A DNA stretch of 35,587 nt from Candidatus Amesbacteria bacterium GW2011_GWC1_47_15. Lineage in GTDB: Bacteria > Patescibacteriota > Microgenomatia > CAZETR01 > Amesbacteraceae. The notes beneath the pieces are model-generated. The model worked only from the letters and a program-made list of their open reading frames with translations, did not search any database and had not been told where the DNA came from. Position numbers and translations under genes: made by a program. The DNA lies in assembly GCA_001001375.1 (NCBI GenBank), contig LCNU01000011.1, positions 1 through 35,587 of the forward strand, given 5' to 3'. Below, piece by piece: positions 1-35,587 of the stretch. How positions within the stretch are numbered: position 1 is the stretch's first letter; the number at the start of each line of letters is the position of its first letter.

Positions 1-1
1 C

Positions 2-100
2 ACTCATTCTCAGCTCGCCAGTTCGGAATTTTTAGGTCTGGGAATTCTCTCCGATACCACCCAGTATCTACGCTCCAAAAAAACCACCCCCCTTATCTAA
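2..100 (+). CDS. C-terminal fragment of an unidentified protein, cut by the window edge
   Basis: Frame 2 on the plus strand is open from the left edge to a TAA at 98-100 and encodes 32 residues ending in LRSKKTTPLI. The open frame ends exactly where the minus-strand gene at 97-609 ends, so the two stops overlap, which is the compact convergent arrangement seen elsewhere in this window (for example 15746-15749). The segment GLGILSDTTQYL looks protein-like, but it is too short to assign a family. It could be a chance open frame. Confidence 0.35.
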   Translation, partial: THSQLASSEFLGLGILSDTTQYLRSKKTTPLI

Positions 101-609
101 TCCTGTTTCAACCGTATGTATACTGTTTTTCCCTGATGTACTTCCTGTCGGAGTACCAAGCTTCTTTCCGGTGGCGGCGTCGTCCTCCAGACGGTCGGCT
201 TATTTCGGGGAGGGCGGTAGCGAGGACCCACTCTTCTTTGCTTGACCCCGGCAGTCTCTTCAGGAAAAAACATATTGCCCGGATCATAAGTCCATCCTTT
301 TTCATTTCTCTTTTCAAACATCCCCATCCTGCCGATCAATTCCCTCATCCTGACCGGATTTTTTATCCCCGTTATTTCCATGGCTTGTTCAAGAGTCAAT
401 ACAGGCCGGTACTCTTCCGTTGCCGGATTCCATCCCGGTTCATATAAAGCCCGGCGCAATATAATATCCGGTTGTTCCATAAAATCAATTTCCCCGTCAA
501 TGCGCGCTGGTTTTTCCTTAACCCTTCCCATTTGTGGGATTATATATCGACTGTTTTCTAAGTGTAAGGCTAAACCACCTTTTACCTCGTAGATCCTGAA
601 AATCCGCAT
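97..609 (-). CDS. hypothetical protein, possible small DNA-binding fold with basic proline-rich tail
   Basis: This is a 170-residue protein that I do not recognise. Its middle (about residues 60-115) contains a helix-rich stretch, TLEQAMEITGIKNP followed by RMRELIGRMGMF, that could be a winged-helix-like unit. The last 45 residues are rich in Arg and Pro (RRVGPRYRPPRNKP). The chosen ATG at 609 has an AGGAG about 15 nt upstream, which is rather far, and it overlaps the end of the methyltransferase gene by 92 bp. An internal ATG at 531 (144 aa) would reduce the overlap to 14 bp but has no visible ribosome-binding site. The product is unknown and the start is uncertain. Confidence 0.55.
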   Translation of the reverse strand: MRIFRIYEVKGGLALHLENSRYIIPQMGRVKEKPARIDGEIDFMEQPDIILRRALYEPGWNPATEEYRPVLTLEQAMEITGIKNPVRMRELIGRMGMFEKRNEKGWTYDPGNMFFPEETAGVKQRRVGPRYRPPRNKPTVWRTTPPPERSLVLRQEVHQGKTVYIRLKQD

Positions 610-1153
610 ATTCTTTTACTAATTCTCCTGGAAGCATAGATTCAACATTTTCCGGTGTATACAAATAAAACGTACGGGTACCCATGTTATCTTCTCTTTT
701 TACCTCTCTGTATTCTCCATTTTGTAAAGATATAAAAAATGTTCCGCCATCATTTAAACTTCTATTTGCATTCATTAGTACTGCCTTAAAGGTCTCCATA
801 TCCGCGTGCAATAGTGATGCGAAAGCTATGATAAAGTCAACATTTTTTGGAAAAACAAATTCGTTAAATTTTGACACTTTAAAACTCACCCCTGGGTTGT
901 ACCTCCTGGCCTCCTTAATTAGATCTTCTGAGGCGTCCATGCCTAAATAATCATGGGTGTACTTTAAAATCTCCTTTGCATCTCTTCCGTTCCCACAACC
1001 TAACTCCACCACCTTTGGATTTTTTCGAGTTACCTTTGAAAAAATCCATTCAATATCTTTGGTTCTTACCCCTCGCGCTAAAGATTCTTCGATATATTCC
1101 ACGGAATGAACGTTGTATGAATTTATGGTTTGTTCTGTCTTATCCACTTTCAA
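518..1153 (-). CDS. class I SAM-dependent methyltransferase
   Basis: The 211-residue protein has the Rossmann-fold methyltransferase signature. Motif I is VVELGCGNGRD (about residues 47-57), followed by the acidic motif LGMDASEDLI, and then NVDFIIAFASLLHA and LNDGGTFFISL as motifs IV and V. This matches the Methyltransf_11/25 type that methylates small molecules or proteins; the substrate cannot be read from the sequence. The start is a TTG at 1151-1153 preceded by an excellent Shine-Dalgarno (AGGGAG, 7 nt spacer), one of the few clear ribosome-binding sites in the window. The gene lies 11 nt downstream of the CYTH gene, probably in one operon. Its 3' end overlaps the next ORF. Confidence 0.85.
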   Translation of the reverse strand: MKVDKTEQTINSYNVHSVEYIEESLARGVRTKDIEWIFSKVTRKNPKVVELGCGNGRDAKEILKYTHDYLGMDASEDLIKEARRYNPGVSFKVSKFNEFVFPKNVDFIIAFASLLHADMETFKAVLMNANRSLNDGGTFFISLQNGEYREVKREDNMGTRTFYLYTPENVESMLPGELVKEYADFQDLRGKRWFSLTLRKQSIYNPTNGKG

Positions 1154-1164
1154 TATTTTACTCC

Positions 1165-1734
1165 CTACCTGTTTACCTGCTTTTCAAAAGTCAGTACCAG
1201 AAAGTCTTTTTCCCTAAGTCCGTATATATCAAATATCTGCATGGCGGACAGGATTTTCTTTTTTTGCGGGTCCAGACCCAAATCTTCGGCTGCTTTGTCA
1301 ATTGCCTCCCAACTCGGTCCTTCGATCTCCAAATACGGCGGCAGTACGGGCCATATGTCGATATCAAAAACTATATTTCCTTTCGTATATGTTATCCGCT
1401 TTTTCTCTTCATAGAATTTGATCCCAAAACCGGCTTTTTCCATAATCATCGCCGTCTTCTCAAATTCCCCCACCGCAACCTCGATCTCCTCCATACCGGC
1501 GTCATTTGCCACCCCATCCTTCATTCCCAACCTCTGTTTATAAGCCAGGGTTACTTTGCTGCCCATATCCCGCAGCCGGATCCATGCTCCCATTTTGTCC
1601 AACCGCCAATCGGGATAATCGTAAACTTTCTGCCGAATCAATACCTCGGATTTTTTTACAGCTCCTGTCGCCAACAACTTTTTTTGAATCCCTTCCGGAT
1701 CGATATCCAGATATTTGGCCTCAATCTCTTCCAT
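1165..1734 (-). CDS. CYTH domain protein (class IV adenylate cyclase / triphosphatase-like)
   Basis: The 189-residue protein opens with EEIEAKYLDID, the ExExK signature of CYTH enzymes, which bind triphosphates with divalent metal inside a beta-tunnel. Further typical elements are RQKVYDYPDWRLDK, AWIRLRDMGSKVTLAYKQR, MEEIEVAVG, and the acidic EKKRITYTKGNIVFDIDIWP ... PYLEIEG near residues 110-137. Family members include inorganic triphosphatases, thiamine triphosphatases and CyaB-type adenylate cyclases; sequence alone does not tell which reaction is catalysed here. The ATG at 1734 overlaps the end of the small zinc-ribbon gene by 14 bp, suggesting translational coupling. Confidence 0.85.
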   Translation of the reverse strand: MEEIEAKYLDIDPEGIQKKLLATGAVKKSEVLIRQKVYDYPDWRLDKMGAWIRLRDMGSKVTLAYKQRLGMKDGVANDAGMEEIEVAVGEFEKTAMIMEKAGFGIKFYEEKKRITYTKGNIVFDIDIWPVLPPYLEIEGPSWEAIDKAAEDLGLDPQKKKILSAMQIFDIYGLREKDFLVLTFEKQVNR

Positions 1735-1897
1735 GTTTTAATTTTACAATCTGTTTTACCCCGCACCAGGGGCAAAACCACTCTTTTTTTTCCGGATCCG
1801 CGTCCCCTATACTCCACCACTTCCCGCATACCCCGCACCTAAAATGCCACAGCTTCTCTTTTGCGATCTCCAGTATCTCTTTTGCCTTGATTAGCAT
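1721..1897 (-). CDS. small zinc-ribbon protein, 58 aa
   Basis: An ATG at 1897 opens a 58-codon frame to a TGA at 1721-1723. The protein begins with a short basic helix (residues 1-16) followed by CGVC at 21-24 and CPWC at 42-45, so two CxxC knuckles 17 residues apart form a classic zinc ribbon. A WW pair and an acidic stretch lie between them. It sits 14 nt after the nrdJ stop and overlaps the CYTH start by 14 bp, filling an otherwise empty gap in a minus-strand run. Function is unknown; small ribbons of this kind bind nucleic acid or act as protein adaptors. Confidence 0.65.
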   Translation of the reverse strand: MLIKAKEILEIAKEKLWHFRCGVCGKWWSIGDADPEKKEWFCPWCGVKQIVKLKHGRD

Positions 1898-1911
1898 ATT
1901 GAGTGCCCGCT

Positions 1912-4296
1912 TCAGCTTACACCCTGTGCCGCTATCTCCCCGCCTTTTCCGTCCGGCACAAACTCAATCTCGCACGCTCCTGCAATACACGCCAGTTCCT
2001 GAGCCGCCTTGGTATAATCCTCTTCTTCATACCGGTACAGTTTGGAAAAATCGATATTGGGAAACTTTGCTGCCAGTGCTTCATACGTCTCCCGGTCAAC
2101 TTCCTCAAAAGGCATCTGAGCATATTTGGCGTCAAAAGCCGGCAGGAAAGACATCCCTCCGATCATGTCACGGTGTTCCCACACCCACTTGATCAGCTCG
2201 ATCACTTCATCTGGGTGATAAGTGATAGTCACGCTGGGATTGTGCTCGGTCCAATGGATTTTGTTTTGCAGCCAATACTCGCACTGCCGGATAGCCGACC
2301 GGCCTTTTCTGACCACAGCCCCTTCCGGTGATTTCACCGGGAAATGAGCTACCCAGGTATTGGCCGAATCTTTACTCTGTCCGTTTTCCGGATCCATCGG
2401 CACCCCTGAATCCTGCAACACTTTAAACATGGGAGTATGTGTCCCTACCCGCACATTTCTTACGTAATAAGAAGACCACCTGGCGTGCAGTCCTGACGCA
2501 CAGTCAAATAACTGCGACGAATTGCCGGAGGGTTTTACACAGGTAACGGAAGCCGCCTGGTTTATACCCAGTTGCTGGGTAATTTTCCGGTTTGTCTCTA
2601 CCGCCACCTGCCTGAGCCGGCTCATCACCGCCGGATTCTGAATCACCTGGCTGTCCAATTGACCGGTAATATCTACACCCACCAGTCTCTCCTCTTGGCA
2701 ATTTTGCTTCCACATTGGTCTCAATCCCGGAAAATTTGTCGCCAGTGCCTGGATGGTGCCGATGACGGCTGCGAGTTCTACTTTCTCGCTCAGCGATTCA
2801 TAAGAATCTCCCTGCCGCGCAATTGCGATACTCAGGTTGCAAAACTCGTATGGCCTCAAAACAATTTCCCCGCAGGGATTGGTCCCGAATTCCGCCTCGG
2901 CTCTTCTTGCCGGCCGCAGGGATATCGCTGACTGTCGGTTGAATATTCCTGGTTCTCCCCTGCCTCCGTTTACCATTTCCAGCATCTGCGCTACCAGTTC
3001 CGGTTGGGTTATACCCCTATCGGGCCATACGGCGGAATTGTTGGCATTCCATCTCTGTGAATTTTCCCGTTCAAAATCCCCGTTCTTGCAATCGCGCATC
3101 TCCGCGTCGTCCCAGTCAAACAGGGAAATCATAGCTGTCCGCCGCATACCTCCGGATACCGCCGCGTTGCCCACTTCGCAGACAATATCGTGCGCATCCA
3201 GAGGCCGCAGGAAACTCCCCTGCCTGGCCAATAACCTGGCCCGCACAAATTCCAGCATGTGTTTTAAAGGTTCCGGTCCCGATGCTCTGCCCCCCTTTGT
3301 CTTAAGTATCGCCCCTGCCGGTCTGATCTGGGAATAATCAAATTTAATATCTCCTCCTTCAAACCATAGGGACAAACCCACCCTCAAAGCATCGGACCAC
3401 CCCTCTGTGGTATCGGCAACTGAATATGTCAACGGCAGGCTGCCGGTCTGGCGTCTTACCCTGGGCAGGTTCTCCACATACTTGCTTTCCACCGAAAATC
3501 CCACTCCGCATCCGTTCATGGAAATTAACAAAGGCTCTACAAACGAGTCCACACTGTCAATCGGCAGATAGGAACAGTTATAAATGGCGATGTTATTTCT
3601 CCCGGCCGCCGGACCTGCCATCGCCAGCAGCCGCATTGAGGGTGCAGCTTTCATCTCGAGTATTCCCCTGGAAATCCATTTATAGGTGTCTGCGTCCACT
3701 TTCTCCCCGGCCAGTTCATGTAAAAAAGATAAAGCCCTGTCTACTGTTTCCTTCCAGGTTTCCCTTCTGCCCACTTCATAGCTGAACCGGGAGTACTTGT
3801 CAAAAAACTGGAATTTTTGCAGCTGTGAAGGAAAATAGATTTCCGATTCTTCAAACGCCGCCCTGACTTCTTCCGGAACCGGCCTTGTCTCCCTCAGCTT
3901 GGCGTGTTCTGCCCGGTAAAGAATATAATGCTTGGCTGCGCTGAATTCACCTGCTGCCTGCAATATCATCTCCACCACATCCTGGACCTGCTCCACTGTA
4001 GGTTCCTTGTATCGCGCTGCCACCGCGTTTATCACCTGTCGGGTCAGATCAGGGATCGTTGTATTCGGATCTGCTCCCAGGCTGGCGAAGCATTTTGTGA
4101 TCGCTTTCTCTATTTTCTGGGCGTCAAAGGACATTACACGCCCGTCTCTTTTAATAATAGTTTTTGGTAAAACCAACTCCTCTGCCCCTTTTAGTATTAA
4201 ACGAACATGCCCGTTACCCGTTTTCCCGTTTCCGTTTATCACTTTCCTGGGTCTCCCTTTCTGCTTATGTAATTGTTGGATTTTTTTTTCGGGCAT
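1912..4296 (-). CDS. nrdJ: adenosylcobalamin-dependent (class II) ribonucleoside-triphosphate reductase with N-terminal ATP cone
   Basis: This is a 794-residue reductase that makes deoxyribonucleotides using a B12-derived radical. An ATP cone lies at about 44-130 (KTIIKRDGRVMSFDAQKIEKAI). The catalytic barrel contains NCSYLPID (Cys241), NPCGEI (thiyl-forming Cys475 and Glu477) and Cys486. The 11-residue spacing Cys475-Cys486 matches Cys408-Cys419 of the monomeric Lactobacillus leichmannii enzyme. The C-terminal CIAGAC (Cys770, Cys775) matches the shuttle cysteine pair of that enzyme. The NCSYLPIDS context also points to the monomeric RTPR type rather than the dimeric one. nrdR lies 3 nt upstream, so the two are almost certainly cotranscribed. 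I see no class I or III reductase in the window. The first 40 residues are basic and poorly conserved in appearance. Confidence 0.96.
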   Translation of the reverse strand: MPEKKIQQLHKQKGRPRKVINGNGKTGNGHVRLILKGAEELVLPKTIIKRDGRVMSFDAQKIEKAITKCFASLGADPNTTIPDLTRQVINAVAARYKEPTVEQVQDVVEMILQAAGEFSAAKHYILYRAEHAKLRETRPVPEEVRAAFEESEIYFPSQLQKFQFFDKYSRFSYEVGRRETWKETVDRALSFLHELAGEKVDADTYKWISRGILEMKAAPSMRLLAMAGPAAGRNNIAIYNCSYLPIDSVDSFVEPLLISMNGCGVGFSVESKYVENLPRVRRQTGSLPLTYSVADTTEGWSDALRVGLSLWFEGGDIKFDYSQIRPAGAILKTKGGRASGPEPLKHMLEFVRARLLARQGSFLRPLDAHDIVCEVGNAAVSGGMRRTAMISLFDWDDAEMRDCKNGDFERENSQRWNANNSAVWPDRGITQPELVAQMLEMVNGGRGEPGIFNRQSAISLRPARRAEAEFGTNPCGEIVLRPYEFCNLSIAIARQGDSYESLSEKVELAAVIGTIQALATNFPGLRPMWKQNCQEERLVGVDITGQLDSQVIQNPAVMSRLRQVAVETNRKITQQLGINQAASVTCVKPSGNSSQLFDCASGLHARWSSYYVRNVRVGTHTPMFKVLQDSGVPMDPENGQSKDSANTWVAHFPVKSPEGAVVRKGRSAIRQCEYWLQNKIHWTEHNPSVTITYHPDEVIELIKWVWEHRDMIGGMSFLPAFDAKYAQMPFEEVDRETYEALAAKFPNIDFSKLYRYEEEDYTKAAQELACIAGACEIEFVPDGKGGEIAAQGVS

Positions 4297-4299
4297 TTT

Positions 4300-4749
4300 T
4301 CAGTTGGCTGCTTTTTCTAAAAGTTTTTCAAACCCTGTTATATCTGCCAATTCAAAGTACACGCTGGCAAATCTCAGCCAGGCAACTTTATCGATATTCC
4401 TCAGACGTTTGAGGATCATTTTTCCGATAGTCTTACTGGAAATTTCGCTGACTTCTTTTCGGCGCACTTCCCTCTCGACTTCATCGGCAAGCGACGCTAC
4501 CAGGTCAATCGATATGGGCCGTTTGTCAAAAGACCGGATCACTCCCCTTACAATTTTTTCCCGGTCAAAGGGCTGTCTGCTCCCGTCGCGTTTGATGACA
4601 AACAGCGTCGGTCCTTCGATCCGCTCAAAAGTCGTGAACCGCTTTAGGCACTTTCCGCACTCCCTTCTGCGTCTCAGGGTTTGGCCGTCTTCAGTCACTC
4701 TCGACTCAAGTACGGAAGTATCATGCGCCCCGCAAAACGGACACTTCAT
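4300..4749 (-). CDS. nrdR: transcriptional repressor NrdR
   Basis: The 149-residue protein has the NrdR architecture: a zinc ribbon with CPFC (Cys3, Cys6) and CGKC (Cys31, Cys34), the conserved ESRVTEDGQTLRRRREC between them, then an ATP cone (about 49-139, starting LFVIKRDGSRQPFDREKI). NrdR senses the ATP/dATP balance and represses ribonucleotide reductase genes; nrdJ follows after 3 nt. I chose the ATG at 4749 because the family starts with MKCPFC. An upstream in-frame TTG at 4764 would add five residues, but its AGGGGA lies directly against it. A possible NrdR half-site lies upstream at 4798-4813. Confidence 0.95.
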   Translation of the reverse strand: MKCPFCGAHDTSVLESRVTEDGQTLRRRRECGKCLKRFTTFERIEGPTLFVIKRDGSRQPFDREKIVRGVIRSFDKRPISIDLVASLADEVEREVRRKEVSEISSKTIGKMILKRLRNIDKVAWLRFASVYFELADITGFEKLLEKAAN

Positions 4750-4797
4750 TTTTTTTATTTTCAATCCCCTACATCTAGGGGTACATACCAGACTAAA

Positions 4798-4813
4798 ACA
4801 CTAAATATCTTCG
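4798..4813 (-). promoter_or_regulatory. possible NrdR box upstream of nrdR-nrdJ
   Basis: Read on the minus strand the site ends in ATATTTAGTGT. It matches 11 of 16 positions of the E. coli NrdR box consensus as I remember it (acaCwAtATaTwGtgt), with one half nearly perfect and the other poor. It lies about 50 nt upstream of the nrdR start and just after a TTGACC that could serve as a -35. NrdR boxes usually occur in pairs and I could not find a convincing second one. Confidence 0.3.
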
Positions 4814-4851
4814 GTCAACTACTAATTACCACATCAAAAGCTATCAACTAT

Positions 4852-5604
4852 CTACTTAGATTCCCTCAAAGCCTGCGCACTTTTTTCCCCCAATGCTTTG
4901 GTTTCGCTCAATGTCCCTTCCAGTACTGTCCTCTGCGTCCCGTCGGTTTTTTCCGCCAGTTCGGTAAGAACCTCCGCATGTTTAGCGCAGGCATCGTTTA
5001 ATTTTAAAAGCAGGCTTTTGACATCCTTGCCTTGGGAAGATGCTTTTACGGTCCGGTTTACTGCCGACTGCAGATACTTTTCTGCCTTCGTCGCGGTCGA
5101 AACACCTTCAGCAACTTTGCCTCCTTCAGTCAGCGCTATTGCTGCGTTTATCCTTTTGTCGGCATATAGAAGTTCTTTTTCCGCTTTTCTCTCTTCTCCC
5201 CTGGTTAACCACAACACCACCCGATCCCTGACGGCTTTAATCCTGTAAAGTGGACTGTCCGGCAGGACTCCCGGATAGGGCAGGTAATAATTGACTTTTA
5301 CTGTTTGTTCCGGCGTGGGAGTAGGAGTTATTGTTTGCGGGTAAACTTTCAGAGGATTGGAGACAGCCAGCAGTGATAGCAGCAATATTGCCACGGCAAA
5401 AACCATGGCCGCCGAACTTGCCGCTGCCGCTACTTTCCAGCTTCCCCACGTCTTGTTAAAAAAAGAAACTTGTCCCGAATTTTTGAAAAAATCCCTGAAT
5501 CCAATCAGTCGGACTGAAAACTGCCGGTCTTGGGTGGAAGCAACCTTCATGGGGTACCCATAAGTATGCCATAAACTGTCAAGAACAACAAGCCGCATGG
5601 GCAT
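4852..5604 (-). CDS. membrane-anchored DUF5667 domain protein
   Basis: The protein has 250 residues. Residues 57-82 form one strongly hydrophobic membrane segment preceded by a basic cytoplasmic part. It is followed by a short threonine/proline linker (TITPTPTPEQ) and an extracytoplasmic helical domain starting with LPYPGVLPDSPLYRIK, the DUF5667 signature, then alternating charged helices up to residue 250. The family is common in candidate-phyla bacteria and its role is unknown; other members accompany extracytoplasmic sigma/anti-sigma genes, but none is visible here. The ATG at 5604 leaves 6 nt after the upstream stop but has no clear ribosome-binding site. An ATG at 5550 (232 aa) is an alternative start. 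Confidence 0.75.
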   Translation of the reverse strand: MPMRLVVLDSLWHTYGYPMKVASTQDRQFSVRLIGFRDFFKNSGQVSFFNKTWGSWKVAAAASSAAMVFAVAILLLSLLAVSNPLKVYPQTITPTPTPEQTVKVNYYLPYPGVLPDSPLYRIKAVRDRVVLWLTRGEERKAEKELLYADKRINAAIALTEGGKVAEGVSTATKAEKYLQSAVNRTVKASSQGKDVKSLLLKLNDACAKHAEVLTELAEKTDGTQRTVLEGTLSETKALGEKSAQALRESK

Positions 5605-5610
5605 TTATTC

Positions 5611-6117
5611 TTATCTCTGAATACGAATATTACCCGAAACTTGGCATCCCTGAAGAGCTTCATCCATCCGTGTTGAAATCTCAGTTACCAGTTCGCCGGC
5701 TTCTCCCAGCGAAATCAGGGACTTATGGTCGGGAAAATAATGAAACAGCCTGTTTCTGGCTCTTTTCCATGTTTCCCACAGTTTCCTCGGTATCTCGTCT
5801 CCCCCGCACTTTCCGGACAATTTTCCGTACACCCATCCGTGCCGGTAGCGGGTAGGCAGGGAGGGCGACATGGCTCTGCCGATCCTGAAATGTTCTCCGC
5901 GGTACTGGTAGCCCCGTATAAGTCCCAAATCCAGAAGCAGTTTTTTTAAAAATCCTTCATACGCCTTCGCCGCCCCGAAAACAATAAACGAGTAGTCGTG
6001 ATTGAACATTAAAGTTTGAGTATTAAACACTTTCAAAAGCGAAATGCTTTGCTGCATCAAATCTCTCATCGGCTCATCCAGATAAGCCCACCAGTTCGTC
6101 TGTTCAAAATCATCCAC
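5611..6117 (-). CDS. HEPN-like domain protein, RnlA-type
   Basis: From a GTG at 6117 the gene encodes 168 residues. I prefer this start because GGGGA lies 8 nt upstream and the preceding gene ends just before it; the longer frame to 6198 would overlap that gene by 77 bp. A helix with FIVFGAAKAYEGFLKKLLLDLGLI is followed by FRIGRAM and then KRARNRLFHYFP, which contains the Rx4H motif (Arg121, His126) of HEPN ribonucleases. The overall pattern recalls the C-terminal part of RnlA-family toxins, but this is from memory of the family and not a search. No adjacent gene resembles an RnlB antitoxin. It may be an RNase, or a nucleotide-binding protein without activity. Confidence 0.55.
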   Translation of the reverse strand: MDDFEQTNWWAYLDEPMRDLMQQSISLLKVFNTQTLMFNHDYSFIVFGAAKAYEGFLKKLLLDLGLIRGYQYRGEHFRIGRAMSPSLPTRYRHGWVYGKLSGKCGGDEIPRKLWETWKRARNRLFHYFPDHKSLISLGEAGELVTEISTRMDEALQGCQVSGNIRIQR

Positions 6118-6121
6118 TTTT

Positions 6122-6400
6122 TTATCCCCAGAGATTAAAAAGCCCGCCCAATACCAATAGGATTGACAATCCAAGCCAGCCCAGGATAAAGCCGACAACT
6201 ATTTTAAGTATCCAGTCCAGTACTTTTTCTTCCTGCGGATCCAGCTGGTCAACCGCCAGAATCCCGTCTTCATTTATTCCAGTTTGTCTTTCCTCGAGCC
6301 ATTTCGGCGCTGCCGTATCCGCAGTTACTACCCGGGCTGTTTGTGACTTGTTATTTTTTTGGGATCTGGATTTTGCGGCTTGGGGTTTTTTCCGGGCCAT
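6122..6400 (-). CDS. small membrane protein, unknown
   Basis: The preferred start at 6400 gives 92 residues; a frame extension to 6436 exists but lacks start signals. The first 25 residues are Lys/Arg/Ser/Gln rich (MARKKPQAAKSRSQKNNKSQ), then comes an acidic middle and a single C-terminal hydrophobic span (about 65-90, WILKIVVGFILGWLGLSILL). A -10-like TATATT ends 7 nt before the ATG, so the transcript may be leaderless. It heads the minus-strand group that contains the HEPN-like and DUF5667 genes. The family is not recognised. Confidence 0.6.
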   Translation of the reverse strand: MARKKPQAAKSRSQKNNKSQTARVVTADTAAPKWLEERQTGINEDGILAVDQLDPQEEKVLDWILKIVVGFILGWLGLSILLVLGGLFNLWG

Positions 6401-6413
6401 ACTACATAATATA
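6401..6413 (-). promoter_or_regulatory. -10 element TATATT 7 nt before the ATG at 6400
   Basis: The hexamer occupies 6408-6413 on the minus strand. The 7-nt gap would place transcription start at or next to the ATG. It is divergent from the promoter at 6427-6432, with no overlap of the two -10 boxes. Confidence 0.4.
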
Positions 6414-6426
6414 ACCCCCAACCCGT

Positions 6427-6439
6427 TATAATTCAACTC
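6427..6439 (+). promoter_or_regulatory. consensus -10 TATAAT 7 nt before the PBP start at 6440
   Basis: A perfect TATAAT lies at 6427-6432 and the ATG begins at 6440, so initiation 7 nt downstream of the -10 would start on the A of the start codon. There is no Shine-Dalgarno. No good -35 is visible at 17 bp. Confidence 0.55.
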
Positions 6440-8797
6440 ATGGCCTCAAAACAGCATATTAAGACTGTCAGAGAGAGAAACCTTGCCCGGGCGGTCAAGA
6501 CCCTCAAACACTCAAAATTTACATTCCGCTCTCTTTTCTCCTCCCGCATACCTTTTAAATATAAATTTTTCACAGCATCTTTCGGTTTATTGATTCTTAT
6601 AATCGGTATGAGTATCTATTTATTTTGGGGTCTGCCCAATCCTCTCAATCTCACTCGTCACCCTTCGCCCGCATCTACCAAACTTCTGGATCGCCATGGC
6701 AGTTTGATTTATGAAATTTTCGCCGATCAGCGCCGCACTCCAATCAAGCTGGGCACACTCCCGGACTATGTCTGGCAGACTACTATTGCCGCGGAGGACA
6801 GGGATTTTTACAAACACAGCGGTTTTTCTCCGCGTGGTATCGGCCGCGCTTTTATCAGCACTTTTATCCGCCGCAAGGTTCAGGGAGGTTCCACTATTAC
6901 CCAGCAGTTGGTAAAGAAAGCGCTCCTCTCAGATGAAAGGACGCTAAAACGTAAAATCCGCGAGTTCACGCTGAGCGTGGCAGTGGAAATGCTTTATTCC
7001 AAAGATCAGATATTGGAAATGTATTTAAACCAGGTCCCATACGGAGGTACCGCCTATGGTCTGGAATCTGCCGCCCGGACATATTTCGGAATTTCAGGAA
7101 GCGAACTTTCTCTGGCGCAGGCATCTCTGCTTGCCGGTCTGCCGGCCGCCCCCACTTATTATTCCCCTTTCGGTGCCTACCCCGAAAGAGCGGTGGACCG
7201 CCAGAAATATGTCCTCTCCCAAATGCGCGATATTGGTTATATAGATTCCGGGCAGTATGATTCGGCTTTGAAAGAAACCCTGGCCTACACGCCGTCTTCT
7301 ACCATGCTGGCCCCCCATTTTGCCCTTTATGTCAAAGACCTGCTCGTGGATAAATACGGGTTGGAAAAAGTTGAGCAGGGAGGGCTGGTAGTTACCACTT
7401 CCCTGGATTTAGACCTTCAGCAATACGCCCAGGAGGTTGTCGCTTCCGAAACTGCCAAACTGGTCCGCGAAAACGTGCGCAATGGTGCCGCCCTGACTAT
7501 CCACCCGCCTTCAGGTGGAATACTGGCCATGGTTGGATCCAGAGATTATTTCGATACCGGAAACGACGGCAATGTTAATGTGGTTTTAGCCCGACGCCAA
7601 CCCGGATCCGCCATCAAACCGGTCAATTACGCTCTCGGCTTGGAACGCCGTCTTATTACTCCTGCCACTCTTCTGGCGGACAAACCTACATGTTTTTCCC
7701 AGGTAGGACAGAAACCGTATTGTCCCGATAATTACGACAACTCATTTCATGGAGCCACCCAAGTCAGGTTTGCACTCGGAAATTCCTACAACATTCCGGC
7801 TGTCAAAACACTTGTAATAAATGGCCTGACGGATTTCATTAATGCCGCCCCCGCGTTTGGATTGAAGACTTTTAAAGATCCCGACCAGTATGGTCCTTCC
7901 ATCACTTTGGGCGGAGGCGAGGTAACCATGCTTGATCTGGCAACTGCGTATTCCGTCTTTGCCAATGCCGGCAAAAGGGTAGATACTCAGCCGCTTATTT
8001 CCGTCCGGGACCAATCCGGAAATACCCTGGAGTCAATACCTCTAAAGGAAATCTCCCAGGAAGAATACGAAAAGGCGGGTAGATTTGCCCGTATTACCAT
8101 CGGATCCAAAAAATACCTACCCGAAAATCCTCCCAATACCCGGGTAGTCTCGGCCGGTACCGCCTTTCTCATATCTCATATCCTCTATGACAACGGCGCC
8201 CGTTCCACTACTTTTGGTTCGGTATCCCAACTTAATATCAAAAACCATCCCGAAGTCTCCGTCAAAACCGGAACCACCAACGACAAGCGCGATAATTGGA
8301 CCATCGGTTACAACCCGGATATTCTGGTCTCAGTCTGGGTAGGTAACAACGATAACTCTCCCATGAGCAGGGTGGCATCGGGAGTTACCGGCGCTTCTCC
8401 CATCTGGAATAAAATCATGACCCATACTCTTGATGGTAATCCCCAGTCCTGGCCTACCCAGCCGGCCGAAGTAGTGGGAATTTCAGTCTGTTCTACCTCC
8501 GGCCTCCGGGTACCGGAAAACCCTGACGCCGCTTGCTCACCCCGTTTTGAGTACGTTCTTTCCGGTACCCAGCCGCCTTACGACAGCGGAAACCGGCGGG
8601 ATATACATATATATAAACCGACCCAGGGATTGGCAACAGCCAAACAAATTTCTGAAGAACCCGATCAGGTGGAAATGCAAAATCATGCGGTCGTCTTTGA
8701 TGCTCTGGGGACTATGCTGTGTGTGGACTGTGCCGGCGGCGGTTTCGGACAGGACACCATCCGCCTGGACGGCACCGGCAAAGCCATAAAAAACTGA
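6440..8797 (+). CDS. class A penicillin-binding protein (bifunctional transglycosylase/transpeptidase), copy 1
   Basis: The 785-residue PBP1A-type enzyme polymerises and cross-links peptidoglycan outside the membrane. A basic cytoplasmic tail is followed by a membrane anchor (about 43-64). The GT51 transglycosylase domain has AAEDRDFYKH (Glu119), GGSTITQQLVKK and EMYLNQVPYGG. The transpeptidase domain has SAIK (Ser390, Lys393), SYN (449-451) and KTGT (609-612). The C-terminal 130 residues carry four or more cysteines and are not part of the catalytic core. All catalytic motifs are intact. It is followed after 85 bp by a paralogue in the same orientation. Confidence 0.95.
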   Translation: MASKQHIKTVRERNLARAVKTLKHSKFTFRSLFSSRIPFKYKFFTASFGLLILIIGMSIYLFWGLPNPLNLTRHPSPASTKLLDRHGSLIYEIFADQRRTPIKLGTLPDYVWQTTIAAEDRDFYKHSGFSPRGIGRAFISTFIRRKVQGGSTITQQLVKKALLSDERTLKRKIREFTLSVAVEMLYSKDQILEMYLNQVPYGGTAYGLESAARTYFGISGSELSLAQASLLAGLPAAPTYYSPFGAYPERAVDRQKYVLSQMRDIGYIDSGQYDSALKETLAYTPSSTMLAPHFALYVKDLLVDKYGLEKVEQGGLVVTTSLDLDLQQYAQEVVASETAKLVRENVRNGAALTIHPPSGGILAMVGSRDYFDTGNDGNVNVVLARRQPGSAIKPVNYALGLERRLITPATLLADKPTCFSQVGQKPYCPDNYDNSFHGATQVRFALGNSYNIPAVKTLVINGLTDFINAAPAFGLKTFKDPDQYGPSITLGGGEVTMLDLATAYSVFANAGKRVDTQPLISVRDQSGNTLESIPLKEISQEEYEKAGRFARITIGSKKYLPENPPNTRVVSAGTAFLISHILYDNGARSTTFGSVSQLNIKNHPEVSVKTGTTNDKRDNWTIGYNPDILVSVWVGNNDNSPMSRVASGVTGASPIWNKIMTHTLDGNPQSWPTQPAEVVGISVCSTSGLRVPENPDAACSPRFEYVLSGTQPPYDSGNRRDIHIYKPTQGLATAKQISEEPDQVEMQNHAVVFDALGTMLCVDCAGGGFGQDTIRLDGTGKAIKN

Positions 8798-8882
8798 TTC
8801 TTGTTCCTTCCGCCTCTCCTTCATATAATCAAACCAGTTTCATACCTCCCTTTTAAAAATTTAAAGTCAAGTGAGTAGTTAG

Positions 8883-11153
8883 ATGCCGCCTATTAGAATA
8901 TTTAGAAACTTACGCCGTCCCACTCTCCGTAATTTCCTTAAGTCGCTTTACTTCTTAAAACTCTCACTTCACGCTTTCAAACTACCCCGGCTTTCTCTAC
9001 CCGGTCTTCGTCTTTCACCTCCTGTCCGCAGGGCTGTAACGTTTTCCGTACTTTTGACAATTATCCTTTCAAGTCTCTTTACCTATCAATATCTATTCAA
9101 AGATCTGCCCTCCCCTGGCAGCCTATCCTCTCAGGCCCTTCCCCAGACCACTCATATCCGGGATCGCAATGGCACTGAATTGTACAAAATATATTCCGGC
9201 CAAAACCGTACACTGGTCCGGCTGTCGGAAATGCCTCCCTACGTCATCCAGGCTACGCTCAGTATTGAAGACAAGGACTTTTATCACCATCGCGGTTTCT
9301 CCCCCAACGGCATCCTCCGGTCTCTGATCCAGAATATCAAATGCAAAATGACAAATGATAAATGCGTAAATCCCCTTCAAGGGGGATCCACCATTACCCA
9401 GCAGCTGGTCAAGACTGCCCTGCTGTCTCCCGAACGCACCCTGCGACGTAAAATCCGGGAACTGGTCCTCTCACTGGCCGTGGAAAACCGCTATTCCAAG
9501 GATGAAATTTTAGAAATGTATTTAAACCAGGTAGGCTATGGGGGAGCCGCTTATGGTATTGAAGAAGCGGCACAGACTTATTTCAGCAAACCCGCAAAAA
9601 ACTTAAATTTCGCGGAGGCGACACTTTTAGCCGGATTGCCGGCCTCTCCCACTACCTACTCCCCTTTCGGTATCTATCCCGAAAAGGCTATTGCCCGCCA
9701 GCAGGAAGTGCTTCGCCGTATGACAGAAGACGGTCTCATTACCTGGGAACAAGCAGAAGCTACCGCCGCGTATCAATTGAAATTCCGCCCTCCGGTGGGT
9801 AATCTCAAAGCTCCCCATTTTGTCATGTACGTCAAAGATTTGCTGGCCCGTAAATACGGCACCGATATTGTGGAACAGGGAGGACTGGACGTCACCACGT
9901 CCCTGGACTATGAATTGCAGGAGGAAATCGAAAAAATCGTCGCTTCAGAGACGGAAAAAATTGCCAGATTAAACGTAAAAAACGGAGCTGCTCTCGTCAC
10001 TAATCCCGGAACCGGTGAAATTCTGGCCATGGTAGGTTCCCGCGATTATTTCGATCAGGAAAACGATGGCCAGGTAAATGTGACGCTGGCATTACGCCAA
10101 CCGGGATCTTCAATCAAACCGGTCAATTACGCTTTGGCACTCAGCCGGAATTTTAATCCCGCCTCCGTAATAGAAGATTCCCCCGTTACTTACCGTATAC
10201 CGGGCTCCCCTCCCTACACCCCGGTCAATTATGACGGCCGCCTGCACGGCCGGGTTACACTCAGAACCGCCCTCGGATCATCCTACAACATTCCCGCGGT
10301 CAAGTTACTGGCTGCCAACGGAGTGCCGAACATGATAGAGCTCGGGCGCAAAATGGGAATTACTACCTGGGACGAATCCGGCCGGTTCGGTTTATCCCTT
10401 ACTCTTGGAGGAGGTGAAGTAACCATGCTGGATATGTCGGTATTATATGGGGTTTTTGCCAATCAGGGGCAAAGGGTGGATTTACATCCCGTACTTTCGG
10501 TTCGGGACTCCAAAGGCAATTTGCTTGAAAAGTTCAGCTGTCCTGATTCTGATGTTGAAAGCACTTCATGTTCCGGCACTCGTGTGCTGGATCCCTTAGT
10601 GGCTTTTTTGATTTCGGACATCCTCTCGGACAACCGCGCCCGCACCCCCGCTTTCGGACCACGTTCCCAGCTTTATATTCCCGGCTCTCCTGTAGCCGTC
10701 AAGACAGGCACTACCAACAATCTGCGTGACAATTGGACTATTGGCTTTACTCCGGACCACCTCGTTGCAGTCTGGGTGGGAAATAACGACAATACTCCCA
10801 TGAGTTATGTCGCTTCAGGGGTTACAGGTGCATCCCCCATCTGGCGCGCCGTTACGGACCTCCTGCTTAAAAAACTACCCTTTACCGGATTTGCCCCTCC
10901 TGTAGGTTTAAACAAAGTCGCTATTTGCGCACTCACAGGACAACTTTCCTGTTCTGCCTGTCCCACGAGCTATGAATATTTCCTGCCGGGAACGGAACCG
11001 AAATCCGCCTGCAGTGAAGAAACCTTCAAGCACTTGGCTAAAGACGGCAAAGCCAATGTCGACAATCTATTAGAGGGCTTGTCTACCGAATCAGTCACCC
11101 TGCCCACTCCCGTCCGGGGTAACCCTCTTCGCAAACCCAATCGCAGCCGTTAA
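8883..11153 (+). CDS. class A penicillin-binding protein, copy 2 (tandem paralogue)
   Basis: The 756-residue protein has the same layout as the gene before it: membrane segment at about 51-70; GT51 motifs LSIEDKDFYHH (Glu129), QGGSTITQQLVK and EMYLNQVGYG; transpeptidase motifs SSIK (Ser409, Lys412), SYN (467-469) and KTGT (607-610). The two copies align through both catalytic domains, so they arose by duplication, but they differ at the N-terminus and at the cysteine-containing tail. Compared with copy 1, this protein has about eight extra residues just before QGGSTITQQ (see the insertion at 9333-9377). The upstream gap shows no strong promoter, so it is probably cotranscribed with copy 1. 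Confidence 0.95.
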   Translation: MPPIRIFRNLRRPTLRNFLKSLYFLKLSLHAFKLPRLSLPGLRLSPPVRRAVTFSVLLTIILSSLFTYQYLFKDLPSPGSLSSQALPQTTHIRDRNGTELYKIYSGQNRTLVRLSEMPPYVIQATLSIEDKDFYHHRGFSPNGILRSLIQNIKCKMTNDKCVNPLQGGSTITQQLVKTALLSPERTLRRKIRELVLSLAVENRYSKDEILEMYLNQVGYGGAAYGIEEAAQTYFSKPAKNLNFAEATLLAGLPASPTTYSPFGIYPEKAIARQQEVLRRMTEDGLITWEQAEATAAYQLKFRPPVGNLKAPHFVMYVKDLLARKYGTDIVEQGGLDVTTSLDYELQEEIEKIVASETEKIARLNVKNGAALVTNPGTGEILAMVGSRDYFDQENDGQVNVTLALRQPGSSIKPVNYALALSRNFNPASVIEDSPVTYRIPGSPPYTPVNYDGRLHGRVTLRTALGSSYNIPAVKLLAANGVPNMIELGRKMGITTWDESGRFGLSLTLGGGEVTMLDMSVLYGVFANQGQRVDLHPVLSVRDSKGNLLEKFSCPDSDVESTSCSGTRVLDPLVAFLISDILSDNRARTPAFGPRSQLYIPGSPVAVKTGTTNNLRDNWTIGFTPDHLVAVWVGNNDNTPMSYVASGVTGASPIWRAVTDLLLKKLPFTGFAPPVGLNKVAICALTGQLSCSACPTSYEYFLPGTEPKSACSEETFKHLAKDGKANVDNLLEGLSTESVTLPTPVRGNPLRKPNRSR
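9333..9377 (+). repeat. low-complexity in-frame insertion inside PBP copy 2
   Basis: The segment encodes residues 151-165 and is built from repeated AAATG/CAAAATG-like words, then a near-palindrome ATCCCCTTCAAGGGGGAT runs from it into the following QGG codons. The paralogue has about 8 fewer residues here, and no similar words occur in the flanking coding sequence. It reads as a small repeat that entered the gene without breaking the frame. Confidence 0.45.
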
Positions 11154-11165
11154 AATGGATCTATA

Positions 11166-11270
11166 GTGAAGTCGCGCTTTAAAAATACCCTGTTTTTGAT
11201 AGTCGTACTGACATTCGTCATTACTATCCTTTTGCTGATCCGGCTCAGAAACCTGCCGCTGTTTTACTAA
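11166..11270 (+). CDS. possible 34-residue single-span membrane peptide
   Basis: A GTG at 11166 opens 34 codons to a TAA at 11268-11270. The product is a short basic head (KSRFKN), one hydrophobic helix of about 20 residues (TLFLIVVLTFVITILLLIRL) and the tail RNLPLFY. It fills the gap between PBP copy 2 and the GT2 gene, which starts 5 nt later. A positive-inside hydrophobic segment argues for a real gene. The lack of a ribosome-binding site and the small size argue against it. Confidence 0.4.
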   Translation: MKSRFKNTLFLIVVLTFVITILLLIRLRNLPLFY

Positions 11271-11274
11271 TAAG

Positions 11275-11982
11275 ATGCCCTCCCGACACTCAATTTCCAT
11301 TGTTATTCCCACTTTAAATGAAACGCAGTATATCGGCAGGTTGATTCACTCGCTTCAAGCCCAAAGCCTGCCGCCGCTGGAAGTTATCGCTGTGGACCTG
11401 AGTACGGATACCACTCCCCTGCTATGCCGGGAAGCCGGTTGGAAAATAATCCGGCAATCCTCGGAAAGCATTGCCGGCGCCAGGGCAGAAGGTTTTACAG
11501 CCGCCAGGGGTGAAATTATCGCTTCCACAGATGCTGATACTTCACCTTGTCCGGAGTGGCTGGAATTAATTGCTTCCGCTTTTAGAGACCCGGAGGTTGT
11601 TTGTATTTATGGACCTGTTTACTTCTACCCCGATTCCCCCTTTTCCCACCGCCTGGCCGGATTCTTCAGCCGCATTTTCCTTCAAACTACCCGTTTGCTT
11701 CACCGGGATCATATTTTAGGCATGAATTTTGCCGTCCGCGCCTCTGCTTACCGCCGCCTTGGAGGATTTAACCCCCGCCTCAAAACTGCCGAGGATGTGG
11801 ATCTGGGCTACCGGATCAGCAGTTTGGGCCGGGTCCTCTATCTTCCCCGCCTGCTGGTCTATACTTCAAACCGGCGGCTGGTCGGTCAGGGTTTCTATAG
11901 ATTCCTGTCTCATCATCTCAAAAACTATTTTAGACTTATATTCCTCGGCCGCTCCAGCGCAGATTTTCAACCCTTCCGCTGA
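11275..11982 (+). CDS. glycosyltransferase family 2
   Basis: The 235-residue GT-A fold enzyme starts with SISIVIPTLNETQYIGRLI and has ASTDADTSP (about 78-86) as the metal-binding DxD and AEDVDLGYR (about 178-186) as the catalytic-base region. Residues after 120 include a hydrophobic or amphipathic part that may attach it to the membrane. It probably transfers a sugar from a nucleotide donor in envelope glycan synthesis. It sits 3' of the PBP pair on the same strand, and its stop is 6 nt from the convergent GT4 gene. The acceptor is unknown. Confidence 0.85.
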   Translation: MPSRHSISIVIPTLNETQYIGRLIHSLQAQSLPPLEVIAVDLSTDTTPLLCREAGWKIIRQSSESIAGARAEGFTAARGEIIASTDADTSPCPEWLELIASAFRDPEVVCIYGPVYFYPDSPFSHRLAGFFSRIFLQTTRLLHRDHILGMNFAVRASAYRRLGGFNPRLKTAEDVDLGYRISSLGRVLYLPRLLVYTSNRRLVGQGFYRFLSHHLKNYFRLIFLGRSSADFQPFR

Positions 11983-11988
11983 TTCCAG

Positions 11989-13269
11989 TCATCCTTGCTG
12001 CCACACCCGGGCGATCTGCCATTTTATCCGTTCCCGAAATGTCAGCCTTTCCTTCACGGATAAAGACCGGTACACTTTCTCCATTTTACTGACACAGATA
12101 GTAATGTCATGTTTTTGAGCCGCTTCTCTGGCGGCTTTACCCATTTTCTTTTGCAGCTTCAAATCTTGTAGTATCTTGGCCGTTTTTTCTGCCATGTCTT
12201 TAGCTCCTCCCGGCATGACCAGATATCCGTTTGTCCCGTGTTTGACCACATCGGGAACTGCAAAGGCCTTTACACCCACCACCGGAAGTCCGGACGCCAT
12301 CGCCTCTAAAATGACCAGCCCCTGAGTTTCCATGGTCGAAGCGGTAACAAACACGTCCGCTTCCCGGTAAATTTTTGCCAATTCTTTCCGGTCCACCATT
12401 CCCAGAAACCTGACTTTACCGGATATTCCGTTCTTTTCTGCCTTCTTTTTAAGTGATTCATCCGCCGGACCTCCTCCCGCAATCCACAGTATCGCTTCGG
12501 GACACTTGGTCAGTACCAATTTAAACGCGTCCAGCACCACATCAATGTTTTTTTCGTAACCCAGTCTGCCGGCATGCAGGATTACCTGTTTCTGTTTGTA
12601 CTCCTTTTTCGGCGGGAAACGCTTCAGGTCCAACCCGTTGGACACCACTTCCATCCGAACTTCCATCCCCCTTTTGGACAGTTCTCTTTTAATGGCACCG
12701 GAGGGGCATATTACCACGTCGCAGTATTTATAAATCCGGTTTAGCAAAGACCAGGTAATTTTTTTCGACAGTGTTTCCTCGCCCGGTTTATCCACATTCT
12801 TTTGCCGGTTAACCTCCAGCCCCAAGCCCGAAACAACCCGGTCTATGTACCTGATATATCTCTCCAAAAGTTTTGCCGGAGAAATATATACGAGCGTTTC
12901 CGAAAACAGAGTATGATAAGTGCCTACCAGCGGTTTTTTAAGCTTTTTGGCAGCCAATATGCCCAGCATCCCTAGAGGTCCTGGGGAATGAAAATGTATT
13001 ATGTCCGGATTAAACTCCTCCGTCGCCTTCAGAATTTCTCCGATATCCGGGGTGGCTACCTGCCAATCCTTGTAAGATGGAAACACGAATGAGGGGTACC
13101 TTCTGATTACAATTCTGCCTTCTTTTTCTATTACTTCTTTTCGGCCGTATCCCGGGGCAAAAATCATAATTTCATGCTCTTTTGAAAAAGCCTTTGCAAA
13201 GGCTTCAACTGATATCGTCATTCCGTTTATCTGCGGTTTGTAGGCATCCGCAAAATACGCTATTTTCAT
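11989..13269 (-). CDS. glycosyltransferase family 4 (GT-B fold)
   Basis: The 426-residue enzyme has a typical GT4 N-terminal domain (MKIAYFADAYKPQINGMTIS ... IIHFHSPGPLGMLG) and C-terminal donor-binding domain (VILHAGRLGYEKNIDVVLDAF, then ETQGLVILEAMASGLPVVG with the Ex7E motif). The pattern resembles diacylglycerol glucosyltransferases and PimB-like mannosyltransferases, so a glycolipid product is a reasonable guess. It lies 4 nt downstream of the serine hydrolase gene in an operon-like arrangement. Confidence 0.9.
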   Translation of the reverse strand: MKIAYFADAYKPQINGMTISVEAFAKAFSKEHEIMIFAPGYGRKEVIEKEGRIVIRRYPSFVFPSYKDWQVATPDIGEILKATEEFNPDIIHFHSPGPLGMLGILAAKKLKKPLVGTYHTLFSETLVYISPAKLLERYIRYIDRVVSGLGLEVNRQKNVDKPGEETLSKKITWSLLNRIYKYCDVVICPSGAIKRELSKRGMEVRMEVVSNGLDLKRFPPKKEYKQKQVILHAGRLGYEKNIDVVLDAFKLVLTKCPEAILWIAGGGPADESLKKKAEKNGISGKVRFLGMVDRKELAKIYREADVFVTASTMETQGLVILEAMASGLPVVGVKAFAVPDVVKHGTNGYLVMPGGAKDMAEKTAKILQDLKLQKKMGKAAREAAQKHDITICVSKMEKVYRSLSVKERLTFRERIKWQIARVWQQG

Positions 13270-13273
13270 AAGT

Positions 13274-14248
13274 TTATTTTAACCCGGACGTTTCGAATTC
13301 CCAAATTCTCCGTGTAAGTTCCGGTACCATTTGCTCTGCTTCCGCCCTCTTGACCCCCTCATTCAATATCGTAATAATCAAAGGTTTTGTTGTTTGCGGC
13401 ATGATGATGCCGGAGTCTGCCCACACATCCGCATCTGTACCCACTTTGTGGACTATTTCCAGTTTTTCCCTAGGCAAACCTGCAGGCAGCCGTTCCTCAT
13501 AAATACTGTCTTTCAGGTCCTCCCACATCATTTTCAGATGCTCGTCATCCAAAATCTTCCCGTTATACAGCGTTTTCCACATGGCGGATGCATCTTTTGC
13601 GGTCATCGTGTTTTTGCCGAAATCCGTCTGTTTCATCCCTAACTTACCTATCATATCTTCCACCTTTTCTGTGCCCACCAGGTTGGTAAGGACCACCGGA
13701 GCGGTGTTGTCTGACTTCTTCCCCATTTCAGATAGCAGCCTCCTGATTGTAAGTGGCGTGCCGGCTTTTACAAATTCCAGCGGTCCGGATCCGTACCTTT
13801 TATCTGACTCTTTTAAGGTATATGTGTCATTCAGTTCCATTTCTCCGCTTTCCACCAACTTATAGACTGTTGCCATTATCGGTACTTTCATGATCGACGC
13901 TGCAGGTAGCTCAACTTCTTCATTCACCCCATAACCGCTCCCCGACACGGGATCCAGTACATAAATTCCGTATTCACCGGACGTCGTGGCCGTTATTTCA
14001 TTTAGCACTTCAATTATTCTTTCTCCGGACTCTGCGGCCTTTACCTGCGGTTCGGGTGTACTTTTCAGGTCAAATCTCAGCTTCATTATCAGCGGGTTTT
14101 CTCCCTGTTCCACTGAAGACTTCTTCACAGATTGGCGCCCCCATAGCCACAATCCCATGCTGAATATTCCCATCCCAAAAAACATCCACCCTATCAGCTT
14201 CCTGTTGACTTCGTTTTTTTTCAGGTCGACCTGTCTCAGTACAGCCAT
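13274..14248 (-). CDS. membrane-anchored serine hydrolase of the class A beta-lactamase fold
   Basis: The 324-residue protein has one N-terminal membrane segment (about 19-36), a linker, then a beta-lactamase-2 domain. It contains SIMK (Ser118, Lys121), SDN (179-181) and KVGT (Lys268), which replaces the usual KTG. The omega-loop glutamate used by class A enzymes for deacylation is not evident: the corresponding stretch reads GMKQTDFGKNTMTAKDA. I therefore infer a peptidoglycan-directed enzyme or binder rather than an antibiotic-resistance enzyme. The ATG at 14248 has a TATATT ending 7 nt upstream; an AGGGG also lies nearby but is too close to serve well. Confidence 0.85.
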   Translation of the reverse strand: MAVLRQVDLKKNEVNRKLIGWMFFGMGIFSMGLWLWGRQSVKKSSVEQGENPLIMKLRFDLKSTPEPQVKAAESGERIIEVLNEITATTSGEYGIYVLDPVSGSGYGVNEEVELPAASIMKVPIMATVYKLVESGEMELNDTYTLKESDKRYGSGPLEFVKAGTPLTIRRLLSEMGKKSDNTAPVVLTNLVGTEKVEDMIGKLGMKQTDFGKNTMTAKDASAMWKTLYNGKILDDEHLKMMWEDLKDSIYEERLPAGLPREKLEIVHKVGTDADVWADSGIIMPQTTKPLIITILNEGVKRAEAEQMVPELTRRIWEFETSGLK

Positions 14249-14261
14249 ACCCCTAAATATA
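14249..14261 (-). promoter_or_regulatory. -10 element TATATT 7 nt before the ATG at 14248
   Basis: The hexamer lies at 14256-14261 on the minus strand and is followed by TAGGGGT and then ATG. The short gap predicts a leaderless transcript for the serine hydrolase-GT4 pair. Confidence 0.4.
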
Positions 14262-14299
14262 CCCTATTCTATCCAATCGGCCCAAATCCTCAAATAAAT

Positions 14300-15268
14300 C
14301 TAGCTTTTTATGGCATTCGGCGGTATCCTTCCCGCTAGTCCTTCCATCAGATTAACCACCGCCAGCTCACCCATTTTTCTCCGGGCCTCCACTGTAGCCG
14401 AAGCAATATGCGGGGTTAAGAGCACATTTTCCATTAGCAGCAGTTCCGGGTGCGGGTCCGGCTCGTTTTCAAAAACATCCGCTCCGTAACCTGCAATAAA
14501 CCCTGCCCGAAGTGCTTCCCCGACTTCATGCTCATCAACCACCGGCCCCCGGGCTGTATTTACCAGTATCGCGGTTTTTTTAAAAAGGGGCAGATTCTTC
14601 CCGTTAATCAGATGTCTGGTTTCGGCAGTGAGGGGCACATGCAGACTGATATAATCCGCTTCCTTCAATAAATCGTCCAGGTTACCTTTATACTCATAGT
14701 TCATTCCCTCAGCCGGTTTTCTGTTGTAATAAATAATTTTCATCCCAAATCCTTCGGCTCGCCTGGCCGTCATTCCCCCGATCCTCCCCATACCCACGAT
14801 TCCCAGCACTTTCCCCTTCATATCCCTTCCCATAAAAATATCCGGATCCCAACCCCTGTAGGCTGCGTTGCGCATAAACTCGCCTGCCTCAGGCAGGCGT
14901 CGGGTCAACGAAAGCATCAGGGACCATGCAAATTCAGCCACGCTTTCATTTACTTCGTCAGACGGGGTATTGGAAACAATAATATTTCTCTTTTGGCAGG
15001 CCGGCACATCAATATTGTCAAATCCTACCGCGTAATTTGAAATAAACTTTAGACGGCCGTCCTTATCATGTGCCAGCAGGCCTTCATCAATCTTTTCCGT
15101 CAGTAATATTAAAAGGCCGTCATATCCTTTCTCAATCTCCGTCTCCAGTTCTTCCCTGGTAATAGGTTTATGGTTCGGATAAACGACAACTTCATGCCCC
15201 GCATCAAGCAGAGGTTTAGAAAGTTCATCCCAAAACGGTATTTTTCTGGACACAAAAACTTTCGCCAT
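14300..15268 (-). CDS. D-isomer-specific 2-hydroxyacid dehydrogenase (glyoxylate/hydroxypyruvate reductase type)
   Basis: The 322-residue NAD(P)-dependent enzyme reduces a 2-oxoacid to its D-hydroxyacid. GMGRIG (159-164) is the dinucleotide-binding loop. The catalytic residues are Arg240 (NTARGPVVDE), Glu269 (FENEPDPHPE) and His287 (LLTPHIASAT). NYAVGFDNIDVPACQKR and TPSDEVNESVAEFAWSLML are typical of the GyaR subgroup. The substrate may be glyoxylate, hydroxypyruvate or another 2-oxoacid. Codons near 14881-14899 form a strong palindrome (separate entry) while keeping the expected protein sequence. The gene is divergent from the ORF at 15330. Confidence 0.92.
   Translation of the reverse strand: MAKVFVSRKIPFWDELSKPLLDAGHEVVVYPNHKPITREELETEIEKGYDGLLILLTEKIDEGLLAHDKDGRLKFISNYAVGFDNIDVPACQKRNIIVSNTPSDEVNESVAEFAWSLMLSLTRRLPEAGEFMRNAAYRGWDPDIFMGRDMKGKVLGIVGMGRIGGMTARRAEGFGMKIIYYNRKPAEGMNYEYKGNLDDLLKEADYISLHVPLTAETRHLINGKNLPLFKKTAILVNTARGPVVDEHEVGEALRAGFIAGYGADVFENEPDPHPELLLMENVLLTPHIASATVEARRKMGELAVVNLMEGLAGRIPPNAIKS
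14881..14899. repeat. palindromic repeat inside the dehydrogenase gene
   Basis: CGCCTGCC and GGCAGGCG flank a TCA centre, an 8-bp perfect inverted repeat encoding part of RRLPEAGEF. The same CCTGCC/GGCAGG vocabulary makes up the direct repeats at 28521 and 29373. Confidence 0.5.
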
Positions 15269-15284
15269 ATATTTTATGGTATCA
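15269..15284 (-). promoter_or_regulatory. extended -10 (TGATACCAT) 7 nt before the ATG at 15268
   Basis: The hexamer TACCAT (15276-15281, minus strand) is preceded by TGA, an extended -10 arrangement, and followed by 7 nt and the ATG. The hexamer is only 4 of 6 to consensus. Confidence 0.35.
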
Positions 15285-15293
15285 CAAACTTTG

Positions 15294-15329
15294 TTGACTT
15301 GCGGATAACATGGTGATATTTTCTAAACA
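15294..15329 (+). promoter_or_regulatory. promoter TTGACT-17-TATTTT, 7 nt before the ATG at 15330
   Basis: The -35 TTGACT (15294-15299), a 17-bp spacer ending in TGA, and the -10 TATTTT (15317-15322) form a good sigma-70-type promoter. The ATG follows after 7 nt, so the mRNA should start at the start codon. Confidence 0.6.
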
Positions 15330-15749
15330 ATGGGAAAACCCCTTGAAGTCGAAACCAATTTCCCTGCCGGGACTTTATTTGACCGGGTGGTTCTTGGTCA
15401 TACACGCGAAAATAGGGTTGGTCACGCTTACTTCCCCGCTGATGAAAAATTGCTGGAACTCGTTGATGAATTTCTGGTTTCAGCCGACGCCGGCTTCAGT
15501 AAATCAAAAGAATTTGTTCAGAATTTACGCAATGGTCACCTCAACTTTCCTGCCTCGGATATTTTCAACCCCGATGTACGTAACGCAGCCTTAGTATACC
15601 GTGCCCTCACGGCCGCCGGGCTGAAAACAAACCAACTACCGGAAGTTCAAGCCGGGTTCAGAGGGATTTTGGCGCACGATGTTGAAATATCTGCTGAATA
15701 TATCGATGCTGCCAAAAAATTTACGAGGAGTCTTGGCAGTCCTGACTAA
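15330..15749 (+). CDS. hypothetical protein, 139 aa
   Basis: The protein is soluble and mixed in charge, with no membrane segment or motif I recognise. It begins KPLEVETNFPAGTLFDRVVLGH, and the second half is helix-like (ISAEYIDAAKKFTRSLG). A well-formed leaderless-type promoter precedes it, which supports it being a true gene. It is the only plus-strand gene between 11982 and 18484, and its stop overlaps the stop of the convergent PfkB gene by 4 bp. No function can be proposed. Confidence 0.65.
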   Translation: MGKPLEVETNFPAGTLFDRVVLGHTRENRVGHAYFPADEKLLELVDEFLVSADAGFSKSKEFVQNLRNGHLNFPASDIFNPDVRNAALVYRALTAAGLKTNQLPEVQAGFRGILAHDVEISAEYIDAAKKFTRSLGSPD

Positions 15750-16729
15750 ATCTCCTCCGCGTTTATTCCTGCATTTCTTTCCAGCCACTCCTGCATTTTT
15801 TCCGTTGTTAAAAGCCCGGCCTGCGGTCCGATCTGTCCGAGGACCGACGCGCTGTTGCACGACCCCCATTTCAATGCTTCCGTCAAAGGTTTCCCGGCGA
15901 TCAGCGCCCCCAGTGTTCCCGAACCAAATGCATCCCCCGCTCCAGTCCGTTCGATTACGGGTGCCGGCACGGGCGGCATGTGCCGGTATTTCTGACCGTC
16001 AAATGCGTATGCCCCTTCCGGCCCGTCGGTAATAATAGCTGTTTTTGGACCCAATTTTCTTAAACCCCCCAGAAGATCTTTTATCTCGCTCGCCGGATCC
16101 ATATTTATCAGATTGGCAGTTTCTTCCCGGTTCACAAATATCACTTCAGTTGCTTCATATGCATACCCTAACGGTTCGACCCCTGCCTTTATTTGTCTGG
16201 TCCCCGGGTTAAATGCCAGCTTCACACCGTGCTGTTTGGCCCACTCTACTGCGTCCCTGTAAAAACTTTCATACCCCAGACCCATTGAGGTCAGATACAT
16301 CCAGTCTGCCTCCAGGTCAGCTTCCTTGGGAAAACAGCATAATGACTCCGGGTAATATGAAAGTATCGTTCTCTCCTCCTGATAATTGATCACTACCCCG
16401 AATCCGTATTTTCCCGGCTGTATCTCTATATGGTCAGTATTTATCCCTTCCTCTTTTAAAACCTCCATTGCCCGTTTGTCTGTCCATCCGTCTCCCATAG
16501 CGCCGATCATAGCTGCTTTGAGCCCAAGTCTGGATAACCCTACGGCATTGTTTCCCGTATTCCCCCCTATGGCAAATTCAATTCCTTTAACAGCGATTTT
16601 TTCCCCGAATCCCAGCTCGATCAAGCATCTCTTGCGGTCAATGCTGCAAATTTCATTCACCTCGTCATCCGGCAGCCGCACAAAACAATCCATCCGGGCG
16701 GGACCTAATGAAAGAACATCAAATTTCAT
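15746..16729 (-). CDS. PfkB/ribokinase-family carbohydrate kinase
   Basis: From the ATG at 16729 the protein has 327 residues, normal for the family. It has GGNTGNNAVGLSRLG (about 54-68) for sugar binding and RTGAGDAFGSG (261-271) with catalytic base Asp266 and the anion hole. FDVLSLGPARMDCFVRL at the N-terminus and NREETANL (200-207) are typical. The family phosphorylates sugars or nucleosides (ribose, fructose, fructose-6-P, adenosine); the exact substrate is not readable. A frame extension to 16804 exists, but the -10 TAATAT with TGT upstream lies 7 nt before 16729, so I reject the longer form. It lies downstream of the class I aldolase, so a hexose role is possible. Confidence 0.9.
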   Translation of the reverse strand: MKFDVLSLGPARMDCFVRLPDDEVNEICSIDRKRCLIELGFGEKIAVKGIEFAIGGNTGNNAVGLSRLGLKAAMIGAMGDGWTDKRAMEVLKEEGINTDHIEIQPGKYGFGVVINYQEERTILSYYPESLCCFPKEADLEADWMYLTSMGLGYESFYRDAVEWAKQHGVKLAFNPGTRQIKAGVEPLGYAYEATEVIFVNREETANLINMDPASEIKDLLGGLRKLGPKTAIITDGPEGAYAFDGQKYRHMPPVPAPVIERTGAGDAFGSGTLGALIAGKPLTEALKWGSCNSASVLGQIGPQAGLLTTEKMQEWLERNAGINAEEI

Positions 16730-16745
16730 CCTTTTAATATTAACA
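16730..16745 (-). promoter_or_regulatory. extended -10 (TGTTAATAT) 7 nt before the ATG at 16729
   Basis: TAATAT occupies 16737-16742 on the minus strand, preceded by TGT. The gap to the ATG is TAAAAGG, which also contains a weak Shine-Dalgarno-like AAGG directly against the ATG. Confidence 0.45.
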
Positions 16746-16767
16746 CGTGACAATGGTCTGGTATTTC

Positions 16768-16936
16768 CTGCGTCGTAAATATGTTTTTGAACTAGCTTAC
16801 GCAACCCGCCACTGGTAAATTATTTGAATGCGAATATTTTGGCGGGTGAGTATGCAAATAACGCTTGGGAAAAATACGTCGGAATTCCCCCAAACGAAAG
16901 CGATTATTGGTAGTGAAAAAATATATTAAGACGCAG
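16768..16936. repeat. structured intergenic repeat, copy 1
   Basis: The core hairpin is GCTTACGCAACCCGCC (16795-16810) pairing with GGCGGGTGAGTATGC (16841-16855), one C-G pair shorter on both arms than in the other two copies. Outside it, CTGCGTC at 16768-16774 and GACGCAG at 16930-16936 begin an imperfect outer inverted repeat of about 26 bp, with TAGTGAAAAAATATATT as the 3' arm. The element fills the gap between the aldolase and PfkB genes. No coding potential is apparent. Confidence 0.75.
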
Positions 16937-16940
16937 AAAA

Positions 16941-17708
16941 TTAAAAAATTATCCCTGCTATTTTCCTGGCTAATTCCACTGGTTTCTCCGCCTGCCAGAT
17001 ATTCCGTCCCACAGCCCATCCTATAGCCCCTGCCTCTAGAATTTCCCCCGTTTTTCTTAAGAAAGTTTCCTCATCTGTTTTGCTTCCCCCCACCGCCAGC
17101 ACTTTCACTTTCCCGGCAGCCGCCACTACCCACTTCATAGACTCCACGTCCCCCGTATATGCCACCTTCACCATATCTGCACCCAATTCCAAAGCAATCC
17201 GGGCTGCATATGCCAGATTTTCTTTGCTGTGTTCATTTTCACCGATATGTTTGCCCCTCGGATACGCCCACAATATTACCGGCAGCCCTGCGTCATGCGC
17301 TTCCTCCTGAATTCTGGAAAATTCGGCAATACTCTCTCCTTCTCTCTCGCTTCCCACATATATCGTATAGCCCACCCCTGCCGCCCCCAGTTCCACAGCT
17401 TCTTCTACACTGCAGTTTTGGGGAGAAAAAAGTTCCTCCCCCGAATGATATCCTGTCTTGCCGTTAAGCTTTACCACTAAGGGCGTCTTATACACACCTT
17501 TCCGGTAATACTTTTCCGCCACTCCTTTTTGCACTGCAATACAGGTAAACGCATCGGACTGTTCCGCAATATCAAACACATACTGCGGGTCAATCGCTTG
17601 CCCTGAGCCCGCCGAAGGGTTGAAATCGGTAGGCCCATGCTCAAACCCATGATCGTAAGCCAGCAAAAGCGCTCTCCCGTTTCTGGTTATTTTGGAAAGA
17701 TCCACCAT
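16941..17708 (-). CDS. class I fructose-bisphosphate aldolase, archaeal (DhnA/FbaB) type
   Basis: The 255-residue Schiff-base aldolase cleaves fructose 1,6-bisphosphate to DHAP and glyceraldehyde 3-phosphate. It has LLLAYDHGFEHGP at the N-terminus, VILWAYPRGKHI in the middle, DMVKVAYTGD with the presumed Schiff-base Lys181, and AVGGSKTDEE as the phosphate loop. The length is typical for the DhnA family and unlike the class II metal enzymes. Residues 30-38 (NPSAGSGQA) are a translated repeat (separate entry). An extended -10 lies 6 nt before the ATG. With TPI, GAPDH and PGK elsewhere in the window it covers the core of glycolysis. Confidence 0.93.
   Translation of the reverse strand: MVDLSKITRNGRALLLAYDHGFEHGPTDFNPSAGSGQAIDPQYVFDIAEQSDAFTCIAVQKGVAEKYYRKGVYKTPLVVKLNGKTGYHSGEELFSPQNCSVEEAVELGAAGVGYTIYVGSEREGESIAEFSRIQEEAHDAGLPVILWAYPRGKHIGENEHSKENLAYAARIALELGADMVKVAYTGDVESMKWVVAAAGKVKVLAVGGSKTDEETFLRKTGEILEAGAIGWAVGRNIWQAEKPVELARKIAGIIF
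17595..17621 (-). repeat. in-frame REP-like repeat peptide in the aldolase gene
   Basis: These 27 bp encode NPSAGSGQA (residues 30-38) between DHGFEHGPTDF and IDPQYVF, where I would expect a short loop. On the minus strand the core reads CCTTCGGCGGGCTCAGGGC. This is close to a widespread palindromic repeat containing CCTTCGGCAGGCTCAGGG that is often found in candidate-phyla genomes (my recollection). It is carried without a frameshift. Confidence 0.7.
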
Positions 17709-17723
17709 ATTTTCAGTATATCA
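17709..17723 (-). promoter_or_regulatory. extended -10 (TGATATACT) 6 nt before the ATG at 17708
   Basis: TATACT lies at 17715-17720 on the minus strand with TGA upstream. No Shine-Dalgarno is present. No good -35 is seen, consistent with an extended -10 promoter. Confidence 0.5.
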
Positions 17724-17840
17724 TCCGAAATGGACTTTTGCTTTCAGCAGTCCCGTCTCCGCTCTGTTCATTCCTCGTATTCTACACCACACTCATAAAT
17801 ATAATCTTGTGTCGTGTATGTTTATTAAACCGAACGCCGA

Positions 17841-17916
17841 GCGTAAAAAATGTCCGCACAATACCTTCGAAAGCGAGGACTTCCCGCAGCATTGCATGGA
17901 GCGGACATTTTTAGCG
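17841..17916. repeat. large inverted repeat (17-nt arms) between aldolase and membrane protein genes
   Basis: GCGTAAAAAATGTCCGC (17841-17857) pairs with GCGGACATTTTTAGC (17901 onward). The interior of about 43 nt contains smaller GC-rich complementarities (CTTCG, GCGAGG, CCCGCAGC). No open frame with coding character crosses it. It may be a mobile remnant or a structured RNA element. Only one copy is in the window. Confidence 0.6.
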
Positions 17917-17940
17917 AGCTGTGAGGGGCTCCTTTTCTCG

Positions 17941-17972
17941 ATTCACTCTTTTGGAGAAGCAAAAGAGTGAAT
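17941..17972 (-). terminator. perfect 13-bp stem-loop just after the 95-aa membrane protein gene
   Basis: ATTCACTCTTTTG and CAAAAGAGTGAAT flank a 6-nt loop (GAGAAG on the plus strand). On the minus strand it begins 8 nt after the stop at 17981. No U-tract follows, so it may act as a 3' processing or stability hairpin rather than a standard intrinsic terminator. Confidence 0.45.
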
Positions 17973-17980
17973 AAAAATCG

Positions 17981-18268
17981 TTATTCCTCCCCCAAAAGAT
18001 AGTAAAGCGCTATTACTACAGACAGCACTCCTACTACCATTTGTACGGAAATCCCGTAAAAGGACCATTTTAATAAAGGTTCCATTTGTCCGGGCAGCAT
18101 ATGCGCCAGACCACCCAGTAAAAGGAGTGACCACCCCAGGCTCATCCACCTGTCGCTTCGTTTTGCGGCAGATTTTGGCAGATCCTGTTCCGGCATTACC
18201 GGTGTCATCATGGGCTCCGCCGCTACCCTGGACTTGGGCTTGGTTTTAGACTTTGTTCTCGTCGCCAT
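17981..18268 (-). CDS. small two-span membrane protein, 95 aa
   Basis: The first 43 residues are hydrophilic and Lys/Arg/Pro rich (MATRTKSKTKPKSRVAAEP). They are followed by two hydrophobic helices (about 44-59 and 71-91) around MLPGQMEPLLKWSFYG. The start codon directly follows the stop of the upstream 61-aa gene (TAA then ATG), so the two are translationally linked. I do not recognise the family. Confidence 0.6.
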   Translation of the reverse strand: MATRTKSKTKPKSRVAAEPMMTPVMPEQDLPKSAAKRSDRWMSLGWSLLLLGGLAHMLPGQMEPLLKWSFYGISVQMVVGVLSVVIALYYLLGEE

Positions 18269-18454
18269 TTATCTCACCGCCTTTCTCAATACAATACCTG
18301 CTCCCTGAGTCACATTAATGTTTTCTTTAAGTATTATCAATCCCAGCATAACTGCCCAAATGGGATAAAGATTGGTAAATACCAGATAATAAAAAACCAG
18401 CGTCCCCCACCACATCATCACCATAAAAGCATAAAATAACCCCGTTTTATTCAT
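18269..18454 (-). CDS. small membrane protein, 61 aa
   Basis: Two hydrophobic segments (about 5-26 and 31-43) with aromatic residues (MMWWGTLVFYYLVF) and a short polar tail (NINVTQGAGIVLRKAVR). It immediately precedes the 95-aa membrane protein gene. A TATAAT on the minus strand lies 13 nt before its ATG. It is possibly a membrane peptide acting with its neighbour; no family is recognised. Confidence 0.5.
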   Translation of the reverse strand: MNKTGLFYAFMVMMWWGTLVFYYLVFTNLYPIWAVMLGLIILKENINVTQGAGIVLRKAVR

Positions 18455-18471
18455 ATTTACTTTTGCTATTA

Positions 18472-18483
18472 TATAATTAAACC
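18472..18483 (+). promoter_or_regulatory. consensus -10 TATAAT 6 nt before the ATG at 18484; overlaps a minus-strand TATAAT
   Basis: The sequence ATTATATAAT (18468-18477) holds TATAAT on both strands. The plus-strand box (18472-18477) predicts a leaderless start for the 108-aa gene. The minus-strand box (18468-18473) is 13 nt from the 61-aa gene. Confidence 0.5.
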
Positions 18484-18810
18484 ATGTCTTCTTCCAAAAG
18501 AATTTTTCAGTTACTGCTCCCGTTTACAGTCATCATTTCTATAATGGTTATTTTTTTACTCAGCAAACCTTCAAACAGGAATATTAACCAGGCACTTACC
18601 GAAGAAGATGCCGCAGGTATCGTCAGTAACTTGCCGGAGATATCAGCGCTTCTGGTAAAATATCCACACTACTTGATTGAAACAGAAGGGCTTGACCAAA
18701 ACACAAATGCCTGGAAAGTGCATGTTTACGAAATAGTTGAAGATCACACTGCTACTTACAACTGGTACAACGTCGACGTTGATACTGGTAAGGTGGATCA
18801 AGAATTTTAA
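18484..18810 (+). CDS. hypothetical exported or membrane-anchored protein, 108 aa
   Basis: Residues 7-27 form one hydrophobic segment after a short basic N-terminus (MSSSKRIFQ), so it is an anchored or secreted protein. The outer part has DAAGIVSNLPEISALL and then a strand-rich section, AWKVHVYEIVEDHTATYNWY and VDVDTGKVDQEF, which recalls the small PepSY/YpmB-like fold; this is only a resemblance. It has its own promoter and is convergent with the transketolase C-subunit gene. Confidence 0.65.
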   Translation: MSSSKRIFQLLLPFTVIISIMVIFLLSKPSNRNINQALTEEDAAGIVSNLPEISALLVKYPHYLIETEGLDQNTNAWKVHVYEIVEDHTATYNWYNVDVDTGKVDQEF

Positions 18811-18825
18811 ATATACCGGGCTTAT

Positions 18826-19812
18826 TTATTTCCGCTTAATTACCTTATAAACGGCTTCTTTAATGGCCTTGACATCCATCCCGTATTTCACAAGTAATTC
18901 TTTCGGTTCTCCCGATTCCCCGAAGGTATCCGGCATGCCCACAAACTCTAAGGGGACAGGATGGCTTCTTGCGAGTAGCTCTGCCACTGCCGATCCCATT
19001 CCCCCCATCACCTGATGCTCTTCTACAGTCACCACGGCTCCGCATTCCGTTGCCGCTCTGATTATCGTTTTCTCGTCCATCGGTTTGATCGTATGATTGT
19101 TTATAACCATCGACCCTATCCCCTCCTCCTGCAGTTCTTTTGCCGCTATCAGACATTCATACAAAAGCGGTCCGCACCCGATTATCGCCACCTGCTTCTT
19201 CTTATCTGTGGAATCCCAGAATATAGTGGCTTTCCCGATTTCAAAAGGTGTTTCTTGTGTAGTTATCACTGCCGTCTTTTCCCTGGCAAACCGCATATAT
19301 ACGGGGCCTTTAATATCTGCCGCTGCCAGCGTCGCCTTTTTAGTTTCTAATGCATCACAGGGCGCCACTACCGTCATATTCGGCAGCACCCGCATGATAG
19401 CGATATCTTCGAGCGCCTGATGTGTCGCCCCATCCGGCCCCACGGAGACCCCTGTATGAGCTCCGGCTATCTTTACGTTCAAATTTGAATATGCGACAGA
19501 CACCCGTGTCTGGTCCCAGGACCTGCCGGGAGCAAACACTGCGTAAGACGATACAAACGGGATTTTTCCGGCAGCAGCCAATCCTGCAGCAATGCCCGTC
19601 ATATTCTGCTCCGCCACTCCACACTCAATAAACCTTTGGGGATATTTTTTCGCAAACTCTAAAACCCGCGTGGATTCTGCCAAATCCCCTGTCAGCACCA
19701 CAACTTTCGTATTTTTCTCTCCTAATTCCAAAAGTCCCTCACCATAGCCATTTCGTGTCGGCACCATTTCCGTTTCATTTCCGAAAATCATGGGATTTAA
19801 ATAATTATTCAT
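18826..19812 (-). CDS. transketolase, C-terminal subunit
   Basis: The 328-residue protein covers the pyrimidine-binding and C-terminal domains of transketolase. PQRFIECGVAEQNMTGIAAGLAAAG contains the glutamate that activates thiamine diphosphate. SYAVFAPGRSWDQTR, THQALEDIAIMRVLPN and the C-terminal TVEEHQVMGGMGSAVAELL are typical. It must pair with the N-subunit encoded 3.4 kb away (23208-24068) to transfer two-carbon units between sugar phosphates. Split transketolases are usual in archaea and many candidate-phyla bacteria, but the halves are normally adjacent. A TAATAA lies 7 nt before the ATG. Confidence 0.92.
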   Translation of the reverse strand: MNNYLNPMIFGNETEMVPTRNGYGEGLLELGEKNTKVVVLTGDLAESTRVLEFAKKYPQRFIECGVAEQNMTGIAAGLAAAGKIPFVSSYAVFAPGRSWDQTRVSVAYSNLNVKIAGAHTGVSVGPDGATHQALEDIAIMRVLPNMTVVAPCDALETKKATLAAADIKGPVYMRFAREKTAVITTQETPFEIGKATIFWDSTDKKKQVAIIGCGPLLYECLIAAKELQEEGIGSMVINNHTIKPMDEKTIIRAATECGAVVTVEEHQVMGGMGSAVAELLARSHPVPLEFVGMPDTFGESGEPKELLVKYGMDVKAIKEAVYKVIKRK

Positions 19813-19822
19813 TTCACCCTTA

Positions 19823-20125
19823 TTACACTCTCTTTCCCGTCACCCGGGCAATCATTTCTTTTTTTTGTCTTAAGGCTTCGCGGTTTTTAATCAACCTGCT
19901 TATCAGCAAAAACCACCCTCCGGCAGAAATCAGGACTTCTGCCAGCACTAAAAACGTCCCTCTGTAATCTGCTTCGCAATATCCCAATTCATAGGCAGGG
20001 CATTCAGGGAACCATTCTCCGAAAAAACTCCTGTTTATTGTCTGCGAAAGCACTGCCGCACTTACGCCCGCCAATAACCAGGCTATCGCCCCCGCCGCTA
20101 TTTTTTTCCACATTCCACCGGGCAT
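19823..20125 (-). CDS. two-span membrane protein, 100 aa
   Basis: From the ATG at 20125 the protein has hydrophobic segments at about 6-28 and 58-76. They flank an extracytoplasmic loop with two cysteines (FPECPAYELGYCEADYRG), which could form a disulfide. The C-terminus is basic and cytoplasmic (KNREALRQKKEMIARVTGKR). A frame extension to 20161 overlaps the divergent GT39 gene, and the -10 TATTAT lies 7 nt before 20125, so I choose the shorter form. Unknown family. Confidence 0.6.
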   Translation of the reverse strand: MPGGMWKKIAAGAIAWLLAGVSAAVLSQTINRSFFGEWFPECPAYELGYCEADYRGTFLVLAEVLISAGGWFLLISRLIKNREALRQKKEMIARVTGKRV

Positions 20126-20143
20126 TATCCTTATAATATCATC
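20126..20143. promoter_or_regulatory. bidirectional promoter with overlapping -10 boxes
   Basis: TATAAT on the plus strand (20132-20137) is 6 nt from the ATG at 20144. TATTAT on the minus strand (20133-20138) is 7 nt from the ATG at 20125. The two hexamers share five base pairs, so one melted region could serve both divergent leaderless genes. Confidence 0.55.
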
Positions 20144-21670
20144 ATGTCTCCGCGCCTCCAACGATATTCCCCCTATTATTTACATCTTCTGATAATTCTT
20201 TTTTTTCTCACGCGTCTGGTCAATCTCACTCTCCTGCCGATTTTTTCCGATGAAGCGGTATATGTGGAATGGGCATGGCGGATGACTCATGTCCCCGGCC
20301 TGGCTTTCCACTCTCTTCAGGACGGCAAACAGCCATTACTGATGTGGATTTTCGGCCTATTTCAGAATTTTTTTTCCGATCCTCTCTTGGCCAGCCGCCT
20401 TGTCTCTGTCCTATTCGGCAGTTTTAACCTCTGGGGAATTTACTATCTTGCCGGGGATGTGTTCAATAGAAAAACTGCTGTCGTCTCCGTTCTGCTTTAT
20501 ATCTTTATCCCTTTTTTCTTCTTCTTTGACCGCCAGGCACTCATGGAATCATCTCTGGTTTCCGTCTATTTGCTGACTTTTATTTTTCTTCTCCGGTTTT
20601 ACCGCAGCCCGGGTTATCTGACCGCTGCTTTCCCCGGTATCATCCTGGGTTTTGGCTTTTTAAATAAGTCCACCCCGGTATTGTTTCTTCTGGCCCTGTT
20701 TATCATCCATGCCCTGTATCTTATCCGCCGCCGGTCTCAGATAGTTTCATTTACCGCATTTACCCTGGTTACTCTCACCTGCTTTTTTCTCGTTAATATC
20801 CCCATGCTGATACAGCCGGTATTTTGGAAAACGCTCTATAGGACCGGTGATTACGCCCTCCCTCTCCCCCAACTCCTCCGCTTTCCCTTGATTACTTGGA
20901 TATCCAACTTTATCAACCACCTGGAAATCCTGATTCTCAACTTTACCCCGGTAGCCCTTATAGCGGCCATCCTCGGCATCACCTCCCTGGTCAAAAATCC
21001 CGATTTTAAAAAACGCCTGCTTGTGCTCTGGATTACCATTCCCCTCCTGCTCTATTTTCTCACTATCCGCCACACCAACGATCTCTCATTCCGTTATCTC
21101 ACTCCTTTTGTTCCGCTTTTAATTTTACCTGCTGCCTATTATCTCTCTTTCCGCTTCTTTCTGACCGTTGTCGCCCTGGTCCTGCCCGTATTTTTTACGC
21201 TCCAGCTGATGTTTTATCCAGTCAGTTATTTTCGTATAAAATCCCGCCTCACCCGGTATTCCTATATCGGCAGTTATGTCACCGGCTACGACACCGGTTA
21301 TCAGGTCAATGCCTTAAGGTCATACATCAATGAGGTTTCCCGGGACCGGCCTATCATCCTGGCAACAGCGGTGCATACTTTCAATCCCGAATCTGCCCTG
21401 GCCGCTTATTACCGCCGCTACCCCCGTGTACAGTTTGCCTATCTTGACGGGCGGCTTATTGGGGAGGAGACTATCGGCACCATCGATTGTATTTCTTCCG
21501 ATCTGCCGGTTTATTTCATCGCCAAACTGGATGATAAAGTTAATCTGGATAAATTTCTGGAAAAAGTGACAGTCATTACCAATCCCTATAATTTCGACTA
21601 TTCAACCATATACACTCTGAAAACAAACTGCACCGGCCAAACTGTCCGGTTGAATCTTTCAGGGCCATGA
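20144..21670 (+). CDS. GT39-like (ArnT/PMT) membrane glycosyltransferase
   Basis: The 508-residue protein has about ten or more hydrophobic helices and the GT-C hallmark acidic residues in the first outer loop (LPIFSDEAVYVEWAWRMTH, about 32-50). HSLQDGKQPLLMWIFGLFQ follows, as in family 39 enzymes that transfer a sugar from a polyprenyl-phosphate carrier outside the membrane. The last 120 residues are soluble and strand-rich. It overlaps the next gene by 4 bp (ATGA), so the two GT39-like proteins are coupled. Acceptor and sugar are unknown. Confidence 0.85.
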   Translation: MSPRLQRYSPYYLHLLIILFFLTRLVNLTLLPIFSDEAVYVEWAWRMTHVPGLAFHSLQDGKQPLLMWIFGLFQNFFSDPLLASRLVSVLFGSFNLWGIYYLAGDVFNRKTAVVSVLLYIFIPFFFFFDRQALMESSLVSVYLLTFIFLLRFYRSPGYLTAAFPGIILGFGFLNKSTPVLFLLALFIIHALYLIRRRSQIVSFTAFTLVTLTCFFLVNIPMLIQPVFWKTLYRTGDYALPLPQLLRFPLITWISNFINHLEILILNFTPVALIAAILGITSLVKNPDFKKRLLVLWITIPLLLYFLTIRHTNDLSFRYLTPFVPLLILPAAYYLSFRFFLTVVALVLPVFFTLQLMFYPVSYFRIKSRLTRYSYIGSYVTGYDTGYQVNALRSYINEVSRDRPIILATAVHTFNPESALAAYYRRYPRVQFAYLDGRLIGEETIGTIDCISSDLPVYFIAKLDDKVNLDKFLEKVTVITNPYNFDYSTIYTLKTNCTGQTVRLNLSGP

Positions 21671-23205
21671 GCACCCGGCATTTTATTATTTTGCTGGTTT
21701 TCCTCTCAGTTTTCATGTCGTATCTGATGCGGGGAATAAATCTGCCGTTTGTGGGACCTAATGCCGGCAATATGAATATGTACTCCCAGATCGCCCGCAA
21801 TTATATCCGTTTCGGTTACCGGGCTCCCATAAACTCACCCTCACCTGTTTTGGAAACAAAACCACTTCTTTATCTTCATCACCCTCCTCTCACCTCCATT
21901 TTAATCTCTGTCTTCTTCCGTTTCTTCGGTGAAAACTACTCCTCCGCCCGTCTTTCCCAAATTATCCCCTCTCTCTTTTCTGCCATCCTGGCAGGTATTA
22001 TCGGTTCAAAACTGTGGGGTAAAACAGCCGGTTTTTTCGGCACGGTCGTCTATACTCTCCTGCCTTCCTCTTCGGTCTTCGGCCGCATTTCCGGCTTGGA
22101 ATCTTTTACTGTCTTTTGGATACTGCTTTCCGCTGTATTTCTCATAGACTTCCGCCAAACCGCACGCAATCGTTCCCTGGCTGTTGCCTCTGTTTGCCTT
22201 ATTTTCGGTACCTGGACGGACTGGCCGGTTGCGTATTTTGCCGGCCTGGCAGGACTTTTCTTTATTCTAGAAAAAAGAACCCGTGCCGGATTTCTCATCT
22301 GGTCCTCCGCCGCTGCTGCCGGATTGATTTTCCTAGTCTACACGGTCATTATGGCCGGTAGTTTGTCCGATTTGATCTCCGCCATAATATCCAGAAGCGG
22401 CGGCCGACTGCTCACACTTCCGTATTGGTTGGTTAAGTGGCTGGTGATATTGGCTGTACGCGCGGGTGTGTATTTCGGACCTGTTATTATGGCCGTGTTT
22501 TTCGTCTTTCTCCTTAAATATTTCTCATTCAAATCGGACTGGAAAATGAAGTTTACTACATTGATTGGCGGGTTTGCCGTCATTAATATCCTGCTTTATC
22601 CCGAAGGCTCTTTCAGTCATCCGTATTGGATTTTTTATCTCGGTCCCTTCATCGCCCTTTCTACTGCTTACACACTTCTTCGCCTGTATAACTCGCGTCA
22701 AGTTCTGGCAGTTTCATTGGTTTTAACCTTAAGCCTCATTTGGGCCGGAAGGGTTGAGGGTTGGAAAACCCGGGAAATAGAAGCCAATCTATGGCGCTGG
22801 AAACTTGCTTCTTCCTCCCATTCCGTTCTTACCCCTTACGAATCAGTGGCTGTTAATTCCGAAGCCCTCATTGATGGGGACATTCTGGCCTATTCCTTCG
22901 GCCATGCGTCAACAATTGTCCCGGATACCGCATCTGCCCGAAACGGTTTTAGCCATTATCTCTATTCCTGCAGGGATTGCGTTTCCGATTCAGAACTTGT
23001 AAAAAATCTTTCCCGTTATACGTACAGTGTCTTTACCGCCGGTGAAGGCACAGTATATGTTTTTGACCTGGCTTCTGATCCCATACCTTTTATTCAGGCA
23101 TCGCCGCCGCTTTCCCCTGTTTCTCCCCTCCCGATACAAAGACCATCACTTCTAAAATATTATTACTCCCGCTTCCTGATGCTTACCGAAGCTCCCCAAC
23201 TTTAA
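21667..23205 (+). CDS. second GT39-like membrane glycosyltransferase
   Basis: The 512-residue multi-span protein is related in layout to the gene before it, with NLPFVGPNAGNMNMYSQIARN and YLHHPPLTSILISVFFRFFGE near the N-terminus. The usual aspartate-glutamate pair in the first loop is replaced by GPNAGNMN, so catalytic activity is less certain than for its partner. Many helices lie between 60 and 370, followed by a soluble C-terminal domain. Its ATG overlaps the upstream stop. It is convergent with the transketolase N-subunit gene (2-nt gap) with no terminator between. Confidence 0.8.
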   Translation: MSTRHFIILLVFLSVFMSYLMRGINLPFVGPNAGNMNMYSQIARNYIRFGYRAPINSPSPVLETKPLLYLHHPPLTSILISVFFRFFGENYSSARLSQIIPSLFSAILAGIIGSKLWGKTAGFFGTVVYTLLPSSSVFGRISGLESFTVFWILLSAVFLIDFRQTARNRSLAVASVCLIFGTWTDWPVAYFAGLAGLFFILEKRTRAGFLIWSSAAAAGLIFLVYTVIMAGSLSDLISAIISRSGGRLLTLPYWLVKWLVILAVRAGVYFGPVIMAVFFVFLLKYFSFKSDWKMKFTTLIGGFAVINILLYPEGSFSHPYWIFYLGPFIALSTAYTLLRLYNSRQVLAVSLVLTLSLIWAGRVEGWKTREIEANLWRWKLASSSHSVLTPYESVAVNSEALIDGDILAYSFGHASTIVPDTASARNGFSHYLYSCRDCVSDSELVKNLSRYTYSVFTAGEGTVYVFDLASDPIPFIQASPPLSPVSPLPIQRPSLLKYYYSRFLMLTEAPQL

Positions 23206-23207
23206 TA

Positions 23208-24068
23208 TTACTCGTGCTCGCTTTTTATCTTTCCCCATAAAGTCCGAAGTTGGTTCAGTCCTTCTTTTCCCTCTTCAGGTTTCGGCGGTTTTCCGTGCCA
23301 TTCATAATTCCCTTCCATGAAATCCACTCCTTTACCGGCTATGGTATGGGCTATAATTACAGTTGGATTTTCGGCTATTGCTTTCGCTTTTTCAAAGGCA
23401 TCTGCGATTTCCCTGATATTGTGTCCGTCTATTTGAATAACCGTCCAGTTAAACGCCCTCCACTTGTCCGATAGCGGCTCCAGCGGCATCACCTCTTCCG
23501 TATATCCGTCTATCTGGATATTGTTGCGGTCCACAATCGCCGTCAGATTGTTCAGATTGTTTTTTCCGGCAAACATTACCGCTTCCCAGGTCTGCCCTTC
23601 CTGGTGCTCTGCGTCCGACATCAGGCAGTATATCCTGTACCGCTTGCCGTCCATTTTTCCGGCCATGGCATGACCTACTGCCTGGGATAATCCCTGTCCC
23701 AGCGGCCCTCCGGTATTTTCCACTCCCGGCAGCTCCCGGTAGTGCGGATGCCCTTGTAGAGGACTTCCCAATTTCCTCAGCGTCATCAGTTCCTGATGCG
23801 AAAATGCTCCTGTGTGCGCCAGTGTGGCATACCACACCGGACAGATGTGTCCGTTGGACAAAATCACCTTGTCTCTGTCCTCTTTCCATGGATCAGCCGG
23901 GTCCCAGTTCAACCCCCCGTAAAAATACAACGTAGCGAATACATCAGCCATTCCCAAAGGCCCGGCGCTGTGCCCGGACTTAGCCTCCAAAAGCATGCGG
24001 ATGATATCCTTCCTTATCTCGTTAGCTCTCAACTCCAAACTTTTGATTTTTTCATCATTTATAGACAT
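23208..24068 (-). CDS. transketolase, N-terminal subunit
   Basis: From the ATG at 24068 the protein has 286 residues and forms the thiamine-diphosphate-binding half. KSGHSAGPLGMADVFATLYF holds the substrate-binding histidine region, VENTGGPLGQGLSQAVGHAMA is typical, and MSDAEHQEGQTWEA followed by NLTAIVDRNN is the metal/diphosphate motif, with SDAE in place of the common GDGE. HTIAGKGVDFMEG near the C-terminus is also conserved. A longer frame to 24125 would overlap the LOG gene by 38 bp. It is the last gene of the gap-rpe run; its partner subunit is at 18826-19812. Confidence 0.92.
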   Translation of the reverse strand: MSINDEKIKSLELRANEIRKDIIRMLLEAKSGHSAGPLGMADVFATLYFYGGLNWDPADPWKEDRDKVILSNGHICPVWYATLAHTGAFSHQELMTLRKLGSPLQGHPHYRELPGVENTGGPLGQGLSQAVGHAMAGKMDGKRYRIYCLMSDAEHQEGQTWEAVMFAGKNNLNNLTAIVDRNNIQIDGYTEEVMPLEPLSDKWRAFNWTVIQIDGHNIREIADAFEKAKAIAENPTVIIAHTIAGKGVDFMEGNYEWHGKPPKPEEGKEGLNQLRTLWGKIKSEHE

Positions 24069-24087
24069 AAATTTGCTTGCAAATACA

Positions 24088-24729
24088 TCACAGTTCAAAT
24101 GCTTTTTCAGCCGGATTAAATGCATGGCTGTCGTGCTGCAGCATCATCTCAAACAATTCCAGCGATTTGACCACTTCTTCCGGACTGTTTACTACCCTGT
24201 ATACCTGAAATTCCTCCGGCCGCATTCTCATGTTCGAAAGGAATGCCGCCATGATGTTTTCCCAAAATTTGCCGTATAAAATCAATGGTTTATGGTGCCC
24301 GAAATACAACCTTGCAAGACCCCAAGCCATCCCGAATTCGGATATCGTCCCCGTACCGCCCTTGAAAATCACATAAGTCTGCCCCACATCCAAAAGTGTC
24401 AGCGTCCGCTCCAGATAGTTTTGGGTCACGATTTCCTCATCGATCGGGTTTTTCTTGTCCCTGCCCTCAAACAGGGCAATATCTTTGGGGTAAAAAGTCA
24501 CCCCTATCACCTTTCCTCCTACGGATTTGGCTCCTTCCGATGTGGCCCGCATTACTCCCGGCCCTCCGCCGTTAGCCACCACGTATCCCGCCTGGGCCAG
24601 TGCTTTGCCTACCCCGTATGCCTCTTTGTACAGGGGATCGTCCTCCTCCGCGTTGGCAAATCCCAGACAGGACACTGTTTTTATCATCTTCTCTTTCGTT
24701 AATGTTTTATCTTCTTTGCCGTCCGCCAT
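24088..24729 (-). CDS. LOG-family (TIGR00730-type) nucleotide phosphoribohydrolase-like protein
   Basis: From the ATG at 24729 (4 nt after the rpe stop) the protein has 213 residues. It shows the Rossmann-like LOG pattern: AQAGYVVANGGGPGVMRATSEGA and KGGTGTISEFGMAWGLA, where the usual PGGxGTxxE is FKGGTGTISE. The family hydrolyses nucleoside 5'-monophosphates to ribose 5-phosphate and a base (cytokinin-activating in some organisms) and was once misnamed lysine decarboxylase. Ribose 5-phosphate release would fit its position between rpe and transketolase. An alternative start at 24687 (MIKTVSCLGF) is also possible. Confidence 0.85.
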   Translation of the reverse strand: MADGKEDKTLTKEKMIKTVSCLGFANAEEDDPLYKEAYGVGKALAQAGYVVANGGGPGVMRATSEGAKSVGGKVIGVTFYPKDIALFEGRDKKNPIDEEIVTQNYLERTLTLLDVGQTYVIFKGGTGTISEFGMAWGLARLYFGHHKPLILYGKFWENIMAAFLSNMRMRPEEFQVYRVVNSPEEVVKSLELFEMMLQHDSHAFNPAEKAFEL

Positions 24730-24733
24730 GCGT

Positions 24734-25327
24734 TTATTGTACCATCTCAAATATCCTCTTCCACCCTACCACCGCTTCATCCGCACCGGTTTCTTCCAGT
24801 GCCTGCAAATGCTCTTTCTTTACTCCCCCGTCCACACATATTCTGAAATTGAACTTGGACTGTATTCTTAGACTGTTTAATTTCTTTATTTTCTCTATTG
24901 CTTCGACTTTAAATTCCTGTCCCCCTAATCCCGGTTCGATCGCCATCACCACCACCAATTCCAGGCTGCTTAAAAACGGCTCTATGGCTTCGACCGGTGA
25001 ATGGACATCGATTGCCAGGCTTCTGAAATCGCCAGGTTCGGAAATGCTTTCCATTTGCGCAATTACTCTCTCAAACCCCATAACTGCCGCTTCCTTCGCC
25101 CAGATCAATACATTGTTTTCGGAGACCATCAGGTGCGCGTCAAATTTGAGAGGCAGGTATGGTATCAGGTCCATCTCCGCCGGTTTGATAGTCCGGTTAT
25201 TGGCATATTCCCCGTCTATAAAATCGATCTGCACCCGGGAAAATTTCTTACTGTCCCGGATCTTGCGCAGCGCTTCACCCAACTCAAATACATTATCGGT
25301 TAATATCGCAGGAAATACTTGTATCAT
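24734..25327 (-). CDS. rpe: ribulose-phosphate 3-epimerase-like protein, divergent
   Basis: The 197-residue TIM-barrel protein follows the Rpe pattern: FPAILTDN at the N-terminus, VQIDFIDGEYANN, FDAHLMVSEN, AIEPGLGGQEF and ICVDGGVKKEH. In Rpe a metal ligand His normally precedes the first Asp (HxDxMDG); here that position is Gln (QIDFIDG), so metal binding is altered. The other ligand positions (Asp in IDFID, His in DAHLM, Asp in VDGG) are kept. It overlaps the upstream signal-peptidase-like gene by ATGA. Epimerase is the likely role because of the neighbours, but activity is not assured. Confidence 0.75.
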   Translation of the reverse strand: MIQVFPAILTDNVFELGEALRKIRDSKKFSRVQIDFIDGEYANNRTIKPAEMDLIPYLPLKFDAHLMVSENNVLIWAKEAAVMGFERVIAQMESISEPGDFRSLAIDVHSPVEAIEPFLSSLELVVVMAIEPGLGGQEFKVEAIEKIKKLNSLRIQSKFNFRICVDGGVKKEHLQALEETGADEAVVGWKRIFEMVQ

Positions 25328-25716
25328 TTTCCCGTAACAAATTTACCTTTTATATCTTCCATCTCCACAGGCCCGAATTTTCTCGAATCGTTGCTATAAA
25401 TGGGGTTATCACCCAAAATATAAAATTCTTCATCTTGTAATACCACTCCGTTAATCTGCTCTCCCGGAACCCCGGCCACTCTGCCGATCATATCCAGGCC
25501 GATTATCCCTTCCACTCCCTGTTCTCTGAAAGAGATTACATCACCTTTTCGGGGCTCCTCTGAAATATAAGCCAGCTTGTAAATTAAGTGATACGTTTTA
25601 TCTTTATAAGCCGGTTCCATGGACCTACCCTGAACTTTTACCAAAGTCAGTACCCAAGTCTGAATCAATATTATAAATAAAACAACAATTGCGCCGGATA
25701 TTACCAAATATCTCAC
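25324..25716 (-). CDS. S26-family signal peptidase-like protein lacking the usual catalytic lysine
   Basis: The 130-residue protein has one N-terminal membrane helix (about 4-26), then VQGRSMEPAYKDK with the nucleophile Ser32, RKGDVISF, and the late box YILGDNPIYSNDSRKFGPV. These are the S26 boxes in the right order. The box that carries the general-base lysine (normally IKRVIGLPGD) reads MIGRVAGVPGE, so Gly78 replaces Lys. The GTG start at 25716 is 7 nt after TATAAT. It may be inactive, may use a different base, or may be a specialised S26 relative. Confidence 0.75.
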   Translation of the reverse strand: MRYLVISGAIVVLFIILIQTWVLTLVKVQGRSMEPAYKDKTYHLIYKLAYISEEPRKGDVISFREQGVEGIIGLDMIGRVAGVPGEQINGVVLQDEEFYILGDNPIYSNDSRKFGPVEMEDIKGKFVTGK

Positions 25717-25729
25717 AGTTATAATTATA
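25717..25729 (-). promoter_or_regulatory. consensus -10 TATAAT 7 nt before the GTG at 25716
   Basis: TATAAT lies at 25724-25729 on the minus strand. A GTG in place of ATG at the predicted +1 position is also compatible with leaderless initiation. Confidence 0.5.
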
Positions 25730-25759
25730 TTCCCCTACACGTTTATTTTTCCAATACAC

Positions 25760-26878
25760 CTACTTGCTCAATTCCGCAGTCAGCGGATCGGTCGGAGCTT
25801 TATCGGAAGCAAGCGTCTCCCCGACTCTTACCACCTGTTCCACCAGCCGGTTGGTGTACCCCCACTCATTGTCATACCACGCCAGCACTTTCACCAGGTC
25901 CCCGTCTATCACCTGCGTAAATTCCGGATCTATTACCGCACTGTAAGTACTGCCTACAATATCCGACGAAACGAGGTGTTCCGGCACTCCGTCCACCCCC
26001 GCCATACCCAGTATTCCTTTGTAAAGTGGGTGTCCCGTCGCCGCCTTCAGGGCCTCATTCACTTCCTCTCTTGAGGTGGGTTTTTTCACCAGAAACACAA
26101 AGTCCGAGATAGACCCCGTAATTACGGGTACCCGCAGGGAGATCCCGTCAAACAATCCCTTCAGTTCCGGTATTACTTCCGTGGTGGCGATCGCCGCCCC
26201 GGTGGAAGTCGGGACGATATTCATGGCCGCGGCTCTGGCCCGCCGTAGGTCCTTATGCGACCCGTCCTGCAGCACCTGGTCATCGGTGTAGGCGTGTACA
26301 GTGGTCATCATAGCCTTGGCCACACCGAATTTGGAATGTAGTACCGCAGCTACCGGCGTCACACAATTTGTCGTGCAGGAGGCGTTTGATAACACTTCTC
26401 CTTCCTTATATTCATTGACGCCCAATACATAAGTCCCTACGTTCCCCCCCTTGGCCGGCGCCGAAATCACTACCCGCTTTGCTCCGGCTTTGGCGTGTTT
26501 AGCCGCCCCTTCCTCATCCACAAATTTCCCGGTAGATTCAATCACCACCTCTACTCCGTATTTACTCCACGGCAACTTTTCTGGATCCTTCTGCGCCAGG
26601 ACCGGAATTTTCAGTCCCATGCTCTTGACTATCAGGTAACCTATTAAAGGATCCGCGTCCGTTACCTCTTTAGCCGCTTTCACCTGTTCGCCCTCTACTT
26701 CTATTTCAAATCTGCCGTATGTCGTGTCCTGCATTAAAAGGTGTTTCCATCCCTCCACTTCCATGGAACCTGATGTATTGATAGCCGCAAACTGCATTTC
26801 CCCCGCGTGTTTCAGAAGTCCCACCCGCATCGCCAGTCTTCCGATCCTGCCAAACCCATTGATAGCAGTCTTTACCAT
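25760..26878 (-). CDS. gap: glyceraldehyde-3-phosphate dehydrogenase, type I
   Basis: The 372-residue enzyme has INGFGRIGRLAMR at the N-terminus, SNASCTTNC with catalytic Cys168, HAYTDDQ with His195, RRARAAAMNIVPTSTGAA and WYDNEWGYTNRL. The residue that normally binds the NAD ribose (Asp in ND) is replaced (AINTSGSM), which suggests NADP can be used. Residues 60-105 carry a longer loop than usual (LIGYLIVKSMGLKIPVLAQ). I chose the ATG at 26878 over a TTG at 26893 because a -10 TATAGT lies 6 nt before it. The gene leads a minus-strand run toward the transketolase N-subunit. Confidence 0.95.
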   Translation of the reverse strand: MVKTAINGFGRIGRLAMRVGLLKHAGEMQFAAINTSGSMEVEGWKHLLMQDTTYGRFEIEVEGEQVKAAKEVTDADPLIGYLIVKSMGLKIPVLAQKDPEKLPWSKYGVEVVIESTGKFVDEEGAAKHAKAGAKRVVISAPAKGGNVGTYVLGVNEYKEGEVLSNASCTTNCVTPVAAVLHSKFGVAKAMMTTVHAYTDDQVLQDGSHKDLRRARAAAMNIVPTSTGAAIATTEVIPELKGLFDGISLRVPVITGSISDFVFLVKKPTSREEVNEALKAATGHPLYKGILGMAGVDGVPEHLVSSDIVGSTYSAVIDPEFTQVIDGDLVKVLAWYDNEWGYTNRLVEQVVRVGETLASDKAPTDPLTAELSK

Positions 26879-26890
26879 ATTTTCACTATA
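26879..26890 (-). promoter_or_regulatory. -10 element TATAGT 6 nt before the gap start
   Basis: TATAGT occupies 26885-26890 on the minus strand; the ATG follows after GAAAAT. The longer reading frame would place this hexamer inside the coding sequence. Confidence 0.5.
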
Positions 26891-26948
26891 CAACAGTCTT
26901 CATAAAAAAAGCGTAAGAAAGTACCAGTCCGATTCCCGTTATCCCTAC

Positions 26949-26988
26949 TGCACAAAAAGCCAGGCTTCATGCTTGGTTTTTTTGTGCA
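26949..26988. repeat. A/T-rich hairpin in the gap upstream region
   Basis: TGCACAAAAAGCCAGGC (26949-26965) pairs imperfectly with GCTTGGTTTTTTTGTGCA (26971-26988). The inner CCAGGC/GCTTGG stem followed by seven T on the plus strand resembles an intrinsic terminator, but no plus-strand gene precedes it. It could be a remnant of the accessory insertion that follows. Confidence 0.5.
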
Positions 26989-27001
26989 ATAGAAGAATTA
27001 A

Positions 27002-27023
27002 GAAACAACCCTATAGTTGTTTC
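27002..27023. promoter_or_regulatory. 8-bp inverted repeat overlapping the -35 of the 27052 gene (possible operator)
   Basis: GAAACAAC and GTTGTTTC flank CCTATA. The right arm contains the TTGTTT that would be the -35 box, so a dimeric repressor could bind here. No regulator is identified. Confidence 0.35.
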
Positions 27024-27051
27024 GATAGCCTCATTCGTATACAATCCATAT
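27017..27051 (+). promoter_or_regulatory. promoter TTGTTT-17-TACAAT, 6 nt before the ATG at 27052
   Basis: The -35 TTGTTT (27017-27022) and -10 TACAAT (27040-27045) are separated by 17 bp. The ATG follows after 6 nt, again predicting a leaderless mRNA. Confidence 0.5.
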
Positions 27052-27993
27052 ATGGAAAAAGAAAACCACGATGATAGCAATCGCCAAAGCAATGAACAAA
27101 GTCCAAAAATGGAATTTGATCCAGTACCTTTCTCCGACCTTGTGTACTGGAAAGCAAAAATTTTTTTAGCAAGTTTAGGTATTTATAACCGTCCAAAAGT
27201 ATTAATTGCCCAACATCCTGAAAATCCGAAAAGAGCTTCTGAAATAGAAGTTGTTCGTAGAAAACAAATACAAGAAGGTGGTGAGAGCAAGGAAAGAATA
27301 AAGGGTAAAATTAAAGCTTTCCATCGGGATTGTGACGTTTATCTAATCCGGCGAAATTTTGACGACACATTTCTGAATAACACACCTGTCAATAGATATA
27401 CTTCATCACGCACTCATACAAACTGGAAAATGTTTATAGAGGCAGGCTTACCAACTTATAATACATTGAGAGTCGCCCGAGATGGATCCTTGCTGGTTAC
27501 TGATGAATGTGCTGATGGCAGCAGAATATATGGAAATCCTGATTTCTGGGTTAGTCTTAGAGATGGTAAAACCTTACGAAGCAATATAGATACTAAAATT
27601 GATAACTTATTTATTGACCTTACATCTCCTGAAAATATCGGTTCAATTAAACAAAGGGCCGATGAGATTGCTGAAAAAGCTACAAATAATCGAATTAATC
27701 TGCCAAAATATGACCCACTCGAACTTATTGTCCATCCCAATGGATTATGGGATCTAAAAACTCTTGATGTTGCGGAAACTTGGCAATCTGAGACCGATTA
27801 CGAAATATTCCAAACAAAACAATCGAATTCATCCTGTGGGGAATATTTATTAGCTTACCTTCAAAGAACCCGTAATGAACTGTTAGCTTACCAAAAGAAA
27901 AGTTTATTAACGAAACTTTCCGGATACATGAAATATCGAATAAATGTTTTAAGAAAAAACATTTGGATTATAATCCAAACAAATCGTCCTTAA
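27052..27993 (+). CDS. hypothetical protein, 313 aa, A+T-rich accessory gene
   Basis: I do not recognise this protein. It is soluble for most of its length, starts with a polar low-complexity segment (KENHDDSNRQSNEQ), and has well-ordered stretches such as THTNWKMFIEAGLPTYNTLR, DGSLLVTDECADGSRIYG and ELIVHPNGLWDLKTLDV. The last 35 residues are basic and partly hydrophobic (YMKYRINVLRKNIWIIIQ). Base composition and codon use are visibly more A+T-rich than in its neighbours, which suggests acquisition by transfer. An 18-bp perfect palindrome lies within its last codons (27962-27979). It is convergent with the broken DUF5680 gene and lies between gap and pgk. Confidence 0.65.
   Translation: MEKENHDDSNRQSNEQSPKMEFDPVPFSDLVYWKAKIFLASLGIYNRPKVLIAQHPENPKRASEIEVVRRKQIQEGGESKERIKGKIKAFHRDCDVYLIRRNFDDTFLNNTPVNRYTSSRTHTNWKMFIEAGLPTYNTLRVARDGSLLVTDECADGSRIYGNPDFWVSLRDGKTLRSNIDTKIDNLFIDLTSPENIGSIKQRADEIAEKATNNRINLPKYDPLELIVHPNGLWDLKTLDVAETWQSETDYEIFQTKQSNSSCGEYLLAYLQRTRNELLAYQKKSLLTKLSGYMKYRINVLRKNIWIIIQTNRP
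27962..27979. repeat. perfect 18-bp palindrome in the 3' end of the 27052 gene
   Basis: TTTGGATTATAATCCAAA is its own reverse complement. It lies 14 nt before the stop, where it could form a hairpin at the end of the message, although no loop-plus-U-tract terminator follows. Confidence 0.55.
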
Positions 27994-28002
27994 TTATAAT
28001 TT

Positions 28003-28473
28003 TTATACTCCCCTTCTTTTATCCACTAATCCTCCGAGGTAATTTGCCTTGTATACCGTCTTCTCTTCTTGGAGAATAACTTCTTCGCCTAAATATCTGT
28101 CTACTTCCCCTTCCCATTTATTCCGATAGGTCAGGTTTCCTTTCTTAAACTCTTCCGGTCCCCGGTAAGGATGCTCTTCCGGCATCTGCATTAATGCTTC
28201 CCTTAATATTCCATATACAATATCCGGGTTCACTCCTTCTTCCACCCATCCGTAATAAACCATCATCCATTCAACTTTCCCATAATTCAAAACCACAATC
28301 CGTCCTCCGTACGGCTCACCACCGAAAAAGTTATCATGCATTTTTCTACTTCCCTGTTCAAAAACGATTGAAGTTGATCCGTCTGGTTCTTTCGTTCATT
28401 CTTTTTCATCCCCACCAGCATACCCGGCTTTGTTTGCTGCTACCAGAAATTCCCTTAATCCTTCAATACCCAT
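28003..28473 (-). pseudogene. DUF5680 domain protein interrupted by an in-frame TGA
   Basis: The ATG at 28341 gives 112 residues with the DUF5680 pattern: MHDNFFGGEPYGGRIVVLN, MVYYGWVEEG, ALMQMPEEHPYRGPEEF and YLGGLVDK. The same frame continues upstream without a break in similarity to an ATG at 28473. It encodes MGIEGLREFLVAANKAGYAG..., which is the expected family N-terminus, but codon 26 is a TGA (28396-28398), lying between GDEKE and TKEPDGS. Family members have a sense codon here. Either the gene is inactivated, or translation restarts at 28341 and yields a truncated protein. Recoding of TGA is unlikely because many genes in this window end in TGA. Confidence 0.7.
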
Positions 28474-28520
28474 TTGCTACCATTTTACTATTACTTATAT
28501 CTCTATTTCATTGAAAATAG

Positions 28521-28584
28521 GTTCTAACACCTGCCTGCAGGTTTACCCGCCGGCAGGAGAGCAGACAGGAAGTTTACCAGTTAC
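28521..28584. repeat. 64-bp direct repeat, left copy, flanking the toxin-antitoxin pair
   Basis: 61 of 64 positions match the copy at 29373-29436. It contains internal inverted repeats: CCTGCCTGC near the start and GCAGACAGG near the end, with CCGCCGG in the middle. Both copies are in the same orientation. Confidence 0.85.
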
Positions 28585-28606
28585 AAGCATCTAAACTGCT
28601 TGTAAC
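28580..28606. repeat. 10-bp perfect stem-loop downstream of vapC
   Basis: GTTACAAGCA and TGCTTGTAAC flank a 7-nt loop. It overlaps the end of the left direct repeat and lies about 30 nt after the vapC stop on the minus strand. It may end the toxin-antitoxin message, though no U-tract follows. Confidence 0.5.
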
Positions 28607-28636
28607 CAGCCCCTGCAAAATAGCTTCCATACGAAA

Positions 28637-29017
28637 CTAATTTGGATATAAAGACAAATGTGCAATCTGGGCAAAATGGCTAATGTTGAGCGTAACCAAT
28701 GTGGCGTTCAATTCTATAGCTGAGGCAGCAATTATGTAATCGGGAGCACCAAGGTTTTTATTCATATCTCGGAATAACTCACCGGCGCGCCTGGCTATTC
28801 CTTCCGTTAGCTCAACTTTTTGGAAAAAGCTAAGAAATTCGTTAATTTTTTTTGCAATTTCTGGTTTTGAGGTGCTTTTACCGGAAAACAATTCAAAAAT
28901 CACGATAGTGGGAAGATATAATTCAGTGTCTTTTTCTAACCTGCCCAACAACTCTTCCCATTTCATCCCCCCTCTCAGATAATCTATAAGGATACTAGTA
29001 TCTATTACTAGCTTCAT
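28637..29017 (-). CDS. vapC: PIN-domain toxin (VapC family)
   Basis: The 126-residue PIN nuclease has the acidic metal-binding residues in place: Asp6 (VIDTSILIDYL), Glu42 (VIFELFSGK) and Asp93 (GAPDYIIAASA), plus TLNISHF (109-115) in the last motif. VapC toxins cleave tRNA or rRNA and are inhibited by the cognate antitoxin. The start overlaps the antitoxin stop by 4 bp. The whole pair is bracketed by direct repeats, so it may be mobile or easily lost. Confidence 0.9.
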   Translation of the reverse strand: MKLVIDTSILIDYLRGGMKWEELLGRLEKDTELYLPTIVIFELFSGKSTSKPEIAKKINEFLSFFQKVELTEGIARRAGELFRDMNKNLGAPDYIIAASAIELNATLVTLNISHFAQIAHLSLYPN

Positions 29018-29283
29018 AATTCCTTATCCCACTGCCCTAAAAAGTCGGAAGCACCCGTTCTCCTAAGGGGATTATCCTCAAAACTATAATCTCTTAAGAT
29101 ACCTCTAACTTTTTGGCTTGCTCTTAATAAATCGTTCCAATTAATCTTTGATGTTTTGGGAATCATTAAGGCTACTTCCTTATTATCTTTCACTATGACT
29201 ACTTCTGCTCCCAGGGCAATTTTATTTAAGAGTTCAAAAAAATTATTTCTTGCTGATGTTGCTGACAATCTAATCGTGCTCAT
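29014..29283 (-). CDS. Phd/YefM-type antitoxin
   Basis: The 89-residue protein starts with STIRLSATSARNNFFELLNK, a Phd/YefM-like DNA-binding N-terminus, followed by AEVVIVKDNKEVALMIP. The C-terminal half (RASQKVRGILRDYSFEDNP) should be the disordered toxin-wrapping segment. Such antitoxins repress their own promoter together with the toxin. The promoter is the best in the window: TTGACA, 17 bp, TAATAT, then 7 nt to the ATG. Confidence 0.85.
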   Translation of the reverse strand: MSTIRLSATSARNNFFELLNKIALGAEVVIVKDNKEVALMIPKTSKINWNDLLRASQKVRGILRDYSFEDNPLRRTGASDFLGQWDKEL

Positions 29284-29319
29284 GTTGAGGATATTATCAA
29301 GTAATGTACATCATGTCAA
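29284..29319 (-). promoter_or_regulatory. promoter TTGACA-17-TAATAT, 7 nt before the antitoxin ATG
   Basis: On the minus strand the -35 is a perfect TTGACA (29314-29319), the spacer is 17 bp and ends in TGA, and the -10 is TAATAT (29291-29296). Seven nucleotides then separate it from the ATG, so this is the clearest leaderless promoter here. Confidence 0.7.
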
Positions 29320-29372
29320 CATGGATTTTGAAAAAAGTTCATACATTTTCCATCCAAGTCTAAATAAAATAA

Positions 29373-29436
29373 GTTCCAACACCTGCCTGCCGGTTTACCC
29401 GCCGGCAGGAGAGCAGGCAGGAAGTTTACCAGTTAC
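29373..29436. repeat. 64-bp direct repeat, right copy, upstream of the antitoxin promoter
   Basis: This copy begins GTTCCAACACCTGCC and ends AAGTTTACCAGTTAC, and matches the copy at 28521-28584 except at three positions. In this copy CCTGCCTGC ... GCAGGCAGG and CCTGCCGG ... CCGGCAGG are perfect inverted pairs. Confidence 0.85.
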
Positions 29437-29468
29437 TATCTCAATCCCCACTCTTGATCGTAGCTGAC

Positions 29469-29608
29469 AGGCAGCAGGTTGCCTTTTCGTGCAGCTTACG
29501 CAGCCCCGCCCAGGTATATTTTTTTATTTCTCGGTTTTTGGCGGGGTGAGTATGCAGATAATGCCGGGGGTAAAACTTGAAACATAAAGAAAGAGCAGCC
29601 TGCTGCCT
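29469..29608. repeat. structured intergenic repeat, copy 2
   Basis: The outer arms are AGGCAGCAGG (29469-29478) and CCTGCTGCCT (29599-29608), extending inward with a few mismatches to about 18 bp. The core hairpin is GCTTACGCAGCCCCGCC (29494-29510) with GGCGGGGTGAGTATGC (29540-29555). Here an A-U pair of copy 3 becomes G-U. The outer-arm sequence is unrelated to that of copies 1 and 3. With the right direct repeat it accounts for the 332-bp gap between the antitoxin and pgk genes, where I see no gene. Confidence 0.75.
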
Positions 29609-29615
29609 AAAACCA

Positions 29616-30545
29616 TCAGGACGTCTTTACAGCTTCCAAACCCACAAGCGTCCCGGCTGCCAGAAACTCCAGCATCGCTCCCCCGCCCACGCTTACCCAA
29701 TCGAACTTATCCCTTAATCCGTATTTTACTATGGCAGATTCCCCGTCTCCACCCCCCAACACTTTATACGCCCGGCCGTTGTTGGCAATTGCCGTCATAA
29801 TTTCCTTAGTCCCTTTCTCCGCTGCCGGATCTTCAAACTTACCCATCACACCCGCTACCACTATGACATCCGCTTTTTCAATTTCACTCTTAAACATTTC
29901 GATTGTCCCCTCATCCAGATCAAGCATGTCTTCTCTCAACTTTGCCAGCATGAAATTATTCGGAATTTTATAGTCATATTTGCTGTATTCTGCCGGAATC
30001 CTTCCCCCTAAAATCACTTTGTCAAACCGGGGTGCAAGCCTGACTGCATAACCCAGCTTGTCTTTTACTTTTATTCCCGATACGGCCAAAAGCTTCCTTC
30101 CCGGCTTGTTAAGTACTTGCGAAAGCATCTCCATTTCTTTGGCAAATCTCAAACCTATACACACTTCTTTTTCCTGGTTGGCCATGACCTCGGGCAATGC
30201 GCAGATTGATGTATGTCTCCTGTGGCTGGTGGCGAAAGCTTCGTTTACATATATATCAAATCCTTCAGCCAGCTCCCGGGCCATTTGTTCACTGTTTTCT
30301 TCTTCCCGGGGGTCCTCTCTGATATCTCTGATTGTCTCCACCCCCAACTGTTCGGCCACCCACTCCCTTCCTTCATGACCGATCACTTTTATTCTCCCCG
30401 CTCCCTTTGACTCCAGATAGGAAACTATTTCTTTTGCCGCCAGAAACCTTTGTCCTGACTCACCCGCCTCTACTTCCAGGTCCGCCCGAACCAGTACCTG
30501 TTTCCCCTCCGTCTCTACCTCACTGATTATCTTTATGTTTTTCAT
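29616..30545 (-). CDS. pgk: phosphoglycerate kinase, shortened and divergent
   Basis: From the ATG at 30545 the protein has 309 residues, against about 390 in ordinary PGK. Recognisable elements are QVLVRADLEVE, VIGHEGREW (for the usual HLGRP), YVNEAFATSHRRHTSICALP, GVMGKFEDPAAEKGTKEI, VLGGGDGESAI and VSVGGGAMLEFLAAGTLVGLEAV. The nucleotide and hinge motifs are present, so activity is plausible; the missing length is mostly in the N-terminal lobe. A longer frame to 30560 exists. The gene overlaps the rpiB end by 26 bp and forms an operon with rpiB and the SDR gene. Confidence 0.88.
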   Translation of the reverse strand: MKNIKIISEVETEGKQVLVRADLEVEAGESGQRFLAAKEIVSYLESKGAGRIKVIGHEGREWVAEQLGVETIRDIREDPREEENSEQMARELAEGFDIYVNEAFATSHRRHTSICALPEVMANQEKEVCIGLRFAKEMEMLSQVLNKPGRKLLAVSGIKVKDKLGYAVRLAPRFDKVILGGRIPAEYSKYDYKIPNNFMLAKLREDMLDLDEGTIEMFKSEIEKADVIVVAGVMGKFEDPAAEKGTKEIMTAIANNGRAYKVLGGGDGESAIVKYGLRDKFDWVSVGGGAMLEFLAAGTLVGLEAVKTS

Positions 30546-30993
30546 ATACCGCCTTCTCAAATCTTTCGATTTTCTCCAATCTCCTCAGATATTTGTCCGA
30601 TTCCACAAATTCCGTTTCAAGAAACTTTTCCACCAGTCTCAATGCTTCCTCTTCCGTCGCATTATCCGAAGCCAGGGCCAGTATGTTGATATTGTCATCT
30701 TTTCTCGCTGCGTGCACCTGGTCTTCGGCAAACCCCAGTCCGCACCGGATACCTCTGACTTTATTTGCCGCAATATCCACTCCCACTCCGCTGCCGCAAA
30801 TAACAATCCCCCTGTTTCCGGCAGGGTTTTGCGCTGTTTTTTGGGCTACTTCAATTGCAAAATCCACATAATCATCATCCCGCTGATATTCAAATGTTCC
30901 CACATCTTCAAATCCGTATTCCCGGCCTTTTAAAAACCGGCTTATCGTCCCCTTAAGTTCAAATCCCCGGTGATCCGCCCCGATATAAATCAT
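30520..30993 (-). CDS. rpiB: ribose-5-phosphate isomerase B (RpiB/LacAB family)
   Basis: The 157-residue protein starts with MIYIGADHRGFELK and has GIVICGSGVGVDIAANKVRGIRC with catalytic Cys66, ARKDDNINILALAS, and a helical C-terminal extension (about 135-157) rich in charged residues. It interconverts ribose 5-phosphate and ribulose 5-phosphate. It follows the SDR gene by 4 nt and overlaps pgk, so the three are one transcription unit. Together with Rpe and the split transketolase it makes up the non-oxidative pentose phosphate branch here. Confidence 0.95.
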   Translation of the reverse strand: MIYIGADHRGFELKGTISRFLKGREYGFEDVGTFEYQRDDDYVDFAIEVAQKTAQNPAGNRGIVICGSGVGVDIAANKVRGIRCGLGFAEDQVHAARKDDNINILALASDNATEEEALRLVEKFLETEFVESDKYLRRLEKIERFEKAVYEKHKDNQ

Positions 30994-30997
30994 TGCC

Positions 30998-31693
30998 CTA
31001 TCTTAATACATACCCGCCGTTAATATCCAGACATGTTCCTGTAATATGCGCCGCTTCTTCCGATGCCAAAAAATAAATTCCGGCCGATATATCCTCCGGT
31101 TCCGCCATTTTTCCCAGAGGAATCGCTGCTATTCTCTGCTCTAGTTCAGAGGGTCCCCATCCTTTGTTCCCCATATCCGTGTTCACAATTCCCGGTGCCA
31201 CGCAGTTTACCCTGATTCTCGGCGCCAGGGCCATGGCCATGCTTTTGGTAAAACTCCACACTGCGCCCTTGCTGGCCGCGTAAATCGGATCCATACTACC
31301 TGCCTGGGCAGCTGTCGAACACAAATTTACCATCGATCCCCTTTCCATCATCTCCAGTATTTTTTTTGTGCACAGATACACCCCCAGCTCATTGACTTTT
31401 ATAACGTTTTCCATATCCTCCCTTTCATACCCCTGTAATCTTTTATCCAGCAAAATTCCCGCGTTGTTTATCAGGCAGTCCACCCGGCGGCAGTCCCGGT
31501 GAGCCGTCTCAAATCCCCGGGAAATGCTTTCCCAGTCGGTTACATCCAGCTGGTAATAACTAACATTCTCAATTTCCGGTCCGGGAGAATTTCTGTAAAA
31601 GGCGACTACTTTCCAACCGTTTGCCGCAAATTTTTTCGCCGTTGCCAGTCCTATCCCCCTCGCCGCCCCCGTAATAAAAACCACCTTTTCCAT
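30998..31693 (-). CDS. short-chain dehydrogenase/reductase (FabG-like)
   Basis: From the ATG at 31693 the protein has 231 residues. It has VFITGAARGIG (5-15) for NAD(P) binding, LINNAGIL (74-81), Ser126, and YAASK with Tyr138 and Lys142. VAPGIVNTDM and TGTCLDINGGYVL at the C-terminus are classical SDR features. The sequence is close to 3-oxoacyl-ACP reductases and sugar dehydrogenases; with rpiB and pgk downstream a sugar substrate is possible but not shown. An ATG three nucleotides earlier (31696) is the other start candidate. Confidence 0.9.
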   Translation of the reverse strand: MEKVVFITGAARGIGLATAKKFAANGWKVVAFYRNSPGPEIENVSYYQLDVTDWESISRGFETAHRDCRRVDCLINNAGILLDKRLQGYEREDMENVIKVNELGVYLCTKKILEMMERGSMVNLCSTAAQAGSMDPIYAASKGAVWSFTKSMAMALAPRIRVNCVAPGIVNTDMGNKGWGPSELEQRIAAIPLGKMAEPEDISAGIYFLASEEAAHITGTCLDINGGYVLR

Positions 31694-31706
31694 CATTTAA
31701 ATAATA
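31694..31706 (-). promoter_or_regulatory. -10 element TATTAT 7 nt before the ATG at 31693
   Basis: TATTAT lies at 31701-31706 on the minus strand. Of the two adjacent ATG codons, the second (31693) has the 7-nt spacing seen at the other leaderless starts. Confidence 0.4.
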
Positions 31707-31741
31707 CTACATTTCATACCCGGTCGCATAAAGGAGTTGTG

Positions 31742-31895
31742 GATATATTTTTTCACTAGCTTACGCAACCCCGCCCGGTATAAATATTAAAATGACAAAG
31801 GTATTTGGCGGGGTGAGTATGCAGGTAACATCAGGAACAAATGCGCATTATTACGTATAAACAGCAGATGATTACCGATAGTGAAAAAATATATC
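31742..31895. repeat. structured intergenic repeat, copy 3, with perfect 17-bp terminal inverted repeats
   Basis: GATATATTTTTTCACTA (31742-31758) and TAGTGAAAAAATATATC (31879-31895) are perfect inverted copies. Inside, GCTTACGCAACCCCGCC (31759-31775) pairs with GGCGGGGTGAGTATGC (31807-31822). The right arm is nearly identical to that of copy 1, and AGACGC follows both. The element lies between the divergent SDR and membrane-protein genes, which leave a 277-bp gap. I see no gene in it. Confidence 0.8.
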
Positions 31896-31970
31896 GAGAC
31901 GCCTGAATTACCTGTCCGGCAACAACGTAAATCATGCGGTTGCCAATAGTTGCTGTAAAATCACAAGTGG

Positions 31971-33605
31971 ATGAAAAAATTCGCCCCCGTGATTATTATA
32001 GGAATTTTTTCACTTGCCGGTTTGTCGGCGCTCATCCACCCCGGTCTTTATACCGCCCATGACATCTGGCACAATGTCGCCCGTCTGTATCATTATCAGC
32101 AAGCTGTTTCCGACGGTCAGTTTCCCCCTGCCTGGATCGGCACATTGGCTCAGGGGTACGGTTATCCCTTGTTTATTTTTTCTTACCATCTCCCCTGGCT
32201 AATCGCCTTGCCGTTCCTGAGTGCGGGCCTTTCCATTCCTTCCGTCCTCAAGCTGCTTTTTTTCCTGTCTTTTTTTCTTTCCGGGCTTTCAATGTTCTCC
32301 CTTGCCAGGCATCTCACCCGCTCCCGCAAGGCAGCCGTCTTGGCTTCCATCCTCTACCTTTGGGCGCCTTACCGTTTTTATATCATTTTCGTCTCCGCTT
32401 CCATGGGAAGCGCCTGGGTTTTTGTTTTTGCACCGCTGCTTCTGCTGGGATTCTATTTGACTTCTATTCCCCTCATCGCTTTTGCTTTGGCGGGAATAAT
32501 TCTTTCCCACTTTATTGGCCTTTTCACCTTCCTTCCTGTTGTTGCCTTATTTTTCCTCTGGCTTCTTTTTTCTTTTCCTTCTCCACTTCGTTTAATTAAA
32601 TCGGGTGTTTACGGCATCCTGTTAGGACTTTGTCTTGCTGCCTTCTACCTGATTCCGGCTGTCCGTTATAGCCCGCTCACTATCAGTCGCGATTCTACCA
32701 AAGGTTTCTCACAGATTTATACCAATAATTTTGTATATCTCAAACAGCTTATCTATTCCCCCTGGGGATACGGACCTGTTTCCCACACAGCCAAAGACGG
32801 TGAAGTCTCGTTTCAAATAGGTATAGCCCATTGGGGATCCGTGATCTTACTGACCCTACTGCTTACAATTAGGCGCACCCGGCACAGCCGGCTGCTTTCA
32901 CTGGGTCTAATTCTTTCATTCCTTATCAGCGTTATCGCCATGCTTGATGTTTCCCGTCCCTGGTGGGATCTGGCCCAAAAAATCCTGGTTCTCGATTATC
33001 CTACCCGCTTTCTCTCTCCCGCTTTGTTTATTTCCTCTCTTTCAGCCGGAGTAGCTTTCCTCCTGTCGCCGGCAAAACTTCGCCTGCCATTACTTTCCTT
33101 ACTTATCGTATTAACCCTTTACGCCAACCGCAATCACCTTCGTGTAAACCTGTATTCAGATGAACCTGTCGCCACTTACTTTACCTCCGAACTCACCACC
33201 AACACCCACCACGAATATTTTCCTCTGTCCGCTGATGCTAGGCTCCTGGACCAGCCTTCGCCGCCTACGGAGCCTTATCTCTACCTTTCACAGTTTATGC
33301 AGTCAACAGATACTTTTTTCTTTAGTGCCGCCACGTCGTCCGCCTCGGTAGTTTCCCTTCGGCAGGTGGATTTTCCCGGTCAGACTCTATATCTGGACGG
33401 CAGAAAGATAAATTACTCCCCGGACACCCGCGGCCGGATCAGTCTAAATCTTCCCGTAGGAACCCACTATGTATACGTCCGCTATTACCCTACTTTTCTC
33501 ATGCAGCTCTCGCGTCTCATTTCTCTTGTCAGTCTGGCAATAGTTTTGTATCTGGCAGGTAAAAAAATTATCAGACAAAATAGGACTCATAACGGATATG
33601 TCTAA
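31971..33605 (+). CDS. multi-span membrane protein of the PTPS-related / YfhO-like (GT-C) type
   Basis: The 544-residue protein has about ten hydrophobic helices, the first preceded by MKKFAP. The early outer loop contains HPGLYTAHDIWHNVARLYHY and WIGTLAQGYGYPLFIFSYHLP, characteristic of the membrane family annotated as 6-pyruvoyl-tetrahydropterin synthase-related, which is thought to be a GT-C glycosyltransferase despite its name. A soluble strand-rich domain (about 400-510) precedes a final C-terminal helix. The downstream GT2 gene overlaps it by 8 bp, so the pair probably works together in building an envelope glycan. Confidence 0.8.
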   Translation: MKKFAPVIIIGIFSLAGLSALIHPGLYTAHDIWHNVARLYHYQQAVSDGQFPPAWIGTLAQGYGYPLFIFSYHLPWLIALPFLSAGLSIPSVLKLLFFLSFFLSGLSMFSLARHLTRSRKAAVLASILYLWAPYRFYIIFVSASMGSAWVFVFAPLLLLGFYLTSIPLIAFALAGIILSHFIGLFTFLPVVALFFLWLLFSFPSPLRLIKSGVYGILLGLCLAAFYLIPAVRYSPLTISRDSTKGFSQIYTNNFVYLKQLIYSPWGYGPVSHTAKDGEVSFQIGIAHWGSVILLTLLLTIRRTRHSRLLSLGLILSFLISVIAMLDVSRPWWDLAQKILVLDYPTRFLSPALFISSLSAGVAFLLSPAKLRLPLLSLLIVLTLYANRNHLRVNLYSDEPVATYFTSELTTNTHHEYFPLSADARLLDQPSPPTEPYLYLSQFMQSTDTFFFSAATSSASVVSLRQVDFPGQTLYLDGRKINYSPDTRGRISLNLPVGTHYVYVRYYPTFLMQLSRLISLVSLAIVLYLAGKKIIRQNRTHNGYV

Positions 33606-34326
33606 AAAATTAAAAGTTATTGCCGTCATGCCGGCATACAACGCCGCCAGGACTCTTACCAAAACATACCGGGATATTCCTGTCGGCACAGTCTCTGAAG
33701 TTCTGGTCGTGGATGATGGCTCACGCGACGCGACAGTCCGGGTGGCCCGCCGGCTGGGACTTAAAGTAGTGGTGCATCCCCGAAACCGGGGGTACGGAGG
33801 AAACCAAAAAACCTGTTATACCCTGGCCCTTTCCCAGGGAGCGGATGTAGTAGTCATGATCCACCCCGATTATCAATACGATTCCGCACTCACTGGCGAG
33901 CTTGTCCGGCCCATTCTTCAGGGCCGCTTCGATATTATGCTCGGATCCCGTATCCGTACGCGCGCCGAAAGTGCGAAGGGCGGTATGCCGCTTTATAAAT
34001 ATTTCAGCAACCGTTTTTTGACACTTCTGGAAAACCTGGTTCTGGGCCAGAATCTGTCGGAATACCATACCGGCTTCAGAGCATATTCAAGGCAAATTCT
34101 CTCCCGGCTCCCATTTCACCGCTATTCGGACGATTTTGTTTTCGACCAGCAGATTCTCCTGGGTGCAATCGCAGCCGGTGCCCGGATAGGTGAAATACCG
34201 GTTCCGGTGCGTTATTTTCCCGAAGCATCTTCCATCAATTTCCGCCACGCCGCTGTTTACGGTCTGTCCATATTGCGCGACCTCACCCTCCACCTCCTCA
34301 CCTCAGGCAAGCGCTTCCTCCGCTAA
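33598..34326 (+). CDS. glycosyltransferase family 2, polyprenyl-phosphate sugar synthase-like
   Basis: The 242-residue protein has VIAVMPAYNAARTLTKTY, VLVVDDGSRDAT, HPRNRGYGGNQKTCYTLAL and MIHPDYQYD in place of the usual DxD. Then come LGSRIRTRAESAKGGMPLYKY and YHTGFRAYSRQIL. This is the DPM1/dolichyl-phosphate-sugar-synthase-like subgroup, which loads a sugar onto a lipid phosphate for use by GT-C enzymes. That fits the membrane protein upstream and the GT39-like pair at 20144-23205. The acidic DxD is replaced by HPD, which is common in this subgroup. Confidence 0.88.
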   Translation: MSKKLKVIAVMPAYNAARTLTKTYRDIPVGTVSEVLVVDDGSRDATVRVARRLGLKVVVHPRNRGYGGNQKTCYTLALSQGADVVVMIHPDYQYDSALTGELVRPILQGRFDIMLGSRIRTRAESAKGGMPLYKYFSNRFLTLLENLVLGQNLSEYHTGFRAYSRQILSRLPFHRYSDDFVFDQQILLGAIAAGARIGEIPVPVRYFPEASSINFRHAAVYGLSILRDLTLHLLTSGKRFLR

Positions 34327-34344
34327 TAATCCTTAAGGTAACTT

Positions 34345-34992
34345 CTACTTAAACCCCTTCACCAATTCCCTCAGCACATATTCCGGATCCTGGGCCAGTA
34401 CCAGATTTGAAGCCAGTCCGGCTCCTTTGGCCCCCAGTTTCAGCCCTACCCGGATATCTTCCGCTGACTTCACCCCAGCCCCTATTAAAACCGGTACCGC
34501 TCCTGCTGCTTTGACCACTTCACCTATAACTTCCTGCTTCTCGGTACTGACGGACTTTTCCGCGCTTCCCACAAGTTCCGGCGGTTCATACAAAATATAA
34601 TTTGGTTTCATACCGGCAGCTTTTCTGGCTTCTTGGGCGTCTCCCGCGCAGACGCATGTCTGAAAGGCCATTCCGGCGGTTTCCTCCAAAATCCACTTCA
34701 ACGCGTCTTCATTTATTTTGTGTTCCGAATGGCTAAGCAGGGTTCCGGTTGCCCCTGCTTCTTCTACCGCCTCCCGGGTCACCCGGCCGGTATTTTTACC
34801 CTGCCCTACAGCGTCAATATGCTGCACCCAGCATTCTACCCCGGCAGCCACACAGTCTTTCAGGTCCACCAGCTGCGGTACTGCAATAATCCGTATATTT
34901 TCTTCCTGCGCTACCCGCCTGCACATAGCTGCCAATTCCACCGCCCTGTTTCCCGTCGCCTCTTTATAGGTTTTGAAATTTACGATAATCAT
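34345..34992 (-). CDS. tpiA: triosephosphate isomerase, archaeal type
   Basis: The 215-residue barrel is the short archaeal form, not the roughly 250-residue bacterial one. It has IVNFKTY (Asn5, Lys7), LLSHSEHKIN with the catalytic histidine His88, YEPPELVGS with catalytic Glu136, and VLIGAGVKSAEDI plus KGAGLASNLVLA for phosphate binding. It interconverts dihydroxyacetone phosphate and glyceraldehyde 3-phosphate. Its ATG overlaps the upstream membrane protein gene by 4 bp. Confidence 0.93.
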   Translation of the reverse strand: MIIVNFKTYKEATGNRAVELAAMCRRVAQEENIRIIAVPQLVDLKDCVAAGVECWVQHIDAVGQGKNTGRVTREAVEEAGATGTLLSHSEHKINEDALKWILEETAGMAFQTCVCAGDAQEARKAAGMKPNYILYEPPELVGSAEKSVSTEKQEVIGEVVKAAGAVPVLIGAGVKSAEDIRVGLKLGAKGAGLASNLVLAQDPEYVLRELVKGFK

Positions 34993-35336
34993 CCCTTCAA
35001 TCCTTCAACCACTCTTCTCCCTACAATTCCGGCTAGTCCCCAAATCGCCGGCAGCCATAAGGGAATTCCTCCCCAGACAGGAGCCGCATAAGTCCATGCT
35101 CCTCCGCTGATAGCTATCATATCCCCTACCGGTCCGATAACGGCAGGTACGAAAAACCAAAACTCATCTCCTTTTCTTTTATCCCAGGCAACTATCAGTA
35201 CCGCTCCTGCAGTTAACAATAGAGTCAGTTTTACCGGATAAATCCACCCTATTGCCATCATTAAAGCAAAAGCGATGGCAATTCCGACCCATACTTCCCA
35301 TCTGTCTTTCCAGGTATTTTTTTGTTTTTTCGCCAT
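34989..35336 (-). CDS. four-span membrane protein, 115 aa
   Basis: Hydrophobic segments lie at about 15-31, 34-47, 57-75 and 85-105, after a basic N-terminus (MAKKQKNTWKDRWE). WDKRKGDEFWFFVPAVIGP and YAAPVWGGIPLWLPAIWGLA are the most distinctive parts. I do not assign a family. It lies 4 nt after the cupredoxin gene and overlaps tpiA. A TAGAAT 6 nt before the ATG overlaps the last codons of the cupredoxin gene, so that match may be chance. Confidence 0.65.
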   Translation of the reverse strand: MAKKQKNTWKDRWEVWVGIAIAFALMMAIGWIYPVKLTLLLTAGAVLIVAWDKRKGDEFWFFVPAVIGPVGDMIAISGGAWTYAAPVWGGIPLWLPAIWGLAGIVGRRVVEGLKG

Positions 35337-35340
35337 ATCT

Positions 35341-35587
35341 TTATTCTACAATAAACTTCCCCTTCATCCCCCTTGCCTTATGGTCTTCCACCGAGCAGTA
35401 GTATTCAAATGTCCCTTTTTTATTTGCAGTAAACTCCACTTCCTCCTCCTCTCCCTCACCGATTACATTCGTCTGAGCCTCAAACGCGTCAAGGTTCCAA
35501 TCGTGCATCCCATCCATGCTTTCAAAAACCAACCGGATTGTTTCCCCTTTCTTGACCCGGATTTCCGCCGGATCAAACTTGAAATTG
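35341..35587 (-). CDS. cupredoxin domain protein, 5' end beyond the window
   Basis: The frame is open to the right edge; the visible part is about 81 codons, starting NFKFDPAEIRVKKGETI. The copper ligands of a plastocyanin-like fold are all present: His in GMHDWNLD, then Cys, His and Met in YYCSVEDHKARGM. The protein is probably exported and mediates electron transfer or copper binding; any signal peptide would lie outside the window. It is followed after 4 nt by the membrane protein gene. Confidence 0.85.
   Translation of the reverse strand, partial: NFKFDPAEIRVKKGETIRLVFESMDGMHDWNLDAFEAQTNVIGEGEEEEVEFTANKKGTFEYYCSVEDHKARGMKGKFIVE

Follow-up and report, generated by a model that had tools for sequence, protein, structure and literature searches.

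The three palindromic repeats of the window, by which we mean the whole 35,587-nucleotide stretch analysed (contig C11 of Candidatus Amesbacteria bacterium GW2011_GWC1_47_15, hereafter G000; 914 kb, 88% complete), belong to a previously unlisted element family, in which the fold is kept while the sequence changes almost completely. On balance, we favour the view that these elements, about 140-170 bp in size, form a family of non-autonomous mobile palindromic elements of Microgenomates (Patescibacteria), and we infer their mobility from a comparison that rests on one genome per species. This reading draws on covariation in the stems, the balance of G·U and A·C appositions, neighbours that differ from copy to copy, empty sites in relatives, an insert within tgt, patchy distribution, an antisense bias, and the Y1/RAYT-like genes of G000. 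The window copies and their parts are as follows, R2 and R3 being the second- and third-round covariance models described below.

16768-16936, + strand: copy 1, whole element, with ends CTGCGTC...GACGCAG; R2 and R3 matches at 16772-16932 (147.6 and 142.2 bits), and fold
16795-16855, + strand: copy 1 hairpin P2, shorter by one C-G pair
16857-16908, + strand: copy 1 hairpin P3, AATAACGCTT/AAGCG-A-TTATT
29469-29608, + strand: copy 2, whole element, with P1 arms at 29469-29488 and 29589-29608; R2 match at 29471-29613 (91.1 bits), and fold
29494-29555, + strand: copy 2 hairpin P2, with A-U changed to G-U
31736-31904, + strand: copy 3, whole element; R2 and R3 matches at 31736-31900 (153 and 148.4 bits), and fold
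31742-31758 and 31879-31895: copy 3 P1 arms, 17 bp, perfect pairing
31759-31822, + strand: copy 3 hairpin P2
31824-31876, + strand: copy 3 hairpin P3, GGTAACATC/GATG-A-TTACC

All three copies share GCTTACGCARCC(C)CGCC and GGCGGG(G)TGAGTATGCARRTAA, exactly the core that an initial annotation had described at these sites. Its finer points also held: copy 1 lacks one C in the left arm and one G in the right arm, copy 2 carries a G-U pair in place of the A-U of copies 1 and 3, and the G·A and U·U oppositions are present in every window copy. Single-strand folding of copies 1 and 3 yielded a three-way junction made of an outer stem, P1, and two hairpins, P2 and P3, with P3 beginning one base 3' of P2. 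P2 is interrupted by a bulged A and by the G·A and U·U oppositions, and P3, of the form RRTAA..TTAYY in these two copies, by a conserved bulged A. In copy 2, P1 and P2 are retained and the right arm of P3 is deleted; its outer arm is, as previously stated, unrelated in sequence to those of copies 1 and 3, yet pairs over about 20 bp. The bulged A of P2, hairpin P3 itself and its partial deletion in copy 2 had been missed. Compared with 200 dinucleotide shuffles, the folding energies of the window copies gave z scores of -3.5, -6.3 and -2.8.

The iterated covariance-model search that the initial annotation had proposed enlarged its three-copy family, correct for the window, to 18 copies in 8 genomes, five of them in G000. 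A P2 model built from copies 2 and 3 only recovered copy 1 (E 6e-13), together with five copies from three further genomes of the family to which G000 belongs: three in Ca. Amesbacteria RBG_19FT_COMBO_48_16 (G013), one in Ca. Amesbacteria GW2011_GWB1_47_19 (G008) and one in Microgenomates Gr01-1014_16 (G002). R2, a full-length model of these eight copies, revealed a second subfamily, with two copies on another contig of G000 (C4) and one on contig C29 of G013. R3, a third model run against 373 genomes of the class, added seven further copies from four genomes of two other families. Presence is patchy, with strong matches in four of 14 family genomes and eight of 373 class genomes. What stays fixed across the fold is the CGCAG/CGAG bulge in P2, a bulged purine in P3 and CGGT at the P3-P1 junction. 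The two weakest R3 matches (G023 and G207; E 2e-4 to 5e-3) are without the core motifs. Weak core-model matches in G003 (L035) and G267 (L040) were dropped, as full-length models did not recover them, and a pattern match in Stenotrophomonas (L043) was judged to be due to chance. Copies within a genome are 40-68% identical, so that no recent burst is seen and the family is either old or repeatedly acquired; the lack of a burst counts against mobility. Rfam 15 gave no match at gathering score in the window, and a cmscan of four copy-holding loci from other contigs and genomes returned nothing up to E 1; no tRNA, tmRNA or known RNA family was matched. Carriage by plasmids or phages was also considered: copy 3 had no match in plasmid or phage records, and viral contigs held no exact-pattern match.

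Covariation in the stems is pervasive. In an alignment fitted to the model, which took in every match (20 distinct rows, the two weak ones with E 2e-4 to 5e-3 among them), two-sided changes occurred at 37 of 40 pairs, and the changed cells comprised 207 two-sided against 15 one-sided changes. The covariation score was 0.637, compared with 0.183 +/- 0.014 in shuffles, none of which reached the observed value, and at most 0.103 with slid partners. A hand-anchored stem alignment of eight copies, independent of covariance-model fitting but with its P3 arms placed by eye, showed two-sided changes in 13 of 27 pairs, with 200 of 201 cells pairing. The two-sided changes in both alignments establish selection for, or templated maintenance of, complementarity. 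The earlier proposal of selection on structure, which called for statistically significant covariation in a larger alignment and would have failed had the repeat been the end of a known insertion sequence, is thus supported: the covarying pairs persist with more copies, Rfam provides no match, and the Pfam-scanned flanks contain no transposase.

Is this pairing kept in RNA or in DNA? RNA helices normally contain far more G·U than A·C. Counted without four internal-loop columns and without the weakest matches G023 and G207, the 18 copies have 579 Watson-Crick, 13 G·U and 12 A·C appositions in their stems, whereas a control set of 12 tRNAs, encoded on contigs of the same genomes or of related ones, has 236, 15 and 0, respectively (element versus tRNA, Fisher p 0.001). 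The excess of G·U expected of a structured RNA is hence not seen, and neither strand displays RNA-like wobble. With G·U and A·C equally rare, the pairing looks like that of DNA rather than RNA; as the counts are low and come from related copies, the comparison falls short of full independence and carries moderate weight. We regard it as moderate evidence, derived from the sequences, that complementarity would be kept at the DNA level, as a cruciform, as a folded single strand, or by one arm being templated on the other. These counts bear on a rather unlikely alternative, namely that the elements are a structured non-coding RNA that acts in trans or lies antisense to the operon, kept for its RNA fold and spread by duplication and horizontal transfer. 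Such an RNA would account for the very strong covariation, for the conserved bulges and tandem G·A internal loops, which are also common in RNA, for the antisense placement relative to flanking operons in 12 of 13 cases, and for copies as old as the subfamilies with their fold intact. It fits poorly with G·U being no commoner than A·C (13 versus 12, against 15 versus 0 in tRNAs), with the absence of a common neighbour or pathway and of the element itself from most relatives, and with the lack of any Rfam relative even at E 1. Given the DNA-like symmetry, covariation alone is here no proof of a functional RNA.

The genomic contexts of the copies are diverse. In the window, the following genes adjoin them.

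15746-16729, - strand: pfkB-family kinase gene (Pfam PfkB, E 1.5e-36), downstream of copy 1 in gene direction, start codon 39 nt away
16941-17708, - strand: DeoC/LacD-type aldolase gene (Pfam DeoC, E 1.5e-41), stop codon abutting copy 1
29616-30560, - strand: phosphoglycerate kinase gene (Pfam PGK, E 1.8e-56), stop codon abutting copy 2
30998-31696, - strand: short-chain dehydrogenase gene (Pfam adh_short_C2, E 2.1e-52), start codon 40 nt from copy 3

The recurring neighbour that the initial annotation had suggested looking for did not emerge, since the Pfam-scanned flanks differ at all 18 loci: DeoC-type aldolase/pfkB, PGK, dehydrogenase, a holin-like gene, a TraG-like ATPase, tgt, TIM/cupredoxin, LOG/transketolase, xerC/tRNA-editing, MFS, PCMT/Pth, Mur ligase/HAD, Wzy, DinB, glycosyltransferase/GH57, two RimK genes, NrdR/nrdJ and a divergent gene pair without assignment. 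The gene named LOG here is presumed to be one from its translated sequence. Relatives lack the element at several of these junctions. Where they carry the aldolase and pfkB genes side by side, as in G013, the gap between the two leaves no room for it; the TraG-like junction is empty in G008; and the LOG/transketolase junction holds an element in G008 and none in G000 or G013. What G013 has at this last junction is another palindrome, about 110 bp long and different from the element (L108:659-767, G013:C45).

Each of the three copies in the window has glycolysis or pentose-phosphate genes next to it, which raises the idea of a cis-regulatory leader of sugar-metabolism genes. Copies 1 and 3 do end about 40 nt before the pfkB and dehydrogenase start codons, and two copies elsewhere lie ahead of such genes, that of G008 before transketolase and one of G013 before TIM. 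However, other copies are next to tgt, Pth/PCMT, NrdR/nrdJ, RimK, glycosyltransferase, TraG-like, Mur ligase and DinB genes, and the orthologous aldolase/pfkB and LOG/transketolase junctions of relatives do without the element. This idea is also contradicted by context, the window being itself a glycolysis gene cluster, and we consider it very improbable.

Where a copy sits between two co-oriented genes, it is antisense to them in 12 of 13 cases and sense in one (G002; two-sided p 0.003), in a test devised post hoc and with some flanking ORFs (for example in G175 and G000:C4) called without Pfam support. Usually, 3-30 nt separate the upstream stop codon from the element's 3' end. Copies are also clustered: three of the five G000 copies fall within 15.2 kb (random-placement p 0.004), and same-orientation pairs flank one to three genes, namely PGK-RpiB-SDR between window copies 2 and 3, Pth-MFS in the G000:C4 pair and a small ORF in the G175:C1 pair. 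This arrangement recalls attC, whose sequences are diverse but fold as single strands into a site that has an RYYYAAC/GTTRRRY core and conserved extrahelical bases guiding strand choice by IntI (PMC3053210). Like attC, the element is a diverse folded site placed after a stop codon in a fixed orientation. A recombination site of an integron-like system, folded as a single strand, would thus explain the few to 30 nt that separate copies from the upstream stop codon, the shared relative orientation (12 of 13), the kept fold of diverse sequences, the clustering and the same-orientation pairs. Against it, the element forms a three-way junction and is not found in cassette arrays; no RYYYAAC/GTTRRRY core pair was seen by eye at the aligned ends; no integron integrase adjoins a copy, with only a XerC-like gene beside the G002 copy; and the enclosed genes are core genes, with PGK and the dehydrogenase near each other in relatives that lack the element. 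We therefore judge an integron-like site quite improbable.

The initial annotation had called its three copies intergenic, which is true of the window but not of the whole family, because one copy of G013 lies inside tgt (Pfam TGT, E 2.5e-122). There it is in frame, without stops, and adds about 52 amino acids to a loop; the nine relatives aligned have a shorter loop and no insert. The corresponding frame contains 0-6 stops in the other copies, and no reading frame is consistently open through the copies (all but the last were examined in both cases). These stops argue that the tgt copy is a tolerated insertion rather than a coding element, and from the sequence comparison it is best explained as the arrival of a small mobile palindromic element. 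In G010, G000 and G009 (L052-L061), in-frame inserts of other origins occupy this same loop, which therefore resembles a hot spot for short insertions that keep the frame.

Among known repeats, the best reading is that the element behaves like ERIC, RPE or REPIN and is a member of none. ERIC sequences are recognised by a shared sequence consensus; our elements, by contrast, share fold more than sequence, form a three-way junction and number 1-5 per genome, and it is this description, together with the null Rfam result, that sets ERIC apart. In other respects they are alike, both being small imperfect palindromes between operon genes without a transposase of their own: ERIC/IRU repeats of enterobacteria are such palindromes of 100-200 bp, with an orientation-dependent effect on the mRNA of operons (PMC2229807). 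Rickettsia palindromic elements (RPE), of about 105-150 bp, occur between genes and also in frame inside conserved protein genes (PMC2229807, PMC10969869), as does our copy in tgt. RPE have a conserved open frame and are often inserted in genes, whereas of our 18 copies only one lies within a gene, and none of the frames is open in general; the recurrent in-frame insertion with one conserved open frame that marks RPE is not observed. The intergenic CIR elements of Caulobacter likewise possess two hairpin arms, joined as described by a linker (PMC2229807), where our element has a closing outer stem. REP sequences are imperfect hairpins whose bulges mark one strand as single-stranded DNA, processed by TnpA-REP (PMC8266576). 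Our element resembles REP and REPIN in its bulged, imperfect hairpins and in the presence of RAYT-like genes in G000, but is Y-shaped, measures about 150 bp rather than units of 20-40 bp, and has no RAYT gene beside any scanned copy. Nor does it show the conserved unpaired GTAG at the hairpin foot: TAG is confined to some members of subfamily 1, where its bases are paired as part of P1.

By analogy with these systems, the element is probably processed as folded single-stranded DNA. We propose that it would move in trans in this form, the fixed bulges marking the strand to be used by an HUH (Y1/RAYT-like) transposase or a recombinase. The arms themselves vary freely in sequence yet remain Watson-Crick complementary. 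The orientation bias could reflect insertion into one replication or transcription strand; alternatively, sense insertions that disturb operon mRNA, as reported for ERIC, may be removed. A bolder version, which we think unlikely, pictures a Y-shaped, hairpin-telomere-like single-stranded DNA mobile element whose arms would be re-templated on each other during movement, renewing the sequence and keeping Watson-Crick pairing near perfect, and which some enzyme in Patescibacteria would mobilise.

G000 encodes three Y1/RAYT-like genes, at C22:3977-4708, C3:11311-12030 and C17:10423-11169. The first matches Y1_Tnp (5.4e-9) and scores 54.9 bits with NCBIfam REP_Tyr_transpos, below the cut-off of 80; the C3 and C17 genes are paralogues (phmmer). 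The associated transposase or RAYT-like gene suggested for checking was looked for beside the copies and not found: no Pfam-scanned copy flank contains a transposase, none of the three genes is flanked by the repeat, and the five G000 copies lie on C11 and C4. No autonomous element was found sharing the GYGTC...GACRC ends of several subfamily-1 copies, and no target duplication could be defined, the orthologous empty sites being too diverged. The C22 gene is preceded by two CACCTCGGGGGTG palindromes (six in the genome), different from the element, and the C3 gene lies between copies of a AAGGATACTCCTT-type palindrome. A retron-like msr-msd RNA, with its long a1/a2 stem and UAGC before the first hairpin, is suggested by the Y-shaped fold and by TAGC directly after the outer stem in copies 1 and 3. 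However, TAGC is not conserved in copy 2 or in other subfamilies, and G000, at 88% completeness, has no reverse transcriptase (RVT_1, PF00078) match, while control matches were obtained in three reference genomes. This origin is largely refuted and its probability close to negligible.

If the mobile-element reading is true, the streamlined genomes of Patescibacteria would host their own old class of miniature palindromic elements, with a three-way fold preserved through near-total sequence change, placed one way round after genes, and tolerable even inside a conserved enzyme. For RNA discovery, the family is a caution that overwhelming covariation may stem from DNA palindromes, which a comparison of G·U with A·C helps to tell from RNA folds.

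Other features were observed along the way. Many glycolysis and pentose phosphate pathway genes are gathered at 12000-35000 of the window, comprising the C half of transketolase, RpiB, PGK, the DeoC-type aldolase and the pfkB-type kinase by Pfam and, by reading of the translation, the N half of transketolase, GAPDH, TIM and RPE genes. In G013, a gene for a 23S rRNA intervening-sequence-type protein (L113:1975-2322, G013:C29) is located between dehydrogenase and TIM, near one copy. On either side of a PIN-domain toxin gene and a weak Phd/YefM-like antitoxin gene, the window has a 71-bp direct repeat (28514-28584 and 29366-29436) that is 94% identical, rich in GC and palindromic in part. Finally, 6440-8797 and 8883-11153 are adjacent paralogous genes, 71-78% identical in blocks, which appear by eye to encode penicillin-binding proteins.
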